Shown here piece after piece: positions 1-64,000 of a stretch of 64,000 bases of DNA. Origin of the DNA: Clostridia bacterium. Lineage in GTDB: Bacteria; Bacillota; Clostridia; Christensenellales; Borkfalkiaceae. The notes under the pieces were generated by a model. It had not been told where the DNA came from. It saw only the letters and a list, made by a program, of their open reading frames with translations, and made no database searches. The DNA is taken from contig JAFTTJ010000020.1 of assembly GCA_017466825.1 (NCBI GenBank), positions 97,094-161,093 on the forward strand, in the 5' to 3' direction. How positions within the stretch are numbered: the stretch's first letter is position 1; every line of letters starts with the position of its first letter. A program made the translations under genes and the position numbers.

Positions 1-1
1 G

Positions 2-2029
2 AGCAAGATAAAAGAAGTCATCCGTTGTCTTGACGAATTTCCCGTTCTTTCAACCGAATGTTTAGCCTTAGCAAGGTTTGTAAAAGAGCGTTATCACGTG
101 CCTTTTGCGCTTGCCCTTCGCCAATTCATCCCCGCCGAACTTCGCGGTGGCAGGGTAAAGAAAAAGATAATTTCCTTTGCAAGTCTATCTAGCGAATTTA
201 CCCCCGTTGAAATGGTCGCAAGTCTTCGCAAAGGCTCTACCGCCCAAGCAAACGCCATAGGCTATCTTAAAGAAGAAGGCAAAGTTCTTCTTTCCGTACT
301 CAACGAAAAATTCGGCAATTCAGCTATAAAATCGCTTAAAGAAAAAGGTTTCGTTATAATTAGTCAAGAAAAAGCCGACCGCATGCCCTATAAAGAGTTG
401 GACGCCTTTTCCAAGGACGTAACCCTATCTTTAGAGCAAGAAGACGCAATAAAGAGGGTTGAAAACACTCAAAAAGCGGTAACGCTAATTCACGGCGTAA
501 CGGGTAGCGGTAAGACGGAAGTTTATTTAAGGCTTATAAATTCCACTTTGAAAAGTGGAAAAACGGCTATAATGTTAGTGCCGGAAATTGCGCTTACCCC
601 ACAAATGCTCGGTCAACTTAGAGCAAGGTTTGGGGATAGCGTTTCAATTTTGCACAGCGGATTATCCGCAGGCGAGCGCTACGACGAGTGGTTAAGGCTC
701 AAAACGGGCGAAGCCAAAATTGCAATCGGCGCAAGGAGCGCAATCTTCGCTCCGCTTGAAAATTTAGGAATAATCATTATCGACGAAGAGCACGACGGTA
801 GTTACGAAGCCGAAACCGCTCCCAGATATAAAACGGTAGAAGTCGCCCTAAAAAGAGCCCAACTTTCGGGCTCGAAAATAGTTTTAGGTAGCGCAACGCC
901 GTCAATAGAGAGTTACGATAAAGCCCTTTCTGGGGAATACAATCTCGCAAAAATGACCACCCGTATAAACGGCAAGGACTTGCCTGAATTTATCGTGTCG
1001 GATATGCGCGCCGAACTTCGTCGCGGAAACGAGAGTATTTTTTCTTCGGATTTAAAGGAAGAACTTTTAAAGTGCGTCGAGCAGGATAATCAAGCGATTA
1101 TCTTCTTCAACCGCAGGGGTTATTCAAGACAGGTTATTTGCCGTGACTGCGGTTACGTGGCGCGGTGCGAAAACTGCGACGTTACTTTAAACTACCATAG
1201 AGATAACGGCGTGCTAAAATGCCATTATTGCGGTAGCGCGTATAAAATGCTTTCGGCTTGCCCCGAGTGTGGCTCGGTAAATTTAAGTTATAGTGGCGCG
1301 GGCACGCAAAAAATCGTTGCCGAACTTAAAAAACTCTTTCCAAACGAAAGCGTTTTGCGTATGGATAACGACACGACGAGCAATAAGGAAGGGCATTTTA
1401 AAATTCTAAAAGAATTTTCGCAAAAAAAGGCTAGGTTTTTAGTCGGTACGCAAATGGTTGCCAAAGGGCACGATTTCCCGTCGGTAACTCTCGTAGGCAT
1501 ACTCGACGCCGATATGAGTTTGTATTTTTCCGATTATCGAAGTTCGGAAAGAACCTTTCAACTTCTAACCCAAGTTGCGGGCAGAAGCGGTAGGGCAAAC
1601 AAAAAAGGCAAAGTCGTTTTGCAGACCTACAATCCCGACAATTTAATCTTGCGCCAAGCGATTTCTTACGATTACGACGGATTTTTCAAAAACGAAAAGG
1701 GCATAAGGCAGGCAACGGGCTTTCCGCCGTACGCTTTAATCGTAAGGGTAATGATTGAGTCGGAAGACGACGGCGAAGCAATGTCCACCTTAAAATCGGT
1801 GTACGAAGAAATTAAAAAAATTCAGCAAAAACGCCCCGACGCCTTCTTGTTTTTCAATAAAATGAAGTGCCCCGTAAAGCGAATAAAAAACAAATTCCGC
1901 TACCAAGCGCTAATGCGACTTTGTGGCGATTATCAAAGCATAAAAGACGAAATTTACGAAAAGAGTTTGAGTTTTAAAACTCAAAAAACTCTCGTATACG
2001 TCGAAGAAAACCCAAGTAATTTATATTAA
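2..2029 (+). CDS. priA: Primosomal protein N' (PriA helicase), 5' end missing
   Basis: Replication-restart helicase that reloads the replisome at stalled forks. The reading frame is open from base 2 (SKIKEVIRCLDEFPV...), so the ATG at 98 is internal and the true start lies before the window. Visible parts: Walker A GVTGSGKTEVY near nt 496-525, DEEH helicase box (IIIDEEHDGSYE), and a zinc-binding insert with paired CxxC motifs (CRDCGY, CENCDV, CHYCGS, CPECGS) at about nt 1140-1275, followed by helicase motifs QVAGRSGR. It is the first gene of a co-directional translation/rRNA-modification run with def and fmt, a common clostridial arrangement. Confidence 0.96.
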   Translation, partial: SKIKEVIRCLDEFPVLSTECLALARFVKERYHVPFALALRQFIPAELRGGRVKKKIISFASLSSEFTPVEMVASLRKGSTAQANAIGYLKEEGKVLLSVLNEKFGNSAIKSLKEKGFVIISQEKADRMPYKELDAFSKDVTLSLEQEDAIKRVENTQKAVTLIHGVTGSGKTEVYLRLINSTLKSGKTAIMLVPEIALTPQMLGQLRARFGDSVSILHSGLSAGERYDEWLRLKTGEAKIAIGARSAIFAPLENLGIIIIDEEHDGSYEAETAPRYKTVEVALKRAQLSGSKIVLGSATPSIESYDKALSGEYNLAKMTTRINGKDLPEFIVSDMRAELRRGNESIFSSDLKEELLKCVEQDNQAIIFFNRRGYSRQVICRDCGYVARCENCDVTLNYHRDNGVLKCHYCGSAYKMLSACPECGSVNLSYSGAGTQKIVAELKKLFPNESVLRMDNDTTSNKEGHFKILKEFSQKKARFLVGTQMVAKGHDFPSVTLVGILDADMSLYFSDYRSSERTFQLLTQVAGRSGRANKKGKVVLQTYNPDNLILRQAISYDYDGFFKNEKGIRQATGFPPYALIVRVMIESEDDGEAMSTLKSVYEEIKKIQQKRPDAFLFFNKMKCPVKRIKNKFRYQALMRLCGDYQSIKDEIYEKSLSFKTQKTLVYVEENPSNLY

Positions 2030-2057
2030 ACTAAAATAAACGACTAAGAGAAGAATC

Positions 2058-2513
2058 ATGGCAATATTACCAATTTTACAAACAGGAAACGAAATATTAA
2101 GGCAAAAGTGCCAACCCGTAACTAAATTCGACGCCGACCTTTGCAATCTTTTAAACGATATGAAAGACACTTTAAACGACGCGCAAGGCGCAGGTCTTGC
2201 CGCCCCCCAAGTAGGCGTTACCAAGCGCATTTTCATAATCGCCACCGAAGATGGCGTAGTTGAGTTTATCAATCCCGTTATATTAGGCACTTCGGGCAGT
2301 CAGTACGGCGTTGAAGGTTGCCTTTCAGTAAAGGGTTTTTGGGGTGACGTAAAACGCCCACGCAAGGTTACCATAGAAGCCTACGACAGATACGGAAGAA
2401 AATTTAAATACGTCGGCAAGGACTTTTTAGCCAAGGCTTTAAGCCACGAGTACGACCATTTAGACGGTATTTTGTATACCGATAAAGCCAACGATTTAAG
2501 GGAAGAAGTATAA
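2058..2513 (+). CDS. def: Peptide deformylase
   Basis: Removes the formyl group from the N-terminal methionine of new proteins. The three catalytic motifs are all present: GAGLAAPQVG, EGCLSV (metal-ligand Cys) and HEYDHLDG (two His ligands and catalytic Glu). The length of 151 residues is typical. The start follows AAGAGAAGAATC. The stop codon directly abuts the fmt start, so deformylase and formyltransferase, which act at opposite ends of the formyl-Met cycle, are translationally linked. Confidence 0.97.
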   Translation: MAILPILQTGNEILRQKCQPVTKFDADLCNLLNDMKDTLNDAQGAGLAAPQVGVTKRIFIIATEDGVVEFINPVILGTSGSQYGVEGCLSVKGFWGDVKRPRKVTIEAYDRYGRKFKYVGKDFLAKALSHEYDHLDGILYTDKANDLREEV

Positions 2514-3434
2514 ATGAAAGTAATCTATTTAGGCACTCCCGAATTTGCGGTTGCGCCCCTTAAAGCAATAATAAATAGCCACCACCAAGTAGTCGGCGTG
2601 GTTACTCAACCCGACCGCCCCGTGGGTAGAAAAGGGGTTATCACACCGCCCCCCGTAAAGGTGGTCGCCACCCAAAGCGACATACCCGTTTTTCAGTATG
2701 AAAAAATTAGAGCGCAGGGGGTAGAAGACTTAAAATCACTCGGCGCGGATATTATGATCACTTGTGCATACGGGCAAATTTTATCTCGTGAAATCATTGA
2801 TATTTGCAAGTTTGGCATAATCAATATTCACGGCTCGTTACTTCCAAAATACCGTGGCGCAGCGCCTATTCAATACGCGGTAATAAACGGTGAAGAAAAG
2901 ACGGGTATTACGATTATGCAAACCGAAGAAGGGCTTGATAGCGGTGATATTTTAGCCGTTTTTGAAACGTCTATCGGCGAAACTGAAACGGCGGCGGACC
3001 TTTTTGAAAGGCTTTCCGTTTTAGGCGCGGATAATATCGTTTCCGTTCTCGACAAAATCGAATTAGGTTGCGTATCCCCTACAAAGCAAGATCATAGCCA
3101 AGCGACTATGGTAAAAACCATTAAAAAAGAAGACGCGTTAATCGATTTTTCCAAATCGGCAACAGAGATAAAAAATCTCATAAACGGCATGAATCCGTGG
3201 CCGGTTGCCTTCACCTTTAAAAACGGCAAAAAAATCAAGTTTTACAGGGCGAGAGTAGCGCAGGGCGAAGGAAAAAAGGGCGAAGTTATCCTTGCCGATA
3301 AAAAACTAATCATTGCGTGTGGCGACGGCGCGGTCGAGATTTTATCCCTTCAAGAAGAAGGCGGAAAAGTCATGGACGCAATCGCTTACTTAAACGGCAG
3401 AAAGTTAAAAGTCGGCGATATTTTGGGAGAATAA
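2514..3434 (+). CDS. fmt: Methionyl-tRNA formyltransferase
   Basis: Formylates initiator Met-tRNA using 10-formyl-tetrahydrofolate. The N-terminal Rossmann-like start (MKVIYLGTPEFAVAPL) and the folate/catalytic segment HGSLLPKYRGAAPIQ with downstream D of GLDSGDIL are diagnostic. 306 residues is the usual length, including the C-terminal OB-like tRNA-binding domain. It starts immediately after the def stop and is followed one base later by rsmB. Confidence 0.97.
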   Translation: MKVIYLGTPEFAVAPLKAIINSHHQVVGVVTQPDRPVGRKGVITPPPVKVVATQSDIPVFQYEKIRAQGVEDLKSLGADIMITCAYGQILSREIIDICKFGIINIHGSLLPKYRGAAPIQYAVINGEEKTGITIMQTEEGLDSGDILAVFETSIGETETAADLFERLSVLGADNIVSVLDKIELGCVSPTKQDHSQATMVKTIKKEDALIDFSKSATEIKNLINGMNPWPVAFTFKNGKKIKFYRARVAQGEGKKGEVILADKKLIIACGDGAVEILSLQEEGGKVMDAIAYLNGRKLKVGDILGE

Positions 3435-3435
3435 T

Positions 3436-4680
3436 ATGTTGACTCTCTTTTACGACTCCTATCGCGTACTGACCGAAGTGTATTCGAGCGGAGCGTTTAT
3501 AAAACAAGCCTTAAACGACGTTCAAATCGACGAAAAAAACCGCTCGCACTTAACAAAAATTTGCTACGGCGTGCTCGATAAAGATATCACTTTAGAATAC
3601 GATATTTCGGCTCTTTGCGACAAGCGCCCAAAGCAAGCCGTACGCACCTTGCTAAAAATAGGTATGTATTCGATAGCCTATTTAAAAACTGCGGTATACG
3701 CCGTTACCGACAATTTGGTCGAACTCGTAAAAAAATTGGGCAAGGGGGCAAACGCCGGCTTTGTAAACGCCTTTTTGCGTAAATACGCAAAATATCAAAG
3801 GGTATATCCTATTGACGGTATTAAAAATCTTTCGGTAAAATATTCTTACCCCGAGTTCGCCGTAAAAAAACTCGTGGCCGACTACGGCAAAGAGATAGCC
3901 GAAAACATTATGAACGCCGACGAAGAGCGTACCGCCGTTAGATTTAATCAAGGTATCGACGGCGAAGCCTACCTTACGGAAAGACGTTGGGATTACGAAA
4001 AAACGCCTTTTGCAAACACTTTTTTCGTAAAAGGTTTTAAAGTTGACGAAGATTTTTACAAGGGCGTTTACACCTTTCAGTCGATAGGTAGCGTTGCAAT
4101 TTGCGACGCAGTCGGCGGTGGCAAAACCTTGCTCGACGCATGTTCCGCCCCGGGTGGCAAGAGCGTGAATTTAGCCGACAAATTCGAGTCGGTAACGGCT
4201 TTTGAACTTCATCCGCATAGGGTAAAACTAATCGAAGAATACACCGCTAGAATGGGTAAGAAAAACGTCGTTGCAATTCAAAAGGACTCGTCGGTTTTAG
4301 ACGAAAATTATATTGAAAAATTCGACGTAGTGCTTTGCGATTGTCCGTGTAGCGGATACGGGGTTATTAAGGATAATCCCGACGTAAAACTTCGTCGCAC
4401 CCCCGAAGATATCGCAAGTTTAAATCAAATTCAGTACGAAATCCTTTCAACTTGCAGTAAATACGTTAAAAAAGGCGGTAGTTTATACTATTCTACCTGT
4501 TCGGTCTTTAAGTGTGAAAACGAAGATATCTGCGGTAAATTTTTGAAATTCAATAGCGATTTTACCGAAGAGATCATTTCAAGTCCGCTCGCCAACCAAA
4601 GGATGAAACGGGGGATAAGTTTTTTGCCCGACCTTTCTTTCGGCGCAGGGTTTTTTATTTGTAAATTCACAAAAAATTAA
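3436..4680 (+). CDS. rsmB: 16S rRNA (cytosine-5) methyltransferase RsmB/Sun family
   Basis: Predicted SAM-dependent m5C967 methyltransferase of 16S rRNA. An N-terminal NusB-like helical RNA-binding region (about residues 1-130) precedes a Rossmann methyltransferase domain with SAM loop DACSAPGGKS, the motif IV cysteine in DCPCSGYG and the catalytic motif VI cysteine in YSTCSVF. Length 414 is normal (about 430). It sits tightly between fmt and rlmN. Confidence 0.94.
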   Translation: MLTLFYDSYRVLTEVYSSGAFIKQALNDVQIDEKNRSHLTKICYGVLDKDITLEYDISALCDKRPKQAVRTLLKIGMYSIAYLKTAVYAVTDNLVELVKKLGKGANAGFVNAFLRKYAKYQRVYPIDGIKNLSVKYSYPEFAVKKLVADYGKEIAENIMNADEERTAVRFNQGIDGEAYLTERRWDYEKTPFANTFFVKGFKVDEDFYKGVYTFQSIGSVAICDAVGGGKTLLDACSAPGGKSVNLADKFESVTAFELHPHRVKLIEEYTARMGKKNVVAIQKDSSVLDENYIEKFDVVLCDCPCSGYGVIKDNPDVKLRRTPEDIASLNQIQYEILSTCSKYVKKGGSLYYSTCSVFKCENEDICGKFLKFNSDFTEEIISSPLANQRMKRGISFLPDLSFGAGFFICKFTKN

Positions 4681-4689
4681 GGTTATATT

Positions 4690-5742
4690 ATGGAAATTTT
4701 ACACGATTATTCGCTTGACGAACTTAAAAATTTAATAGAAGAACTCGGCGAAAAACCCTTTAGAGCGGGGCAACTTTTTAGGGGTTTACATAGCGGTAAA
4801 AAAATTTCCGAAATTACGGATATAAGCAAGGATTTAAGACAAAAACTTTTACTTCGCTTTGCCGATTGCCCCGTTGAAATCATTGGTCATAAAACTTCTA
4901 AACTTGACGGAACTGTAAAGTTTTTGTTTAAACTTTGGGATAACAACGTTATCGAAGGCGTGCTTATGAAATATAAGTACGGCAACACCCAATGCGTGTC
5001 AACTCAAGTCGGTTGCAGGATGGGTTGCGCCTTTTGCGCGTCGGGTATAGGCGGACTCGTCCGCAACTTAACCGCGGGCGAAATTTTAGGTCAAATTACT
5101 GCCGTAAACGCCTTTTTAGGTGGTAATATTGATAAAAGACAGGTTACTAACGTCGTTTTAATGGGTAGTGGAGAACCGCTCGACAATTATCAAAACGTAG
5201 TTAAATTTATCAAAAATCTTTCTTTAAAGGGCGGTTTAAACGTCAGCCCAAGAAACGTCAGTTTGTCAACTTGCGGTCTTGTTCCACAAATGCTAAATCT
5301 CGCTGAAGAAGGGCTAGACGTCAACTTGACCGTTTCCCTACATAACCCGTTTGACGAAAAGCGTAAAAATCTAATGCCTATCGCCAACGCCTATAAAGTC
5401 AAGGATATTTTAGACGCTTGCACGGCATATTTTAACAAGACTAAAAGGCGTTATATTTTTGAGTATTCGCTAGTCAAAGGCGAAAACGACACTAAAGAGT
5501 GCGCCGAAGAACTCATTAGACTTTTAAAGGGTAGACCTTGCCACGTCAACCTAATTCGACTAAACGAAGTTAAGGAAAAGGACTTAAAAGCGACTGCGGA
5601 TAAAGACGCATACAGGTTTTTAGGACTCTTGGAAAGGGGTGGGCTTTCGGCAACCGTCCGCCGTCAAATCGGCGTGGATATCGACGGGGCTTGCGGTCAA
5701 CTTCGCAGAAATTATTTAGACGGAAATTCGGATATAAATTAA
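4690..5742 (+). CDS. rlmN: 23S rRNA/tRNA adenine-C2 methyltransferase RlmN
   Basis: Radical SAM enzyme methylating A2503 of 23S rRNA and A37 of some tRNAs. The CxxxCxxC cluster is seen as CRMGCAFC, with the SAM-binding GSGEPLDN motif and the two family cysteines needed for the methyl-transfer intermediate, in STCG and near the C-terminus in DGACGQL. 350 residues is full length. It starts 9 bp after rsmB and is followed by rsgA. Confidence 0.96.
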   Translation: MEILHDYSLDELKNLIEELGEKPFRAGQLFRGLHSGKKISEITDISKDLRQKLLLRFADCPVEIIGHKTSKLDGTVKFLFKLWDNNVIEGVLMKYKYGNTQCVSTQVGCRMGCAFCASGIGGLVRNLTAGEILGQITAVNAFLGGNIDKRQVTNVVLMGSGEPLDNYQNVVKFIKNLSLKGGLNVSPRNVSLSTCGLVPQMLNLAEEGLDVNLTVSLHNPFDEKRKNLMPIANAYKVKDILDACTAYFNKTKRRYIFEYSLVKGENDTKECAEELIRLLKGRPCHVNLIRLNEVKEKDLKATADKDAYRFLGLLERGGLSATVRRQIGVDIDGACGQLRRNYLDGNSDIN

Positions 5743-5758
5743 TTAAAGGAGCACAATT

Positions 5759-6610
5759 ATTTTAGGGCAGATTATAAAAATTCACTCGGGAAAATATTTC
5801 GTAAAGAGCGGAGAAGAAGTTTTCGAGTGTAGCGCAAAAGGCGCTCTTAAAATTAAATCGGACGGTATTTTTACGGGTGATTTCGTCGAGTTTGACGACT
5901 CGGTCGTAAAGGCGGTAAAGCCACGCAAAAATAGGCTTATTCGCCCGAGCGTTGCAAACGTCGATTGCGTGGTTATCGTCGTTGCAAATCCCCCCGAGCC
6001 CGACCTCTATCTATTCGACAAGTTGATTTCCACCGCAAATTCGAGCGAAATACCTTGTTCGATCGTGGTAAACAAGGTTGACTTGCAACCAAAAACCGCC
6101 GATATAATACGCAAAAATTACCAAAGCGCAGTTGAAAATATCTTTACGGTATCCGCAAAAACGGGTGAAGGGCTTGAAGAATTAGCCGAGTTTCTAAAAG
6201 GTAAACTCGTCGTATTTTCGGGGCAGTCGGCGGTTGGCAAAACGTCAATCGTAAACAGACTTTTCGGCGAAAATAAGCGCACGGGTGAAGTCAGCGTAAA
6301 AACCCAAAAGGGCAAGCAAACGACCACCGTTTCCGAAATAACCGAGCGCCGTGGCATAAGTGTAATCGACACGCCTGGGTTTACTTCGATGGATATCGAC
6401 GTTGAAGAAGACGTTTTTGCTTGGAGTTATCCCGAATTTACTGCTTTTTCAAGCGGTTGTAAATTCGCCGATTGTAGACACGTAAACGAGCCCGATTGCA
6501 TGGTTAAAAAAGCGGTTGAAAGCGGTGAAATTTTTAAAGATAGATATTTAAGATATAAAGAAATATTTAAACAAATTAAGGAAAAACAAAAGTATGACAA
6601 AAAGTATTAA
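5759..6610 (+). CDS. rsgA: Ribosome small-subunit GTPase RsgA, probable ATT start
   Basis: Circularly permuted GTPase involved in late 30S maturation. OB-fold at the N-terminus (GQIIKIHSGKYFVKSGEE...), then permuted G motifs: NKVD (G4), SAK (G5), GQSAVGKTSIVN (G1), TTTVSEI (G2), DTPGF (G3), and a C-terminal zinc module with CKFADCRHVNEPDC. The first ATG/GTG/TTG in frame is a GTG at 5969 that would delete the whole OB-fold. The frame is open back to a TAA at 5744, and the only start-like codons after the SD AAAGGAG (5745-5751) are ATT at 5756 and 5759. I chose 5759 (7-nt spacing), giving 283 residues, normal for RsgA. Its 3' end overlaps rpe by 17 bp. Confidence 0.9.
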   Translation: MLGQIIKIHSGKYFVKSGEEVFECSAKGALKIKSDGIFTGDFVEFDDSVVKAVKPRKNRLIRPSVANVDCVVIVVANPPEPDLYLFDKLISTANSSEIPCSIVVNKVDLQPKTADIIRKNYQSAVENIFTVSAKTGEGLEELAEFLKGKLVVFSGQSAVGKTSIVNRLFGENKRTGEVSVKTQKGKQTTTVSEITERRGISVIDTPGFTSMDIDVEEDVFAWSYPEFTAFSSGCKFADCRHVNEPDCMVKKAVESGEIFKDRYLRYKEIFKQIKEKQKYDKKY

Positions 6611-7256
6611 AATAGCCCCTTCCCTTTTATCGGCGGACTTTTCAAAGATGGGCGAGGAAATGAAGAGAATAGAGCGCGCAGGCGCAGATTTTGCTCATTT
6701 AGACGTAATGGACGGCGTTTTCGTTCCAAACATAACCTTTGGCATAAAAATGGTTAAAGATTTAAAAAAGGTAGGCTCGCTCATTTTAGATTGCCACCTT
6801 ATGATAGTAAATCCCCAAAATTACGTAGAGCAGTTTGCAAAGGCGGGCGCTGATTATATAACCGTGCACTACGAAGCGTGTAAGAAAGATTTAGCAAACG
6901 TTTTAAAACAAATAAAATCGTACGGGGTAAAATGTGGACTTGTCATCAATCCGGATACTCCCGTCGAAAAGATTGAACAATGTATTGCCCTTTGCGATAT
7001 GGTGCTCGTTATGAGTGTGTTCCCCGGTTTTGGCGGACAGAAATTTATACCCGAAGTTTTAGACAAATGTAGGGCTATAAGGCGAATAATCGACCAAAAC
7101 GGCTATGATTGCCTACTTGAAATCGACGGTGGAATAAACGTAGAAAACTGTGAACAAGCCGTCTTAGCAGGTTGTGACGTTTTAGTCGCAGGTAGCGCGG
7201 TATTTGGCGCAAGCGATATAGAAAAAGCGATAAGGGATTTAAGGTGCGGTAGGTAA
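6594..7256 (+). CDS. rpe: Ribulose-phosphate 3-epimerase
   Basis: Interconverts ribulose-5-phosphate and xylulose-5-phosphate in the pentose phosphate pathway. Family signatures are IAPSLLSADF, the metal/catalytic HLDVMDG, DCHLMI, MSVFPGFGGQKF and the C-terminal phosphate-binding EIDGGI and VAGSAVF. 220 residues is the usual length. It overlaps the end of rsgA, and its last base is the first of the following membrane-protein gene, so the three are likely co-transcribed (rsgA-rpe adjacency is common in Firmicutes). Confidence 0.97.
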   Translation: MTKSIKIAPSLLSADFSKMGEEMKRIERAGADFAHLDVMDGVFVPNITFGIKMVKDLKKVGSLILDCHLMIVNPQNYVEQFAKAGADYITVHYEACKKDLANVLKQIKSYGVKCGLVINPDTPVEKIEQCIALCDMVLVMSVFPGFGGQKFIPEVLDKCRAIRRIIDQNGYDCLLEIDGGINVENCEQAVLAGCDVLVAGSAVFGASDIEKAIRDLRCGR

Positions 7257-9271
7257 TGACTAAAAAACTTTCCAAGACCGATTTTCTTATCGGCGCGCTC
7301 TTTACCTTGCTTGCATTGCTTTTCGGCGCAATCGGTTTAAGGCTAAATTTAGGCGGTAGCGTTTACAATTTAATTTTAATTGTCGCCATAGTTTGCGGTG
7401 GGGTTTCGCTGTTATGCTTTATCGTCGGTGCTCTAATAGGCGTATCGGTTAAAAAATTTAAGGGCTTACCGTCCGAAAAAAGACGAGGCTTTTTAGCGGT
7501 TTTTAACTCAGCGGAAGAAAAAGGTGAACTCGCAGTAAACGGCGTATTTTCTCAAAACTTTTTATTTTATTTTTATTACGCTTTTTTAAGCCTTTTAGGG
7601 CTTGCGTTTTTTTGCGGAGTATCTTTTTGCATCTTCGTATATCCGCTCGCTTTAATATTAGTTCCGTTTACCTTTATCGCGGTTTGTCCATTGTGGAGAC
7701 TTATCGAATATCTTTTAAAAAAGGAAAAACCGCTAGGGCTTGACGACGGCATAAATAAGAGCGAATATGAGCCTATATATTCGTTATTTAACAATTTAGT
7801 AGAAAAATATTACGGAAAAAATTACCTTTTAAAACTTACTTTCGCAGCGCCGTTTATAATGACGGTTGAAAAAAGCGGTTCTAACGTATGCGTTTATTTA
7901 AACGAGTATATCTTCTTTCTTTTAACCGAAAGAGAGATTGAAAGCGTCTTTTTAAGATGCTATTTGCAAAACGCCGACGCCTGCTCGAAAAAGATTAAAA
8001 AAGCCTATTATTCGAGAGAGATTTTTACTGCAAAAGTGCCGTTTGGTTGGTTTTTTAATCAATATTTTTCATTGGCTATTTTTACGACTGCGCTCGATTT
8101 TGAGTTTACCCAAAAATCCCTTCTTCGCACGCTCGAAAAGAAGACGGACGAATTGCTCGTCGGTACGGGTTTTGAAGAAGATTATTTAAGGGCGTACAAA
8201 AAATTCTCGGTGTTTGACTATTCTTTCGCCGTCGCAAAGCACGTTTTAAATTACGAACTTTGCAAAAGCGTAAATAACTTACGCAATTACGTCACAAGCG
8301 TTTACGAAATTTTCTTAAATCTTGCAAAAACGCGTGCCGTCGCTTGGGAAAAGCGAATAGAAAGCAAGTTAAAAGCCGTTATTTGCGAAAAACTCACCTA
8401 CGCCGAAAAGAGTAAAATTTTGGGCGTAAGCGTAAGTTGCGGTGAGTTTTACGACCACACTACGGAAGCGCAAAAGACTTTGTACGACGAATACAATTTG
8501 ACTTTCTTTGAAGGAACTAAGATTTTTTACGAGCCTAAGTTGCAACAGATTGAAGATTTAGGTAGAGAAGTTTTCCGTTACGAGCAAGAGCCCGAAAAAT
8601 ATCAAGAGAGATTAGAACTTATAAATATTGCTCACGCCTATTATTCGCTCGCCAAAATCGACGAAGCCGAGAGCGTTTATAAAAAGATTCTCTCAAGCGG
8701 TGACGATTCGTCCGAAATTCATTTTGACTACGGTGGTTTTTTGCTTTTAGCAAAGGACGATCCTAACGGCATAGCCCACGTTTATAAGGCAATGGAAAAC
8801 GAAAACTTTATCGAAGACGGACTTGATCTACTCGGCAAGTTTTTAATTTATTACGGCGACCAAGGTGAGTATGATAAATATTGCGAGTATAAAGAAAAAC
8901 GGCTCGACGAATTTGCAAAAGAGTATAACGATAAACGTTTGAATAGCGTTATCGAATTTACGCCTTGCAAAATCGAAAGGTCTGTTTTAGACGAAATCGT
9001 AGCAAAAATCACCAAAGATGAAAACGTCGACGAACTCTACTGCGCCGACGCTAAAACACAATCGGGCGACGATATAACCGTTTTTGCGTTTAGCGTAAGG
9101 AATAAATCTAGCGAAGACGCCTTCGTGCAAACTTACGAAAGAATTTTCAGCATTTTAGATAACGAGTACGCAAAATACGATACTTATCTTGTTTCAATCG
9201 AGATTGAAATGGATAAAAAACTTGTCGAAAAAATCAAAAATAAAGATGAATTTTTGTTTTTTAGGCGCTAA
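7256..9271 (+). CDS. Membrane protein resembling an inactive M48 peptidase, with C-terminal TPR-like helices
   Basis: Function unknown. 671 residues. Two hydrophobic hairpins lie near residues 10-65 and 100-145. Next comes a stretch reading VCVYLNEYIFFLLTEREIES, which follows the pattern seen just before the HExxH helix of M48 (HtpX-like) peptidases, but the metal site is replaced by RCYLQ at residues 234-238. A later EKKTDELLVGTG resembles the third-ligand region, also without a clear match. The last third contains TPR-like repeats (AHAYYSLAKIDEAESVYKKIL and following). Placed directly after rpe with a 1-bp overlap. The M48 relation is my inference from pattern and could be wrong. Confidence 0.75.
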   Translation: MTKKLSKTDFLIGALFTLLALLFGAIGLRLNLGGSVYNLILIVAIVCGGVSLLCFIVGALIGVSVKKFKGLPSEKRRGFLAVFNSAEEKGELAVNGVFSQNFLFYFYYAFLSLLGLAFFCGVSFCIFVYPLALILVPFTFIAVCPLWRLIEYLLKKEKPLGLDDGINKSEYEPIYSLFNNLVEKYYGKNYLLKLTFAAPFIMTVEKSGSNVCVYLNEYIFFLLTEREIESVFLRCYLQNADACSKKIKKAYYSREIFTAKVPFGWFFNQYFSLAIFTTALDFEFTQKSLLRTLEKKTDELLVGTGFEEDYLRAYKKFSVFDYSFAVAKHVLNYELCKSVNNLRNYVTSVYEIFLNLAKTRAVAWEKRIESKLKAVICEKLTYAEKSKILGVSVSCGEFYDHTTEAQKTLYDEYNLTFFEGTKIFYEPKLQQIEDLGREVFRYEQEPEKYQERLELINIAHAYYSLAKIDEAESVYKKILSSGDDSSEIHFDYGGFLLLAKDDPNGIAHVYKAMENENFIEDGLDLLGKFLIYYGDQGEYDKYCEYKEKRLDEFAKEYNDKRLNSVIEFTPCKIERSVLDEIVAKITKDENVDELYCADAKTQSGDDITVFAFSVRNKSSEDAFVQTYERIFSILDNEYAKYDTYLVSIEIEMDKKLVEKIKNKDEFLFFRR

Positions 9272-9304
9272 ATTTTTTTAATTGTAAAAAATTAGTAAAA
9301 ACAC

Positions 9305-9333
9305 TTGAAATTGGAAAATTATAATGATATAAT
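9305..9333 (+). promoter_or_regulatory. Sigma-A promoter of the 9375 lipoprotein gene
   Basis: TTGAAA at 9305-9310, 17-bp spacer, TATAAT at 9328-9333, followed about 40 bp later by the SD AAAGGAG and the gene start. Confidence 0.85.
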
Positions 9334-9374
9334 ATAATCAACTTTTAAAAAACACACTAAAAAGGAGAATTGAA

Positions 9375-9788
9375 ATGAAAAAGTTTTTAAAAAGTTTACT
9401 TGCAGTAATGCTTATTGCAATCATGGCACTCTCGCTCACTTCTTGTGGCGTACCTTCTGACCCTGCTAAGGCAAAAGAAAACCTCACCAAAAACGAATTT
9501 ACCGTTGACGAAACTGTTGGCGCAGTAGCAGTTGGCGTTTACGTAACCGCAGCGTACGGACTCTCTGCTTCTAAGAATATCGGCAAAGTTATTCTTGCAT
9601 CTAAGGATTCTGATTCTGTTCTTATCGTATATAGTGAAGACGCTGAACTTCTTGAAAAACTTCACAAAGACCTTGAAGCTCTCTATGCTGAAGTTGTTAA
9701 AGACGATGAAGAAGTTGACCTTGAAAAAGGTAAGTCTGGTGACTGTGTATGGGTAGGTACTTCTGCTGGCGTTAAAGCGGCTTGTTAA
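9375..9788 (+). CDS. Small predicted lipoprotein of unknown function
   Basis: 137 residues with a classic lipoprotein signal peptide: MKKFLKS, a hydrophobic core, and lipobox SLTSC with Cys at residue 24. The mature part is short, acidic near the C-terminus and has no domain I recognise. It has a consensus promoter, a strong SD and its own terminator, and it favours GCT, GTT and CTT codons more than neighbouring genes. A monocistronic, well-expressed surface lipoprotein is therefore likely (inference). No partner is evident. Confidence 0.85.
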   Translation: MKKFLKSLLAVMLIAIMALSLTSCGVPSDPAKAKENLTKNEFTVDETVGAVAVGVYVTAAYGLSASKNIGKVILASKDSDSVLIVYSEDAELLEKLHKDLEALYAEVVKDDEEVDLEKGKSGDCVWVGTSAGVKAAC

Positions 9789-9796
9789 TTTAAACC

Positions 9797-9827
9797 AAAA
9801 ACCGAGATTTTATCTCGGTTTTTTTAT
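9797..9827 (+). terminator. Intrinsic terminator after the 9375 lipoprotein gene
   Basis: Stem ACCGAGA/TCTCGGT extended by A/T pairs, followed by a run of T residues. Confidence 0.85.
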
Positions 9828-9837
9828 GCAAAAAAAT

Positions 9838-9867
9838 AAAAGCAGTAGCGTTTTTGCTACTGCTTTT
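9838..9867 (-). terminator. Terminator of the minus-strand HAD gene
   Basis: 12-bp stem AAAAGCAGTAGC (9838-9849) / GCTACTGCTTTT (9856-9867). Read on the minus strand it lies just after the stop of the gene ending at 9871 and runs into ATTTTTTT. Confidence 0.8.
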
Positions 9868-9870
9868 GCG

Positions 9871-10551
9871 TTATTTAATTATATCTAGAACTTCCGAAAC
9901 TTTTTTAATTTGATAGGTTACTTTAAGGTTGGGTTCTTCGCCCGAGTGGTTTAAATAGCAGGTGTCAATTCCGTTTTCAATGCCGAGTGGCATATCCGAA
10001 ACGAGCGAGTCGCCCACGATTAAAGCCCTTTTGGGGTTAAATCCGTCAATTTGGCTTACAACTAAATCGTAATAGGTTTTCGACGGCTTACTGCATCCCA
10101 TTTCGTCCGAGATAAAAATGCCTTCAAAATATTTGCCTACGCCCGAAAGTTTAAGCCTGCCCCTTTGCACGTTGGCAAGCCCGTTGGTAATAAGGTAGCA
10201 TTTTGCCCCCATTTCAATAACCTTTTCAAGGGTGGGTACGGAGTCGGGGTAGAGTATCGAAATATTTGCTAGTCCGTTTTCGTAAACGGGCATAAATTCG
10301 TCGGCGTTAATGTCAAAGCCAATCGCCTTGCCAAAGTCGACGAAACGCATTTTTTTAAGAGTGTTTTTATCCACTTTTCCAAGCGAAAACAAGTCCCAAT
10401 ACCCTTGATTTATATCCCTATAAATTTGGTAATAGCCTTCTTTATACGGCACGCCTAACTTTTTACAAGTTTCGGCAAAGTTTTTTTCGGCAGTTTTTTG
10501 AAAATCAAAAAGGGTATCGTCCGCATCAAATAAAATAAAATCGTATTTCAT
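9871..10551 (-). CDS. HAD-family phosphatase, YjjG-like (pyrimidine nucleotidase type)
   Basis: Haloacid dehalogenase hydrolase of the YjjG/YfnB subfamily, which dephosphorylates (non-canonical) pyrimidine nucleotides. Motif I DADDTLFDF with the two catalytic Asp, motif II LITNG, motif III Lys in GCSKPSKTYY, and motif IV VGDSLVSDM are all present. 226 residues is the usual length. Substrate choice is inferred from the subfamily. It is transcribed against its neighbours with its own terminator; the ATG lies about 55 bp from the promoter of the divergent manA-ROK gene. Confidence 0.88.
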   Translation of the reverse strand: MKYDFILFDADDTLFDFQKTAEKNFAETCKKLGVPYKEGYYQIYRDINQGYWDLFSLGKVDKNTLKKMRFVDFGKAIGFDINADEFMPVYENGLANISILYPDSVPTLEKVIEMGAKCYLITNGLANVQRGRLKLSGVGKYFEGIFISDEMGCSKPSKTYYDLVVSQIDGFNPKRALIVGDSLVSDMPLGIENGIDTCYLNHSGEEPNLKVTYQIKKVSEVLDIIK

Positions 10552-10606
10552 AAGTTAATTGTACCAAATTAAACGGTAAAAAGCAATCAAAAATATTGAA
10601 TTGTAA

Positions 10607-10635
10607 TTGACTTTACTCAAAAAAAACTATATACT
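10607..10635 (+). promoter_or_regulatory. Promoter of the ManA-ROK fusion gene
   Basis: TTGACT at 10607-10612, 17-bp spacer, TATACT at 10630-10635. The gene starts about 60 bp downstream behind a GGAGAG ribosome-binding site. Confidence 0.8.
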
Positions 10636-10694
10636 AAAAATATACTTAATTATATAAACGGTTTTGCTTAATTTGCAAGCCCGACGGAGAGAGC

Positions 10695-12557
10695 ATGAAA
10701 GACGTAATTAAAATCGTAGCCCAAACTAAAGATTATCTTTGGGGTGGCAACAAGTTGAGAAAATACGGTAAGGTTTCCGATAAGGACAAGATTGCTGAAA
10801 GTTGGGAACTTTCCTACCATAAAGACGGACCGTCAAAAACTGAAGACGGCAAACTTTTGTCGCAAGTTTTAACCCCTAGCGATTTGGGTAAAAACGTAAC
10901 CGATTTTCAAGATTTCCCCGTACTCGTAAAACTCATTGACTCGGCGGATTTTTTATCCGTTCAAGTACACCCGAGCGACGATTACGCCCTTAAAAACGAA
11001 GGTCAATTCGGCAAGACTGAAATGTGGTATATCGTCGACGCGGAAGACGGCGCGGGCATATATTTAGGTCTTAAAGAAGATACGGATAAGCAGGTTTTCA
11101 AAAAGGCGATTGACGACGGAACGGTAACCGACTTGCTCAATTTTTATCAAGTTAAAAAGGGCGATTGGTTCTTTATCGAATCGGGAACTATACATGCAAT
11201 CGGTAAAGGCGTTACCGTATGCGAAATTCAACAAAATAGCAATTTGACTTATAGAGTATACGATTTCAAGCGCGTAGGCGCAGACGGAAAAGAACGTCCG
11301 CTCCACGTAGATAAGGCTTTAACCGTCGCTGATTTTTCGGCGTTTTCACCCCGTCGATTAGACGTAAAAATGGGCAATAAACGACTTATAGGCGCGTCTA
11401 AATACTTTTCAGCGTATTTTACCGCCGTTTGCGAGCGTGAAGTTTTCACCGCGGATGATAAGTCTTTTACCGCCATTACTTGCATAGCGGGTTGCGGTGA
11501 AATCGAAGGCAAAAAGGTCGTTGCAGGCGACACTTATTTTATTCCTGCATCTTACGGCGACTTCGTAGTAAGCGGTAACTTAGAGTGCATTTTAACCCAA
11601 GTTAGAAAGTATTACGTCGGCATTGACCTTGGCGGAACGTTTATAAAAGGCGGTATTACGGACGATCTCGGCAATATCGTCGTTTCCGACAAAACTCCGA
11701 CTCAAACCGAACTCGGCGCCGAAGTCGTAATGGACAATATTGCAAATCTCGCAAAAACTCTTCTTAAAAAAGCAGGGCTTTCCGTCGGCGACGTCGAAGG
11801 GCTCGGCATGGGTGTGCCGGGTATGATCGACGGCAAAAACGGCGTTTGTATATTCTCAAACAATTTCGGTTGGAAAGACGTTAAAATTTCACAGGGAATA
11901 AAAGATAGAGTAGGACTCTCGGTTGAAATTTCAAACGACGCAAACGCAGCCGCTCTCGGCGAAGCGATATTTGGCGCGGGTAAAGAGTTCGACGACATGA
12001 TAATGCTCACGCTCGGCACGGGCGTTGGCGGTGGAATAGTAGTCGATAATCGACTTATAGAAGGGAATATGGGCGCAGGAGCAGAACTTGGACACGCCGT
12101 AATCGAAGTGGATGGCGAAGAGTGTACTTGCGGTAGAAAAGGTTGTTTAGAAGCGTACGCGTCGGCAACCGCTTTGATTAGGGACACTAAGCGCGCAATG
12201 CAAGCCCACCCCGACAGCAAGATGTGGGAAATAGGCGATATCGACTCGGTAACGGGCAAAGTCGCTTTCGATTATAAGGACGTTGACGTTTACGCAAAGC
12301 AAGTCGTAGATAATTATATTGAAAAACTCGCTTGCGGTATAACGAACTACGCAAATATTTTCCGTCCGCAAGCGGTGATTTTAGGCGGTGGCGTATGCGC
12401 TCAAGGGGACAATTTGATTAAACCCTTGCAAAAAATCGTCGATAAAGACGTTTTCGCAGGCGAACTCGGTCCTAAATGCGTAGTAAGAGTTGCAACTCTT
12501 GAAAATACTGCTGGTATTTTGGGCGCGGTCGCTCTCGTTATGAATAAAAATTCATAA
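10695..12557 (+). CDS. Fusion of mannose-6-phosphate isomerase (class I) and ROK sugar kinase
   Basis: A single 620-residue frame joins two complete enzymes. Residues 1 to about 300 form a class I phosphomannose isomerase: zinc-site VQVHPSDDYA, the GTIHAIGKG loop and the substrate-site region ending NLTYRVYDF. From about residue 304 a ROK kinase begins: phosphate motif GIDLGGTFIKGGI, hexose motif segments SNDANAAALGE, GTGVGGGIVVDN, and the ROK zinc motif CTCGRKGCLEAYAS. Together they could take a hexose to its 6-phosphate and then isomerise mannose-6-P to fructose-6-P. No stop or frameshift lies between the domains. Own promoter, own terminator. Confidence 0.92.
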   Translation: MKDVIKIVAQTKDYLWGGNKLRKYGKVSDKDKIAESWELSYHKDGPSKTEDGKLLSQVLTPSDLGKNVTDFQDFPVLVKLIDSADFLSVQVHPSDDYALKNEGQFGKTEMWYIVDAEDGAGIYLGLKEDTDKQVFKKAIDDGTVTDLLNFYQVKKGDWFFIESGTIHAIGKGVTVCEIQQNSNLTYRVYDFKRVGADGKERPLHVDKALTVADFSAFSPRRLDVKMGNKRLIGASKYFSAYFTAVCEREVFTADDKSFTAITCIAGCGEIEGKKVVAGDTYFIPASYGDFVVSGNLECILTQVRKYYVGIDLGGTFIKGGITDDLGNIVVSDKTPTQTELGAEVVMDNIANLAKTLLKKAGLSVGDVEGLGMGVPGMIDGKNGVCIFSNNFGWKDVKISQGIKDRVGLSVEISNDANAAALGEAIFGAGKEFDDMIMLTLGTGVGGGIVVDNRLIEGNMGAGAELGHAVIEVDGEECTCGRKGCLEAYASATALIRDTKRAMQAHPDSKMWEIGDIDSVTGKVAFDYKDVDVYAKQVVDNYIEKLACGITNYANIFRPQAVILGGGVCAQGDNLIKPLQKIVDKDVFAGELGPKCVVRVATLENTAGILGAVALVMNKNS

Positions 12558-12565
12558 ATAAACAA

Positions 12566-12613
12566 AAAAACGGCGTTTTGACCTAACAAAGGTTGACAAA
12601 AGCGCCGTTTTAT
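12566..12613 (+). terminator. Terminator after the ManA-ROK gene
   Basis: Stem AAAACGGCGTTTTG.../...CAAAAGCGCCGTTTT around a loop that itself contains ACCTaacaaAGGT, then TTATTAT. Confidence 0.8.
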
Positions 12614-12668
12614 TATATACTTACAAAGATAATCAAAGGCGCGCTCGTTAGCGCAGGGCAAGGTTTAT

Positions 12669-13217
12669 ATGGAAAATAACTTTTTTAAAATCTCGCTTGC
12701 AGGCGATTTAGGCAGCGGTAAATCTACCGTCGGCGCAATTTTAAAAGACAAGTTTAACGCCGAAATTATTTCAATAGGTAAAATTCAAAGGGCAATGGCG
12801 TCCGAACTCAATATGGACACCTGCGAGTTTAACAAATATCAAGAAACTCACCCCGAATTTGACAAGATTTTAGACGGCAAACTCGCCGATTACGAAGAAA
12901 AGCAGGGCAATTACATTTTCGATTCGAGAATGGCTTGGCACTTCGTACCCAGCGCGTTTAGCGTTTACCTTGCGTGCGACGGAAAGGAAGCGGCTAAAAG
13001 GGTAATACAGGCAAACCGTCAAGACGAAACTTATACGAGCGTTGACGAAGCCTATTCAAGACTTTTACTTCGCCGTCAAAGAGAGCAAAAGCGTTACCAC
13101 GATTTTTACAACGTCGACATAACCGACATGTCTAATTACCAACTCGTCGTCGACACTACGGGTAAGACTCCCGAAGAAGTCGCCGAAGAAGTTATTTCGG
13201 GCTGGCAAAACCGCTAG
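12669..13217 (+). CDS. Cytidylate kinase-like P-loop kinase
   Basis: 182-residue nucleoside monophosphate kinase with P-loop GDLGSGKSTVG, the I-S-I-G-K-I-Q core resembling archaeal-type (d)CMP kinases, IFDSRMAWH, and a LID-like RRQREQKRYHDFYNVD segment with R and D residues expected in that family. Likely phosphorylates CMP/dCMP, but shorter and more divergent than the canonical Cmk. It lies 42 bp upstream of lysK and is probably co-transcribed with it. Confidence 0.78.
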   Translation: MENNFFKISLAGDLGSGKSTVGAILKDKFNAEIISIGKIQRAMASELNMDTCEFNKYQETHPEFDKILDGKLADYEEKQGNYIFDSRMAWHFVPSAFSVYLACDGKEAAKRVIQANRQDETYTSVDEAYSRLLLRRQREQKRYHDFYNVDITDMSNYQLVVDTTGKTPEEVAEEVISGWQNR

Positions 13218-13258
13218 ACGAATCAAATACGAAAATAAATTTTAATGGAGATAAATAA

Positions 13259-14830
13259 ATGCATTGGGCTGAGAGATTAGCAGACGAACTTATTGCGGAA
13301 AATCCTGAAAAGGAAGAATTTTTATGCGCGGCAGGCACGAGTCCTTCGGGCTCGGTCCATATCGGCAACTTTAGAGATATAGCAACCCCCTATTTCGTAG
13401 TTAAGGCGTTGCAAGCAAAGGGCAAAAAGGCAAAACTTATGCTTTCTTGGGACGATTTTGATAGACTTCGTAAAGTTCCCAAAAATATTGCGCCTATCGC
13501 CCCCGATTTCGATAAATATATCGGTATGCCATACTGTATGATTCCCGATCCCTACGGTAAGTATTCTTCTTACGCAGAGTACAATGAAAAGGAATACGAA
13601 AAGTCGCTTGCAGAAATGGGCATTGATATCGAATACCGTTATCAAGGTCAGGAATACATGTCGGGCAGATACGTCGACGGCATTATTAACGCAATGCATA
13701 AGAGAAAGGAAATTTACGACGTGTTAATGAATTATAAGACTCAGGACAGCGACGAAGGCGAAAGGGAAAACTACTATCCTATAAGTGTTTACTGTTCGGC
13801 TTGTAAAAAGGATTTTACGACCGTTATTTCCTACGACGAAGAAAGGGAAGAAATCACCTACAAGTGTAAGGTTTGCGGTCTTACCGAAACGGTTAGTTTA
13901 AGAGAATATCACCTTGTAAAACTCATGTGGAAAATCGACTGGCCCATGCGTTGGGGCGCGGAAGGCGTAGACTTCGAGCCGGGCGGTATCGACCACGCCG
14001 CAGCGTCTGGTTCTTACGTCGTTGCAAAGGATATTGCAAGGGTAGTTTACGGAGTAAAAGCCCCTAAATTCCAACCTTACGGCTGGCTTTCTATCGCAGG
14101 TCTTGGCGATATGCACTCTTCGACGGGTAACAACATTACCCCCGCAACCGTGCTTGAAGTTTACGAGCCCGACATGATTAGATGGCTCTTTGCAAAGTAC
14201 GCTCCGACCGACGGATTTGCGTTTAATTTCGACGATACGATCATTCGTCATTACAGCGAATTCGACAAGGGGTTAGAAGCCGTAAAAGCAGGTCAAGCAG
14301 ACGAGTATAACACGTCCGTTTACAACCTTTCTATGCTCGACGGCGTAAACGTAAAAGCAAAAGTTCCTTTTGGCGTTTTAGCGTCGGTTGCAACTATCGT
14401 TGACTTCAACCCCGAAGCGGTTAGAGATATCCTTGCTAAAATCGGCGTTGAGTTCGACGTTCGCGACGAAGAAAGACTTTTAAGGGTTAAAAACTGGATA
14501 ACCAAGCATCAACCTTCAAAGATGTATAAACTCTTAACCGAAAGAAACGACGCTTTCTACGCAGACCTTTCGGACGAAGAGAAGACTGCAATCAAGAGCC
14601 TTCACGATTTCCTTGCTGAACACGAAAGTTTTACCGAGCAGGAAATTCAACAATATCTTTACAGCATAATCAACAAGCCCGAACTTACTAAAAAGGAAAA
14701 CACCGTGCGTCAACAAAGATTTTTCGCGGTGTTCTACAACGTATTATTCGGCACGGATAAAGGGCCTAGACTCTACTTGTTCTTATCTGCAATCGACAAG
14801 GCAAAGTACTTAAATCTTTTATCTTTCTAA
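13259..14830 (+). CDS. lysK: Lysyl-tRNA synthetase, class I
   Basis: Charges tRNA-Lys. This is the archaeal-type class I enzyme rather than the class II LysS of most bacteria. Visible are the Rossmann-fold HIGH-type signature (SGSVHIGNFRD), zinc-ligand pairs CSACKKDF and CKVCGL, and the KMSKS-type loop around MHSSTGNNITP. 523 residues fits the family. It follows the small kinase gene and ends at a strong terminator. Class I LysRS occurs scattered in bacteria, so its presence says little about phylogeny by itself. Confidence 0.93.
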   Translation: MHWAERLADELIAENPEKEEFLCAAGTSPSGSVHIGNFRDIATPYFVVKALQAKGKKAKLMLSWDDFDRLRKVPKNIAPIAPDFDKYIGMPYCMIPDPYGKYSSYAEYNEKEYEKSLAEMGIDIEYRYQGQEYMSGRYVDGIINAMHKRKEIYDVLMNYKTQDSDEGERENYYPISVYCSACKKDFTTVISYDEEREEITYKCKVCGLTETVSLREYHLVKLMWKIDWPMRWGAEGVDFEPGGIDHAAASGSYVVAKDIARVVYGVKAPKFQPYGWLSIAGLGDMHSSTGNNITPATVLEVYEPDMIRWLFAKYAPTDGFAFNFDDTIIRHYSEFDKGLEAVKAGQADEYNTSVYNLSMLDGVNVKAKVPFGVLASVATIVDFNPEAVRDILAKIGVEFDVRDEERLLRVKNWITKHQPSKMYKLLTERNDAFYADLSDEEKTAIKSLHDFLAEHESFTEQEIQQYLYSIINKPELTKKENTVRQQRFFAVFYNVLFGTDKGPRLYLFLSAIDKAKYLNLLSF

Positions 14831-14878
14831 TAAAAAAGGCTTTGTAGTTACGCCTTAAAAATTGATTACACACAAAAG

Positions 14879-14906
14879 AAACGGTGGATTATATCCACCG
14901 TTTTTT
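14879..14906 (+). terminator. Terminator after lysK
   Basis: 9-bp stem ACGGTGGAT/ATCCACCGT with a TAT loop at 14881-14901, followed by TTTTTAT. Confidence 0.88.
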
Positions 14907-14939
14907 ATATAAATTTTACAAAAAAAATTTGCAAAAAAC

Positions 14940-14968
14940 TTGAAAAACTACTATATATATGGTATACT
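14940..14968 (+). promoter_or_regulatory. Promoter of the topoisomerase operon
   Basis: TTGAAA at 14940-14945, 17-bp spacer, TATACT at 14963-14968. The SD GGAGGAG lies directly before the first gene. Confidence 0.85.
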
Positions 14969-15001
14969 ATATCTATTAGTATACAAAATGGAGGAGTTTT
15001 G

Positions 15002-16972
15002 ATGTCTAACGGCAATTATAATTCAGACGTAATACGAATACTTGAAGGGCTTGAAGCCGTAAGGGTAAGACCGGGTATGTATATAGGTTCAACCGGTCCT
15101 AGGGGCTTACACCATATTCTATGGGAAATAGTTGACAACGCTATCGACGAAGCGGCTAACGGCTACGCCGACGCAATCGAAGTAGTACTTCATAAAGACG
15201 GAAGCGTTTCGGTAGAAGACAACGGTAGGGGTATACCTATCGACGTACATAAAGAAGCGGGCGTTTCGGCAGTTCAAGTCGTATTTACCCAACTTCACGC
15301 AGGCGGTAAGTTCGATAATAAAAACTACAGTTTTTCGGGTGGTCTTCACGGCGTAGGCGCGGCGGTTACCAACGCCCTTTCCGAGTGGCTCAAAGTAGAA
15401 ATCTACAAGGACACAGTCTACCAAATGGAATTCCATAGTTATTATAGCGAAGAAAAGAAGAAAATAATTTCCGGCGAGCCCGTAGCGCCTTTGAAAAATA
15501 CTAGAAAAAAGACGGACAAGCACGGTACTTATATCCGCTTTAAACCCGACGCAACCGTTTTTGAAACGGTAACTTTCAGTTTAGAAACGATTGCCAAAAG
15601 ACTTCGTGAACTCGCCTTTTTAAATAGGGGGCTTTCGATTAAACTCACCGACCTTCGCGACGACGAAAAGTTTTATTCAAAGACGTTCAAGTACGACGGC
15701 GGTTTAGTCGACTACGTTTTATACCTTGACGAAGGCAAGACCAAACTCTACGACTTGCCCATTTACGCCAAGGCTGAAAAGGACGGTATCGTGGTAGAAT
15801 TTGCAATTCAGCATACCGACGGTTACACCGAGAGTATTTTCTCTTTCGTAAACAATATCCCCACCCCCGAAGGCGGAACGCACGAAATAGGCTTTAAGTC
15901 TGCGGTTACGAGAATATTAAACGATTTTGCAAAGAGCAACAACCTTATAAAAGATAAAGATTTAGCCCTTCAAGGCGAAGACTTTAGAGAGGGTATGACG
16001 GCTATCGTTTCAATCAAGATGAAAAACGTCGAATTCGACGGTCAAACCAAGACTAAACTCGGCAACCCCGAAGCAAAGAGCGCGGTTGAGAGCGCAACGG
16101 TTGAAGAACTCGACAGGCTTATCAAAAACAAGAAGAACAAACTCATTTTTGAAGCCATGATCAAAAAGGCTCTCGGCGCGGCAAAAGCGAGAAACGCAGC
16201 CCGCCACGCCAAGGAAATCGCAAGGGCAAAGAGTGGGGCGGACTCTGCAAAACTTATCGGTAAACTCGCCGCATGTTCAAGCAGAAAAGCCGAACTCAAC
16301 GAAGTGTTCATAGTCGAAGGCGATTCTGCGGGCGGTAGCGCAAAGCAGGGTAGAGATCGTCAACACCAAGCAATTTTACCCCTTCGCGGTAAACCGCTTA
16401 ACGTTGAAAAGAAAAAACTTGAAGACGTTTTAAACAACGACGAATTCAGAATGATAATCACGGCTATCGGTACGGGTATAGGCGCTGATTTCAATATAGC
16501 AAATCTTAATTACCATAAGGTAATTATACTTTCCGACGCAGACCAAGACGGCGCGCATATAAGGGCAATTCTTCTCACCTTCTTCTTCCGCTATATGAAG
16601 CAACTTATTCAAGAAGGTCACGTCTATATCGGCATGCCACCCCTTTATAAGGTTTATAAAAAGGACGTAGTGGAATACGCTTACGACGACAACGAACTTC
16701 AAAAGAAGATTGACAAAGTGGGTAGGGGCTACCAAATTCAAAGATATAAAGGTCTTGGCGAAATGAATCCCGACCAACTTTGGGATACGACTATGGATCC
16801 CCAAAAGCGCATGCTTATGCAAGTTACCATTGAAGACGCCGCTCAAGCCGAAAAACTTATCACCACGCTTATGGGCGACGATTTGGAAGGAAGAAAGGTC
16901 TATATTGCCGAACACGCCGATTTTAATAAAGAAGACTCGTTTATGGAAAGAGTTAAAACCAAGGAGGACTAA
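15002..16972 (+). CDS. Type II DNA topoisomerase subunit B (ParE/GyrB)
   Basis: ATPase subunit of gyrase or topoisomerase IV. GHKL ATPase motifs: EIVDNAIDEA, VEDNGRGIP, the GGLHGVGA loop and the transducer QTKTKLGN. The TOPRIM domain shows EGDSAGG, PLRGKPLNV and DADQDGAHI. A TTG at 14999 is in frame, but ATG at 15002 is better placed behind GGAGGAG. The protein has 656 residues. GyrB and ParE are hard to separate by eye; pairing with an A subunit that lacks an obvious GyrA box makes topoisomerase IV somewhat more likely. Confidence 0.92.
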   Translation: MSNGNYNSDVIRILEGLEAVRVRPGMYIGSTGPRGLHHILWEIVDNAIDEAANGYADAIEVVLHKDGSVSVEDNGRGIPIDVHKEAGVSAVQVVFTQLHAGGKFDNKNYSFSGGLHGVGAAVTNALSEWLKVEIYKDTVYQMEFHSYYSEEKKKIISGEPVAPLKNTRKKTDKHGTYIRFKPDATVFETVTFSLETIAKRLRELAFLNRGLSIKLTDLRDDEKFYSKTFKYDGGLVDYVLYLDEGKTKLYDLPIYAKAEKDGIVVEFAIQHTDGYTESIFSFVNNIPTPEGGTHEIGFKSAVTRILNDFAKSNNLIKDKDLALQGEDFREGMTAIVSIKMKNVEFDGQTKTKLGNPEAKSAVESATVEELDRLIKNKKNKLIFEAMIKKALGAAKARNAARHAKEIARAKSGADSAKLIGKLAACSSRKAELNEVFIVEGDSAGGSAKQGRDRQHQAILPLRGKPLNVEKKKLEDVLNNDEFRMIITAIGTGIGADFNIANLNYHKVIILSDADQDGAHIRAILLTFFFRYMKQLIQEGHVYIGMPPLYKVYKKDVVEYAYDDNELQKKIDKVGRGYQIQRYKGLGEMNPDQLWDTTMDPQKRMLMQVTIEDAAQAEKLITTLMGDDLEGRKVYIAEHADFNKEDSFMERVKTKED

Positions 16973-16975
16973 GAG

Positions 16976-19417
16976 ATGGAAGAAAACAATAAATCGATTA
17001 TTACGAGTCCGTTAGAAGACGTTTTGCATAGGTCTATGATTCCCTATGCCGAATACGTAATTTTAGATAGAGCCCTTCCCAGAGTAGAAGACGGTTTAAA
17101 GCCCGTTCAAAGAAGAATTCTCTATTCAATGTACGACCTTGGCATAACCCCCGACAAAGGCTATAAAAAGAGCGCGAGAGTAGTCGGTGACTGCTTGGCA
17201 AAATACCACCCCCACGGCGACACTTCTGTTTACGACGCAATGGTAAGACTTGCTCAGCCTTACAACATGCGCAATACCTTAGTAGACGGACACGGTAACT
17301 TCGGCTCAATCGACGGCGACAGCGCCGCTGCAATGAGATATACCGAAGTAAAACTTCAACCCCTTGCCTTAGAACTCGTTACCGACCTTGATAAAGATAC
17401 GGTAGACTGGCAACTCAACTTCGACGACTCTACCAAAGAGCCCGAAACTTTGCCGGGTAGATTTCCCAACCTTTTAGTAAACGGCGCAACCGGTATTGCG
17501 GTAGGTCTTGCGACCAATATCCCCACCCATAATTTAGCCGAAGTAATCGACGGCGCAGTCGCTTATTTAGACAATCCCAAAATCACCGTTGACGAAATGA
17601 TGAAAATCGTCAAAGGTCCAGACTTTCCTACGGGCGGTTATATAATCGCAGGGTCTGACCTTAGGCAGGCTTATGAAACGGGTAAGGGCAAAATTCAAAT
17701 TAGAGCAAAAGTCAAGATGGAAAACGCCGAAAACGGCAAAAAGAATATCGTAATAACCGAAATTCCTTTCCAAGTAAACAAGGCCCAACTTCTTTCAAAA
17801 ATCGAAACTTTAAAGGAAGCCAACAAGGATATTTTATCGGGCATAGCGGACATAGCCGACGAGTCGGACAGATCGGGTATGAGGGCGGTTATCAAACTCA
17901 GAAAGGACGTAAACCCAAAACCCATCTTAGATTTCCTTTTCAAAAACACTCAACTTCAAATTTCCTACGGTATAAACATGGTTGCAATCGCCGACGGCAA
18001 GCCGAAACTTATGGGACTTTTGGAAATTATGAAGTATTACGTTGACTATCAAATCAGCGTTATTTTAAGAAGAACTAAATTCGACCTTAACAAAACTAGA
18101 GAAAGGGCTCACGTTTTAGAAGGTCTTATAATTGCCGTAACCAATATCGACGAAGTTATCAAAATTATCAAAACTTCACCCGATACCCCCACCGCAAAAC
18201 AAAATTTAAGAAAGAGATTCGACCTTTCCGAAAAGCAAGCGCAAGCGATTCTCGATTTAAAACTTGCAAGAATCACCAAACTCGAAGTTAAAAACTTACA
18301 GGAAGAACTTGCAAATCTTAAAAAACTTATCGAAGAACTTCAATCTATCGTCGACAGTAAAAGGAAGCAAAAAGACGTCGTTAAAAAAGAAATTCTCGCA
18401 ATCAAGAAAAAGTATAAAGACGACAGAAGGTCTACTATCGTTTCTTCGGTTGAAGATATTTCAATCGGCAACGTTCAAGACAAGTACGTTGAAGACTTCG
18501 TTATCGGCGTAAACGGCAACGACCTTATAAGAAAAGTCAAAGCCGTAACTTATAAAAAATACGCCAACAATAAAACCCCTGCAAAGGGCGAACTCTTTAA
18601 GTTTAAAGTAGAAACGGATTCCGACCATACTTTATTTGCGTTTACTAACAAGGGTAACTGCCATAAGATAGACCTTGAGTTTATCCCCGAAGGCAACGGC
18701 GCGCAGAGCGGTGGAGTCAAGTTTGCCCAAGTAGTCAAAGGTGTGGAAACGGGTGAAAAACCGATTGCCTTCTTTGCTATAAAAGGGGACGAAATGCCCG
18801 ACGGAAAACTCTATTTCTATACCGCAAACGGTATGGTAAGGCTTTCTCCGTGGAGCGAATTTAAGGTTGCTAAATCGTCTTTTCAAGCGATTAAGTTAAA
18901 GGATAAAGACGAAGTCGTAGCAGTCGAAGTTGAAAGACCTAATTGCGATTTCTTCTTCGTGACTAAAAACGGCGCATGCGTGCGTTGCCACGATACTTTC
19001 CCCGAATACGGCAGAGTTTCGAGTGGTGTAAAAGGCGTAGACGTTTCGTCGGACGATAAACTCGTTACTGCAATGCAAATAGAGCAAGATAAAGATTACG
19101 TTGCGGTCGTCGCTACTTCTTTCGGCACTTTCAAAAAGGTGCTTTTAGACACGGTAGGTATCCTTCCAAGGGCTAAAAAAGGAGTAAAAATCGTCGACCT
19201 TGGCAGAGAAGGAAAGGAAAGAGTTTTACTTGCCGAAGCCATCGTCGACGGCGAAGATATCTATATCGCCGTTGAAGACGAAGACGGAAATATGTATCAC
19301 TCGTCCACTAGCGAAATTCAACTTGAAAGCAGAATGGGCAAGGGTAAAATTCTCACGGGAGTTGGTATTATCAAGTCAAAGTGGGTGTATTCCTTTCGCC
19401 TTAAAGGGCAAAAATAA
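16976..19417 (+). CDS. Type II DNA topoisomerase subunit A (ParC/GyrA)
   Basis: DNA-cleaving subunit paired with the gene 3 bp upstream. The winged-helix/tower region has [10 protein letters not shown], the quinolone-resistance stretch [18 protein letters not shown] and catalytic tyrosine in AAMRYTE. A coiled-coil tower lies near residues 430-480, then a C-terminal beta-pinwheel from about residue 500. No QRRGGKG-type GyrA box is visible, so topoisomerase IV or a divergent gyrase is possible. 813 residues. Confidence 0.92.
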
Positions 19418-19454
19418 CGGCGATCAAGACGATATAAAGCAAGTAGTTTTAAAT

Positions 19455-20159
19455 TTGGATTCGCCACGAGATTTGCCCGAAAAGCAAGCAAAAAAAGAAT
19501 CTTCACCCCCAGATTTGCCATTAGAGAGCGAAAAAACGGGGGTTGAAGATATTGTCGAGAAGTTTAGCGGCGAAGACCGAAATATTATAAAGGAACAAAC
19601 CGAAATTATTATGGAAAAGACCAGAACGGACGTTTTGATAGAAAAATCAAAAGTAAATTATAACGCGGTAATTAAAATTATCGCAAATATGTACGACGAA
19701 ATCTTTTCAAAAAACCCCGAGTTCGGGTATAAGAGAAAGGATATTTTCGCCGATTACGATTCATACCTTCAAGCAATACTTTTAAAGCATTGCGTTATAA
19801 AAGATAAGTTTACCAAAGACGCTATGGCGTTTATTGAAAACGTTGCAGACTACGGCAAACTTATCGAAGGCACGGACTTTAATCTTTTTGCGGACTGCGC
19901 TAAAGAGATGAGAGAAGTCGTAAGCGAAAAAGTTGAAGAAAGGCTTAAAGAAATTCCCGTATGTTTCAAACTTGCGGGCGCGGTTGACGTAAGCAGGGGT
20001 TTAGGCGTTATGAAAGCCATGTTAGACAGCACCGTAAAAATTGCGTTCAACCTTAAATACACCGACGAAAACGCCGATTTAAAGGATAATTCCGACGTGT
20101 TAAATTCACTTAAAGCCATTTACGTATTCGCCAAGTCAAACGGCATTGATTTAAAATAA
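19455..20159 (+). CDS. Uncharacterised helical protein, start uncertain
   Basis: Function not recognised. The frame is open far into the topoisomerase A gene (an ATG at 19200 is in frame), but the translation upstream of about 19417 looks like a shadow of that gene. No ATG with an SD lies near the topoisomerase stop. I placed the start at TTG 19455; ATG 19611 is another option. The predicted protein is lysine/glutamate-rich and mainly helical, with a charged linker (to about residue 50) then a compact domain. It is followed 12 bp later by trkA and is probably in the same operon. Confidence 0.6.
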   Translation: MDSPRDLPEKQAKKESSPPDLPLESEKTGVEDIVEKFSGEDRNIIKEQTEIIMEKTRTDVLIEKSKVNYNAVIKIIANMYDEIFSKNPEFGYKRKDIFADYDSYLQAILLKHCVIKDKFTKDAMAFIENVADYGKLIEGTDFNLFADCAKEMREVVSEKVEERLKEIPVCFKLAGAVDVSRGLGVMKAMLDSTVKIAFNLKYTDENADLKDNSDVLNSLKAIYVFAKSNGIDLK

Positions 20160-20171
20160 GGAGACAGTTAA

Positions 20172-21536
20172 ATGAGAGTCGTAGTTGTAGGTTGCGGTAA
20201 AATAGGCAAGACGATCGTAGGTAGCCTTTTAAAGGAAAAGCACGACGTTTTGTGTATTGATAGCAATCCTTCGGTTATTACGGAAATGTCTAACGCATAC
20301 GACGTTATGACCGTTTGCGGTAACGGTATTTCCTACGAAGTTTTAAAAGAAGCCAGGGTTGAAAAAGCCGAACTTTTTATATCGGTTACGGGCTCTGACG
20401 AGTTTAACATGCTCAGTTGCCTTGCCGCAAAAAAAATGGGGGCAAAGCAAACCGTTGCAAGAATAAGGAATTCAGAGTATAACAACGAGAGTTTAGGGTT
20501 TATGAAAGAGAGCGTAGGGCTTTCAATGGCAATAAACCCCGAAAAATTGACTGCGGAAGCCATATATAATCTATTAAAACTTCCGTCGGCAATCAAGGTG
20601 GATACCTTTACGAGCAGAAGATTTGAAATAGTAGAACTTATCGTAAAAAACGATTCGCCAATCAGCGGACTTTCGCTTATTGAACTTAGAAAAAAGACTT
20701 CGGTTAAATTCCTTATAGCCGTAATTCAACGCGGTGAAGAAGTCTTTATTCCCAAGGGCTCTGACGTCGTAAACGTAGGCGATAAAATATGCCTTGTCTC
20801 GGCTAGTGAAGATACTCATAAAGTTCTCACTTCGTTGGGGTTTGTCGGCAAAGAGTCGAAAGACGCTATAATTTTAGGCGGTAGCCAAACGGCGGTATAC
20901 CTTGCCGAAATGCTCGAAAAAGGGCATACTTCTGTAAAAATTATTGAAAACAACAAGGCGAGGTGCGAAGTCCTTTGCGAAACTTTGCCAAGCGGTGTAG
21001 ACGTTATTTACGGCGACGGAATGTCCCAAGATATCCTTATGGAAGAAGGGGTAACGACTACCGACGCCTTGATTGCGCTAACGGGTAGCGACCAAGAAAA
21101 CATCTTAATATCTTTTTACGCTATGTCCCAAAAAGTGCCAAAAGTTATTTCCAAGGTAAATAGAAACGAACTTTCGGCAATCTCTGAAAAACTAGGTCTT
21201 GACTGTATCGTTTCCCCCAAGGAAATCATTGCGGATATACTAGTTAGGTACGCAAGGGCAATAAGCGCAACCGTGGGTAGCAAGGTGGAAACTTTATACA
21301 GTTTAATGGACGGCAAAGCCGAAGCCCTTGAATTCGTCGTTATGCCCGACTTTAAGTATACGGATATCCCCCTTAAAACCCTTAAATTTAAACAAGGCGT
21401 TTTACTCGCGGGTATAATTAGGGGCTCAACCCCCATTTTGCCGGGTGGCGACGACGCCATCACCTTGGGCGACAAGGTTATCGTTATAGCAAAAGGACAA
21501 TCTTTTTCAAATCTAACTCAAATTATCGAAGGTTAA
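20172..21536 (+). CDS. trkA: Trk potassium uptake regulatory protein TrkA
   Basis: Cytoplasmic NAD(H)-binding gating subunit of a Trk/Ktr potassium channel. Two RCK modules are present: RCK_N starting MRVVVVGCGKIGKTI with a GxGxxG-type loop and acidic D of CIDSN, RCK_C, then a second RCK_N (IILGGSQTAVYLAE) and RCK_C. 454 residues is typical for two-module TrkA. SD AAGGAGAC. The next gene is its membrane partner trkH. Confidence 0.94.
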   Translation: MRVVVVGCGKIGKTIVGSLLKEKHDVLCIDSNPSVITEMSNAYDVMTVCGNGISYEVLKEARVEKAELFISVTGSDEFNMLSCLAAKKMGAKQTVARIRNSEYNNESLGFMKESVGLSMAINPEKLTAEAIYNLLKLPSAIKVDTFTSRRFEIVELIVKNDSPISGLSLIELRKKTSVKFLIAVIQRGEEVFIPKGSDVVNVGDKICLVSASEDTHKVLTSLGFVGKESKDAIILGGSQTAVYLAEMLEKGHTSVKIIENNKARCEVLCETLPSGVDVIYGDGMSQDILMEEGVTTTDALIALTGSDQENILISFYAMSQKVPKVISKVNRNELSAISEKLGLDCIVSPKEIIADILVRYARAISATVGSKVETLYSLMDGKAEALEFVVMPDFKYTDIPLKTLKFKQGVLLAGIIRGSTPILPGGDDAITLGDKVIVIAKGQSFSNLTQIIEG

Positions 21537-21544
21537 ATTTTAAT

Positions 21545-22993
21545 ATGAATTTAAAAATGATTTTTTCAACGGTAGGCAAGGTCGTCTTAATCGAAGCGGT
21601 TTTGCTCGTACTACCGCTTATAACGGCGCTCGTTTATACAGAGTGGCTAGTAGCGCTCAGTTTTGGCATAACCATTGCCGTTGCGCTCGCCGTATTCGGG
21701 CTATCTAAACTCTTTTTCTCGCCCGAAACGCCTATTATATTTTCAAAAGAAGGGTTAGTCATAGTCGCGCTCGCGTGGCTTATAATGTCCGTAATAGGGA
21801 CGTTACCTTTCGTAATCAGCGGAGATATACCAAACTTTATCGACGCTTTGTTTGAAACGGTAAGCGGTTTTACCACTACCGGCGCTTCTATACTTACCAA
21901 CGTTGAAGGTTTAAGTCACGGCTGTCTTTTTTGGCGTAGTTTTACCCATTGGATAGGCGGTATGGGCGTGCTAGTATTCGTAATGGCGGTATCTAGCAAA
22001 AATAACGACCGTTCAATACATATTTTAAGAGCGGAAATGCCCGGTCCTACGGTAGATAAACTCGTACCAAGGGCAAGGGATACGGCAAAGATTTTATATC
22101 TTATCTATATCGTTTTAACCGTTGTACTTACCGTAATGCTACTATTTGGCGGTATGCCCTTTTTTGACAGTTTAATTCACGCTTTCGGCACGGCGGGAAC
22201 GGGCGGTTTCGGCATTAAAAACAATAGCTTAGCAAGTTATAACGATTACTGTCAATGGGTTATTGCAATATTTATGCTTATTTTCGGCATAAACTTCAAC
22301 CTTTTCTATTTGGTAATAGTGGGCAAGGTAACAAGCGCTATAAAGAGCGAAGAACTTTGGCTCTACTTAATAATCGTAATACTTTCGGCAGGCGTAATAA
22401 CCGTAAACCTTATGGTTACTATAAACGAAACTTTCGGCACGGCGCTAAGGCTTTCAGTTTTCCAAGTCGCGTCTATAATTTCAACGACGGGCTTTTCAAC
22501 GACCGACTTTAACCTGTGGCCGACCTTATCTAAAGCCGTCTTATTCGTGCTTATGTTTATCGGTGGATGCGCAGGCTCTACGGCGGGCGGTTTTAAAATG
22601 TCGAGAGTGCTTCTTCTCGGTAAAAATATTCATAGAGAATTTAAAAGGGTACTTCACCCAAGAAATACCAGCGTCGTAAAAGTGGACGGCAAAAGGGTAG
22701 ACGAAAAGACTATAAGCGGTCTTATGAGTTATTTGGCTGTATACGTTGTATGTCTTTTCGTGATATTCCTTCTCATTTCCTTCGAGCCGTTTGACGTAGA
22801 AACGAATTTAACGGCGGCGGTAACTTGTTTTAACAACGTCGGACCGGGATTATCCGCAGTAGGTCCTGCAAGCAACTTTGCAGGGTATTCGATTTTCTCA
22901 AAAATCGTTTTAACCTTGGCAATGCTACTCGGTAGGCTTGAAATTTATCCCATTTTATTGACTTTATTGCCCACGACTTGGGTTAAGAAATAA
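21545..22993 (+). CDS. trkH: Trk/Ktr potassium transporter membrane subunit TrkH
   Basis: Potassium-translocating membrane protein with four channel-like M1-P-M2 repeats. Selectivity-filter-like stretches include TTGASI, GTGGFGI, TTGFSTTD and NVGPGL, and there is the conserved HWIGGMGVLVF. 482 residues with about ten hydrophobic segments. Follows trkA by 8 bp, which supports the pairing. Confidence 0.95.
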   Translation: MNLKMIFSTVGKVVLIEAVLLVLPLITALVYTEWLVALSFGITIAVALAVFGLSKLFFSPETPIIFSKEGLVIVALAWLIMSVIGTLPFVISGDIPNFIDALFETVSGFTTTGASILTNVEGLSHGCLFWRSFTHWIGGMGVLVFVMAVSSKNNDRSIHILRAEMPGPTVDKLVPRARDTAKILYLIYIVLTVVLTVMLLFGGMPFFDSLIHAFGTAGTGGFGIKNNSLASYNDYCQWVIAIFMLIFGINFNLFYLVIVGKVTSAIKSEELWLYLIIVILSAGVITVNLMVTINETFGTALRLSVFQVASIISTTGFSTTDFNLWPTLSKAVLFVLMFIGGCAGSTAGGFKMSRVLLLGKNIHREFKRVLHPRNTSVVKVDGKRVDEKTISGLMSYLAVYVVCLFVIFLLISFEPFDVETNLTAAVTCFNNVGPGLSAVGPASNFAGYSIFSKIVLTLAMLLGRLEIYPILLTLLPTTWVKK

Positions 22994-22995
22994 TC

Positions 22996-24138
22996 ATGAA
23001 GAATTTTGAAGTAAAAACTAAAATTAGTTTTGGCGAAAACGCGCTTTCAAGGCTCAAAAGTCTTGCAACCGATAGGGTATTTATAGTTGCAGACCCCTTC
23101 GTCGTGTCTAGCAAACTTATAGAGCATATACAAACCCCGTTGTCGTCGGCTAACGTAAAATATGCCCTTTTTACCGACGTCGTACCCGATCCCCCCGTGG
23201 ATAAGGTCATAAAAGGGGTAAAATCCCTTTTAGCGGATAAAAGCGAGTATATTATTGCCGTTGGCGGTGGCTCGGCTATGGATACGGCTAAGGCGGTAAG
23301 AAAGTTCGCTACTAGTATAGACGGCGGATATAAGCCTAAACTAATTTGTATACCCACCACTTCGGGTACGGGTAGTGAAGTAACTTCTTTTGCCGTTATT
23401 TCCGACGGGGAAAACGGTAAATATCCGTTATCTTCCGAAGATATGCTTCCCGAAGAAGCCATTTTAGACGAAGTTTTAGTCAAAAGCGTACCCGCAACGG
23501 TTACCGCCGACACGGGCATGGACGTAATAACCCACGCAATCGAAGCCTACGTAAGTATAAACAATAACGAATTTTCGGGTGCGCTAGCGGAAAAGGCGGT
23601 TGAAATATGCGGACAGTTCCTTTTAAGGTCTTACGCAGACTGTAACGATACTCACGCTAGGCGTAAAATACATATAGCGTCGTGTCTTGCAGGGCTTGCT
23701 TTTAATTCGGCGTCGCTTGGGTTAAATCATGGCATGGCGCACCAACTCGGCGCGAGATTTCATATCCCGCACGGCAGGGCAAACGCTATTTTATTACCGT
23801 ATATAATCGAGTATAATAGCGATATTCGCTCGTCTACAAAAAGTCAAAAAGAATACCGTTCTTGCGTAAGAAAATACTGCAACGTTGCAAGAATACTAGG
23901 CGTAAGCAACTTAAACGAAGTCACCACCATAAGGGCGATAGTCAGTTATTTGCAGTTTATGATGCAAGAAATGAACATGCCCTTAAAGGTATCGCAAATT
24001 ATAGGTATAAACGAAGGCGAGTATTTTTCGAGTATAGAGCAAATGGCGGAGTCCGCTTTAAAGGACGCTTGCACGGCTACCAACCCAAGAATACCCACTA
24101 AGGAAGAAATAATAGAAATTTATAAAAAGATATGGTAA
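22996..24138 (+). CDS. Iron-containing alcohol dehydrogenase
   Basis: Group III NAD(P)-dependent dehydrogenase. Coenzyme-binding GGGSAMDTAK, PTTSGTGSEVTSF, and the iron-ligand region NHGMAHQLGARFHIPHGRANA with its histidines are visible. 380 residues. Substrate unknown: the family covers butanol, 1,3-propanediol, lactaldehyde and glycerol dehydrogenases. It starts 2 bp after trkH and overlaps the next gene by 7 bp. Confidence 0.92.
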   Translation: MKNFEVKTKISFGENALSRLKSLATDRVFIVADPFVVSSKLIEHIQTPLSSANVKYALFTDVVPDPPVDKVIKGVKSLLADKSEYIIAVGGGSAMDTAKAVRKFATSIDGGYKPKLICIPTTSGTGSEVTSFAVISDGENGKYPLSSEDMLPEEAILDEVLVKSVPATVTADTGMDVITHAIEAYVSINNNEFSGALAEKAVEICGQFLLRSYADCNDTHARRKIHIASCLAGLAFNSASLGLNHGMAHQLGARFHIPHGRANAILLPYIIEYNSDIRSSTKSQKEYRSCVRKYCNVARILGVSNLNEVTTIRAIVSYLQFMMQEMNMPLKVSQIIGINEGEYFSSIEQMAESALKDACTATNPRIPTKEEIIEIYKKIW

Positions 24139-24935
24139 ACGAAAAATTAAGCCAAGTATTAAATACCGCCGAATATATCCTATTGGATATGGACGGAACT
24201 CTTTATATCGGCGACGGGTTAATCGGTGATATGGACGAAACGCTAGCCTATTTGCGCAGTAAAGGTAAAAAACTCATTTACCTTACCAACAATTCGTCAA
24301 AAAGCAGGCAAAAGTATGTGGACAAGTTAAAAGATATCGGGCTTTACGACGATATGGATTTCGTCTATACGTCGGGGATAGCCACAGCCGAATATATAAA
24401 AACAAACTATAAGGATAAGTCGGTTTTCCTTTTAGGAACTGACGCCTTAAAGGAAGAGTTTTTGGCAAACGGAGTAAAACTCGTCGACGACCAAACGCCC
24501 GACCTTTGCGTATTAGCCTACGATACCGAACTCACTTACGATAAACTTTGTAAGTTTGTAACCTACTTAAAGCGTGGCGCGGTGTATATCGCCACCCATC
24601 CCGACGTAAACTGTCCCCATCCCGAAGTTTTCATACCCGACGCAGGCGCTTTTATGGAACTTATCAAAGCGTCTACGGGGCTTACGCCGAGCCAAATTAT
24701 AGGCAAGCCTTATAGCGGTATGGGCGTAAATTTGATGAACAAGTTAAACGCCGACAAGAGTAAATTTATTATGGTTGGGGATAGATTGCATACGGATATT
24801 GCCTTTGGCAATAACTGTGGATTTTCGACCGTTTTAGTTTTGAGCGGAGAGTCTACTAAGGAAGATATCGGCAAGGCCGACGGTATTCCCGATTTTATTT
24901 TAAACAGTTTAAACGACGTAAAAAATTATTTGTAG
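24132..24935 (+). CDS. HAD-IIA sugar-phosphate phosphatase, NagD-like
   Basis: HAD hydrolase of the NagD/p-nitrophenyl phosphatase group. Motif I LLDMDGTLYIGD, motif II LTNNSS, conserved motif III Lys in IGKPYSGM and motif IV VGDRLHTDIAFG. 267 residues is typical. It may dephosphorylate glycerol-phosphate-type metabolites, given the GlpA-like gene 9 bp downstream, but that is inference. Confidence 0.9.
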   Translation: MVNEKLSQVLNTAEYILLDMDGTLYIGDGLIGDMDETLAYLRSKGKKLIYLTNNSSKSRQKYVDKLKDIGLYDDMDFVYTSGIATAEYIKTNYKDKSVFLLGTDALKEEFLANGVKLVDDQTPDLCVLAYDTELTYDKLCKFVTYLKRGAVYIATHPDVNCPHPEVFIPDAGAFMELIKASTGLTPSQIIGKPYSGMGVNLMNKLNADKSKFIMVGDRLHTDIAFGNNCGFSTVLVLSGESTKEDIGKADGIPDFILNSLNDVKNYL

Positions 24936-24944
24936 GAGATGTAT

Positions 24945-26372
24945 ATGTTCGACGTTGCGGTAATAGGCGGCGGGGTAATAGGCGGAGCAATACTTCGCAA
25001 ATTATCTTCTTACAATTTAAAAATTTGTCTTTTAGAAAAAGGTAACGACGTCTGCGTAGGTCAAAGTAAAGCCAACAGCGGTATAGTTCACGCTGGGTTC
25101 GACGCTAGCGTTGGGACGCTTAAAGCCAAGTTTAACGTGCTTGGCAATGCAATGATGCCAAAATACGCTCGGGAACTCGGCGTAAAGTATGAAAACAACG
25201 GCTCGTTAGTCGTTGCTTTTTCTGATGAAGAAATGATTACGCTAGGCGAGTTGAAAGAGCGTGGAATACGAAACGGGGTTCAAGGGCTTGAAATTATAGA
25301 TCAAGCAAAACTCAGAGAATTAGAGCCCAATATATCCCCAAACGCCGTCGGCGCGTTGCTCGCTAAAACGGGCGGAATTATTTGCCCTTACGAACTCACT
25401 ATCGCAAGTATCGGCAACGCTATGGATAACGGCGCAACTCTTTTTACTAATTTTGAAGTCGATAAAATAAACGCTGGCGACAGTTTTGAAATTTATTCTG
25501 CAAACGGTCAAAAGGTACAGTCTAAAATAGTTGTAAACTGCGCGGGTTACGGCAGTCAAAAGGTTGCAAATTTAATCGGCGATTATTCCTTTACGATAGG
25601 TGGTAGGCGTGGAGAGTATATTTTACTCGATAGAGAGAGCGGTGGTTTTGCAAAGCATACTCTATTTTTTACCCCTACTAAAAAAGGTAAGGGCATATTG
25701 ATTTCGCCTACGGTTGACGGCAATTTACTGCTTGGACCTACCGCTGACGAGGTTGATTTTAACAATACCGATACCACCCAAATCGGCTTACAGTCGGTAA
25801 TTGATAAGGCAAACGAAATGTGCGTTGGCGTACCAACTTACAATGTGATAACTTCTTTCGCAGGGGTAAGGGCGTATTGCGACAAACACGACTTTATAAT
25901 AGAAGAAAGTAACGTCAAAAACGGTTTTATCAACTGCGTTGGCATTGAGTCGCCGGGGCTTACTTCCGCGCCTGCAATCGCCGAATACGTAGTCGACGAA
26001 ATTATTTCAAAGAGAATAACTTTAACAAAAAATCCAAACTTTAACGGAGTGAGAAAACCCGATTATTTCTTCTCTAAATTAACCGTTGAAGAAAAGAACG
26101 AAATTATAAAAAAAGATCCGTCTTACGGTAGAATAGTTTGCCGTTGCGAGCGCATAACCGAAGGCGAAATAGTAAGAGCGCTTACTCAAAACCCAAGGGC
26201 TACGGATATCGATGGTGTAAAACGCCGTACGAGAGCGGGCATGGGCAGATGCCAAGGCGGTTTTTGCCAACCTTACGTTGCCGACCTTATCGCAAAGGTA
26301 AACGGCGTAACGATAGACAAGGTAACCAAAAACGGAAAAGGTTCTGAAATTGTCGTGGGGGAAACCAAATGA
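24945..26372 (+). CDS. FAD-dependent glycerol-3-phosphate dehydrogenase-like protein with BFD domain (GlpA-like)
   Basis: Predicted to oxidise glycerol-3-phosphate or a similar 2-hydroxy acid. N-terminal FAD-binding VAVIGGGVIGGAI, conserved SKANSGIVHAGFD, and a C-terminal [2Fe-2S] BFD-like domain with CRCE and CQGGFC cysteines. The ATG at 24945 is preferred over 24939 because the SD AGGAG at 24934-24938 would abut the latter. Followed with a 4-bp overlap by a GlpB-like flavoprotein and then DUF1667, the usual three-gene module. Confidence 0.88.
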   Translation: MFDVAVIGGGVIGGAILRKLSSYNLKICLLEKGNDVCVGQSKANSGIVHAGFDASVGTLKAKFNVLGNAMMPKYARELGVKYENNGSLVVAFSDEEMITLGELKERGIRNGVQGLEIIDQAKLRELEPNISPNAVGALLAKTGGIICPYELTIASIGNAMDNGATLFTNFEVDKINAGDSFEIYSANGQKVQSKIVVNCAGYGSQKVANLIGDYSFTIGGRRGEYILLDRESGGFAKHTLFFTPTKKGKGILISPTVDGNLLLGPTADEVDFNNTDTTQIGLQSVIDKANEMCVGVPTYNVITSFAGVRAYCDKHDFIIEESNVKNGFINCVGIESPGLTSAPAIAEYVVDEIISKRITLTKNPNFNGVRKPDYFFSKLTVEEKNEIIKKDPSYGRIVCRCERITEGEIVRALTQNPRATDIDGVKRRTRAGMGRCQGGFCQPYVADLIAKVNGVTIDKVTKNGKGSEIVVGETK

Positions 26373-27616
26373 AAGTTTACGACGTAGTAATAATAGGCGG
26401 TGGCCCTGCGGGGCTTGCGGCGGCGGTTTCGGCGTACGATAGCGGAGCGGAAAGCGTTCTTATTTTAGAAAGAGACGACGTATTAGGCGGAATACTCAAC
26501 CAATGTATTCACAACGGCTTTGGTCTTACTAGATTTAAAGAGAGTATGACGGGCCCCGAATACGCCGATAGATTTATAAAAGAAGTAAGAAAAAGAAATA
26601 TAGAAGTCAAATTAAAAACTACCGTTTTAGACCTTTGCGAAGATAAAACGGTAACCGCTATAAACGAGCGCGAAGGGGTGTTTTTCGTCCGTGGTAAAGC
26701 GGTAATTTTGGCTATGGGTTGTAGAGAGCGCAGTCGCGGAGCGCTAAACGTTGCAGGTACTAGAGTAGCGGGTGTATATTCTGCCGGTACGGCTCAAAAA
26801 TACGTAAACGTCAAGGGCTTTTTGCCGGGTAAAAACGTCGTTATTTTAGGTTCGGGCGACATAGGTTTAATCATGGCTCGCCGTATGACTTTGGAAGGCG
26901 CAAAAGTGCACGCCGTGTGCGAAATAATGCCCCATTCTAGCGGTTTAAAAAGGAATATCGTTCAATGTTTGAACGATTTTGATATCCCACTATACTTAAA
27001 TCATACGATAACCCGTATTGACGGCGACGCAAGGGTTACGGGCGTTCAAATCTCAAAAGTCGACCAAAACAAAAAGCCTATTTTGGGTAGCGAATTTTAT
27101 ATTCCTTGCGATACCGTGCTGTTTTCAGTCGGCCTTATTCCCGAAAACGAACTTTCTAAAAACGCAGGCGTAGAACTTTCACCAAAGACTAAAGGCGCAG
27201 TCGTTTATCAAAATAGAGAAACGTCAATAAGCGGTATTTTCGCTTGCGGTAACGTTTTACAGGTGCACGATTTAGTCGATTTCGTATCCGAAGAAGCCGA
27301 ATTGGCAGGCAAAAGCGCAAGCGAGTACGCAAGGCGTGGAGATAGAGAAAAAGACTGTGTAAATTGTATTGCAAAGGATAAAATAACCTACGTTTTACCA
27401 CAGAAGATAGATAAAAATCAAAGCGGAAACGTAACCTTGTTTTTTAGGGCAAACGGCGTGTATAAAAACTGCCGAGTAGTAGTTGAAAACGACGGTCAAG
27501 AAGTTCTGTCTTTAAAAAAGAGAGTAGTCGTTCCGGGTGAAATGGAACGGGTAATTTTGACCGAAAAAATCATAAAGGCTTTAAACGGCGACCTAACTCT
27601 AAAAATAGTGGAGTAA
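26369..27616 (+). CDS. FAD/NAD(P)-dependent oxidoreductase (GlpB-like electron-transfer subunit)
   Basis: Pyridine-nucleotide-disulfide-type flavoprotein. First dinucleotide fold VVIIGGGPAGLAAA, conserved CIHNGFG, second nucleotide fold VVILGSGDIGLIMARR, and C-terminal FAD contact GIFACGN. 415 residues. With its 4-bp overlap to the GlpA-like gene and the DUF1667 gene just after, it likely passes electrons from the dehydrogenase to NAD or another acceptor. Confidence 0.86.
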   Translation: MKVYDVVIIGGGPAGLAAAVSAYDSGAESVLILERDDVLGGILNQCIHNGFGLTRFKESMTGPEYADRFIKEVRKRNIEVKLKTTVLDLCEDKTVTAINEREGVFFVRGKAVILAMGCRERSRGALNVAGTRVAGVYSAGTAQKYVNVKGFLPGKNVVILGSGDIGLIMARRMTLEGAKVHAVCEIMPHSSGLKRNIVQCLNDFDIPLYLNHTITRIDGDARVTGVQISKVDQNKKPILGSEFYIPCDTVLFSVGLIPENELSKNAGVELSPKTKGAVVYQNRETSISGIFACGNVLQVHDLVDFVSEEAELAGKSASEYARRGDREKDCVNCIAKDKITYVLPQKIDKNQSGNVTLFFRANGVYKNCRVVVENDGQEVLSLKKRVVVPGEMERVILTEKIIKALNGDLTLKIVE

Positions 27617-27618
27617 TT

Positions 27619-27969
27619 ATGAAAAAAGTAAATTTGACTTGTATCGAATGCCCAATCGGGTGCGATATAACGGTAGAAATCGACGGAGAAAAGGTTTTAA
27701 GCGTTCAAGGAAACGCCTGTCAGCGCGGTAAACTCTACGTTTCAAACGAAGTCGTTTGTCCCGTTAGGGTTTTGACTACTACCGTAAAAACTCAAAACGG
27801 CAAAATGCTACCCGTAAAGAGTAATAAACCAATCAAAAAAGCCGACATTTTCGTCGCAATGGAAAAAATTAACGGCGTCGTTGCAAAAACGCCTATTAAA
27901 ATCGGCGAAAGGGTAATAGCCGATATTTTCGACGGCGTTGATATTATAGCCTGCGCCGACGTAGAATAA
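27619..27969 (+). CDS. DUF1667 protein, small Cys-containing subunit of the GlpA/GlpB module
   Basis: 116 residues with a CIECPIGC cluster at the N-terminus and further cysteines in NACQRGKLY and VVCPVRVL, a likely metal-binding fold. DUF1667 proteins regularly follow GlpA- and GlpB-like flavoproteins. It starts 2 bp after the GlpB-like gene. The precise role is unknown. Confidence 0.85.
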   Translation: MKKVNLTCIECPIGCDITVEIDGEKVLSVQGNACQRGKLYVSNEVVCPVRVLTTTVKTQNGKMLPVKSNKPIKKADIFVAMEKINGVVAKTPIKIGERVIADIFDGVDIIACADVE

Positions 27970-27985
27970 AGGGTAGGAGTAAATT

Positions 27986-28894
27986 ATGAAAATTGCAAAC
28001 GTAAACGAAGTTTACGCCAAATATAATTCGGCGTATCAAATGCAAGCCGAAGACGAGCGCTATTGGTCGCAAATAAGGAATATTGCGCTAGACATAAAAG
28101 ACAAGTGCGAAACCCACCCCATTTTGCTTTTATCAGGCCCGTCGGGGTCGGGTAAAACGACTACGGCGCATAAAATAGAGAGCATACTTGAAGAATACGG
28201 CGTTTCAACCCATACTATCTCGCTCGACTGTTATTTTTCAACTCTTCCGAGAGAACTTGTAGGAAAAGTCGATTTAGAGTCCCCCGAAAGGCTTGATAAA
28301 GACCTTTTAGCCGACCATATCGAAAAACTTTTAAAGTGTCAAGAAATAGAACTTCCCGAGTTTGATTTTGCCAATACTAGGCAGATTAAATCGGGGGTTA
28401 AACTTTGCCGTAAGCCCAACGAAATTATCGTTTTTGAAGGTATTCACGCCCTTAATCCCGACGCAGTACCCGTTTTGTCGGGCGAGTCTAAAATGTATAT
28501 AAGCGTAAGGACGAGAGTGGGCTACGGCGACGGAAAAATTCTTCATCCTAGGTATATTCGTTTACTTCGTAGAATGAGTAGGGATATGCGCTACCGCGGA
28601 AGAAGCCCCGTCGAAACCCTTTCCTTTTTTGAAAGCGTTGAAAAGGGGGTTGAAAATTTCGTAAGCCCGTATAAAATTTACGCCGATTATAGTATTGATA
28701 CCTTTATCGAGTACGAGCCGTTGGCGTATAGGGACGAAATGTATGAACTTTTAAAAAATTCGCCCCTTCCTGCAAATGAAAAAGACGCAAAAACCCTAAA
28801 ACTTTTAATCGATTTTTTAGGCTCGTATCAAGGTAGAGATCCTTCGCTAGTTAGCGAAGATTCTCTTATTAGAGAGTTTATCGGCGACAAGTAA
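27986..28894 (+). CDS. Uridine kinase/phosphoribulokinase-family nucleoside kinase
   Basis: P-loop kinase with Walker A SGPSGSGKTTTA near residues 50-60, the SLDCYF motif, FDFANTRQ and the FEGIHALNPD segment characteristic of uridine kinases. It has 302 residues; the longer clostridial relatives carry an N-terminal TGS/ThrRS-like region that is absent here. Likely phosphorylates uridine/cytidine, though a related substrate cannot be excluded. Last gene of the run before a terminator. Confidence 0.85.
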   Translation: MKIANVNEVYAKYNSAYQMQAEDERYWSQIRNIALDIKDKCETHPILLLSGPSGSGKTTTAHKIESILEEYGVSTHTISLDCYFSTLPRELVGKVDLESPERLDKDLLADHIEKLLKCQEIELPEFDFANTRQIKSGVKLCRKPNEIIVFEGIHALNPDAVPVLSGESKMYISVRTRVGYGDGKILHPRYIRLLRRMSRDMRYRGRSPVETLSFFESVEKGVENFVSPYKIYADYSIDTFIEYEPLAYRDEMYELLKNSPLPANEKDAKTLKLLIDFLGSYQGRDPSLVSEDSLIREFIGDK

Positions 28895-28922
28895 AAGTGG
28901 CGCTATTAACTAAATTTTAGCA

Positions 28923-28959
28923 AAAAAAACGCTTGATGGTAAATCAGGCGTTTTTTATA
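28923..28959 (+). terminator. Terminator after the uridine kinase-like gene
   Basis: Stem AAACGC-TTGAT / ATCA-GGCGTTT followed by TTTTAT. Confidence 0.78.
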
Positions 28960-28967
28960 TAAATAAA

Positions 28968-28996
28968 TATCCACCCGTTAGCCGAGTGGATATCCA
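28968..28996 (-). terminator. Hairpin downstream of the YtxH-like gene
   Basis: ATATCCAC / GTGGATAT inverted repeat. On the minus strand it follows the stop at 29007 and is succeeded by a T-rich stretch. Confidence 0.6.
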
Positions 28997-29006
28997 TTTG
29001 GGAGAA

Positions 29007-29186
29007 TCAGTCTTCCATTTCTTCGTAATCTTCGCTTTTTTCTTGGCACTTACCTATTTTAGACATTTTTTCCCAAGCGGCGTCTTGCCCTTCCTTTACG
29101 AGTTTTCTCGCTTTGTAGGAATTGGTAACGATAAGCGCTCCGCCAAGCATGCCGAGAACTAGCCCTATTACAAAATTCTTTTCCAT
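29007..29186 (-). CDS. Small YtxH-like membrane-anchored protein
   Basis: 59-residue protein not found by ordinary length cutoffs. SD AAGGAGATT precedes the ATG with ideal spacing. It begins MEKNFVIGLVLGMLGGAL, one glycine-rich membrane segment, then a charged amphipathic tail with acidic C-terminus. The layout matches the YtxH family (general-stress-type small membrane proteins in Firmicutes), but it is short and the match is by pattern only. Confidence 0.75.
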   Translation of the reverse strand: MEKNFVIGLVLGMLGGALIVTNSYKARKLVKEGQDAAWEKMSKIGKCQEKSEDYEEMED

Positions 29187-29279
29187 AGTAATCTCCTTTT
29201 CTTCCCAAGGGTAGTATGAGTAGCGGTTTTATTTTTTATGCAAAATTATCATATATTCGACGTTATTAGCGAAAAATAG

Positions 29280-29308
29280 TTGAAAAAACTATTAAAAAAT
29301 GATATACT
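29280..29308 (+). promoter_or_regulatory. Promoter of ruvX
   Basis: TTGAAA at 29280-29285, 17-bp spacer, TATACT at 29303-29308. The ruvX SD AAAGGAG is about 50 bp downstream. Confidence 0.82.
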
Positions 29309-29369
29309 TTTTTCGTAAAAAGAATAAAATTTTACAAAAACGTTTATAAAAGTATAAAAGGAGTGGTTT

Positions 29370-29801
29370 ATGGGTAAAATTATCGCGTTCGATATAGGCG
29401 ATAAGCGAATAGGCGTTGCCGTGTCCGACCCCTTTTGCGAAATGGCTTTGCCGGACGAAACCTATTGGCGCAAGGGCTTTGAAAAGGATATAGACAACCT
29501 TTTAAAAATTGCCAAGGATAAGTTTGCCGAAACTATCGTTTGCGGATTGCCCGTAAATTTCGACGGTAGCCAAAGCGAGCAGACGGTAAAAACTCAGGAG
29601 TTTATCAACCGCCTAAAAGAAAAGTCGCCATTGCCCGTCGTAGTGCAAGACGAAAGGTTTTCCACAATGCAATCGCAAAGAATTTTAATTGAAGCCAACG
29701 TCCGACGTGAAAACCGTAAAAAGTACGTCGACTCGATAGCCGCTTCCTTTATATTAGAAGACTACTTACGAAAAATAAAATTACAAGGAGATAAGAAATG
29801 A
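29370..29801 (+). CDS. ruvX: Putative pre-16S rRNA nuclease / RuvX (YqgF family)
   Basis: RNase H-like nuclease implicated in 16S rRNA 5' maturation and formerly called a Holliday junction resolvase. IAFDIGDKRIGVAVSD, GLPVNFDGSQSEQT and DERFSTMQSQR are the family motifs with catalytic acidic residues. 143 residues is standard. It overlaps the following DUF1292 gene by 4 bp, an adjacency common in Firmicutes. Confidence 0.94.
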   Translation: MGKIIAFDIGDKRIGVAVSDPFCEMALPDETYWRKGFEKDIDNLLKIAKDKFAETIVCGLPVNFDGSQSEQTVKTQEFINRLKEKSPLPVVVQDERFSTMQSQRILIEANVRRENRKKYVDSIAASFILEDYLRKIKLQGDKK

Positions 29802-30145
29802 CCGAACAATACCATGAAAACGTAAAGACTGACGAACTTGACGACGTAATCGAACTCACCAGCGACAAAGGCGAAGTTTTCAAGTTTTATCATATTGGAA
29901 CTATAGAATATAAAGACGATTGGTTCGTATTTTTCCAACGCGCCGAGCAAATCGAAGGGGTTGATCCCGACGAACTCGTAATTTTTAAACTCAGCGGTGA
30001 CGAAGGCAACGAAGTCTTATTGCCGATTGACGACGAAAAACTTTTAGACGAAGTTTACGACGAGTTTATGAGAGAACTTGCCGAAGACGACGAGTGCGAC
30101 GGCAACTGCGCCGGATGCTCCGGTTGCGGTGAAGGTAACGAATAA
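29798..30145 (+). CDS. DUF1292 protein with Cys-rich tail
   Basis: 115-residue acidic protein of the DUF1292 (YrzB-like) family, usually encoded next to ruvX/yrzL. The core EVFKFYHIGTIEYKDDWFVFF matches the family. The C-terminus is unusual in ending with closely spaced cysteines (CDGNCAGCSGCG), a possible metal site. Function unknown. Translationally coupled to ruvX. Confidence 0.86.
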   Translation: MTEQYHENVKTDELDDVIELTSDKGEVFKFYHIGTIEYKDDWFVFFQRAEQIEGVDPDELVIFKLSGDEGNEVLLPIDDEKLLDEVYDEFMRELAEDDECDGNCAGCSGCGEGNE

Positions 30146-30160
30146 TTTTAAATTAAAAGC

Positions 30161-30196
30161 AAAAATCCATTCTTAAATCAAGAATGGATTTTTATT
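30161..30196. terminator. Bidirectional terminator between DUF1292 and the small minus-strand ORFs
   Basis: Stem AAAATCCATTCTT / AAGAATGGATTTT with AAATC loop. T runs or A runs flank both sides, so it can serve both convergent units. Confidence 0.85.
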
Positions 30197-30218
30197 TTTA
30201 CCTAACTAAACGGTTAGA

Positions 30219-30356
30219 TTATAAGTCGTCCGCGTCTTGGACGGGCTCTTCGTATTCACCAGAAATATAATTTCCGGTGTAACTGCCGAGCGGGTCAAAG
30301 TTGGACACAAATTTTTGACTGACTTTCTTTTTAGTCGTTTTTTTAGTTTTTTTCAT
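30219..30356 (-). CDS. Small basic-to-acidic protein, 45 residues
   Basis: Starts MKKTKKTTKKKVS and continues through FDPLGSYTG to an acidic end, PVQDADDL. The start overlaps the stop of the upstream 37-residue ORF (TAATG), suggesting coupled translation. I recall small clostridial proteins with similar GSYTG and PVQDADDL segments but cannot name a family. Not recognised functionally. Confidence 0.65.
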   Translation of the reverse strand: MKKTKKTTKKKVSQKFVSNFDPLGSYTGNYISGEYEEPVQDADDL

Positions 30357-30469
30357 TAGTCTTCACATTTAGAGCAGTTCTTCTTTGCTTTAGAAGTGCA
30401 AGACTTGGTCTTTGAAGTAGACTTTGATGAAGTCTTGTTCGTACTAGTAGTCTTATTAGTGTTTTTCAT
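30356..30469 (-). CDS. Small Lys/Ser/Thr-rich protein, 37 residues
   Basis: Low-complexity polypeptide (MKNTNKTTSTNKTSSKS...) with three cysteines near the C-terminus (KSCTSKAKKNCSKCED). It is coupled by TAATG to the next small gene. No usual SD lies just before the ATG; instead a full-length SD sits about 95 nt upstream beyond a predicted hairpin region (see the leader at 30470-30571). It could be a DNA- or spore-coat-associated peptide, but nothing proves that. Confidence 0.5.
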   Translation of the reverse strand: MKNTNKTTSTNKTSSKSTSKTKSCTSKAKKNCSKCED

Positions 30470-30571
30470 AGCCCATCGAAATCGCTCTTTGCCGTGTAAT
30501 GGGATCGTTTATATTAAGTAAACGCTAGTTTTACTTAAACTGTAAAGCGCAGGCGATTTCTTCACCTCCTT
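30470..30571 (-). promoter_or_regulatory. Structured leader with a distant perfect SD
   Basis: On the minus strand: AAGGAGGTGA (30571-30562), then GAAATCGC, then a 9-bp hairpin TTAAGTAAA/TTTACTTAA, then GCGATTTC, then GATGGGCT and the ATG at 30469. GAAATCGC and GCGATTTC are perfectly complementary, so folding would bring the SD close to the start codon. CCCATT inside could instead pair with GATGGG. Structure is by-eye prediction. Confidence 0.5.
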
Positions 30572-30634
30572 CGCAAATATTATGAGCGCTAAATCTAAAA
30601 ACTATACTTTTTTCGATATTTTTTTTATATTCGG

Positions 30635-31291
30635 TTAAAATCCGTCTTTTTGGGCTATAATTTCACAAGTTTCGCCGTCAACTAAAAAAGAAATAATTTT
30701 TTCACCGTTAAAAAGACCTACGTACCAATAGTCGTAACCGTCGTTGTCGATAAGTCTAATTCTAATTTCCCCTTTATCCCCTTCTAAAAATTCTTTACAC
30801 GTCTGATTATTTTGCGCTAGATTATCTAAAACGGAATTATAACTTACCGTGCTCTCGTTTTTAATAGAGTAAAGGGTAACGGTTTCGTTTAAGTCTTTTC
30901 CGCTGATACAAACGGTAATAGGCTCGGCGGGCAAGGCGTCCACTTGAACGTGAGCAAATAAAAAGGAAGTGAGCGGTTTATACTCAAAATCACCGCAATA
31001 TTCTTTGTCTAAAACGGCAAATTTTACTGAACAACTTTCAAAAGTCGTTTGACTCTTGCCAAAATCTATTTTAAATATAATAAAGTTTTCAACTTTTCCG
31101 CAAACGCCGTCGTTTTCCAAAGGATTTTCACGGCTTTCAAGATAGGCGCAAATTTTAAAGTTCTGGCAGTCGCTATAAAGTACGTCGGCTCTAAGTTGGC
31201 TAATTCTAGGGTCTACTTGTTCTGGGGCTGTGCAACAGGGCAGGGCAAAGAATAAAGCGGTAAGCAAAAGTGTTGATAAAAGTTTTTTCAA
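30635..31291 (-). CDS. Predicted lipoprotein of unknown function
   Basis: 218 residues with a lipoprotein signal (MKKLLSTLLLTALFFALPCC) and Cys at the cleavage site. The mature part has mixed beta-rich composition and ends with a segment (YWYVGLFNGEKIISFLVDGE) resembling short beta repeats, with no recognised domain. Divergent from the 31407 gene, with about 115 bp between their starts. Confidence 0.75.
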   Translation of the reverse strand: MKKLLSTLLLTALFFALPCCTAPEQVDPRISQLRADVLYSDCQNFKICAYLESRENPLENDGVCGKVENFIIFKIDFGKSQTTFESCSVKFAVLDKEYCGDFEYKPLTSFLFAHVQVDALPAEPITVCISGKDLNETVTLYSIKNESTVSYNSVLDNLAQNNQTCKEFLEGDKGEIRIRLIDNDGYDYWYVGLFNGEKIISFLVDGETCEIIAQKDGF

Positions 31292-31360
31292 TATTTTTTC
31301 TCCATTTGTAAAATTTTATGCTATAATAAGTCAATAAATGAGTGTTTTAAACTAAAAAAG

Positions 31361-31389
31361 TTGATTTTTGTCGTATATTGTGCTATCAT
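31361..31389 (+). promoter_or_regulatory. Promoter of the 31407 gene
   Basis: TTGATT at 31361-31366, 17-bp spacer, TATCAT at 31384-31389, then SD AGAGGTG just before the ATG at 31407. Confidence 0.65.
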
Positions 31390-31406
31390 ATATAAGAGGT
31401 GTAATT

Positions 31407-32012
31407 ATGGGTAACGTAATTAAAAAAACTGCGCTTATAACGCTACTTGCCTTAGTTTCCGTACTGCTTGTAAGCGTATTTAGCGTAACGCTATTAGCCC
31501 CGTCTTTTGCAGGGGACTGTTATTTTGAATTAGGCTTTAAAGATATGGCTGTTTCTTGTTATGAAAGGGCTTTTGGTAGTTCGGGTTCGTATAGCGATTT
31601 AGTCGAACTCGTCGATAGCGCAAGTTATAGCGAAAACGATTCGATTACCGCAAAGTACGGCAAGATCATGATTGAAAGAAAAATAGAATTTGCCGAATTT
31701 TGCAAGGTCACCGACGAAGACGGGCAGAGTAATTTTTCTACTTACGACTATTATTCTACTCTCGTAACGTTTGCTTTTTACGATTTAGGTGACAAGTCAA
31801 GCGCTGCGGATATCTGTTTTAAAACTTTGGAAAACGGCGGTTATGTCGACGGTTGCGCCCTAAAAACGGCGGTGCAAATTGCAAAAGACGATAAAGAATT
31901 CGGCGAACTTTTAATAAGCGCGTACAAAGCGCTTCCAAGCCGTAATTTTGCAAATAATACTCAAAACAAATTTAAAGACGATATGAAAAAATTGGGTTAC
32001 ACAATTTCTTAA
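31407..32012 (+). CDS. Membrane-anchored protein of unknown function
   Basis: 201 residues. The ATG at 31407 follows AGAGGTGTAATT and is preferred over an in-frame start at 31368. One N-terminal membrane segment (ITLLALVSVLLVSVFSVTLL) is followed by a helical extracytoplasmic domain with tetratricopeptide-like spacing (CYFELGFKDMAVSCYERAF). It is 10 bp upstream of the zinc-ribbon membrane protein gene, so the two may work together. Not recognised. Confidence 0.75.
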   Translation: MGNVIKKTALITLLALVSVLLVSVFSVTLLAPSFAGDCYFELGFKDMAVSCYERAFGSSGSYSDLVELVDSASYSENDSITAKYGKIMIERKIEFAEFCKVTDEDGQSNFSTYDYYSTLVTFAFYDLGDKSSAADICFKTLENGGYVDGCALKTAVQIAKDDKEFGELLISAYKALPSRNFANNTQNKFKDDMKKLGYTIS

Positions 32013-32022
32013 CGGAGATAAT

Positions 32023-33018
32023 ATGGGAGAAAATAAAGTTGAACAAAAACAGGCAAGGTGTCCTAGTTGCGGGGTTGATTTGACCGTCGATCCTGGTCAA
32101 AAAACGGTAAAATGTCCTTCTTGCGGTGAAGAGTGCTCAGCCGAAATGGCGATAAAATATTACGAGTCTTTACAAGAAACGGAAAGCACCGTAAAAGAAG
32201 CGCACGGCGAAGACTATCAAAAGTTAAATATGGTTTTAGACGAACTCTACGGTCTTATCGACATGTGCGAGTACGAAAAGGCGGAAGAAAAGTATTACGA
32301 AGCGACTATGTATTCGGAATCAGATTATAGAGTTTATATGGCAATGGTAGCCGTAAAGACTAAAAACTATACCGACCTTAAAGACCAAGAGCATAAACAA
32401 TATATAAATAAGGCTATCGCCTGCGCCGACTCAGACGCCAAGCAGGAAATCGTCAAGATGTACAAAGCGTATTATCACAAGGCGAACATGACCGAAGAAG
32501 AACTTTTAGAGTACACGGCGGAAGAGAATAAAATAAAGAAAAAAAGGCTTGAAAAGTCTTTAAAAACTATGATTCCCGAGTTTATGGCAAAGGAAAAACG
32601 CAACAAGGTATTTTTAATTTTATTCCCCATCTTGATTGCCTTGGGTATAGGTTTAGTGTTTTTAGCGGCTTTTATAGACGATTTAAAGTGGTTTTCAATT
32701 ATCGGCGCGTTTGCCGCAATCGCAGGTTATATAATCTTTAGAAATTGGTTTTTAACAAAAGATCAAATCAAAGCGTTTAACTCGCTTTTAGACTTTTACG
32801 ATTTCGTCGATTCGAGAGATTTTAACGACCAAATAAACGGTAATTTATACACTCACATGCAAGCGCACGCCGACAAGTTCGCCGACGGTGCGCCTATCGT
32901 TTCGCTTTCCGACGATACAGTCAAACTTATCGATTATTTAATAATTTTAAACGACGGCGAAACCAACAAATTTTTACTTAACGACAAATATTTCTCACAA
33001 TTCGTTTCTGAAGAATAG
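32023..33018 (+). CDS. Zinc-ribbon membrane protein of unknown function
   Basis: 331 residues. The N-terminus has a rubredoxin-like zinc ribbon with CPSCGVD and CPSCGEE, then a helical region of about 140 residues and a pair of membrane helices (VFLILFPILIALGIGLVFLAA and FSIIGAFAAIAGYIIF), then a helical tail. This resembles cytosolic sensor/zinc-ribbon membrane proteins common in clostridia. Likely co-transcribed with the preceding membrane-anchored gene. Confidence 0.78.
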   Translation: MGENKVEQKQARCPSCGVDLTVDPGQKTVKCPSCGEECSAEMAIKYYESLQETESTVKEAHGEDYQKLNMVLDELYGLIDMCEYEKAEEKYYEATMYSESDYRVYMAMVAVKTKNYTDLKDQEHKQYINKAIACADSDAKQEIVKMYKAYYHKANMTEEELLEYTAEENKIKKKRLEKSLKTMIPEFMAKEKRNKVFLILFPILIALGIGLVFLAAFIDDLKWFSIIGAFAAIAGYIIFRNWFLTKDQIKAFNSLLDFYDFVDSRDFNDQINGNLYTHMQAHADKFADGAPIVSLSDDTVKLIDYLIILNDGETNKFLLNDKYFSQFVSEE

Positions 33019-33025
33019 GTGTAAA

Positions 33026-33904
33026 ATGGTTTATTTTATTGAAAACGGTTATTTATCGGTCGGCGTAGATACGCTCGGCGCGCAACTTTCGTCTATTTTA
33101 TCCAAAAAAACTAATTGCGAATACCTTTGGCAGGGCGACGAAAAGTATTGGAAGGGAAGAGCGTACAATCTTTTCCCCCACGTCGGTAGGCTTGCAGGCG
33201 GTAAATTCGTAGTTGAAGGCAAAGAGTACGCTATGGATAGGCACGGTTTTGCAAGGGGTATGGATTTCGTTTTAACTGCAAAAGCGCCTAGTTCAATGAC
33301 TTTTACTATTAGCGCTAACGACCAAACTAAAAAACTTTATCCCTTCGATTTTATCTTTTCGGTAACCTTTTCTTTGCAAAAAAACCAACTTTTAGTGTCT
33401 TATAAAATCCAAAACGCAGGAAAAAATACTATGTTTTTCGGTCTTGGCGGACACCCCGGATTTAACCTTCCTTTCGACGGGGGAGAGTTTGAAGATTATT
33501 TCGTCGAGTTTGATAGCGAGTGCGTTCCAACTCAAGTTTTTGCAAACGAAAAAGGTCTTATGACAAATTCATCTAGTCCGCTCAATCTTGAAAACAGCAA
33601 GGTTTTGCGACTTAAACACGAGTTGTTCGATAACGACGCAATAATTATGAAAGATACGCCAAAAGGCGTTTCAATAAAGGCTAAGCACACTAATAGAAGC
33701 GTCAGAGTAGTCTTTGATAAAATGCCGTATTTAGGTCTTTGGCACATGCCTAAAACCGACGCTCCTTATCTTTGCATTGAACCGTGGATGACTTTGCCTT
33801 CCCCCGACGGCGAGCCCGAAGTTTTCGAGCGCAAAGAAAATATAGGAATAGTAAAGCCAAATGAAAGTTTTACGAGCGACTTTGCCATTTATATAAACGA
33901 GTAA
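33026..33904 (+). CDS. Aldose 1-epimerase family protein (LacX/GalM-like)
   Basis: Mutarotase fold, 292 residues, converting alpha and beta anomers of hexoses. Typical segments are YLWQGDEKYWKGRAYNLFPHVGRL, the active-site MDRHGFARG, GGHPGFNLPF and the C-terminal CIEPWMTLPSP with catalytic Glu. The LacX-type subgroup is shorter than GalM. The terminator lies directly after the stop. Confidence 0.9.
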   Translation: MVYFIENGYLSVGVDTLGAQLSSILSKKTNCEYLWQGDEKYWKGRAYNLFPHVGRLAGGKFVVEGKEYAMDRHGFARGMDFVLTAKAPSSMTFTISANDQTKKLYPFDFIFSVTFSLQKNQLLVSYKIQNAGKNTMFFGLGGHPGFNLPFDGGEFEDYFVEFDSECVPTQVFANEKGLMTNSSSPLNLENSKVLRLKHELFDNDAIIMKDTPKGVSIKAKHTNRSVRVVFDKMPYLGLWHMPKTDAPYLCIEPWMTLPSPDGEPEVFERKENIGIVKPNESFTSDFAIYINE

Positions 33905-33908
33905 AATT

Positions 33909-33944
33909 AAAATCCGTAAGCGGGGAGAGCTTACGGATTTTTTA
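33909..33944. terminator. Terminator after the aldose epimerase gene
   Basis: 12-bp stem AAATCCGTAAGC/GCTTACGGATTT with GGGGAGA loop and T run. Confidence 0.88.
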
Positions 33945-33989
33945 TATGCGAAACAAGGTTGACCGAACTTGTTTGCTTTCGTAAAAAGT

Positions 33990-34748
33990 TTAAAAATTAG
34001 CGATATCAACGCACTTTTCGGGCAAATTCTTCCAAAACTTAATCGGGAGAAAACTCTTCATTAAGCGGTGATTTTTACGCTCTTTTATATTTACGCTATC
34101 GTAGTAGGTTTGCCATAATTTTCTAAAATTTACTTCTTCGTCGGAAAGATAAACGGTAACTATGCCGTCGCCCCCGTCAACTTGTCTTACGCTTTGACCG
34201 TCGTAAAGGGCAAGCACGTTTCTTTTAGTGTCGTGAATTATAAACGCTTGGTCGGCAAGTCTTGCCGTAAAGTGTGGCATAAGTAACCAAGTTATGTCGT
34301 TTTCTGGGGTGTAATGGGCGTAGAAATAGCCGTCCCTACTTTCTTCAAAGCGAATAAACCCTTTAAAGCGGTGAATTTCGTTTGTTATTTTCTTTAATAA
34401 GTCGCAAAACGCTAAAATTCGTTGGTCGGCAAAGTTTTTAGAAACGTCAATTCTCTTGTTGTCGATTACCGCTTTTAAATAGTTAAAAATAACCGTAAAT
34501 TTATTTTCTTGCCCGCTTTTAAGGGCAAGGTTTAAATCTTTTAAAACGTTGGGCGTTGCAACCCCTTTCAAACAGTTTTTAACTCTTTCGGCTTTTTCAA
34601 GGTCGTTTTCTATTTCGTAAACAACGTCGCCAAAGCCTGACTGGACGGGTTTGTCCGTAATTAAATTTGGTATACGCTTTTCGTAATAAGCGTCAAAAAT
34701 GCAGGTTAAAAGCCCAATTTTACTTCCGTTAAAAATATAAGTCGTCAT
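33990..34748 (-). CDS. TIGR03915-family DNA metabolism protein (DUF4130)
   Basis: 252-residue partner protein of the radical SAM gene. The family (TIGR03915, DUF4130) is always found beside TIGR03916 radical SAM proteins and is thought to act in DNA repair or modification; biochemistry is unknown to me. Seen here: a N-terminal YIFNGSKIGLLTCIFDAY start and the C-terminal DAFIIHD-like stretch (RLADQAFIIHDTKRNVLALYD). It overlaps the upstream gene by 4 bp and shares its LexA-boxed promoter. Confidence 0.88.
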   Translation of the reverse strand: MTTYIFNGSKIGLLTCIFDAYYEKRIPNLITDKPVQSGFGDVVYEIENDLEKAERVKNCLKGVATPNVLKDLNLALKSGQENKFTVIFNYLKAVIDNKRIDVSKNFADQRILAFCDLLKKITNEIHRFKGFIRFEESRDGYFYAHYTPENDITWLLMPHFTARLADQAFIIHDTKRNVLALYDGQSVRQVDGGDGIVTVYLSDEEVNFRKLWQTYYDSVNIKERKNHRLMKSFLPIKFWKNLPEKCVDIANF

Positions 34749-36001
34749 ATTTCACCTATCAAAACGCTCCGCTTAATTTCGTCGTTTGAAAAGAGCGAAA
34801 GTTGGGTAAACGGCTCGCTATCCGTTGCCGTTAAAAGGAGCGTGTTTTTTATTATCAGTTGGTTTTCCGTGCCTAAAAATTTACCTTTGCAGGTTATAAA
34901 GTTTCTCGCCCGTTTTAGCACTACGCGCATTTTTGCAAGATGCTCAAAGTCGAGTTTTCCGTACCGCCTTGCGTTTACTATTTTGTAAGCGCTTCTAAAC
35001 CCTATGCCGGGTACTCGCACCAAAACTTCGGGCGGAGCGGTGTTAATTTCCACCGGGAAAAATTCGGGGTGTTTTAGCGCCCAATGGCATTTGGGGTCGT
35101 AACCTTCGGGTATGTTTTCGTTTTCGTCTAAAAGTTCTTCGGCGGTAAAGCCGTAAAATCTCATAAGCCAATCGGCTTGGTAAAGTCTGTGTTCTCTCAG
35201 TAAGCCTACGGGTACGGTCGGTAAGGACGGATTGAAATCGTTGGTCGGCACGTAAGACGAAAAGTAAACCCTTTTAAGAGAGAATTTTCTATAAAGTCCT
35301 TGCGTAAGTCTTACTATATGTCCGTCGCTTTCGGGGGATGCGCCTACTATCATTTGAGTAGTTTGTCCGGCGGGTAAAAACTTACTGTACCTTATCGAAG
35401 TCGCTTGTCTGCGCTCTTTTGCCATAAGGTCCATAGGGAGCAAAATTCCCGCCTTGCTCTTTTGCGGTGCGAGCAGTTTTAAACTTCGCTCGGACGGTAG
35501 TTCTACGTTAAAACTCATTCTGTCAACGTATTCGCCCGCCCGCATTATAAGTTTTTGGTCGGCGGACGGTATACCTTTTAGGTGGATGTAACCGTTAAAG
35601 CGGTGAAGCTTTCTAAGCCGTATTACGGTTTCTAAAAGTTTTTCCATAGTGTTGTCGGGGTTTTGGTCTACCGCAGACGAAAGGAAAAGCCCTTCAATCA
35701 TATTCCGCCTGTAAAAGTTTATCACGAGTTCGCAAATCTCTTCGGGGGAGGCTTCGGCTCTCGGCACGTCGTTGCTACGGCGGTTTACGCAGTATTGACA
35801 GTCGTAAGCGCACTTGTTAGTAAGCAAGATTTTAAGTAGCGAAATACATCTTCCGTCTTCGGTAAAAGAGTGGCAAATGCCCGAAATTTCGGCATTGCCG
35901 ATACCTTTTGGTGTATTCCTTCTCGACGAGCCTGACGAAGAACACGAAACGTCGTACTTGGCGCTTTCAGTTAAAATTTTCAATCTTTGGTAATCCAACA
36001 T
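34745..36001 (-). CDS. Putative DNA modification/repair radical SAM protein (TIGR03916)
   Basis: Radical SAM enzyme with the CX3CX2C cluster CAYDCQYC and a C-terminal helix-hairpin-helix DNA-binding motif (VLVRVPGIGFRSAYKIVNARR). The start chosen is ATG 36001 (MLDYQRLKILTESAKYDVSC, which fits the family N-terminus). A GTG at 36034 behind AAGGAATAC is an alternative that would add 11 residues. 418 residues. The gene pair lies behind a promoter embraced by two LexA-like boxes, in line with a role in DNA damage repair. Confidence 0.88.
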   Translation of the reverse strand: MLDYQRLKILTESAKYDVSCSSSGSSRRNTPKGIGNAEISGICHSFTEDGRCISLLKILLTNKCAYDCQYCVNRRSNDVPRAEASPEEICELVINFYRRNMIEGLFLSSAVDQNPDNTMEKLLETVIRLRKLHRFNGYIHLKGIPSADQKLIMRAGEYVDRMSFNVELPSERSLKLLAPQKSKAGILLPMDLMAKERRQATSIRYSKFLPAGQTTQMIVGASPESDGHIVRLTQGLYRKFSLKRVYFSSYVPTNDFNPSLPTVPVGLLREHRLYQADWLMRFYGFTAEELLDENENIPEGYDPKCHWALKHPEFFPVEINTAPPEVLVRVPGIGFRSAYKIVNARRYGKLDFEHLAKMRVVLKRARNFITCKGKFLGTENQLIIKNTLLLTATDSEPFTQLSLFSNDEIKRSVLIGEI

Positions 36002-36079
36002 AATAAAAACCCAACAAAACGACTTAAAAAACACGTATTCCTTACTAAACTTACCTATTTTTAGTTAAAATTTAAAAAG

Positions 36080-36093
36080 CGAACAAATGTTTG
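36080..36093 (-). promoter_or_regulatory. LexA/DinR-like SOS box 1
   Basis: CGAACAAATGTTTG, one mismatch from the Gram-positive LexA consensus CGAAC-N4-GTTCG. Located just downstream of the -10 of the minus-strand promoter of the radical SAM gene. Confidence 0.75.
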
Positions 36094-36101
36094 TTTTCTT
36101 T

Positions 36102-36130
36102 ATTATACTACGCTAAAAAAGAAAAGTCAA
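36102..36130 (-). promoter_or_regulatory. Promoter of the DNA-repair radical SAM operon
   Basis: Read on the minus strand: TTGACT (36130-36125), 17-bp spacer, TATAAT (36107-36102). Sits between and partly under the two LexA-like boxes. Confidence 0.85.
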
Positions 36131-36141
36131 ACAAATGTTCG
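36128..36141 (-). promoter_or_regulatory. LexA/DinR-like SOS box 2
   Basis: CAAACAAATGTTCG, one mismatch from the Gram-positive consensus, overlapping the -35 of the same promoter. It shares the AACAAATGTT core with box 1. Confidence 0.75.
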
Positions 36142-36189
36142 TATTTTTTAAAAATTTTTTATTTTGCTTTACGCCAAAGCCTTTCAATA

Positions 36190-36213
36190 AAAAAAGCGGA
36201 GAAAAGTCCGCTA
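36190..36213 (-). terminator. Terminator of the 51-residue membrane protein gene
   Basis: On the minus strand: AGCGGA-CTTTTC-TCCGCT followed by seven T. Confidence 0.82.
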
Positions 36214-36219
36214 TATAAA

Positions 36220-36375
36220 TTATTGAAAAGTAGTGGTGTTTTCGTTTTGGTTATAACCACAGCAACAACTCGTCGTTCCAAGGGCGAGCAGTAAAAGCAG
36301 TTGGGTAAGCGATATAGAGCCGTTTGAATACAACAAAAATAATATGCCGAGAAGTAGTAAATTTCCGTTATCCAT
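36220..36375 (-). CDS. Small Leu-rich membrane protein with Cys triplet, 51 residues
   Basis: Starts MDNGNLLLLGILFLLYSN behind SD GGAG-ATTATT. It has two short hydrophobic stretches (residues 6-16 and 25-32), then TSCCCG and a polar NQNENTTT tail. Own terminator. It resembles short clostridial spore/YjcZ-type membrane peptides in layout but is not matched to a named family. Confidence 0.65.
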   Translation of the reverse strand: MDNGNLLLLGILFLLYSNGSISLTQLLLLLALGTTSCCCGYNQNENTTTFQ

Positions 36376-36446
36376 AATAATCTCCATTATTTTACAAAAA
36401 TTTTCTTTGTTATACTTTATGCGACAAAATTCGGTTTTATGTTAAA

Positions 36447-36475
36447 TTGACCTTTTTCTCGTTAAGGTATAAAAT
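36447..36475 (+). promoter_or_regulatory. Promoter of the ArsR gene, apparently leaderless
   Basis: TTGACC at 36447-36452, 17-bp spacer, TAAAAT at 36470-36475. The ATG at 36482 lies where transcription would begin, leaving no room for an SD. Confidence 0.65.
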
Positions 36476-36481
36476 AGAATT

Positions 36482-36823
36482 ATGGCAAACGAATATTTAA
36501 AACTCAATCAAAAAACGGGCTCGCTCGTTGAAAGTTACGCTTTAAGCGGTGAAATGCTTGACGATTTAGTCGGGGTGTTTTCAATTTTTTCGGATAAAAC
36601 TAGGTTGAAAATAATCTCTTCATTGACTATCACGGATATGTGCGTAAGCGATATATCCGCCGTACTTAAAATAAATCAAACTACCGTATCTCACCAACTA
36701 CGCCTACTTCGCAATTTAGGGGCGGTGAATTGTTACCGTAGCGGTAAAATAGTCTACTATTCTTTAAAGGATGAAATTTTAGGGGACATGCTATTAAAGG
36801 GCATAGAATTTTTAAGTAAATAA
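36482..36823 (+). CDS. ArsR/SmtB-family transcriptional regulator
   Basis: 113-residue winged-helix repressor: DKTRLKIISSL, the ISAVLKINQTTVSHQLRLLRNLGAV recognition helix and the wing YRSGKIVYYSL. No obvious paired-Cys metal site (ELCVCDL type) is seen, though one Cys occurs in DMCVSD near that position, so it may be a degenerate metal sensor or a redox sensor. No neighbouring target such as a metal pump. See the leaderless promoter just before it. Confidence 0.9.
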   Translation: MANEYLKLNQKTGSLVESYALSGEMLDDLVGVFSIFSDKTRLKIISSLTITDMCVSDISAVLKINQTTVSHQLRLLRNLGAVNCYRSGKIVYYSLKDEILGDMLLKGIEFLSK

Positions 36824-36862
36824 AATAGATACCATTCCAAGTTGTGGATTGGTATCTATTTT
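36823..36862. terminator. Bidirectional terminator between ArsR and XRE genes
   Basis: Long inverted repeat AAAATAGATACCA-TTCCA / TGGA-TTGGTATCTATTTT. It overlaps the stop of the minus-strand XRE gene. Confidence 0.8.
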
Positions 36863-37065
36863 TCTTCTATGCCGTCAATAAGTTCTTCAAAAGAAATCTG
36901 AAAAACTTTTAAAATGCGTACAATGTTGTAAAGAGATGGTTCAACTTTGTTGCATTCCCATTCGCTTACGCGCTGTTGGGTAGTGTTTAACTGATTTGCA
37001 AAGTCTTTTTGGTTTATATTATTAAGTTTTCTAAAATATTTTAAGTTTTCACCAAAAGTTTTCAT
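36856..37065 (-). CDS. XRE-family HTH regulator
   Basis: 69-residue Cro/CI-type repressor: FGENLKYFRKLNNINQKDFANQLNTTQQRVSEWECNKVEPS holds the HTH, with recognition helix around TTQQRVSEWE. It is only the DNA-binding domain. Divergent from the 37156 gene with inverted repeats in the shared promoter region, so it probably represses that unit and itself. Less GC-rich codon use than core genes here, like its divergent neighbours. Confidence 0.9.
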   Translation of the reverse strand: MKTFGENLKYFRKLNNINQKDFANQLNTTQQRVSEWECNKVEPSLYNIVRILKVFQISFEELIDGIEEK

Positions 37066-37076
37066 ATTTATATTTT

Positions 37077-37092
37077 ACACGAAAAACCGTGT
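37077..37092. promoter_or_regulatory. Second inverted repeat in the XRE divergent region
   Basis: ACACG-AAAAAC-CGTGT. It shares ACAC/GTGT ends with the operator at 37106-37121 and lies next to the XRE gene start, so it could be the autoregulatory site. Confidence 0.5.
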
Positions 37093-37098
37093 TTTTAG

Positions 37099-37127
37099 TT
37101 GACATACACTAAAATTAGTGTTAAAAT
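37099..37127 (+). promoter_or_regulatory. Promoter of the 37156-37819 cassette with an embedded operator
   Basis: TTGACA at 37099-37104, 17-bp spacer, TAAAAT at 37122-37127. The spacer is occupied by ACACTAA-AA-TTAGTGT (37106-37121), a 7-bp-arm inverted repeat suited to an XRE dimer. Confidence 0.75.
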
Positions 37128-37155
37128 AAAGATAATAAACTATTTGGAGGTTAAT

Positions 37156-37347
37156 ATGGAATGGGTTTATAACAGAAAGCAGTACACACTTCATATTACA
37201 GGTTGTTGTCATTGTCAAGGAAATCCTAAATATGATAGTAATTGGATTGTTTTAAAATCTGAAAATGATGCGCTAGAAATGGATGGTGTAGCAGTACACA
37301 AATGTAAAGTTTGTCAAAAAAATTTAGAAAAAATTTTAAGGAGATAA
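37156..37347 (+). CDS. Small Cys-containing protein, 63 residues
   Basis: Not recognised. The start ATG at 37156 sits behind SD GGAGG; the frame extends upstream into the promoter, which I disregard. Contains GCCHCQGNP and CKVCQKN, a four-cysteine set able to bind one zinc. Followed 7 bp later by the Cys-rich lipoprotein gene and probably co-transcribed under the XRE operator. AT-richer codon use (AAA, TTT, TGT) than core genes. Confidence 0.72.
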   Translation: MEWVYNRKQYTLHITGCCHCQGNPKYDSNWIVLKSENDALEMDGVAVHKCKVCQKNLEKILRR

Positions 37348-37354
37348 AATAAAA

Positions 37355-37819
37355 ATGAAAAAAGTAATTGCTATAATGTTGTGCTTTTTTACTGTGTTTT
37401 TTATAAGTTGTAAAAAGCCAATAGAGGAAGTGTCAGAAGAATCATATTATTGTGCTACTTGTAAAGATAAAAGAACGGTTGACTGTTGTTTTGTTTGTAA
37501 GTGTCATTCTTGTAAAGGATCGGGAACAGAAAAAGTCGTGTGTTATAATTGTGATGGAAGAGGGTATACAACAATATCCGATTGCTCAGAGTGTACAAAT
37601 GGATATTATTATGGATTTAAATGCGATAAATGTAAAGGTGTAGGATACATTAAAAACGATTGTCGGTGCGATGGTGGCTTAATGGATATTGGTTCTTGTA
37701 AAGAATGTGGTGGCGATGGAATATTGTATAATGAAAATAAAGAAAAATGTCAAATATGTAACTGGACATTTTTTAGTGATGGTTGGTCAGCAAAACGTTG
37801 TCCAGATTGTAACAAATAA
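37355..37819 (+). CDS. Cys-rich lipoprotein with DnaJ-type zinc-finger repeats
   Basis: 154 residues. Lipoprotein signal MKKVIAIMLCFFTVFFISC with Cys at residue 19. The mature region has repeated CxxCxGxG-like modules (CHSCKGSG, CYNCDGRG, CSECTNGY, CDKCKGVG, CKECGGDG, CQIC..., CPDC), as in the DnaJ central domain, but there is no J-domain. An extracytoplasmic, lipid-anchored zinc-finger protein is unusual; client or ligand unknown. Codon use differs from flanking genes, suggesting transfer. Confidence 0.8.
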   Translation: MKKVIAIMLCFFTVFFISCKKPIEEVSEESYYCATCKDKRTVDCCFVCKCHSCKGSGTEKVVCYNCDGRGYTTISDCSECTNGYYYGFKCDKCKGVGYIKNDCRCDGGLMDIGSCKECGGDGILYNENKEKCQICNWTFFSDGWSAKRCPDCNK

Positions 37820-37827
37820 ACAATAAT

Positions 37828-37866
37828 AAAAACGCCGTTGCGAAAACCGCAACGGCGTAACTTTTT
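37828..37866. terminator. Bidirectional terminator between the lipoprotein gene and fba
   Basis: Stem ACGCCGTTGCG / CGCAACGGCGT with flanking T or A runs on both strands. Confidence 0.85.
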
Positions 37867-37910
37867 GTTTTTAGCGGTAGGGTAAACCTTATCGCTATAT
37901 CATATAATGA

Positions 37911-38858
37911 TTATCTGCATTCGTCGGCTTTGCCAGCGCAACCTAAAACGTTTACGAGTTTATGCTCAACGATTTGTTGTACGCTTGCTCTTGCGTCGCC
38001 AAGATATTGTCTTGGGTCGAAGTGGTCGGGGTGTTCAACGAAGTGCTTTCTTACAGCAGAAGTGCAAGCCATTCTAAGGTCAGAGTCAATGTTAATCTTA
38101 CATACTGCCATAGTAGCGGCTTGACGGAGCATTTCTTCGGGGATGCCGATAGCGTCGGGCATTTTGCCACCGTATTGGTTTACGAGTCTTACAAATTCTT
38201 GGGGAACAGAAGAAGCGCCGTGTAAAACGATGGGGAAACCGGGAAGACGTTTGCCAACTTCTTCTAAGATATCGAATCTAAGTTGGGGCTTTTGACCGGG
38301 CTTAAACTTATACGCGCCGTGAGAAGTACCGATTGCGATAGCTAAAGAGTCGATACCGGTTTTGGTAGCGAATTCGTAAACTTCGTCAGGGTCGGTAAAC
38401 ATAGCGTCTTCGCTATTTACGTTTACGTCGTCTTCAATACCTGCAAGTTTGCCAAGTTCTGCTTCAACGGTAACGTTTCTATCGTGAGCGTACTTAACTA
38501 CTTCACGAGTGATTTCCATATTTTTAGCAAGGTCGTACTTAGAAGCGTCGATCATTACCGAAGTAAAACCGCCGTCGATACAACTTTTGCAAAGTTCAAA
38601 ACTGTCGCCGTGGTCAAGGTGCAAAACGATAGGAAGACCGGTGTCTTCTTCTGCCGCTTGAACTAAGTGTTTAAGGTAAAGTGGGTTAGCGTACTTTCTT
38701 GCGCCCGAAGATACCTGAAGAATAAGGGGAGCGTTTTGCTTAACGCCTGCGTTTACGATACCTTGAATGGTTTCCATGTTGTTTACGTTGAATGCGCCTA
38801 TTGCATAACCGCCCTTATAAGCCATTTCAAACATTTTTTTGGAATTAACTATTGGCAT
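37911..38858 (-). CDS. fba: Fructose-bisphosphate aldolase, class II
   Basis: Zinc-dependent aldolase cleaving fructose-1,6-bisphosphate in glycolysis/gluconeogenesis. Zinc-site HLDHGDSFE, HGASSVPQE, IAIGTSHGAYKF and the phosphate-binding loop around INIDSDLRMA are visible. 315 residues. SD GGAGGTTATT lies before MPIVNSKKMF. Monocistronic with its own promoter (TTGCAG at 38916-38911, TATAAT at 38893-38888 on the minus strand). Confidence 0.96.
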   Translation of the reverse strand: MPIVNSKKMFEMAYKGGYAIGAFNVNNMETIQGIVNAGVKQNAPLILQVSSGARKYANPLYLKHLVQAAEEDTGLPIVLHLDHGDSFELCKSCIDGGFTSVMIDASKYDLAKNMEITREVVKYAHDRNVTVEAELGKLAGIEDDVNVNSEDAMFTDPDEVYEFATKTGIDSLAIAIGTSHGAYKFKPGQKPQLRFDILEEVGKRLPGFPIVLHGASSVPQEFVRLVNQYGGKMPDAIGIPEEMLRQAATMAVCKINIDSDLRMACTSAVRKHFVEHPDHFDPRQYLGDARASVQQIVEHKLVNVLGCAGKADECR

Positions 38859-38887
38859 AATAACCTCCGAAAGTTTTAGTCGAATAT

Positions 38888-38916
38888 ATTATACACTATT
38901 TTTCAATTAACTGCAA
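38888..38916 (-). promoter_or_regulatory. Promoter of fba
   Basis: Minus strand: TTGCAG (38916-38911), 17-bp spacer, TATAAT (38893-38888). Confidence 0.75.
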
Positions 38917-38936
38917 ACGAATATAAATAAATATAC

Positions 38937-38965
38937 TTGACAATTTTGTTAAAATTTTATATAAT
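38937..38965 (+). promoter_or_regulatory. Consensus promoter of the TM1266/ABC transporter operon
   Basis: TTGACA at 38937-38942, 17-bp spacer, TATAAT at 38960-38965. Transcription would start near 38972, leaving a leader of about 148 nt. Confidence 0.9.
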
Positions 38966-38971
38966 TTAGTT

Positions 38972-39114
38972 ACTGAATCGATGTTTGTTCGGAGAGGAAG
39001 CGCAAAACTAAAAGTTAAACCTGTTTTTTAGATTGCATTTAAAAAACGGCTTTAAAAAATATCACTATAAATTGCGCATACTCTTGCTTGTCGGGAGTAT
39101 GTTTTTTTTAGGAG
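38972..39114 (+). promoter_or_regulatory. Structured leader with intrinsic terminator, candidate riboswitch/attenuator
   Basis: The leader has hairpin GTTTTTTA/TAAAAAAC (about 39025-39050) and then a terminator: CATACTC (39077-39083) / GAGTATG (39095-39101) followed by eight T, with the SD AGGAG immediately after (39110-39114). GAGGAAGCGC at 38994-39003 can pair partly (GAG and GCGC) with GCGCATACTC at 39074-39083, so an antiterminator is possible. It does not match TPP, SAM, glycine, preQ1 or cobalamin consensus elements that I know. Confidence 0.6.
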
Positions 39115-39119
39115 TTTTT

Positions 39120-39368
39120 ATGAGAATAGCGGTTATAGGAATAGTAATTGAAAAAGACAGAAGCGCGTCTTTCAAAGTGAACGAAATTTTATCTTTGTAC
39201 GGCGACTACGTAATCGGCAGAATGGGCGTTCCCGATAAGGAAAAGGACGTCTATTGTATCAGCGTTATCGTAAAAGCCACCACCGAGATAATTTCGGCTA
39301 TGACGGGCAAACTCGGCAGAATAGAAAACGTTACCGTAAAATCTGCGGTGACTAGCGTAGAAGTATAA
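39120..39368 (+). CDS. TM1266-family (iron-only hydrogenase system) regulator
   Basis: 82-residue ACT/NikR-C-like ferredoxin-fold protein (MRIAVIGIVIEKDRSASF...; YVIGRMGVP; SVIVKATTEIISAMTGKLGRI). The start ATG 39120 follows SD AGGAG; the upstream frame runs through a leader hairpin and is not real. The family name comes from its association with [FeFe]-hydrogenases, but here it heads an ABC transporter operon and no hydrogenase gene is in the window, so it may instead be linked to the transported ligand. Confidence 0.83.
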   Translation: MRIAVIGIVIEKDRSASFKVNEILSLYGDYVIGRMGVPDKEKDVYCISVIVKATTEIISAMTGKLGRIENVTVKSAVTSVEV

Positions 39369-39379
39369 GGAGAATAATT

Positions 39380-40408
39380 ATGAAAAAACTACTCACAATC
39401 TTACTTGCATTATTGCTCACTTTTGCATCTTTTTCACTTGTTTCTTGCACTCAAATCAAACAAAGCGATAAAGAAAGCGTTGAAGAGCCTGCAAAGCTCA
39501 GTTTTTACGCGCCAGACGGCGCTCCTGCGCTCTCGATTGCTAAATTTATAAAAGACGGTGAAGATTTCGGCATGAACGCCGATATATCTTATAACGTCGT
39601 TTCCGCAAGCAATATAGGCCCTGTCGTTGCCCAAGGCAAAGGCGATTTGGTCATATTGCCAATAAACGCCGCAAGCAAACTCTACAAGGCAAACTCTGCC
39701 GATCCGTACGTTATGACGGCGGTAGTAACTCACGGCAACCTTTATATTGCAAGCACCGAAGAAATAACTTTGCAAGACCTTAAAGGAAAGGTTATCGGCG
39801 TTATTGGTCAAGGACTCGTACCCGACCTTACTTTAAGAGCAGTTTTAAAAGATAACGGCCTTTTAGCCGACGTTGTTGAAGGGGATACGCCTACCGACGG
39901 TAAAATTACTATTAGTTATTTTGCGCAAGCCCCCGATATGTTGCCCCTTTTAAAGCAAGGTAAACTCTCTATAGGTCTTTTGCCTGAACCCGCTCTTACC
40001 AACCTTACAACCAAGGTTGCAGCGGATAAAAATTGGAAAATTTTAGACGTTCAAGAACTTTACGATTCTACTGCTAAGGCATATCCGCAAGCTGTTTTAA
40101 TGGTAAAAAAGAGCGTTTACGATAAGTTTAAAACTCAAATTGACGGTATGGCTAACTATTTTGGCGACAACGTTACTTGGATTAAAGCAAACGTTGCCGA
40201 CGCCGTAAACGCAATTTCTTCGGCTCTTCCCGAAGGCGTTGATCCAAGTTTAAACCCCGCTACCATAACTAGCGCCGTTATTGACAACTGCAAAATTTAC
40301 TATCAATCGTCTGCGGACGCAAAGCAATCCGTAATCGATTACTTAAATAAGATTATAGCCGTAGATTCTTCGTCGGCAAAAGCCGTTACGGACGAATTCT
40401 TCGCTTAA
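39380..40408 (+). CDS. ABC transporter substrate-binding lipoprotein (NMT1/SsuA-like)
   Basis: Extracytoplasmic receptor, 342 residues, with lipoprotein signal and lipobox FSLVSC (Cys at residue 23). The mature part resembles the NMT1/TauA/SsuA family of type II binding proteins (LSFYAPDGAPALSIAKFI, DLVILPINAASKLY, PDMLPLLKQGKLSIGLLPEPA). Ligand uncertain: thiamine precursors, sulfonates or nitrate-like compounds are the family range. Second in the four-gene operon. Confidence 0.88.
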   Translation: MKKLLTILLALLLTFASFSLVSCTQIKQSDKESVEEPAKLSFYAPDGAPALSIAKFIKDGEDFGMNADISYNVVSASNIGPVVAQGKGDLVILPINAASKLYKANSADPYVMTAVVTHGNLYIASTEEITLQDLKGKVIGVIGQGLVPDLTLRAVLKDNGLLADVVEGDTPTDGKITISYFAQAPDMLPLLKQGKLSIGLLPEPALTNLTTKVAADKNWKILDVQELYDSTAKAYPQAVLMVKKSVYDKFKTQIDGMANYFGDNVTWIKANVADAVNAISSALPEGVDPSLNPATITSAVIDNCKIYYQSSADAKQSVIDYLNKIIAVDSSSAKAVTDEFFA

Positions 40409-40416
40409 AGGGATAA

Positions 40417-41172
40417 ATGAAATCTAAAAAGGATAAAATTGTAAACTTAATACTTATAATAATTCCCTTCGCCTGCATCTTACTAATTTGGCAAATAGGC
40501 TCGCTTTTTACTAACGAGTTTATTTTGCCAAGCGTTGGCGAAACTTTTATGGCGCTCATATCCGTATTTACTAAGTCAAAGTTTTACCTTGCGCTACTTG
40601 GCACGTTACTTCGCACCCTTATTGCTTTTGCAATATCCTTCGCCTTGGCGTTTTTATTGGCGTTTTTGACGAGAATAAGCCAAAAGGCGGAAGTGGTAAT
40701 AAGCACGGTAATAAGTTTGTTAAGGGCTTTGCCTACCATTGCGGTAGTCTTAATCTTGCTACTTTGGACTAGTTCAAACGTGGCGGCGGTCGTCGTTACT
40801 TCGCTAGTCGTTTTGCCAACGACTTATAGCAGTTTAAAAGACGCTCTATTTAGCGTGGACGACGATTTAATTAAGGTGTTAAAACTCTACGGCGTTGACG
40901 ACAAAAAACTCTTAAAAGACGTTTACGCGCCCGCAATATTACCGTCTACTTTACTTGCCGTCGGCAACGGCTTGTCCCTTAACTTAAAACTTATGGTCGC
41001 TGCTGAAGTAATAGCCGCAACGGCAAACTCGATAGGCTATCTTTTAAATTCGTCCAAAGTTAATTTTGAAATGGCAAACATGATCGCTATCGTAGTTATA
41101 ACGGTATTTATTGGAATACTCGTTGAGTGGTCGTTTAAAGCCCTTTCAAAAAAGGTAGGTGAGTGGCAATGA
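40417..41172 (+). CDS. ABC transporter permease (SsuC/TauC-type)
   Basis: 251-residue inner-membrane protein with about six helices and the EAA-type loop (ALFSVDDDLIKVLKLYGVDDKKLL... with the cytosolic helix AAEVIAAT). It pairs with the binding protein 8 bp upstream and the ATPase overlapping its end. It forms the membrane channel of the importer. Confidence 0.9.
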   Translation: MKSKKDKIVNLILIIIPFACILLIWQIGSLFTNEFILPSVGETFMALISVFTKSKFYLALLGTLLRTLIAFAISFALAFLLAFLTRISQKAEVVISTVISLLRALPTIAVVLILLLWTSSNVAAVVVTSLVVLPTTYSSLKDALFSVDDDLIKVLKLYGVDDKKLLKDVYAPAILPSTLLAVGNGLSLNLKLMVAAEVIAATANSIGYLLNSSKVNFEMANMIAIVVITVFIGILVEWSFKALSKKVGEWQ

Positions 41173-41849
41173 TTAGCGTAAAAAACTTAACTAAGGCGTA
41201 CGGCGAAAAAGTCGTTTATAAAGATTTTAATATCGATATTGAAGAAAATAAAATTCTCGTCGTTTTAGGCGAGAGTGGTTCGGGTAAAACTACGCTCTTA
41301 AACGTTTTAGCGGGTTTAACCGACTATGAAGGGCAAATAACGGGTGAAATCTCGTCCGTTTCAATGCTTTTTCAAAAGGACTTTTTAGTGCCGAATTTAA
41401 CCGTAGAACAAAATCTAAGTCTAGTTTGCGACGGCGATAGAGGGTTAAAAATGCTTGAAAAATTCGGGCTTTTGCAAAGCGCAAAAAATTATCCTAAAAG
41501 CCTTTCTGCGGGTATGTCGAGAAGGGTTGCCCTTATTAGAGCAATGCTTTATAAGTCGAGTTTACTGCTTATGGACGAGCCGACTAATTCGCTCGATATC
41601 GCCCTTAAAAAACTCACTTATGAAATGGTTAAAAAACAAAAGTTCGATGATAAAAAGACAGTCGTTATAGTAACTCACGACGTAGACGAAGCCTTGTCGC
41701 TTGCAGATAGGGTAGTCGTTTTAAAAAATGGGGAATTGGTTTATTCGTATAATTTTAAAACCGACTTAACTAATAGAGATATTACGGGTGAAGAGTGCAA
41801 TGCGGTAAGAAAAAATTTAATAGATAATTTATTGGGGAATAAAATTTAA
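41169..41849 (+). CDS. ABC transporter ATP-binding protein
   Basis: Importer ATPase, 226 residues from ATG 41169 (a GTG at 41163 is in frame). Walker A GESGSGKTTLL, Q-loop MLFQKDFL, a signature-like LSAGMSRRVALIRAM (LSAGM in place of LSGGQ), Walker B LLLMDEPTNSLD and switch His in VTHD. The start lies within the permease gene end, implying coupled translation. Confidence 0.92.
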   Translation: MISVKNLTKAYGEKVVYKDFNIDIEENKILVVLGESGSGKTTLLNVLAGLTDYEGQITGEISSVSMLFQKDFLVPNLTVEQNLSLVCDGDRGLKMLEKFGLLQSAKNYPKSLSAGMSRRVALIRAMLYKSSLLLMDEPTNSLDIALKKLTYEMVKKQKFDDKKTVVIVTHDVDEALSLADRVVVLKNGELVYSYNFKTDLTNRDITGEECNAVRKNLIDNLLGNKI

Positions 41850-41942
41850 AAAATCGGTCAACAATATATGCGTAGGCAACCCAAAACGGAATATTACATA
41901 TTATGTAACAGGGGGCTTACAAAATTATACGGGGGTCGGTTT

Positions 41943-42299
41943 ATGATAAAACGCGGAGAATTGTATTATGCGGACCTAAGCCCCGTGGTCGGTAGCGAGC
42001 AGGGCGGTGTGCGTCCCGTACTCGTCGTGCAAAACGACGTAGGAAATAAATACAGTCCCACGGTGATTGCAGCGGCGGTAACCAGTCAAATCAACAAGGC
42101 AAAATTGCCTACGCATATCGAACTTGACGCGGCGCGCTACGGTCTTAGTAAAGATTCGGTCGTACTGCTTGAGCAAATCCGCACGCTCGATAAAAGACGA
42201 CTAAAAGAGAGAATAGGCGAGTTGCCGACGGATACTATGAAAAAGGTAAACGTCGCATTGCTGATAAGTTTAGGTTTTTCTGAAAAAACAGTCAACTGA
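41943..42299 (+). CDS. mazF: MazF/PemK-family endoribonuclease toxin
   Basis: 118-residue mRNA interferase with the family start [32 protein letters not shown] and the C-terminal [16 protein letters not shown]. The ATG at 41943 is preferred over upstream in-frame starts because it begins the domain. No antitoxin gene is adjacent: the 93 bp upstream carries none and the gene beyond is the ABC ATPase. It may be a housekeeping EndoA with its antitoxin elsewhere, or a solitary toxin. Confidence 0.9.
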
Positions 42300-42327
42300 C
42301 GACGGCTTTTGCCGTCGTCAGTTTTTT
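42296..42327 (+). terminator. Terminator after mazF
   Basis: 11-bp stem CTGACGACGGC/GCCGTCGTCAG with TTTT loop and a T run; the stem begins in the mazF stop codon. Confidence 0.9.
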
Positions 42328-42348
42328 TGTAAAAAATTTCAAAAACCC

Positions 42349-42377
42349 TTTACAAATTTTATAAAAAATGGTAAACT
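42349..42377 (+). promoter_or_regulatory. Promoter of the HTH-NadE gene
   Basis: TTTACA at 42349-42354, 17-bp spacer, TAAACT at 42372-42377. TTTAC and GTAAA form a widely spaced inverted repeat spanning the -35 to -10, a possible autoregulatory site. Confidence 0.7.
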
Positions 42378-42406
42378 GTTAATATAAAGTTATAAAGGAG
42401 TAAATT

Positions 42407-44545
42407 ATGGCTGATTTAGGTCGTAGAATAAAGGAATTAAAAGATTTAAAAAAATTGACGTCCCAACAACTTTCCACTTTAAGCGGCGTACCGCTCGGCA
42501 CGCTGAACAAGGTGTTGTCGTCGTCGACTAAAAGTGTAAAGACGGAAACGCTCAAAAAGATAGCCGACGCTCTGTCCGTTTCGGTGTCATACCTATTGGG
42601 CGAAAAAAAGGAAGTGGTAAGGAAAAGAGCGCAAAATTTTGGTTACGTGCGTTCTTGCGCGGTTACGCCAAGACTTTATCTTGGCAACGTTTCTAAAAAC
42701 GCCGAAGAGATAAAAGACGCTATTTCAGCTCTTGCGCAAAAGCGCGTAAACCTAATAGTTTTTCCCGAACTTTCACTTTGTGGTTACACTCACGGCGATT
42801 TAACGAGCCATGAATTCATTTTAAAACAATGTGAAAAATATTTAGTTTCTATCGCTGATTTTTCCAGAAATTACGATTCGTTAATCTTCGTCGGCGCGCC
42901 TATTGAAAAGGACGGTAAGTTGTATAATTGCGCGGTTGCAATGTGCGGTGGCGAAATTTTAGGCATAGTGCCAAAGTCGAGAATACCGTCTTACGACGAG
43001 TTTGACGAAAAGCGTACTTTTGCCCCTGCCCCTAAGGAAAATTCTACCATAAAAATTTGTGGAAACGAGTATCCTTTCGGCGTAAAACTTCTTTTTGAAA
43101 ATAGGGATATGCCCGATTTTAAAGTCGGCGTCGATATTTGCGAAGATATGTGGTTTGTCCGCAGTCCGTCTGAAAGCCACGTTTTAAACGGCGCAACTAT
43201 CATAGTAAATCTTTCGGCAAGCAACGAACTTATCGGCAAGGCGGAAAGGCGTAAAAAAATACTCGCTATTCAGTCGTATAAGTGTTGCTCAGGCTACGTT
43301 TACGCAAATGCAGGCGTAGGCGAATCTTCTACAGATTTACTATTTTCAGGGCATAATTTGATTGCCGAAAACGGTAAGATTTTAGCCGAAAGCGAACTTT
43401 TCACTCAAAACGCCCTTATCGCCGATATAGACGTTTCATATTTGCGTTTTGTAAGGCGTAAAAAGTTCAACTACGACGAAGACGTGAGTTTTGGTTATCA
43501 AACGGTTAAATTCTCGGCTTTCGTCTACGGCGGTTTAGGGAATAGAGAGTATTCAAAATGCCCGTTTATTCCAAGTGACGAGACTGAAAGATTAAAGGCA
43601 AACGAAACGGCTCTCAATATACAAGCGCACGCCTTGGCAAGAAGGATGGAACAAATTTCTAGTAAAAAAGTCGTTTTAGGGCTCTCGGGAGGGCTTGACA
43701 GTACCCTTGCCATTTTGGTCACTTGCAAAGCCTACGATATTATGGGCGTTTCGAGGCAAAATATAATTGCGGTTACCATGCCTTGTTTTGGCACGACGGA
43801 TAGGACTAAGTCAAACGCCGTGCTGCTTGCTGAAGAACTCGGCGTTACTTTAAAGGAAATCAATATCGCAAAAGCCGTTAAACAACATTTTATCGATATT
43901 GGACACGACGAAAATATTGCCGACGTAACCTACGAAAACGCTCAGGCGAGAGAACGGACGCAGGTTTTAATGGACGTTGCCAATTCGTGTGGCGGAATAG
44001 TTTTAGGCACGGGCGATATGTCCGAACTCGCTCTCGGTTGGGCTACTTATAACGGCGACCACATGTCAATGTACGGGCTTAACTGTTCAATTCCTAAAAC
44101 CTTGGTTAGGGAATTGACTCGCCACGTCGCTTCAAAGTCCAACGAAAAACTTTCGGCAATTCTTTTCGATATTTTAGATACCCCCGTAAGTCCCGAACTT
44201 CTTCCTACCGACGGCAACGCCGTAAATCAAAAAACCGAAGATTTAGTAGGACCTTACAGTTTGCACGACTTTTTCTTATATCATTTTATATCAAGCGGAT
44301 TCGCTCCGTCTAAAATTTATAAAATCGCAGTAAAAACCTTTGAAAACGAGTTTGATGCGGACACCGTTTACAAGTGGCTTGAAACCTTTATTAAACGTTT
44401 TTTTGCCCAACAGTTCAAACGCTCTTGCGTGCCCGACGGCGTAAAGGTCAGCGATCTTTCCCTTTCGCCAAGGGGTGATTGGCGTATGCCGAGCGATATG
44501 AGTCGAGATATTTGGCTTGAAGATTTACTCAGCGTAAAAAAATAA
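42407..44545 (+). CDS. nadE: Glutamine-dependent NAD synthetase with an N-terminal XRE HTH domain
   Basis: 712-residue fusion. Residues 1-66 are a Cro/CI helix-turn-helix (TSQQLSTLSGVPLGTLNKVLSS, then the usual ALSVSVSYLLG ending). From about residue 77 a nitrilase-type glutaminase domain follows with catalytic Glu121 (FPE), Lys190 (VPKSR) and Cys245 (DICED). The synthetase P-loop SGGLDS is at residues 427-432. The enzyme amidates nicotinate adenine dinucleotide to NAD using glutamine ammonia. No stop or start separates the HTH from the enzyme, and SD AAAGGAG precedes the HTH start. Confidence 0.93.
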   Translation: MADLGRRIKELKDLKKLTSQQLSTLSGVPLGTLNKVLSSSTKSVKTETLKKIADALSVSVSYLLGEKKEVVRKRAQNFGYVRSCAVTPRLYLGNVSKNAEEIKDAISALAQKRVNLIVFPELSLCGYTHGDLTSHEFILKQCEKYLVSIADFSRNYDSLIFVGAPIEKDGKLYNCAVAMCGGEILGIVPKSRIPSYDEFDEKRTFAPAPKENSTIKICGNEYPFGVKLLFENRDMPDFKVGVDICEDMWFVRSPSESHVLNGATIIVNLSASNELIGKAERRKKILAIQSYKCCSGYVYANAGVGESSTDLLFSGHNLIAENGKILAESELFTQNALIADIDVSYLRFVRRKKFNYDEDVSFGYQTVKFSAFVYGGLGNREYSKCPFIPSDETERLKANETALNIQAHALARRMEQISSKKVVLGLSGGLDSTLAILVTCKAYDIMGVSRQNIIAVTMPCFGTTDRTKSNAVLLAEELGVTLKEINIAKAVKQHFIDIGHDENIADVTYENAQARERTQVLMDVANSCGGIVLGTGDMSELALGWATYNGDHMSMYGLNCSIPKTLVRELTRHVASKSNEKLSAILFDILDTPVSPELLPTDGNAVNQKTEDLVGPYSLHDFFLYHFISSGFAPSKIYKIAVKTFENEFDADTVYKWLETFIKRFFAQQFKRSCVPDGVKVSDLSLSPRGDWRMPSDMSRDIWLEDLLSVKK

Positions 44546-44616
44546 AGGTCGCCTTATAAAGTTTTAAAGAAGATAAGCAATTAAATATGAGTTGCGAGTT
44601 GTGATAATGCTAAATT

Positions 44617-44655
44617 AAAATGCTTGCCGAAAAGTTTTCGGCAAGCATTTTTTAT
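44617..44655. terminator. Bidirectional terminator between nadE and the ger operon
   Basis: Stem AAAATGCTTGCCGAAAA / TTTTCGGCAAGCATTTT, T runs outside. Confidence 0.88.
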
Positions 44656-45872
44656 AATCTCGTGCTCTTTTCGCTTTGGCAGTCGACTGTTGTTTTTAAT
44701 TGTAGTAATGATAGCGTAGAACCGCTTAATTTATCGTAATCGAAATAGTGAAAGCGGTAGAGCATATCTTCAACTTGAAATAAATCGCACTTTGAAGATA
44801 TTAGTTTTGAAAAAAGTGAGTTTAAAATATCGGTTATCTTGTTTTCAGCGGCGGTCAAAACCGAATCGGGAATTTTTGCGGTAGGGTTTAAGTTTTTAAC
44901 GTCCGTTTGTATATCGGCGTCTTCAAATTTGCAAAAGAAAACTAAATCTACGTGGTACACGGGCATGCCGTCTTCTATTTTAAAACGGTAGTCTTTAGTG
45001 TATTCGTTAATTCCTAGCATAACGGCAGTCTTTTTACCGTTTATATCCACTTCGTCAAGACTCAAAAAGGTATCTAACGAGTTTTTGTGTTCGATATTAA
45101 AAAATAGGGTTTCGTCGGGCGTGAGCGTTGCAACGTAATAACCTTCGTTAAAAATCGCAGTTGAAGACGCGTCGAAAATATATTGTTTTTTACCTTCTTT
45201 TTCCGAAGTTCCGCTACTTCCGCCCGATCCGCCAGATCCGTTTGAAGAGCCTTCGGGGGATTTGTCGATTTCAATCTTTTTTACCAACGGCATAAAACCG
45301 CTTTTTGATTTTGAATAGTAGGTTTCGGTAAAGGTTTTTAGGCTATTGTCGGCAATTCGGTCTAGTTTTGCAATGTCTTTACCGAGAATTTTTTGTATCG
45401 TAAACGAAGAGATAGAGTCGAGCGGAGTTGAAGCTGAAAGTATGTCTTTTGCCTTGCCGTCGCACGCCGCAACGTGCGCGGAGTCTTGAATTTTATCCGT
45501 TCTGATAAAGTAATTTAGCGTTTCCATAACGTTTAATTTAAGCAGGGAATCGCCCACTAAAATCAGGTTGCAAAAGGATAGCATAGGATACCACCCCGTA
45601 GTAATGCCTATTTTATCGATAGCGGCGGCTATGGTTTTTCCTTTTTCGCTAATAAGCGAGTCTTTATTTTCACCTTGCGCGTTGGTCGACGGCTGTGGCA
45701 CGGCGATTTGCACAGTCACTTCGTACTCTTTCGCGCTCTCTTCGTAGTCTATGCCAAGCGCCATTATTATGGCGGTTCTTTCAATGTTTACCAAGCCAAA
45801 ATCGTTAGTCATAAACAAGACGAATATCAGTCCTGCTAAAATGGGTAAAAATTTAGTCCTTAAAAATCTCAT
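44652..45872 (-). CDS. gerAC: Spore germination protein GerC family
   Basis: Third subunit of a germinant receptor. 406 residues with N-terminal hydrophobic segment and the family start region IERTAIIMALGIDYE. A C-terminal GerAC domain follows; a Gly/Ser-rich linker (SNGSGGSGGSSG) is unusual in the middle. Typical GerAC proteins are lipoproteins, but no cysteine occurs at the end of the signal segment, so it may be anchored by its N-terminal helix. The start overlaps gerAB by 4 bp. Confidence 0.88.
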   Translation of the reverse strand: MRFLRTKFLPILAGLIFVLFMTNDFGLVNIERTAIIMALGIDYEESAKEYEVTVQIAVPQPSTNAQGENKDSLISEKGKTIAAAIDKIGITTGWYPMLSFCNLILVGDSLLKLNVMETLNYFIRTDKIQDSAHVAACDGKAKDILSASTPLDSISSFTIQKILGKDIAKLDRIADNSLKTFTETYYSKSKSGFMPLVKKIEIDKSPEGSSNGSGGSGGSSGTSEKEGKKQYIFDASSTAIFNEGYYVATLTPDETLFFNIEHKNSLDTFLSLDEVDINGKKTAVMLGINEYTKDYRFKIEDGMPVYHVDLVFFCKFEDADIQTDVKNLNPTAKIPDSVLTAAENKITDILNSLFSKLISSKCDLFQVEDMLYRFHYFDYDKLSGSTLSLLQLKTTVDCQSEKSTRL

Positions 45873-46948
45873 TTTTTAGACCGTCCTTTTTTAAAGAATA
45901 GGGTTATAAAGGGTAGGGCGTACGCCATAAAAAGTAAAAAGAAAACTACGTATCTTTGCATAAATTCTAGCGTTACGAAAAAGAAATTTTGAGTGGTTAA
46001 AAATACTAAACAGGCAACCCCGTTAGTTATTAAACAAGGTATAATTTTATGTTTAAAATTAAACGCGTGTGATAAACAAAGAGTTGCAAAAACCAAAGGC
46101 GTGGTTACCGCAAATATGCAAGATAGCGCAAGTGTGAATCCCGCCACGTAATCTATTCTACCCGAATTTGACAAGGATAAATAGTATTTACCCATAGTTA
46201 TAGGGGCTAAATACTGCCTTTTTGTAAGCGGACCGAATTCGCTATAAATTACTGCAAAAAATACTATTACCACTAAAGCGCACGCAAGATATGAAAGCAT
46301 AACTTTGGTTTTCGTTAGTTTTTCGGGCTTAAACGCGCCTAAAAAGAAGAGTATATACGTGCTGTCAAAATACCATAAAAGCCCCCAAAAACTACCTTGA
46401 CCTATATTTTTTAGGGGTACGCCGATTATAGGAAGTAAATTTGAAAAGTTAGCCGCCGGGATGGATAAGCAAATTAAAACTATTACTGAAAAAGCGGTAA
46501 ACCAAACGCATAGATCGGCAACCCTTCCCACGGTTTTAATTCCTTTATAGCAAAAGAAACAACTTATTAAAAATATCGGTAAAAAAATCATTACTACGTG
46601 AGTGGTTTCGTAAAGCGAAATTTCAATAAAACTCTTTTGTTCCATTATGGGCACGTAGGCTTTTAACAAAAAGTAAATAAAATATAAAAAAAGTATTATT
46701 TTAGTGGGGATATTGCCTAAATTTTCCTTTAAAATTTGAAAAAAAGTTAGTCCCTTAAACCTTTCGCCAAGTTTTAAAAAGAAAAATACCATTGCGCCGT
46801 CTATTAAAAAGTTTACAATAGCCGAAATCCAAAGTCCTTCGTTTGCAAAGGTTGCCGTTAAAGCGGGCAAAGATATTATTTTAACGGCTATTGAAAACGC
46901 TATAAACACAAGGCAAACTTGCCTTAATTTGATTTTGTCGTTAGTCAT
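45869..46948 (-). CDS. gerAB: Spore germination protein GerB family (amino-acid permease-like)
   Basis: Membrane subunit of the germinant receptor, APC-superfamily fold with about ten hydrophobic helices (IKLRQVCLVFIAFSIAVKI..., PAANFSNLLPIIG as the family motif). ATG 46948 is the usual start; an in-frame ATG at 46984 lies inside gerAA. SD AAGGAG is 14 nt before the ATG, overlapping the end of gerAA. 359 residues. Confidence 0.9.
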   Translation of the reverse strand: MTNDKIKLRQVCLVFIAFSIAVKIISLPALTATFANEGLWISAIVNFLIDGAMVFFFLKLGERFKGLTFFQILKENLGNIPTKIILFLYFIYFLLKAYVPIMEQKSFIEISLYETTHVVMIFLPIFLISCFFCYKGIKTVGRVADLCVWFTAFSVIVLICLSIPAANFSNLLPIIGVPLKNIGQGSFWGLLWYFDSTYILFFLGAFKPEKLTKTKVMLSYLACALVVIVFFAVIYSEFGPLTKRQYLAPITMGKYYLSLSNSGRIDYVAGFTLALSCIFAVTTPLVFATLCLSHAFNFKHKIIPCLITNGVACLVFLTTQNFFFVTLEFMQRYVVFFLLFMAYALPFITLFFKKGRSKK

Positions 46949-48380
46949 TTTTAAAATTCTGTCTCCTTTTATTAGGCGAGCCAAATGCTTCTGGGCGTTT
47001 TGTCATACCTATTACGTTATTCATAAAAATAGAGTCTTGCATGTCGTTTGCAATAAACGGAGAGTAAGGCGCGGTATAGGGTACGCCGTAGTTGTCCATA
47101 GAGCAAAGATAACAAATTACGAAAGCGACGAAAAGTATTATGCCGTACGCTCCCAAAGAGCCTGCAACGATAAGACAAACTAGCCTTAAAACCGAAGTCG
47201 TTTCAACTAATTCGGGTATTGCGTAAATACTTATGCCGGATAGCGCCATTATAAGTATCGCAGGGGTTGAAACGATCCCGGCGTTTACTGCCGTTTCGCC
47301 GAGAACTAGCGCGCCTACAACGGCTAGCGCCATGCCAACGTATTTTGGCATCCTTACGCTCGTTTCGTTTAAAATTTCAAATATCATCAAAACGAAAAAC
47401 ATTTCAACGCTAGGCGATAAGGGTATTTCTTTAATGCTGTTTACTATCGTAAGCAAAAAGTTTAAGGGAATCAGTTGCAAATGAAAAAGTTGTACGGCAA
47501 CGAAAACCCCGGGCAAAAATATAGAAAAGAGTATGGCTATAATTCGCAAAGTTCTAACAAGGTTAGCCCTATACGGCGAAATATAGTAGTCTTCGGAAGC
47601 CTGCAAATCTTCAAGCATAATATATGGTAAGGTTATTACGAAAGGCGAGCCGTCTACTATAATTCCAACTCGTCCTTCCAAAAGTCTTTCCATAAGAACG
47701 TCGGGGCGCTCGGTTGAGCCGGACTGTTTAAAGAGTGAAGTTTTGCGTTCGTTTAAAATTTTTGCTACGTACGAACTGTCGGGAATGCCGTCAATATCTA
47801 TTTTTTGGAGTTTTTTGCGTATTTTATTTACTAACTCGTCCCTTACGATTCCGTCGATATACACGAGCGAAATATCCGTCTTGGTGTACTTGCCCTTTTG
47901 AAAGTTTTCCACCTTTAAGTCGGGGGATTTTAAGTATCGCCTTAAAAGACTTAAGTTAGATTTTATGCTTTCGTTAAAGCCGTTTCTAGGCCCTTTAATC
48001 GAAAGCCCCGTGGGCGGTTCGGCAATAGCCCTAACTTCAAACTTTTTTAAATCGGCGCAAAGCGCCGTGGTTTTGCCGTCGAATAAAACGACGGTTTTTC
48101 CTGCTAAAATTTCGTCAACGCACTCGTTTATGGATTGCGAAGTGGAAACGTTTGCCAAATTAACGCATTTTGCAAGTTTTTTGACCGAATAATCGGGGTT
48201 CTGCTTTCTCAAAGGCGAAATTAGTTCAAGCCCCATAGTCTCTTTATCGGTTATAGAGTCTACGTATACGGCAACGGCGATCTTGTCGCCCATCAAAAAT
48301 TCAAAAAATATTAGGTCGTCGCTACTCGTAATCGCTTTGATAGCCTTTACGTTATATGCCAAATTCTCATTGATTTTCAT
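46941..48380 (-). CDS. gerAA: Spore germination protein GerA family
   Basis: First subunit of the germinant receptor, 479 residues. N-terminal soluble domain (about 1-270) with LSLLRRYLKSPDLKVENFQKG, GRVGIIVDGSPFVITLPY, then membrane helices and the conserved PEIPLSPSVE-like segment (ISPYRANLVRTLRIIAI; NSIKEIPLSPSVEM). A minus-strand CATAAT lies 29-34 bp before the start and could be the -10 of a forespore sigma-G promoter, but no clear -35 is seen. Its presence indicates sporulation. Confidence 0.93.
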   Translation of the reverse strand: MKINENLAYNVKAIKAITSSDDLIFFEFLMGDKIAVAVYVDSITDKETMGLELISPLRKQNPDYSVKKLAKCVNLANVSTSQSINECVDEILAGKTVVLFDGKTTALCADLKKFEVRAIAEPPTGLSIKGPRNGFNESIKSNLSLLRRYLKSPDLKVENFQKGKYTKTDISLVYIDGIVRDELVNKIRKKLQKIDIDGIPDSSYVAKILNERKTSLFKQSGSTERPDVLMERLLEGRVGIIVDGSPFVITLPYIMLEDLQASEDYYISPYRANLVRTLRIIAILFSIFLPGVFVAVQLFHLQLIPLNFLLTIVNSIKEIPLSPSVEMFFVLMIFEILNETSVRMPKYVGMALAVVGALVLGETAVNAGIVSTPAILIMALSGISIYAIPELVETTSVLRLVCLIVAGSLGAYGIILFVAFVICYLCSMDNYGVPYTAPYSPFIANDMQDSIFMNNVIGMTKRPEAFGSPNKRRQNFKND

Positions 48381-48485
48381 AAGGTAAGTATTTAAAATTT
48401 TGCAAAAATTATGCAGGCAAACTACTTTTTTATTATCTAAATTTTATACAATATTTCACAAATTAAAAAATGAACGAAAGTGGTA

Positions 48486-48514
48486 TTGACAAGGGCCTAA
48501 TTTCGTGTTATAAA
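48486..48514 (+). promoter_or_regulatory. Promoter of the 48565 kinase gene
   Basis: TTGACA at 48486-48491, 17-bp spacer, TATAAA at 48509-48514. Confidence 0.8.
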
Positions 48515-48564
48515 TGAGAAAAATCTTATACAAGTATAAATACTTGAAAAGCGAAGGGAAAAAT

Positions 48565-49653
48565 ATGAACTTTTACGATATTTTAAAAAACTTTCAAATC
48601 GACGGAGAATTCGTATCTTGCGAGCCTTACGGTAGCGGTTTAATCAATAGGACTTACGTTGCCGTTTATAAAACTGCCAAAGGTCAAGTGAGATATATTC
48701 TTCAAAAAATAAACTCAAAACTCTTTACCAACGTCGACGGACTTATGAATAATATTAAACTCGTCACCGAGTTTAACCGTGGCGAAATAGCAAAAAGGGG
48801 CGGTGATCCGCTCAGAGAGAGTTTAACTCTCGTCTATACTCACGACGGAAAGGCTTATTATAAGACTTCTGACGACGAATATTATAGAGTTTACGTCTTT
48901 ATCGAGCAGGCAAAGGGCTACGACGTAGTTGAAAAGCCCGAACATTTTTACGAAAGCGCGGTTGCTTTTGGTAAATTTGCTCAACTTTTAGACAGATTCG
49001 ACAGTTCTCAACTCTTTGAAGTTCTTCCCGATTTCCACAACACCGTAAAGAGATTTGAAAACTTTAAAAAATCCCTTCAAGCCGACAAACTCAATAGGGC
49101 AAAGGACGTCAAGGCGGAAATAGACTTCGCCCTTTCGCAAGAAAAGTACGTTTCTACCATAGTAGACCTTTTAAATTCGAAAAAAATGCCTTGGAGAGTT
49201 ACTCATAACGACACTAAACTCAATAACGTTTTAATCGATACCAACACGGATAAAGCCGTTTGCGTTATCGACCTTGACACCATGATGCCGGGCAGTATTT
49301 GTTACGATTTTGGCGACTCGATAAGGTTCGGTTGCAATCCTTGCCTTGAAGACACTCCCGAAACCGAAAAGGTTATATTTAGCATGCCCCTTTTTGAAGA
49401 GTATGCTAGGGGCTATTTAAGCGTTTTCGGCGATACTATAACTAAGGTTGAAAAGGCGCATCTTCCTATGGGCGCAATCTTGATGACTTACGAATGCGGT
49501 ATAAGATTTTTAACCGACTATCTCGACGGCGACGTTTATTTTAGGCTTAAAAGAGAAGGTCAAAACGTCGATAGGACGAGAACTCAGTTTAAACTCGTCA
49601 AAGACATGCACGCAGGTTACGACAAGATGTGCAATATTATTGATAAATACTAA
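48565..49653 (+). CDS. Aminoglycoside phosphotransferase-fold kinase, NahK-like
   Basis: Choline-kinase/APH-fold protein of 362 residues (ATG 48565 behind GAAGGGA is preferred over the upstream frame). Nucleotide-binding start YGSGLINRTYVA, catalytic loop THNDTKLNNVL, and the metal-binding VIDLDTMMPG. The GxINxT pattern is typical of N-acetylhexosamine 1-kinase relatives used in mucin sugar salvage, so this is a possible sugar kinase. Substrate by inference only. Confidence 0.82.
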   Translation: MNFYDILKNFQIDGEFVSCEPYGSGLINRTYVAVYKTAKGQVRYILQKINSKLFTNVDGLMNNIKLVTEFNRGEIAKRGGDPLRESLTLVYTHDGKAYYKTSDDEYYRVYVFIEQAKGYDVVEKPEHFYESAVAFGKFAQLLDRFDSSQLFEVLPDFHNTVKRFENFKKSLQADKLNRAKDVKAEIDFALSQEKYVSTIVDLLNSKKMPWRVTHNDTKLNNVLIDTNTDKAVCVIDLDTMMPGSICYDFGDSIRFGCNPCLEDTPETEKVIFSMPLFEEYARGYLSVFGDTITKVEKAHLPMGAILMTYECGIRFLTDYLDGDVYFRLKREGQNVDRTRTQFKLVKDMHAGYDKMCNIIDKY

Positions 49654-49668
49654 AATATCCCAAAATTT

Positions 49669-49697
49669 AACCCAAAGCGCTATGCTTTGGGTTTTTT
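49669..49697 (+). terminator. Terminator after the NahK-like gene
   Basis: Stem AACCCAAAGC/GCTTTGGGTT with GCTAT loop and T run. Confidence 0.88.
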
Positions 49698-49710
49698 ATT
49701 TATAAAATAA

Positions 49711-49739
49711 TTGATATTTGTCGTTATTTATGTTAAAAT
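49711..49739 (+). promoter_or_regulatory. Promoter of the HPr-kinase-like operon, apparently leaderless
   Basis: TTGATA at 49711-49716, 17-bp spacer, TAAAAT at 49734-49739. The ATG at 49747 is 7 nt after the -10, the expected transcription start. Confidence 0.65.
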
Positions 49740-49746
49740 AATAAAG

Positions 49747-50460
49747 ATGATATACGATATTGCCGATTTAAGAATAAAAATTAATAATAAAAACCCTTTT
49801 ACCGATAGGTTTTGCAAAGATTATTTGTCCGCCGACCAAACTTCCCCCGTCGATTTAGAAGTAGCAGTAACCCAAGACGAATTTGAAAAGGAAAAGGCGT
49901 TATCCCCTAATTTTTCGGACGGATACCTTGAAAATATTTGCATTTATAGGAAGATTTGCGAGCAAATGCCAAAGTGGGATAGGTTTTTACTTCACGCCGC
50001 CGTATTAGAGTATAACGGCGACTGTTACGCCTTTTTGGGTAAGAGCGGTACGGGTAAATCCACTCACACTGGACTTTGGCTTAAAAATTTGCCAAGCGCA
50101 AAAATGTTAAACGGCGACAAGCCCATTATCAGTTATAAAGACGGTAAGTTTACGGTGTACGGCACGCCTTGGATGGGTAAGGAAAGGTTTGGTTATAACG
50201 GAAAGGGCGTTTTAAAATGTCTTTGTTTTTTAGAACAGTCTAAAATTAACGAAATTTCTTTAATCGAACAAACTTCGGTCGCGGAAAGGTTATTTATTCA
50301 ACTTTTATTGCCAAGAGATTTTAATATGGTTGCAAGAACCCTCGAACTTGCCGATCTACTCGTAAAAACCTTGCCGTCCTATCTTATGAAATGCGATATT
50401 TCTTATACGGCGTTTAAAACTTCGTTTGAAAAACTCACGGGGGAAACCGTAAATGAGTGA
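49747..50460 (+). CDS. HPr-kinase/PEPCK-fold serine kinase-like protein
   Basis: 237 residues with P-loop GKSGTGKST at 98-106, preceded by LLHAAVLEYNGDCYAFL, and downstream LNGDKPIIS and YGTPWMGKE, the features of the HprK-like family found in peptide-modification clusters. HprK of this kind (e.g. the kinase in paeninodin lasso clusters) phosphorylates a precursor peptide, but substrate here is unknown. It overlaps the S26 peptidase gene by 8 bp. The start ATG 49747 was chosen because the upstream frame is promoter DNA. Confidence 0.8.
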   Translation: MIYDIADLRIKINNKNPFTDRFCKDYLSADQTSPVDLEVAVTQDEFEKEKALSPNFSDGYLENICIYRKICEQMPKWDRFLLHAAVLEYNGDCYAFLGKSGTGKSTHTGLWLKNLPSAKMLNGDKPIISYKDGKFTVYGTPWMGKERFGYNGKGVLKCLCFLEQSKINEISLIEQTSVAERLFIQLLLPRDFNMVARTLELADLLVKTLPSYLMKCDISYTAFKTSFEKLTGETVNE

Positions 50461-50902
50461 AATTAAAACGAATATTAAAGAACTTTTAGATAGCGGTGGC
50501 AAATACGTCGGCATGACTTCAGGTGTTAGTATGTTGCCTATGATTGAGAGCGGAAAGGACGTAGTCGTTATTGAAAAAAAGACTGAAAGACTAAAACCGC
50601 TCGACGTGGCGCTATATATGCGCAACGGCAAAGACTACGTTTTACATAGGGTTTTAAAGGTTACGAAAGACGGTTACGTAATTCGTGGCGATAATTGTTA
50701 TTCGGACGAAATAGTAAAAGAAGACGAAGTAATAGGTGTTTTAACCCAGTATTTTAAGGGTGAAAAGCCTATAATGATGGATGATAAAGATTATTTACGG
50801 TACGTAGATAAGCGTTTAAAGAGTTATAAAGTAAGGCGATTTTTCGTCTTGACCATTGCAAAACTCAAGGCTTTTGCAAGGCGAATTTTTAAAGGAAAAT
50901 AA
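50453..50902 (+). CDS. S24/S26-family signal-peptidase-like protein (Ser/His type)
   Basis: 149 residues. Box B with catalytic serine SGVSMLPM (Ser26) and DYVLHRVLKV with His65 in place of the lysine of bacterial SPase I, then VIRGDN. This is the SipW/ER-type Ser/His arrangement. No strong hydrophobic anchor at the N-terminus; the C-terminal basic region may bind membrane. It overlaps the kinase gene and precedes the ABC exporter gene by 1 bp, so the three are translationally linked. Confidence 0.82.
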   Translation: MSEIKTNIKELLDSGGKYVGMTSGVSMLPMIESGKDVVVIEKKTERLKPLDVALYMRNGKDYVLHRVLKVTKDGYVIRGDNCYSDEIVKEDEVIGVLTQYFKGEKPIMMDDKDYLRYVDKRLKSYKVRRFFVLTIAKLKAFARRIFKGK

Positions 50903-50903
50903 A

Positions 50904-52553
50904 ATGAGTTTAAGTAAAGACCAAAAGGGAAAGGCTTGGCTTAAAGAAAACGTAGGTAAGTATCAACCGTCGATTATCGCCTTGGCGATATTGACCGTTC
51001 TTTCTACCGTCTGTTCGGTCGGCTTTGCGTATCTGTCTAGTTTTTTAATCGACAGCGCAACCAACCGCCAAACGGAAAAGTTAATCCTTTTTTCATGCGT
51101 GGTGTTGGGGCTTTTGCTCGCTAGAATAATTTTTAGAGCAGTTACAAATTACTACGCCGAAAAATGTAGGACTACTATCGTTACCGATTTGCGCAGGCAA
51201 ACCTTTTCAAGAATTTTAAAATCTAATTACGCCGACGTAAAAGATTATCATAGCGGAGAACTCGTTGCGAGAATTTCCGCCGATTCGGGCGAGATTGCAA
51301 GCACTACCGTTGGTATAGTTCCGCAAACGGTCGGCATGATAATTCAAATTTTAGGCGCGTTGGTGGCTCTTATTGCAATCGATCCGCTATTTACCTTGTT
51401 TTTGGTGGTAGGCGCAGTCGTTATCATAGCAATTTCGGCTTTTTTAAGAAAGAAAACCAAGTGGTTTCATAAAGAAATTATGTCTTCGGACGCATCGGCT
51501 CGCTCGTTTATGCAAGAGAGTATTCAGTCCGAACTCACGGTAAAGGCGTTTGGAGCGGAAGAAAAAACCGTAAAAAAAGCCGACGAAATTTTAGACGTTT
51601 ATAAAGAAAGAAGGCTCGGTAGGGCAAAACTCAATTCGTTTATGGGCGTGCTTTACGCCCTTATAACTAACGTAGGGCTCGTCTTTGCAATAATTTGGTG
51701 CGCAGTCAATATCATGTTAGTTGGGGCGGAGTATTACGGGGCGGTACTTTCAATCGTTCTTTTGATGGAACAACTTCAACGCCCACTATCTACTATATCT
51801 GCAATCATGCCCGCGTACTACGCTCGTCAGGCTAGTGCCGAAAGGCTAAACGAAATAGATTCTTTTGAAAAAGAGAATACTATAGATAGCGTAAGCGAAG
51901 AATTTTATTATCAAATTAAAAAAATTAGCCTTAAAAACGCCGTGTTTAGTTATGGCGCGGAAAGGGTTTTAGACGGGTTTAACGTAGATATTGATATGGG
52001 TAAAACGACTTGTATCTACGGCGAATCGGGCGGTGGTAAAAGCACTTTACTTAAACTTTTGCTTGGCGTGTACACCCTTAGCGAAGGCAGTTTAAATTTC
52101 GTTACCGATAGCGGTGAAATCGCAGTCGATTCTACTTATCGCAGTTTGTTTGCATACGTTCCGCAGGGTAATTTCCTGTTTACAGGCACGGTTTACGAAA
52201 ACTTAACCTTCTTTTCAAACGAGCAAAATCAAGACCTTTTAAAGGATAAAGTTAAAAAGGCAATAGCCGATTCTTGTTCGGAATTCGTCTACGATTTGCC
52301 AAACGGATTAGATACTTTTTTAACCGAGCAGGGCGGAGGACTTTCTGAAGGTCAACGCCAAAGACTTGCCGTAGCAAGGGCGCTCGTTTCGGGTAGACCT
52401 ATTCTTTTGCTCGACGAAGCGACTTCGGCTTTAGACGAGCCGACCGAAAAAAGACTTATGGAAAATTTGCTTGCTATGAAAGATAAAACCTGCGTTATAA
52501 TTTCGCACCGTCAAACGGTTATCGAATCGGCGGATAGTACTGTAAAAATTTAA
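50904..52553 (+). CDS. ABC exporter (fused permease-ATPase)
   Basis: 549-residue half-transporter starting MSLSKDQKGKAWLK behind AAAGGAAAATAAA. Six transmembrane helices, then NBD with Walker A GESGGGKSTLL, signature LSEGQRQRLAVARAL, Walker B ILLLDEATSALD. The C-terminus stops at ADSTVKI, shorter than usual for such exporters. There is no C39 peptidase domain, so if it exports peptides a separate protease (the S26 protein) would cleave them. Confidence 0.9.
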   Translation: MSLSKDQKGKAWLKENVGKYQPSIIALAILTVLSTVCSVGFAYLSSFLIDSATNRQTEKLILFSCVVLGLLLARIIFRAVTNYYAEKCRTTIVTDLRRQTFSRILKSNYADVKDYHSGELVARISADSGEIASTTVGIVPQTVGMIIQILGALVALIAIDPLFTLFLVVGAVVIIAISAFLRKKTKWFHKEIMSSDASARSFMQESIQSELTVKAFGAEEKTVKKADEILDVYKERRLGRAKLNSFMGVLYALITNVGLVFAIIWCAVNIMLVGAEYYGAVLSIVLLMEQLQRPLSTISAIMPAYYARQASAERLNEIDSFEKENTIDSVSEEFYYQIKKISLKNAVFSYGAERVLDGFNVDIDMGKTTCIYGESGGGKSTLLKLLLGVYTLSEGSLNFVTDSGEIAVDSTYRSLFAYVPQGNFLFTGTVYENLTFFSNEQNQDLLKDKVKKAIADSCSEFVYDLPNGLDTFLTEQGGGLSEGQRQRLAVARALVSGRPILLLDEATSALDEPTEKRLMENLLAMKDKTCVIISHRQTVIESADSTVKI

Positions 52554-52633
52554 ATTTTAAAGTTTTAAACCTTTTACACTTTTCATAAAACTTTTAAAAA
52601 TCGCTTATTTTATCAATGATTTTAACAAAAATT

Positions 52634-52663
52634 AAAGCGTCGGCATTTTGCCGACGCTTTTTT
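52634..52663. terminator. Terminator between the exporter gene and DUF1846 gene
   Basis: Stem AAAGCGTCGGC/GCCGACGCTTT with ATTTT loop, T run on the plus strand. Confidence 0.88.
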
Positions 52664-52672
52664 CGTGTAAAA

Positions 52673-54157
52673 TTAGTGAGCGTGATTTTTATCTTTAAAA
52701 ATCGGGTTCATCGTAAGGTTTATGCCGAGTTTTTTGTAAAACTTTTCGTCGTTGTGAGCGAGCATAACCGTCGTGTGCGCTTCGCAATTTCTAAGTTTAG
52801 GAAGTTGCATAATTGCCTTTGCGGCGTTGGGGTCGTGCTCTGCCGAAGACGAAAGAGCAATCAACATTTCGTCTATGTGAAGCCTTGGGTTTTTACTGCC
52901 GAGATACTTAATTTTTAAGTCTTGTATAGGCATTATTGAACTCTTTGAAATAAGGTCAACGTTATCGTCAATGCCTGCAAGGTGCTTTAATGCGTTTAAT
53001 AGCATACTTGAAGAGCAGCCGAAAAGTTCGCCCGTTTTGCCCGTGATAATCGTGCCGTCGTCAAGTTCAATTGCAGCGGCGGGCAAGCCCCTTTCAGCCG
53101 AAATTTTATTTGCAACGCTATAAACCGTTCTTTCGCTTAAATCTACGTTGTTACCCTTTATAATAAGGTCAATCTTATCCGATTCCGTAGGCGGTAAGTC
53201 GTTTCGTCTTTCATTTGCAAGCGCCTTAAAATAGCGCCTTAAAATTTCTTGCTTTGCCGCTTCAACGCACGCGTCGTTGTCGCTAATTGCATAGCCTGCC
53301 ATATTTACGCCCATATCGGTGGGGGATTTGTAGGGCGATTTGCCCATAATCTTTTCAAAAATGGCGTTTAAAACGGGGAATATTTCAACGTCGCGATTGT
53401 AGTTTACCGCTTGCTTGCCGTAAGCAGACAAATGCCACGGGTCGATCATGTTTACGTCGTTTAAGTCGGCGGTAGCCGCTTCGTAAGCAAGGTTTACCAT
53501 GTGGTTTAAGGGTAAATTCCAAATGGGGAAGGTTTCGTATTTAGCGTAGCCAACCTTGTTGCCCCTTAAATGTTCAAGGTATAATTGCGAAAGGCAAGTT
53601 GCCATTTTGCCCGAACCCGGACCGGGCGCGGTGATGATTATTAAATCTTTAGAAGTTTCGATATATTCGTTTTTACCAAGACCGTCCGGACTCACGATAA
53701 GGGGTACGTTGTGCGGGTAGCCCTTTATATTATAATGACGGTAGACTTTTACGCCGAGTTTTTTAACCTTTTCCGCAAAAACTTTAGCCGCGTCGTTATT
53801 GTCTGAAAATTGAGTCAAAACGATACTGCCGACGTAAAGGTCGTAACTTCTAAAAACGTCGATAAGCCTAATTGCGTCTTGGTCGTAGGTGATACCAAGG
53901 TCGGCTCTTACTTTATTTTTAATAATATCGTTAGAGTTTACGACTATTACTATTTCCGCTCTATCTTTAAGTTTGCAGAGCATTTTAATCTTGTTGTCTG
54001 GCTCAAAGCCGGGCAAAACTCTCGCCGCGTGAAAATCGTCAAAGAGTTTACCCCCGAATTCAATGTAGAGTTTGCCCCCGAATTCGTCTATTCTTTCAAG
54101 AATTTTTTCCGATTGAAGTTTTAGGTATTTTTCACTATCAAAGCCGATTTTCTTCAT
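52673..54157 (-). CDS. DUF1846 family protein
   Basis: 494 residues. Start ATG 54157 (MKKIGFDSEKYLKLQSEKIL) behind AGAGGGACGACT. The family is a conserved nucleotide-binding-like protein of unknown function. Segments IIITAPGPGSGKMATCLSQLYL contain a P-loop-like GPGSGK, and there is LHIDEMLIALSSSAEHDP near the C-terminus. Convergent with the exporter operon. Confidence 0.88.
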   Translation of the reverse strand: MKKIGFDSEKYLKLQSEKILERIDEFGGKLYIEFGGKLFDDFHAARVLPGFEPDNKIKMLCKLKDRAEIVIVVNSNDIIKNKVRADLGITYDQDAIRLIDVFRSYDLYVGSIVLTQFSDNNDAAKVFAEKVKKLGVKVYRHYNIKGYPHNVPLIVSPDGLGKNEYIETSKDLIIITAPGPGSGKMATCLSQLYLEHLRGNKVGYAKYETFPIWNLPLNHMVNLAYEAATADLNDVNMIDPWHLSAYGKQAVNYNRDVEIFPVLNAIFEKIMGKSPYKSPTDMGVNMAGYAISDNDACVEAAKQEILRRYFKALANERRNDLPPTESDKIDLIIKGNNVDLSERTVYSVANKISAERGLPAAAIELDDGTIITGKTGELFGCSSSMLLNALKHLAGIDDNVDLISKSSIMPIQDLKIKYLGSKNPRLHIDEMLIALSSSAEHDPNAAKAIMQLPKLRNCEAHTTVMLAHNDEKFYKKLGINLTMNPIFKDKNHAH

Positions 54158-54306
54158 AGTCGTCCCTCTCGTTTGTACTAACTGTTGCAAGTAGCCGAGT
54201 TAGGCTTTTTGCTAACACTTAATTATTATAACAAATCAAAAAAATATTTGCAATAGATAAACGGAAAATTATATTAATTTTTAATAAATTAAAAATTGAT
54301 TTTTTA

Positions 54307-54336
54307 TTGACAAGACTTTGATGAAAATATTATAAT
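54307..54336 (+). promoter_or_regulatory. Promoter of the esterase gene
   Basis: TTGACA at 54307-54312, 18-bp spacer, TATAAT at 54331-54336. Confidence 0.8.
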
Positions 54337-54388
54337 TAAATTCAACTATTAAAAATATTTTGCAGAATAAAAAAATAAAGGAGTGGTT

Positions 54389-55249
54389 ATGAAATATTTT
54401 ACTGTTGATTTATACGAGTATTTCGGCGTAACTAAGCCCGAAGGCGGTGTGGGTGCGCTCACTTGTTACGTAAAGGAAAATAGTAGAGAAATAAGCCCCG
54501 AAAGGTATAGTCCTGCAATGCTCGTTATTCCCGGTGGTGGTTACTCTATGGTTAGTGATAGAGAGGGCGAGCCCGTAGCAACGGCGTTTCTTTCTAAAGG
54601 GTTTTCTTGTTTCGTTTTAAACTATTCAGTCGCCCCGATAAGGTTTCCTTATCAACTTGTCGAAGGGGTTATGGCAATGAACTATATTAGGTTAAACTCA
54701 AAGGAATTGTTCGTTGACGAAAATTCGGTTTGCGCGGTGGGTTTTTCGGCGGGCGGTCATCTTTGCTCAACGCTCGCAACTATTCCCGATTGCGCCGAAG
54801 TTTCAAAAGTTTTTGAAAGCAAAGTAAACGCAAGGCCTAACGCCGTTATTTTGAGTTATCCCGTAATAACCAGTTCCGCAAAGGGGCACGCTTCTAGTTT
54901 CTTCAATCTTTGCGGTGACCATAACGTCGATTTGCAAAAGGCTTTGGATATTACGAAGTTGGTCGACGAAAATTCTGCGCCAGCCTTCATTTGGGCTACT
55001 TATGAAGACGGCATTGTGCCCGTAAAAAACTCTTTGCTAGTTGCCGACGCTTACGATAGAGCAGGCGTAAAATTTTCCCTTCATATTTGGGGTAAGGGCG
55101 CGCACGGGTTGTCCGTTGCGGATAAAACTGTGTACGGCGACGCGACTGGCGGATACGAAATAATTGAAAACGCTTCTAAAAGCGTTAAGTTATGGGTTGA
55201 CTTGGCAGTTGAGTGGCTTGAAGAATTAGATATTAGTGTTAAAAGTTAG
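54389..55249 (+). CDS. Alpha/beta hydrolase, acetyl-esterase type
   Basis: 286 residues with the oxyanion motif PGGGYSMV, nucleophile elbow GFSAGG, acidic residue probably in ATYEDGIVP and catalytic His in GKGAHGLS. This matches the BD-FAE/acetyl xylan esterase-like group that removes acyl groups from sugars. ATG 54389 behind AAAGGAG; a GTG at 54383 is in frame. No signal peptide, so cytoplasmic. Confidence 0.85.
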   Translation: MKYFTVDLYEYFGVTKPEGGVGALTCYVKENSREISPERYSPAMLVIPGGGYSMVSDREGEPVATAFLSKGFSCFVLNYSVAPIRFPYQLVEGVMAMNYIRLNSKELFVDENSVCAVGFSAGGHLCSTLATIPDCAEVSKVFESKVNARPNAVILSYPVITSSAKGHASSFFNLCGDHNVDLQKALDITKLVDENSAPAFIWATYEDGIVPVKNSLLVADAYDRAGVKFSLHIWGKGAHGLSVADKTVYGDATGGYEIIENASKSVKLWVDLAVEWLEELDISVKS

Positions 55250-55287
55250 GTTATATCATATCTCGTGACTGTTAAAAAAGATAAAAT

Positions 55288-55325
55288 AAATCCCCGCATC
55301 CGAAATTAGGTTGCGGGGATTTTTG
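55288..55325 (+). terminator. Terminator after the esterase gene
   Basis: Stem AAATCCCCGCA/TTGCGGGGATTT and T run. Confidence 0.88.
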
Positions 55326-55378
55326 CGTAAAAATCAATATTTTAGGATAGAGTATAAATAAAATTGAATACAAGAAAT

Positions 55379-55412
55379 ACCGCAAATTCCTTTAGGAACT
55401 TGCGGTAAATTT
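55379..55412 (-). terminator. Hairpin downstream of rpsT
   Basis: ACCGCAA-TTCCT / AGGAA-TTGCGGT inverted repeat directly after the rpsT stop; T run weaker on the minus strand. Confidence 0.65.
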
Positions 55413-55425
55413 ATTTTTGTTTAAA

Positions 55426-55695
55426 TTAAGCGTTTTTAAGAGCGTTAATTCTCTTTGCTAAACCCGACTTCTTGTTAGCGGCGGTATTTTTGTGATATAC
55501 GCCCTTAGAAACAGAAGAGTCGATTAAAGAAGCAACGCTGTTGTAGAGTTTAACAGCTTCTTCGTAGTTGCCGGCGTCGATAACTTCGTTAAGTTTTCTA
55601 ATAGCGGTCTTTACTTCAGATTTGTTGCTTTTGTTGATTGAGTTCTTCTTTGCGCTTACGAGTACGCGCTTTTTAGCAGATTTAATGTTAGGCAC
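55426..55695 (-). CDS. rpsT: 30S ribosomal protein S20
   Basis: Binds 16S rRNA helices in 30S assembly. Family start MPNIKSAKKRVLVSAKKNSINKSNKSEVKT and the KGVYHKNTAANKKSGLAKRI end are clear. The start is GTG at 55695 (SD AAGGAG with 7-nt spacer); the longer frame beginning at 55722 includes the SD and is wrong. 89 residues is usual. Confidence 0.96.
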   Translation of the reverse strand: MPNIKSAKKRVLVSAKKNSINKSNKSEVKTAIRKLNEVIDAGNYEEAVKLYNSVASLIDSSVSKGVYHKNTAANKKSGLAKRINALKNA

Positions 55696-55853
55696 TTTAT
55701 TTCTCCTTTTTATATAAAACAAATTTACAGTAAGCCTATTTTACCACAAAATTTCACGCTTGGCAACAATATTTAACTGCTTTTTTCATTTTATTTTTTA
55801 AAAATTTTAAACTTTATCATACCTTTTTGAGTTAAATCATAATATTACTTATT

Positions 55854-56558
55854 ATGGATAGAAGATGTATTGTAATTTGCGACAGCGGAGTGGGCGGCCT
55901 GCGCCTACTTAAAAGATTAGAAAGGGCGTTTCCTAGAGAAGATTTTATCTATTACGCCGACTACAAAAATTTGCCTTACGGCGAAAAGACGTGCGAAGAA
56001 CTCGTTTCAATAGTTCAAGGGGTTTACGACAATCTAGTAAAATTTTCACCTAAACTAGTCGTGTTTGCTTGCAACACGGCGTCTACGGTGGCTTTGCAAA
56101 AAATCAAGGCGTACAATTCGCCTGTAATGGGCGTATATCCAACGCTAGGAAAGGGTAACGGGCTTTTGCTTTGCACTAAGGGTACGGCAAATAGCGACTA
56201 CGTCAAGAATTTAACGCGCGGGAAAACCGTTGAAGTAAAGGCTCTTTCCGGTCTTGCCGAAGAGATTGAAAACTCTATAATTTTAGGCTCGGAAATAAAT
56301 CTAGAACGATATTTCAAGGGCGAAAAGAGTGATTACGACTTCATATCCCTTGGTTGCACTCATTACCCATTTATAACCGAAAATCTTAAAAAATTTTTTC
56401 CATCGGCTAAGTTTTTTAGCGGTGAAGACCTTTTGTTTGAAAAAATCGTGTTTTTCATAACCACTTTTGACACCGACCAAAAACGGGGTAAAATTTGCTT
56501 TTTAGGGGAGCGAAAAAAAGAGCTGAAAAAGGCTTATAAAAATTTAAAATTATTATAA
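55854..56558 (+). CDS. murI: Glutamate racemase
   Basis: Makes D-glutamate for peptidoglycan. Catalytic cysteines occur in FACNTAST (Cys in N-half) and LGCTHYPF (C-half), with DSGVGGLRLL and YYADYKNLPYG as substrate motifs. 234 residues, slightly short (usual about 260). No SD precedes the ATG; the region upstream is AT-only with a CATAAT about 10 nt before the start, so the message may be leaderless. It precedes the mra cluster. Confidence 0.92.
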   Translation: MDRRCIVICDSGVGGLRLLKRLERAFPREDFIYYADYKNLPYGEKTCEELVSIVQGVYDNLVKFSPKLVVFACNTASTVALQKIKAYNSPVMGVYPTLGKGNGLLLCTKGTANSDYVKNLTRGKTVEVKALSGLAEEIENSIILGSEINLERYFKGEKSDYDFISLGCTHYPFITENLKKFFPSAKFFSGEDLLFEKIVFFITTFDTDQKRGKICFLGERKKELKKAYKNLKLL

Positions 56559-56580
56559 TAATTTTAAATTAAGTTTAGGG

Positions 56581-56630
56581 TTTGGGGTTGCGAAAACGGT
56601 CGATTTTTGCAATCTCAAACTTTTTTTAAT
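56581..56630 (+). terminator. Terminator between murI and mraZ
   Basis: Imperfect stem TTTG-GGGTTGCGAAAA / TTTTTGCAATCTCAAA followed by TTTTTTT. Confidence 0.7.
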
Positions 56631-56653
56631 TTTTTTCGAAAAACTTTTAAAAA

Positions 56654-56668
56654 GTGGTTGACAGTGGG
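56654..56668 (+). promoter_or_regulatory. MraZ-box-like direct repeats
   Basis: GTGGT and GTGGG 10 nt apart, overlapping the -35, matching the TGGGN-N5-TGGGN spacing of MraZ autoregulatory sites. Confidence 0.6.
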
Positions 56669-56686
56669 AACAAAATAGTATATAAT
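56658..56686 (+). promoter_or_regulatory. Consensus promoter of mraZ
   Basis: TTGACA at 56658-56663, exact 17-bp spacer, TATAAT at 56681-56686. Followed by SD AAGGAGG. Confidence 0.93.
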
Positions 56687-56718
56687 GTATTTATAAATTG
56701 CAAGGAGGCCAAGATTTT

Positions 56719-57147
56719 ATGTATTTTTCTGGCGAGCAAGCCCATCAGCTTGATTCTAAAAACAGAATAAGAATTCCCGCCAAATACAAGAGCGAAATCT
56801 CTGAAAAGTTAGTTTTCAGTAAAGGCGTTACTCCTTGTATTTACGTGCTTCCTTACAGCAAATACGCTGAAATGGTTGACAAGTTCGATAAACTTCCACC
56901 TTTTTCAAAAGACGTTCAACTTGCAATATCAGCTTACATGTCCACCTTTGAAATTTTAGAAGAAGACAATCAAGGTAGAATACTTCTTCCGCAATCTCTC
57001 TTAGAGTATGCGGGCATTAAAAAGGAAGTCGTTACCGTAGGCGTTAGGGATAGGCTTGAAATTTGGGGCGCTGAAAAAAGGGAAGAAGTTCTCGGCAAAA
57101 AATCTTTCGAAGATTATATGGCAATTCTTTCGGATAGGTTATCGTAA
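56719..57147 (+). CDS. mraZ: Division/cell-wall cluster regulator MraZ
   Basis: AbrB-like DNA-binding protein, 142 residues, that represses its own operon. Motifs HQLDSKNRIRIPAKYK and the second repeat LEEDNQGRILLPQSL are the two swapped-hairpin modules. The ATG 56719 behind AAGGAGG is chosen; an upstream TTG frame start is ignored. Its stop overlaps rsmH by 1 bp (TAATG). Confidence 0.95.
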   Translation: MYFSGEQAHQLDSKNRIRIPAKYKSEISEKLVFSKGVTPCIYVLPYSKYAEMVDKFDKLPPFSKDVQLAISAYMSTFEILEEDNQGRILLPQSLLEYAGIKKEVVTVGVRDRLEIWGAEKREEVLGKKSFEDYMAILSDRLS

Positions 57148-58082
57148 TGGAATTTAAGCATTATTCGGTTATGAAGGAAGAGTGCTTGCAAGGTCTTGAT
57201 ATAAAACCCGACGGGATATATTTTGACGGCACGCTCGGCGGGGCGGGGCACTCGTACGAAATCTTAACTAGGCTTACGGGATGCGGAAAGTTAATCGCAA
57301 CCGACCTTGATACCGACGCCATTGCAAACGCTAAGAAAAAACTTGCCGAATTTGATGGTAAATTCGAACTTTTCAACGATAATTTCAAAAATATAGCAAG
57401 CGTTTTAGACGAACTTAACATATCGCAAATAGACGGTATATTGATCGACCTTGGCGTTAGTTCCTACCAGCTCGACAATAGAGAAAGGGGTTTTTCATAT
57501 TTGAGCGACGACGTAAGGCTTGATATGAGAATGGACCAAAATCAAGGCAAAAGCGCTTGGGAAGTAGTCAATTATTACGAAAAATCAAAACTCGCGTATA
57601 TCTTTTCGGTTTACGGTGAAGAAAAGTTTGCCGAAAATATTGCAAAGAATATATGTGAAAAAAGAAAGGTAAAACCAATCGATACCACGGGCGAACTCGT
57701 TAGGATAATAGACGAGAGTATTCCTTACAAGTTTAAACAAAACGGACACCCTGCTAAAAAGGTTTTTCAAGCGATAAGAATTGAGGTAAACGAAGAATTA
57801 GACGGGCTTGCCGAATGTTTAAAAACCATGGTAAAACGCCTTAAAAAAGGGGGCAGGTTAGTCGTTTTAACCTTCCATTCGTTAGAAGACAGAATAGTTA
57901 AGCAAACTTTTAAAGATTTAGAAACCGACTGTATATGCGACAAGCGTTTTCCAATCTGCGTTTGCGGAAAGAAGAGGGAAATAAAAATACTTACTAAAAA
58001 GCCGATTGAAGCGAGTGAGACCGAAATTAAAGAAAACTCGCGTTCACACAGCGCAAAACTTAGAATTATCCAAAAAATTTGA
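57147..58082 (+). CDS. rsmH: 16S rRNA (cytosine-1402-N4) methyltransferase RsmH
   Basis: SAM-dependent methyltransferase (old name MraW), 311 residues. GxGGH motif GTLGGAGHS, LIDLGVSSYQLD, and the conserved LTFHSLEDRIVK. Translationally coupled to mraZ. Standard second gene of the dcw cluster. Confidence 0.96.
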   Translation: MEFKHYSVMKEECLQGLDIKPDGIYFDGTLGGAGHSYEILTRLTGCGKLIATDLDTDAIANAKKKLAEFDGKFELFNDNFKNIASVLDELNISQIDGILIDLGVSSYQLDNRERGFSYLSDDVRLDMRMDQNQGKSAWEVVNYYEKSKLAYIFSVYGEEKFAENIAKNICEKRKVKPIDTTGELVRIIDESIPYKFKQNGHPAKKVFQAIRIEVNEELDGLAECLKTMVKRLKKGGRLVVLTFHSLEDRIVKQTFKDLETDCICDKRFPICVCGKKREIKILTKKPIEASETEIKENSRSHSAKLRIIQKI

Positions 58083-58113
58083 TCATATAAAATAAATTCA
58101 GGGGAGAAAGAAT

Positions 58114-58656
58114 ATGTATAATAACAAGAAAAGCAACACTTTAGTAGCAGAAAAAGTAACCACCACTTCTATCGACGAATTGTTGACCTTTGATTCGGTA
58201 GACGTACAAGAAGTTAAAACGGGCGTAAAAGCATATCAAACGCCCACTATTGAATATATTGAAGAAGAACAACGCGAGGAAACTGCCGTTTATGAAAATT
58301 TAGACATTATGCCTTCGTCTACTACTTTGCAATTCAGTAAACAAAACCCCGAAGTTCGCCAAGAAGTTGAAAAGGCTCAAAAGACCAAAAAGACTACGTC
58401 TGATAAAGATTATTCTTTCGGCACTAAGGCTAAAATTTTGGTTGCAGTTTACGCTCTCGTTATCGTAACCATTTTATCGCTCATTATGATCAATTCAAGA
58501 TTGCTCAAAAATCTCGATAGCACTATCGGTAATTATTCTTCGCAAGTTGCCGACTTAAACGAAGAATATAATCTCGTTATGGAAGAACTTGAAGAAGTAA
58601 AGAGCGACGAAGAAATCATCAAAAAGGCTCTTGAAATGGGTATGGAAAAAGCATAA
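58114..58656 (+). CDS. ftsL: Cell-division protein FtsL-like
   Basis: 180-residue bitopic membrane protein. A long cytoplasmic N-terminus (about 105 residues, acidic) precedes one helix (KILVAVYALVIVTILSLIMI) and a short coiled-coil (LDSTIGNYSSQVADLNEEYNLVMEELEEV). The position between rsmH and the class B PBP identifies it. SD GGGGAGAAAG. It recruits the divisome septal synthase. Confidence 0.85.
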   Translation: MYNNKKSNTLVAEKVTTTSIDELLTFDSVDVQEVKTGVKAYQTPTIEYIEEEQREETAVYENLDIMPSSTTLQFSKQNPEVRQEVEKAQKTKKTTSDKDYSFGTKAKILVAVYALVIVTILSLIMINSRLLKNLDSTIGNYSSQVADLNEEYNLVMEELEEVKSDEEIIKKALEMGMEKA

Positions 58657-58668
58657 TTTGGAGATATT

Positions 58669-60249
58669 ATTATTAAAAACTTAAACTTAAATATTTTACG
58701 AAAGAGGTTATTTGCGCTCGTTTGCGCGATAACCTTTATTTTTTTGTCAATTTCATTAAGAGTGTTTTATATTCAAATCGTTTGGGGGGACGAGTTACAG
58801 TCAAAGGCGATAGACCAATGGACGAGAGAACTGCCCATAATTGCCAGCCGTGGGCTAATTACGGATAGAAACGGCGTAGTTTTGGCGGGTAACGAGCAGT
58901 CTTACGCCGTTTTCATAAGAACTAGGTCGGTTGTAGATCCCGTTCTCGTCAGTAACACACTATCTAAGTCGCTGGGAGTAGACGAAAAGAAGTTGTACGA
59001 TAAAATTCTTTCGACTAAAACTTCCGAAATAACCGTAAAACGTCGAGTTGACAAACAGACTGTGGAAAAACTTAACGGGGCAAACTTAAACGGCGTATAT
59101 TTTTCCCCTGACAACACGAGATATTACCCTTACGGCAACAGTTTAAGTCAAGTTCTGGGTTATACGTCCATAGATGGGCACGGGCAAAGCGGTATTGAAA
59201 GGTATTACGACGAGTATTTAAGCGGTTACGACGGTGAAATTTTATACGAAGCCGATCTTGTCGGCAAGGATATTCAAGGCAAAAACGCACGTTATATTTC
59301 CGCTACTGATGGACTTACGGTAAAACTTACGATAGATTACGAGTTGCAGAGTATTTGCGACGGCGCGGTTGCCAAGGCGTATGCCGAATACGTGCCGAAG
59401 TCCGCCGCAGTCATATTGCTAGATCCGTCAAACGGACAAATTCTCGCAATGAGTCAAAGCCCAAATTACGATTTAAACGACTTACCGAGAGACGATTTAC
59501 AACTTTTAAACAAGTTGAGTAGATGTTCGCTTATCGTCGACTCTTATGAGCCGGGGTCTACTTTTAAGGTTTTGACTGCCGCTGCCAATATAGAAGAGTA
59601 TTTAAAGGGTAACCCCAACGCATTCTCACTTGAACATATATTCAATTCGAGTAGATATAGATACGTTGACGGAAAAAAGATAAAGTGTTGGAGCACTCAC
59701 GAAAAGGGAAAACACGCAAACGAAAATTTAGCAATGGCTTTAAATAACAGTTGCAACCCCTGTTTCGTCGATATAGCCCTTTCGCTTGGTAAAGATAAGA
59801 TATACGAATATATAACGGCTTTTGGCTACGGTCAAGCCACGGGCGTAGATTTTGACGGTGAAGCGCTAGGAATGTTAGTGCCAAAGAGCGCGGTAAAAAA
59901 CGGCGATCTCGCAAGAATAGGCTTTGGCCAAACGATTGCCGTTACGCCCATACAACTCGCTTGCGCAACGGCTTGCGCTATAAACGGCGGTTATTACTAC
60001 GAGCCTTATTTAGTAAGTGAAATAAAGGACTCGCAAGGACGAATCGCCGAGATGATAAACCCAAAATTAAAAAGGCAAGTCATAAGCGAAAAAGCGTCTA
60101 AAATACTTGCCGAATATCTCGAAGGGGTTGTTGCAAACGGTAGCGGAAAACAAGCCTATATCGAAGGATATAAGGTGGGCGGAAAAACGGGTGTTTTTGG
60201 TCTTACTTGTGTAATAATAGCAATGAAAAAACGGGGTATAATGGCATAA
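58669..60249 (+). pseudogene. Class B penicillin-binding protein (FtsI/SpoVD type), cut after the KTG motif
   Basis: Transpeptidase that cross-links septal or spore peptidoglycan, interrupted by a mobile element. Start is probably ATT at 58669 (or 58672) behind GGAG (58660-58663). The first TTG (58744) would cut inside the membrane helix (LFALVCAITFIFLSISLRVF). Dimerisation domain, then catalytic STFK (PGSTFKVL), SNC-type (LNNSCN) and finally KTG in VGGKTG at 60184-60192. The natural Thr and the C-terminal about 100 residues (plus any PASTA) are absent; foreign residues VFGLTCVIIAMKKRGIMA close the frame. About 526 residues instead of 600-700. Confidence 0.9.
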
Positions 60250-60372
60250 AAACCATCAAAAAATGCTCAAAATCGTAAAATTACAAAAAAAATCAAGCAA
60301 AAAAAGCCCAAAAAGGTAGGAGGGCACAAAAATAGACAAATGGCAATAAATGCCTAAAAAATAGTATTTTTC

Positions 60373-60400
60373 AAAGAACACAAGATCGTGTTCTTTTTTT
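60373..60400 (+). terminator. Hairpin/terminator before the first element gene
   Basis: Stem AAAGAACAC (60373-60381)/GTGTTCTTT (60388-60396) with AAGATC loop and T run, just upstream of SD AAGGAGGT. It can stop read-through from the PBP operon or act as an attenuator. Confidence 0.75.
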
Positions 60401-60418
60401 GTTTCTAAGGAGGTCTGT

Positions 60419-61432
60419 ATGAGTTGTTTAATGAAATTTAAGTGGGTAAAGTTACCGAGAGAAATAATTCCCCAAAAGAAGGGAATTATGGGTTATTGGA
60501 TGAAGCTTGCATCACGTGTTGCTTTTAGAAAAGGAGAGTCTTTTTATAGTGGGCACACAAATCAAGTTGAACCAGGAGAGTGGGTCGGTGGCATTATGGG
60601 ACTAAAGAGCATTCTTGGAGTTAAATCAAAAGAGAAAGTCTTTGCGATAATGGAAAAGCTTTCTGAACTTGGATATATTACATACACATTGGATTTAGAG
60701 ACAAGGAAACTAAGTTATAAGATTTCAGATTGGGTAGTAGAATGTTGTGGTAAAGAATGTGAGAAAGATAATGTCTACGCTACTAATGATTTTGGCTTCG
60801 TTTGTGTGCCTAGAGATATAACGGAAAGACTTGTAAAAGCTGGACATGAATTTGAAGAATCCGATGCTTGGATTGATCTTTGGGTACATACAATTTTTGA
60901 AGATAAAAAAAATTTTTTAACTTTTTTTGCTCCGATGGTGAGATTTGACAATTTAAAAGCCTTTTTTACTTTAGAGGGACTTAGTAGACGCTGGGGCTGG
61001 GAGAAGACAAAAACGTGGAGATTTTTCCAAAAAAACAAGGAGGTGTTTGAATTATATCGTCTTCCTGGTACTTACGGTTGTTTAATAATCAATAAGTTTT
61101 ATCCTTTAAGTAAAAATATAAAATTTCCTACACAAAATGAAATAATCGATTTGATTTATAAAGCTCGTGAAAGTTTGTTAGAAAAAAATATAGATTGCAC
61201 TCACGGTAATTTAGGAAGTCTAATATCAATGATGGATGACGAATTTATAGAATGTGTTATTAAAGGAGAAGAAAATAGCGTTGCACTTTTTTATTGTATA
61301 ATACGCGCGTATATTTCTCCGTGTTGGAAAGGCTTTAAAGTTATTTATGACTGCAATGGAATTTATATATTCAAAAGGGTGGTTATTGATCAAAGAAAAA
61401 TATGCGGTCCTTGTGTCCCTCCGGATACGTAA
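60419..61432 (+). CDS. Element-encoded winged-helix replication-like protein
   Basis: 337 residues, not firmly recognised. The N-terminal region (MKFKWVKLPREIIPQKKGIMGYWMKLA..., GGIMGLKSILGVKSKEKVFAIMEKLSELGYI) has the look of a winged helix of phage or plasmid replication/organiser proteins. The C-terminal half contains DLWVHTIFEDKKNFLTFFAP and helical stretches. Start ATG is 5 nt after SD AAGGAGGT. It may help the element replicate or regulate. No catalytic motif seen. Confidence 0.6.
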   Translation: MSCLMKFKWVKLPREIIPQKKGIMGYWMKLASRVAFRKGESFYSGHTNQVEPGEWVGGIMGLKSILGVKSKEKVFAIMEKLSELGYITYTLDLETRKLSYKISDWVVECCGKECEKDNVYATNDFGFVCVPRDITERLVKAGHEFEESDAWIDLWVHTIFEDKKNFLTFFAPMVRFDNLKAFFTLEGLSRRWGWEKTKTWRFFQKNKEVFELYRLPGTYGCLIINKFYPLSKNIKFPTQNEIIDLIYKARESLLEKNIDCTHGNLGSLISMMDDEFIECVIKGEENSVALFYCIIRAYISPCWKGFKVIYDCNGIYIFKRVVIDQRKICGPCVPPDT

Positions 61433-61449
61433 TCATAGGAGTAAAGAAA

Positions 61450-62067
61450 ATGAAAAAATTTACAGATGAATCAATGTCGGAAGAAAGCAGAAAAATGCTT
61501 AAGTTGCTCGTTAATGGTGGGGTGATAGGAGACGCTAATATTCAGGAAGAAAAACTTCGGGAATTTCGTCAAAAGAAATTAAAAAATGCTTATCATAACA
61601 CCGAACTCTTAATGAAAAATTATCGAAACATTGCATGGTTGTTAGAATGCTTCCCAGATTTTATCGCAGCCGAATTGGATGAACCGTTTGAAAATATAGA
61701 TAAGTTAATAGATCGTTTAGACGTGCAGTTAGCATATGGAAATCAAAAGGTTGAGAATAGGCTTGAAAGTCTTCAAAAAACTAGATTAGTAATAGATAAA
61801 ATTAATGAAGCGCTGTCAATTGTCAAGACCAAACCTAATGGGGGAAATAAAATATATGATGTTTTATATATGACTTATGTTTCTACAGAGCAACTAACAT
61901 TGAATGAAGTCATTTACAGATTAGGTATATCGCGAAAACACTACTATCGACTTCGCAATCAAGGGTTGGCATTAGTATCTCTAAGATTATGGAGTTCACC
62001 GAAAAAAGACATAGATTTTTGGGTTGAAATGCTTATGATATTTGAGAATAAAGAAAACAAAAATTAA
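61450..62067 (+). CDS. ArpU/RinA-like transcription regulator of the element
   Basis: 205 residues starting MKKFTDESMSEE behind AGGAG; the longer frame at 61402 overlaps the previous gene. The C-terminus LTLNEVIYRLGISRKHYYRLRNQGLALVSLRLW resembles the HTH end of ArpU/RinA phage late regulators and related ICE proteins. It may activate the conjugation operon. Family match by pattern only. Confidence 0.62.
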   Translation: MKKFTDESMSEESRKMLKLLVNGGVIGDANIQEEKLREFRQKKLKNAYHNTELLMKNYRNIAWLLECFPDFIAAELDEPFENIDKLIDRLDVQLAYGNQKVENRLESLQKTRLVIDKINEALSIVKTKPNGGNKIYDVLYMTYVSTEQLTLNEVIYRLGISRKHYYRLRNQGLALVSLRLWSSPKKDIDFWVEMLMIFENKENKN

Positions 62068-62085
62068 AACAGTATTAGTTATCGG

Positions 62086-62114
62086 TTGAAATAATTTTTT
62101 ATATTTGATATAAT
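62086..62114 (+). promoter_or_regulatory. Promoter of the 62216 gene
   Basis: TTGAAA at 62086-62091, 17-bp spacer, TATAAT at 62109-62114. The leader carries AGTCT/AGACT hairpin at about 62133-62155. Confidence 0.78.
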
Positions 62115-62215
62115 ATATTAAGTTTCAATCGGCAGTCTAACATGAACGGCAGACTTGTCCAATGCGGATTTGTTTGTCGTTTATTTATGTAAATAGAAAA
62201 ATAGGAGGTATAGCA

Positions 62216-62695
62216 ATGAAAAATAATATATTTACATCAAATAAAACAGATGAATTGTTAAGCCTTCTTAGCGGATATAAAACAGAAAAGCATACATTTG
62301 AAGATAAGGGGTATGATTTTCTTGATGTAGGGCAGTGCTTTATTACAGTTAGAAATCCCGAAGAAGCAAATAATTTATCAATTAAAATAGGAAACGAGTT
62401 CACTTTGTTTTTTGGAGGGTGGCATAAAGAGTATGCTACTGATGAGGGTGGATTCAGTGAGATGGTGCAAGCATTGCAGTCTATACTTAATTGCTCACAA
62501 TGCATATACATGTTAAGTTTAACAAATGCTTCACGTTATACTATAGGACCAGTTTTATCTCATAGAGAACTCAATGAAAAAAGCATAAAAAATATACTAT
62601 ATACTTATCCAGAATTTAAAGGTGTCAAACTGAAGAATGTAAGGTTAAGACTTATTGCTTGGCAAACGGAACACAACAAAGAAGTATGTTTTTAG
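62216..62695 (+). CDS. Element-encoded protein of unknown function
   Basis: 159 residues, ATG 62216 behind SD AGGAGG (the ORF start at 62162 is in the leader). The protein is mixed alpha/beta (FITVRNPEEANNLSIKI, FTLFFGGWHKEYATDEGGF, SRYTIGPVLSHREL) with no family I can name. Its own promoter and position between the regulators and the conjugation genes suggest cargo or accessory role. It has no signal peptide or membrane helix. Confidence 0.7.
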   Translation: MKNNIFTSNKTDELLSLLSGYKTEKHTFEDKGYDFLDVGQCFITVRNPEEANNLSIKIGNEFTLFFGGWHKEYATDEGGFSEMVQALQSILNCSQCIYMLSLTNASRYTIGPVLSHRELNEKSIKNILYTYPEFKGVKLKNVRLRLIAWQTEHNKEVCF

Positions 62696-62742
62696 CAGGG
62701 TTTTATGGAAAATTAAAATAAATTTTTTTAAAAAAACTTAAA

Positions 62743-62775
62743 ATGACACAATAATGACACAAAAGTGATACAAAA
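62743..62775 (+). repeat. Three 11-bp tandem direct repeats
   Basis: ATGACACAATA, ATGACACAAAA and GTGATACAAAA in tandem, ending 6 bp before the -35 of the conjugation promoter. Iteron-like spacing of one helical turn suggests cooperative binding by an activator. Confidence 0.75.
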
Positions 62776-62781
62776 TTGAGT

Positions 62782-62810
62782 TTTACATAGAAATCAATAT
62801 ATGTTATAAT
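62782..62810 (+). promoter_or_regulatory. Promoter of the conjugation genes
   Basis: TTTACA at 62782-62787, 17-bp spacer, TATAAT at 62805-62810. Confidence 0.82.
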
Positions 62811-62839
62811 AGTATCATCAAAAATTGTAATCAAACGAA

Positions 62840-62880
62840 CGCACCGCTTGGGAAATTCATCCTAAACGGTGTTTTTTATT
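62840..62880 (+). terminator. Attenuator-like hairpin before the pilin gene
   Basis: CACCG-C-TTGGG / CCTAA-A-CGGTG stem (one G-U pair) followed by TTTTTTATT, between promoter and first gene; probable transcription control of the conjugation operon. Confidence 0.7.
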
Positions 62881-62903
62881 GACTAAAAAAAGGAGGTAAA
62901 GGT

Positions 62904-63266
62904 ATGCAAGCAGAAAAGCAAAAAGGTGCTTGGATAAAAATTGTATACTGGTCTCTTGTCTTTACTTTCATGGCTATTCTTGTTTGTATGCAAGTAACGT
63001 TTGCAGCAAATGAAACCATGTGGGATAGATTTGAAACCATTATGAACGATTTCTATCTTAAGCTTCTTGGTATCAGTACGATTGTTGCTGTTACCATGGC
63101 AGCAGTTGCTTTAATTGTGAGAATGGTTTCCAGAAACCAAAAAGTAGTAGATGAAGCAACGGCTTGGCTAAAGAGAATTGTAATCACTTGGATTATATTG
63201 AACTCTCTTGGTCTTATTGTAGCGTATGTTCAACCGCTTATTGCGGGTGGCAATTACGCAGGATAA
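62904..63266 (+). CDS. VirB2/TrbC-like pilin subunit
   Basis: 120 residues. An N-terminal hydrophobic segment (IVYWSLVFTFMAILVCMQVTFA), possibly a cleaved signal (A-A-N after it), and two later membrane helices (TIVAVTMAAVALIVRMV, IVITWIILNSLGLIVAYV), the layout of VirB2/TrbC pilins. SD AAGGAGGT. Followed by the VirB6/TrbL-like gene, as in Firmicute ICEs. Sequence family membership cannot be proved by eye. Confidence 0.72.
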   Translation: MQAEKQKGAWIKIVYWSLVFTFMAILVCMQVTFAANETMWDRFETIMNDFYLKLLGISTIVAVTMAAVALIVRMVSRNQKVVDEATAWLKRIVITWIILNSLGLIVAYVQPLIAGGNYAG

Positions 63267-63295
63267 TTCAATCGGTAAAAGGGAGGTGATAACAA

Positions 63296-64000
63296 TTGCT
63301 TGATTGGATGTTTGAAGGGATAGTTGACTGGGTTAGCGGTGTTGTCACAGACCTCATGGACGCTGTTTCCGGATTATTCTTAAATGCGCTCGGTACAGAT
63401 ATGACGGCGATGGAAGAATATTTTCCTTTTGTCGCAAGTGCATTCACCGTGATGCAGTATATGGCGTGGGCGTTATTGTTTTTAATAACAGTGTGGCAAC
63501 TGTTCAAGGCTTTCAGCGGACCACTTGGTGAATCCGAAAATCCTTGGACATTAATTTTTAAGAGTGCACTATTTGCGATATTGATTTATTTTGCTAAACC
63601 TATATTCTTATATATATTGAATATAGCGAAAGCACCATACACGGCACTAATGGATGTGGTTGTGTCTAAAGAACATTTCACGTTTGCTGGAATAGAAGGG
63701 GCTCTACGAAATGGTCTAACTAACTTCATTTCAATGGTATCGGTTGTTGGCGAAATATTAATCCTTATATTAATTATTGCTCTCGGATGGAACTATTTCA
63801 AATTATTGTTGGAAGTAGTAGAAAGATATATCGTTGTGGGCGTTCTTTGTTATACTTCACCATTGGCTTATTCGATGGGTGCGTCACAAAGTACCAGCCA
63901 AGTATTTAAGTCATGGTGTAGAATGGTAGGCTCACAGTTATTACTATTAATAATGAACGTTTGGTTCCTACGAGCATTTAACAGTTCGGTGGGACATTAC
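63296..64000 (+). CDS. VirB6/TrbL-like conjugation membrane protein, 3' end missing
   Basis: TTG start at 63296 behind SD GGGAGGTGAT, in frame to the window end: 235 residues so far. It begins LDWMFEGIVDWVSGVV and has at least five membrane helices (FTVMQYMAWALLFLITVW, LFAILIYFAKPIFLYIL, VVGEILILILIIALGW, ...) and a YIVVGVLCYTSPLAYSMGAS loop typical of the VirB6/TrbL-like proteins of Tn1549-type elements. Likely part of the translocation channel. Confidence 0.85.
   Translation, partial: MLDWMFEGIVDWVSGVVTDLMDAVSGLFLNALGTDMTAMEEYFPFVASAFTVMQYMAWALLFLITVWQLFKAFSGPLGESENPWTLIFKSALFAILIYFAKPIFLYILNIAKAPYTALMDVVVSKEHFTFAGIEGALRNGLTNFISMVSVVGEILILILIIALGWNYFKLLLEVVERYIVVGVLCYTSPLAYSMGASQSTSQVFKSWCRMVGSQLLLLIMNVWFLRAFNSSVGHY

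Follow-up and report, generated by a model that had tools for sequence, protein, structure and literature searches.

The DNA studied here (the window, that is, the whole 64,000-nt stretch, corresponding to positions 97094-161093 of contig C16) carries a class B penicillin-binding protein (PBP) gene that is cut within the codons of its catalytic KTG motif by the left end of an integrated element. Aligned sequences of this and related junctions identify the KTG codons of the gene as a dedicated attachment site, as the earlier note on this DNA had supposed. This assignment is based on junctions that fall on the same base, a core of only GG, dyads around this core in 13 out of 15 end pairings and tandem recombinase genes near the right end. 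We consider it probable that these elements interrupt a spoVD-type gene at the KTG attachment site and that the interruption is reversible by excision.

The window belongs to an assembly (G000) of 1.65 Mb in 39 contigs that is 83.6% complete. All host features discussed here are on the + strand. The dcw neighbour of the target gene is rsmH (mraW; 57147..58082; Pfam Methyltransf_5, E 5e-119), followed by an ORF at the ftsL position (58114..58656), which had no Pfam match and is named by its placement alone, and by the 5' part of the class B PBP gene (spoVD/ftsI-like; 58744..60191), which is host DNA through the GG core. The PBP frame runs past the host part and ends at 60249 (ORF 58744-60249); its start is possibly further upstream, and the stop-to-stop frame comprises 530 aa. 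Pfam recognised PBP_dimer and Transpeptidase domains in this ORF; the Transpeptidase match breaks off at profile position 240 of 299. Both the STFK and SxN motifs are present. The previous claim that the gene is intact up to KTG and then continues into foreign DNA was confirmed: the K, T and G codons occupy 60184-60186, 60187-60189 and 60190-60192, respectively, and are followed by VFGLTCVIIAMKKRGIMA and a stop. This element-derived tail (60192..60249, +, read from the sequence) comprises 18 codons from the end of the Gly codon plus the stop, so the unrelated tail reported before was real; its count of 19 codons includes the stop. PBP relatives of the same genus (67-77% identity over near full length) instead read on as KTG-TAQ, for at least 66 residues where their end could be read. 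Contig C16 stops at window base 64000, which is also the window end, and the right end of the element lies beyond it. The PBP C-terminus was not found in the 83.6% complete assembly. Nor was a SEDS gene found there; considering that the other 29 genomes of that search have at least one, the contig with the downstream dcw genes is probably missing from this bin. An Rfam scan of the window gave 0 matches.

The element part of the window (60192..64000, no strand assigned) is a left end of 3,809 bases that runs on past the contig, and was recognised by its identity to the element of G390, a genome from another genus. The two elements are 97.9% identical over 3,809 nt, whereas the host PBP genes are about 68% identical in their best-aligned stretch, which indicates recent transfer and a separate insertion at the same two bases. 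In the junction alignment, a left dyad arm, TTACTTGTGTAA, lies 11 nt from the core (60203..60214, +); its partner arm, TTACACAAGTAA, is found at the right ends of G390, G365, G353 and G296. Five ORFs follow, all on the + strand. Two of them (60419..61432 and 62162..62695) have no family and are kept in the elements of G036 and G368, and a third (61402..62067) has a weak Pfam match to DUF1492 (E 6e-5). A small membrane-like ORF without family (62904..63266) is part of a conserved block, with the same order at loci L024 and L086, that leads to a VirB4-type ATPase in G036. Only the start of a larger membrane-like ORF, also without family, is present before the contig end (63296..64000); its G036 counterpart has 690 aa. 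Large serine recombinase genes were not seen in the window, which holds the left part of the element only. The evidence for conjugation is partial for this element and comes via its relatedness to the G036 element, whose VirB4-type ATPase scored 290 bits with the CD1110 model (cut-off 325) and 295 bits with the Mbov_0397 model (cut-off 590). In the G036 element, the left end and the conserved block are separated by HipA-like and DUF4143/AAA cargo (L024:3640-7238), which the window element lacks (compare 60192-60419).

The earlier note had proposed looking for elements at the same codon in other genomes; they were found in at least 17 of 398 family genomes and in five others. We searched 398 Borkfalkiaceae genomes with the PBP residues around KTG (370 matched), and 30 genomes with a low best score or divergent result, G000 included, were taken for a second search that showed positions. 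In 16 of these 30, element DNA lies to the right of the KTG codons, and in G348 it was seen only ahead of the C-terminal part, giving a family total of 17 genomes from four genera. As the 30 genomes were chosen by score, 17/398 is a lower bound. The junction base was identical on the left side in 16 family genomes and on the right side in 10, as well as in five genomes outside the family, and the same junction to the base in so many genomes excludes chance. The outside genomes are a sheep-rectum Clostridia MAG (G424) and four Bacilli MAGs (G425-G428, Lapin bins). The missing PBP C-terminus, expected beyond the element, was indeed seen in relatives, and three Bacilli contigs (G425, G427 and G428) carry both junctions with the element whole between the PBP halves. 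In the remaining selected genomes, the contig broke off at the core or no more than 6 nt from it, with no element DNA (G012, G298, G201, G395 and G366), the PBP broke elsewhere than at the core (G400, G111, G411, G301, G126, G356 and G197) or the PBP was a divergent gene (G080). It should be noted that two class B PBP genes are present in G424 (RGIG6143; L129 and L130) and that both are interrupted at KTG, by element ends related to each other; the bin may hold two strains, or a single genome may have two filled sites.

The junctions (22 left and 15 right) were then compared base by base, and the only bases common to host and element ends are GG (60190..60191, + strand, in the window). Thus, a duplicated core around GGT, which the earlier note had proposed to look for, was not supported, and a shared core longer than GG is ruled out by the same alignment. 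On the left side, the base preceding GG depends on the host, and on the right side it is A in 15 of 15 junctions; the base after GG differs between left and right in G331, G353, G365, G376, G425, G426, G428 and G424. With only GG in common and a differing base behind it, the exchange lies within GG. When right ends were compared with the reverse complement of left ends and evaluated against shuffles, a dyad centred on GG was significant (p<0.01) in 13 of the 15 pairings; it was not significant in G345 (p 0.11) and G428 (p 0.055), which counts against the preferred reading. In type A elements, the arms TTACACAAGTAA and TTACTTGTGTAA lie 11 nt on either side of GG, and the Bacilli elements of G425 and G426 have a different arm, 13 nt from GG. 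For G424, one right end served in the pairings with both left ends. In G376 (L079/L072) and G296 (L088/L065), left and right ends of unlike types occur within one genome, which could reflect tandem elements at one site or mixed strains. The ends paired in these three genomes are therefore not proven partners.

The 5' halves of the split genes have kept their reading frame: 22 out of 22 are open with STFK, and SxN was recognised by pattern in 20 and by eye (as SCN) in the two G424 genes. The insertion cuts off the last 66-139 PBP residues. An in-frame ATG, GTG, TTG or CTG start inside the element for the C-terminal part was absent in 13 of 15 cases; an in-frame ATG precedes this part only in G345 and G424 (12 and 15 nt upstream). 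Repair of the gene by element codons was considered and ruled out, the tails having 3 to 27 codons that differ between elements.

Two overlapping large serine recombinase genes are present near the right end, LSR1 (541-554 aa) and LSR2 (470-499 aa). This tandem was found upstream of attR in nine genomes (G036, G331, G345, G365, G424 and G425-G428), with 92 to 3,767 nt between LSR2 and the core (eight measured), and the right end of G365, which has this tandem, is of the type matching the left end in the window. On the other hand, other genes and no recombinase gene precede attR in G390 (3.8 kb) and G296 (3.1 kb), which speaks against the preferred reading. G036, G331 and G365 have a short third recombinase gene besides LSR1 and LSR2. 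Both proteins of G331 and G345 contain Pfam Resolvase and Recombinase domains; a zinc ribbon was found in LSR1 and none was found in LSR2 of these two genomes. LSR2 identity among loci at the KTG site goes down to 41%. The nearest solved structure to LSR1 is TnpX, and its match to the CcrB model was weak (96 bits, cut-off 900); none of the CcrA, CcrB and CcrC models was matched at its cut-off. The best identity of LSR2 relatives among viral contigs was 33% or less, and all relatives of the recombinases in phage (565) and plasmid (62) records were below 60% identity. When named genomes were scanned for LSR2 relatives, 15 loci emerged, three of which are the contigs of G331, G036 and G345; L105, L108 and L109 were left out of the reading of these loci, and in the distant loci L106 and L107 no PBP gene follows the recombinases in the stretch listed. 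A related recombinase pair in G430 has GGTAAAACAGG at its end, and only 25 more bases precede the contig end (L104:7440-7609). These 25 bases would read KTG-FTTKAKRT, which we take to resemble the KTG of a DD-carboxypeptidase, and a related element may thus target the KTG codons of another PBP type. In the right part of the G345 element (L061:4829-5590, at a contig end), a repeat array with a period of 66 lies beside the recombinase genes; its units have ∼36 nt in common and differ in the other 30 nt, which makes it CRISPR-like.

Ahead of LSR1, 10 out of 10 loci share a conserved frame of ∼60 residues (for example, L062:1590-1780). It has a motif like GGTTILEQ..LLLDEME and no Pfam or NCBIfam name above cut-off, and is a candidate directionality or accessory factor. 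Promoters were scanned at two of the 10 loci, L062 and L097. In L062, the recombinase operon has a sigma-A-type promoter (11 of 12 positions), and a 12-of-12 promoter on the opposite strand precedes a helix-turn-helix gene (matched on the G036 copy); seven promoter-like sites were found vs a shuffle mean of 2.3. L097 also has an 11-of-12 promoter, with three sites vs 1.6 in shuffles. A sigma-E-like pair was seen in one of the 10 regions upstream of LSR1, and CATANNNT strings in four of them, all but one of which are from Bacilli. The sequences of the two scanned recombinase promoters point to vegetative, repressor-controlled expression, and with a sigma-A-type promoter in both loci the operon looks unlike a sporulation-controlled switch; given the CATANNNT strings, such control is still conceivable.

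What the insertion means for the host depends on the type of PBP. All of the 30 family genomes analyzed have one class B PBP, which is cut or broken at or before KTG in 12 and whole in 18. A second, weaker transpeptidase (549-787 aa) is present in 29 of them (none in G019), and the two examined are class A proteins with a glycosyltransferase domain. The count of one class B PBP applies to family genomes only, and the Bacilli hosts have further transpeptidases (616-801 aa), which is a point against the preferred reading. Spo0A and SpoIVA were each found in 30 of 30 genomes (25 family genomes and the five outside), and 28 of 30 have a single SEDS gene (three matches in G424, none in G000). The best model for the target is TIGR02214 (SpoVD), with 516 bits for an intact relative and 448 for the window protein, both below the cut-off of 688; with scores under cut-off, the spoVD assignment is drawn from gene context and host genes. 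The PBP gene of G425 is outside the dcw cluster, beside a recJ-like gene and followed by genes other than murE and mraY. According to PMC10693644, C. difficile uses its dcw-encoded SpoVE and SpoVD for sporulation only and builds the vegetative septum with a class A PBP, and an FtsW/FtsI pair seems to be missing from many Clostridia. By this precedent, the target PBP is best read as spoVD-type, dispensable for growth and required for spores. The comparison with interrupted sporulation genes that the earlier note made for the case of spoVD fits the host gene content (Spo0A, SpoIVA and usually one SEDS gene).

According to the preferred reading, both conjugative elements and small cassettes use the KTG codons, mostly in the PBP of the dcw cluster, as their chromosomal attachment site, and LSR1 and LSR2 would catalyse the integration. 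Insertion would abolish transpeptidase function, because the C-terminal residues are removed and an in-frame restart is absent in 13 of 15 cases. A filled site would be tolerated by vegetative cells if the gene belongs to the sporulation type (SpoVD), following the example of C. difficile with its class A septum PBP. Excision at GG would restore the gene and leave no footprint, so that an occupied cell should not complete sporulation before the element leaves.

Several contig ends bear on excision. The 5' contig of G395 stops at GGT and overlaps by its final 141 bases with the beginning of another contig, which continues into the intact gene. A branch of the assembly graph at the core would produce this overlap, 141 being a usual k in MEGAHIT. 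G298 has a contig end and a contig start on GG, and G201 and G366 have one such end each. These ends point to empty and filled sites in one sample, and a strain mixture would look alike. Joined element ends (a circle or tandem copies) were found in 0 of 398 genomes and in 0 viral contigs with a pattern that fits only the Clostridia element types A and B, which is against the preferred reading. It is conceivable, albeit rather doubtful in our opinion, that the elements are plain parasites that use a conserved gene as attB and disable it permanently, the carriers being asporogenous or unfit side branches without any developmental role. Such a scenario agrees with the vegetative-type promoters in both scanned loci, the lack of an excised form in the genomes and viral contigs searched and the minority of carriers (at least 17/398). 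Open 5' halves with STFK (22/22) and the retention of SpoIVA and Spo0A in every carrier tested argue against permanent loss, although recent insertion would give the same picture, and the contigs that stop on the core hint at a mix of empty and filled sites. Extending the preferred reading of a reversible interruption, we tentatively suggest that conjugative elements might have been kept at the KTG codons in two Bacillota classes as a developmental lock: occupied cells would grow and transfer the element, spores would form only after its excision or loss, and occupancy would determine how gut communities divide between growing, transferring and dormant cells.

An unlikely variant is a programmed element of the skin or gin type, in which the recombinase and a directionality factor of the element would be switched on in sporulation for excision. 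The probable sporulation type of the target, the spore genes in all 30 genomes tested and the small frame before LSR1 in 10 of 10 loci as a candidate accessory factor would fit, and gin offers a precedent as a non-phage island with three serine recombinases in gerE (in the portion of PMC5595907 available). However, the sigma-A-type promoters in both scanned loci, the sigma-E-like pair in only one of 10 upstream regions and CATANNNT alone in four do not favor such control.

If the target were instead the essential division PBP (FtsI), filled sites would be confined to non-dividing cells or to one of several chromosome copies, or be quickly lost. This is less probable still. The target is the sole class B PBP in the family genomes tested, lies mostly beside ftsL and rsmH, and also matches the FtsI and PBP2 models at lower scores; yet filled sites form assembled contig sequence in at least 17 family genomes and five others, and the hosts combine spore genes with one SEDS gene, a pattern that goes with sporulation-only roles in C. 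difficile. Finally, although the data come from MAGs or apparent MAGs, many of whose contigs stop shortly past the junction, an assembly chimera is ruled out by the same base in 22 left junctions, along with symmetric element ends, named records from several isolates and assemblies and three genomes with both junctions on one contig, and the replacement of a dead paralogue, raised in the earlier note, fails on the single class B PBP in 30 of 30 family genomes.

Elements that intervene in sporulation genes are known, as described in the accessible parts of PMC10747680 and PMC5595907: skin in sigK, SPbeta in spsM, vfbin in spoVFB, gin in gerE and yin in yabG. Similarly to them, DNA with serine recombinases here splits a probable sporulation gene at a short core, and the B. 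cereus gin island, with three serine recombinase genes inside gerE, is the nearest in kind on the basis of that partial text (PMC5595907). In contrast with these elements, the target is the catalytic KTG of a class B PBP, some KTG elements have a conjugation module, the elements are shared across Clostridia and Bacilli MAGs, and excision in sporulation is hypothetical. Transposons of the Tn4451/Tn4453 type have TnpX, the closest solved structure to LSR1, whereas the KTG elements have two tandem recombinases and one site; to our knowledge, TnpX elements are not fixed to one gene. SCC elements with ccrAB resemble them in having two adjacent large serine recombinases and varied cargo cassettes at one chromosomal gene. 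SCC integrates at the end of rlmH without disrupting this gene, whereas the KTG elements cut their target gene in two. A further likeness is to CD1110/Tn1549-like elements, through the G036 VirB4-type ATPase, which matches the CD1110 and Mbov_0397 models under both cut-offs; in Tn1549, the integrase is of the tyrosine type. Integration in ftsI or spoVD was the subject of no paper among the literature matches listed, and the portion of the PMC10083194 main text consulted mentions no ftsI, and penicillin only in culture media. The target with its catalytic codons, the sharing of this site by conjugative and cassette forms, and the spread over two classes are new here. The site lies within the codons for the active site of a cell-wall transpeptidase and is used by a diverse family of elements in several genera and two classes. 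Should the target be SpoVD, filled sites would be natural mutants that show whether uncultured gut bacteria can divide without a class B PBP, and skin-type elements would have a conjugative counterpart in the KTG elements. Genetic tools might also be made from the recombinase pairs, given their two-base core and protein-coding attB.

Conjugative elements and small cassettes form one KTG-targeting family. The G425 element (37.5 kb) has a MobL relaxase, a coupling protein (T4SS-DNA_transf) and a TraG-type ATPase and qualifies as an ICE, and those of G427 (11.2 kb) and G428 (5.6 kb) have no conjugation genes that could be recognised by eye. The cargo of the G425 element includes DNA modification defence genes of the Ssp/Pbe/BrxP type (L123:3284-14814), and the left part of the G426 element carries a BREX gene set (L128:2784-18286).
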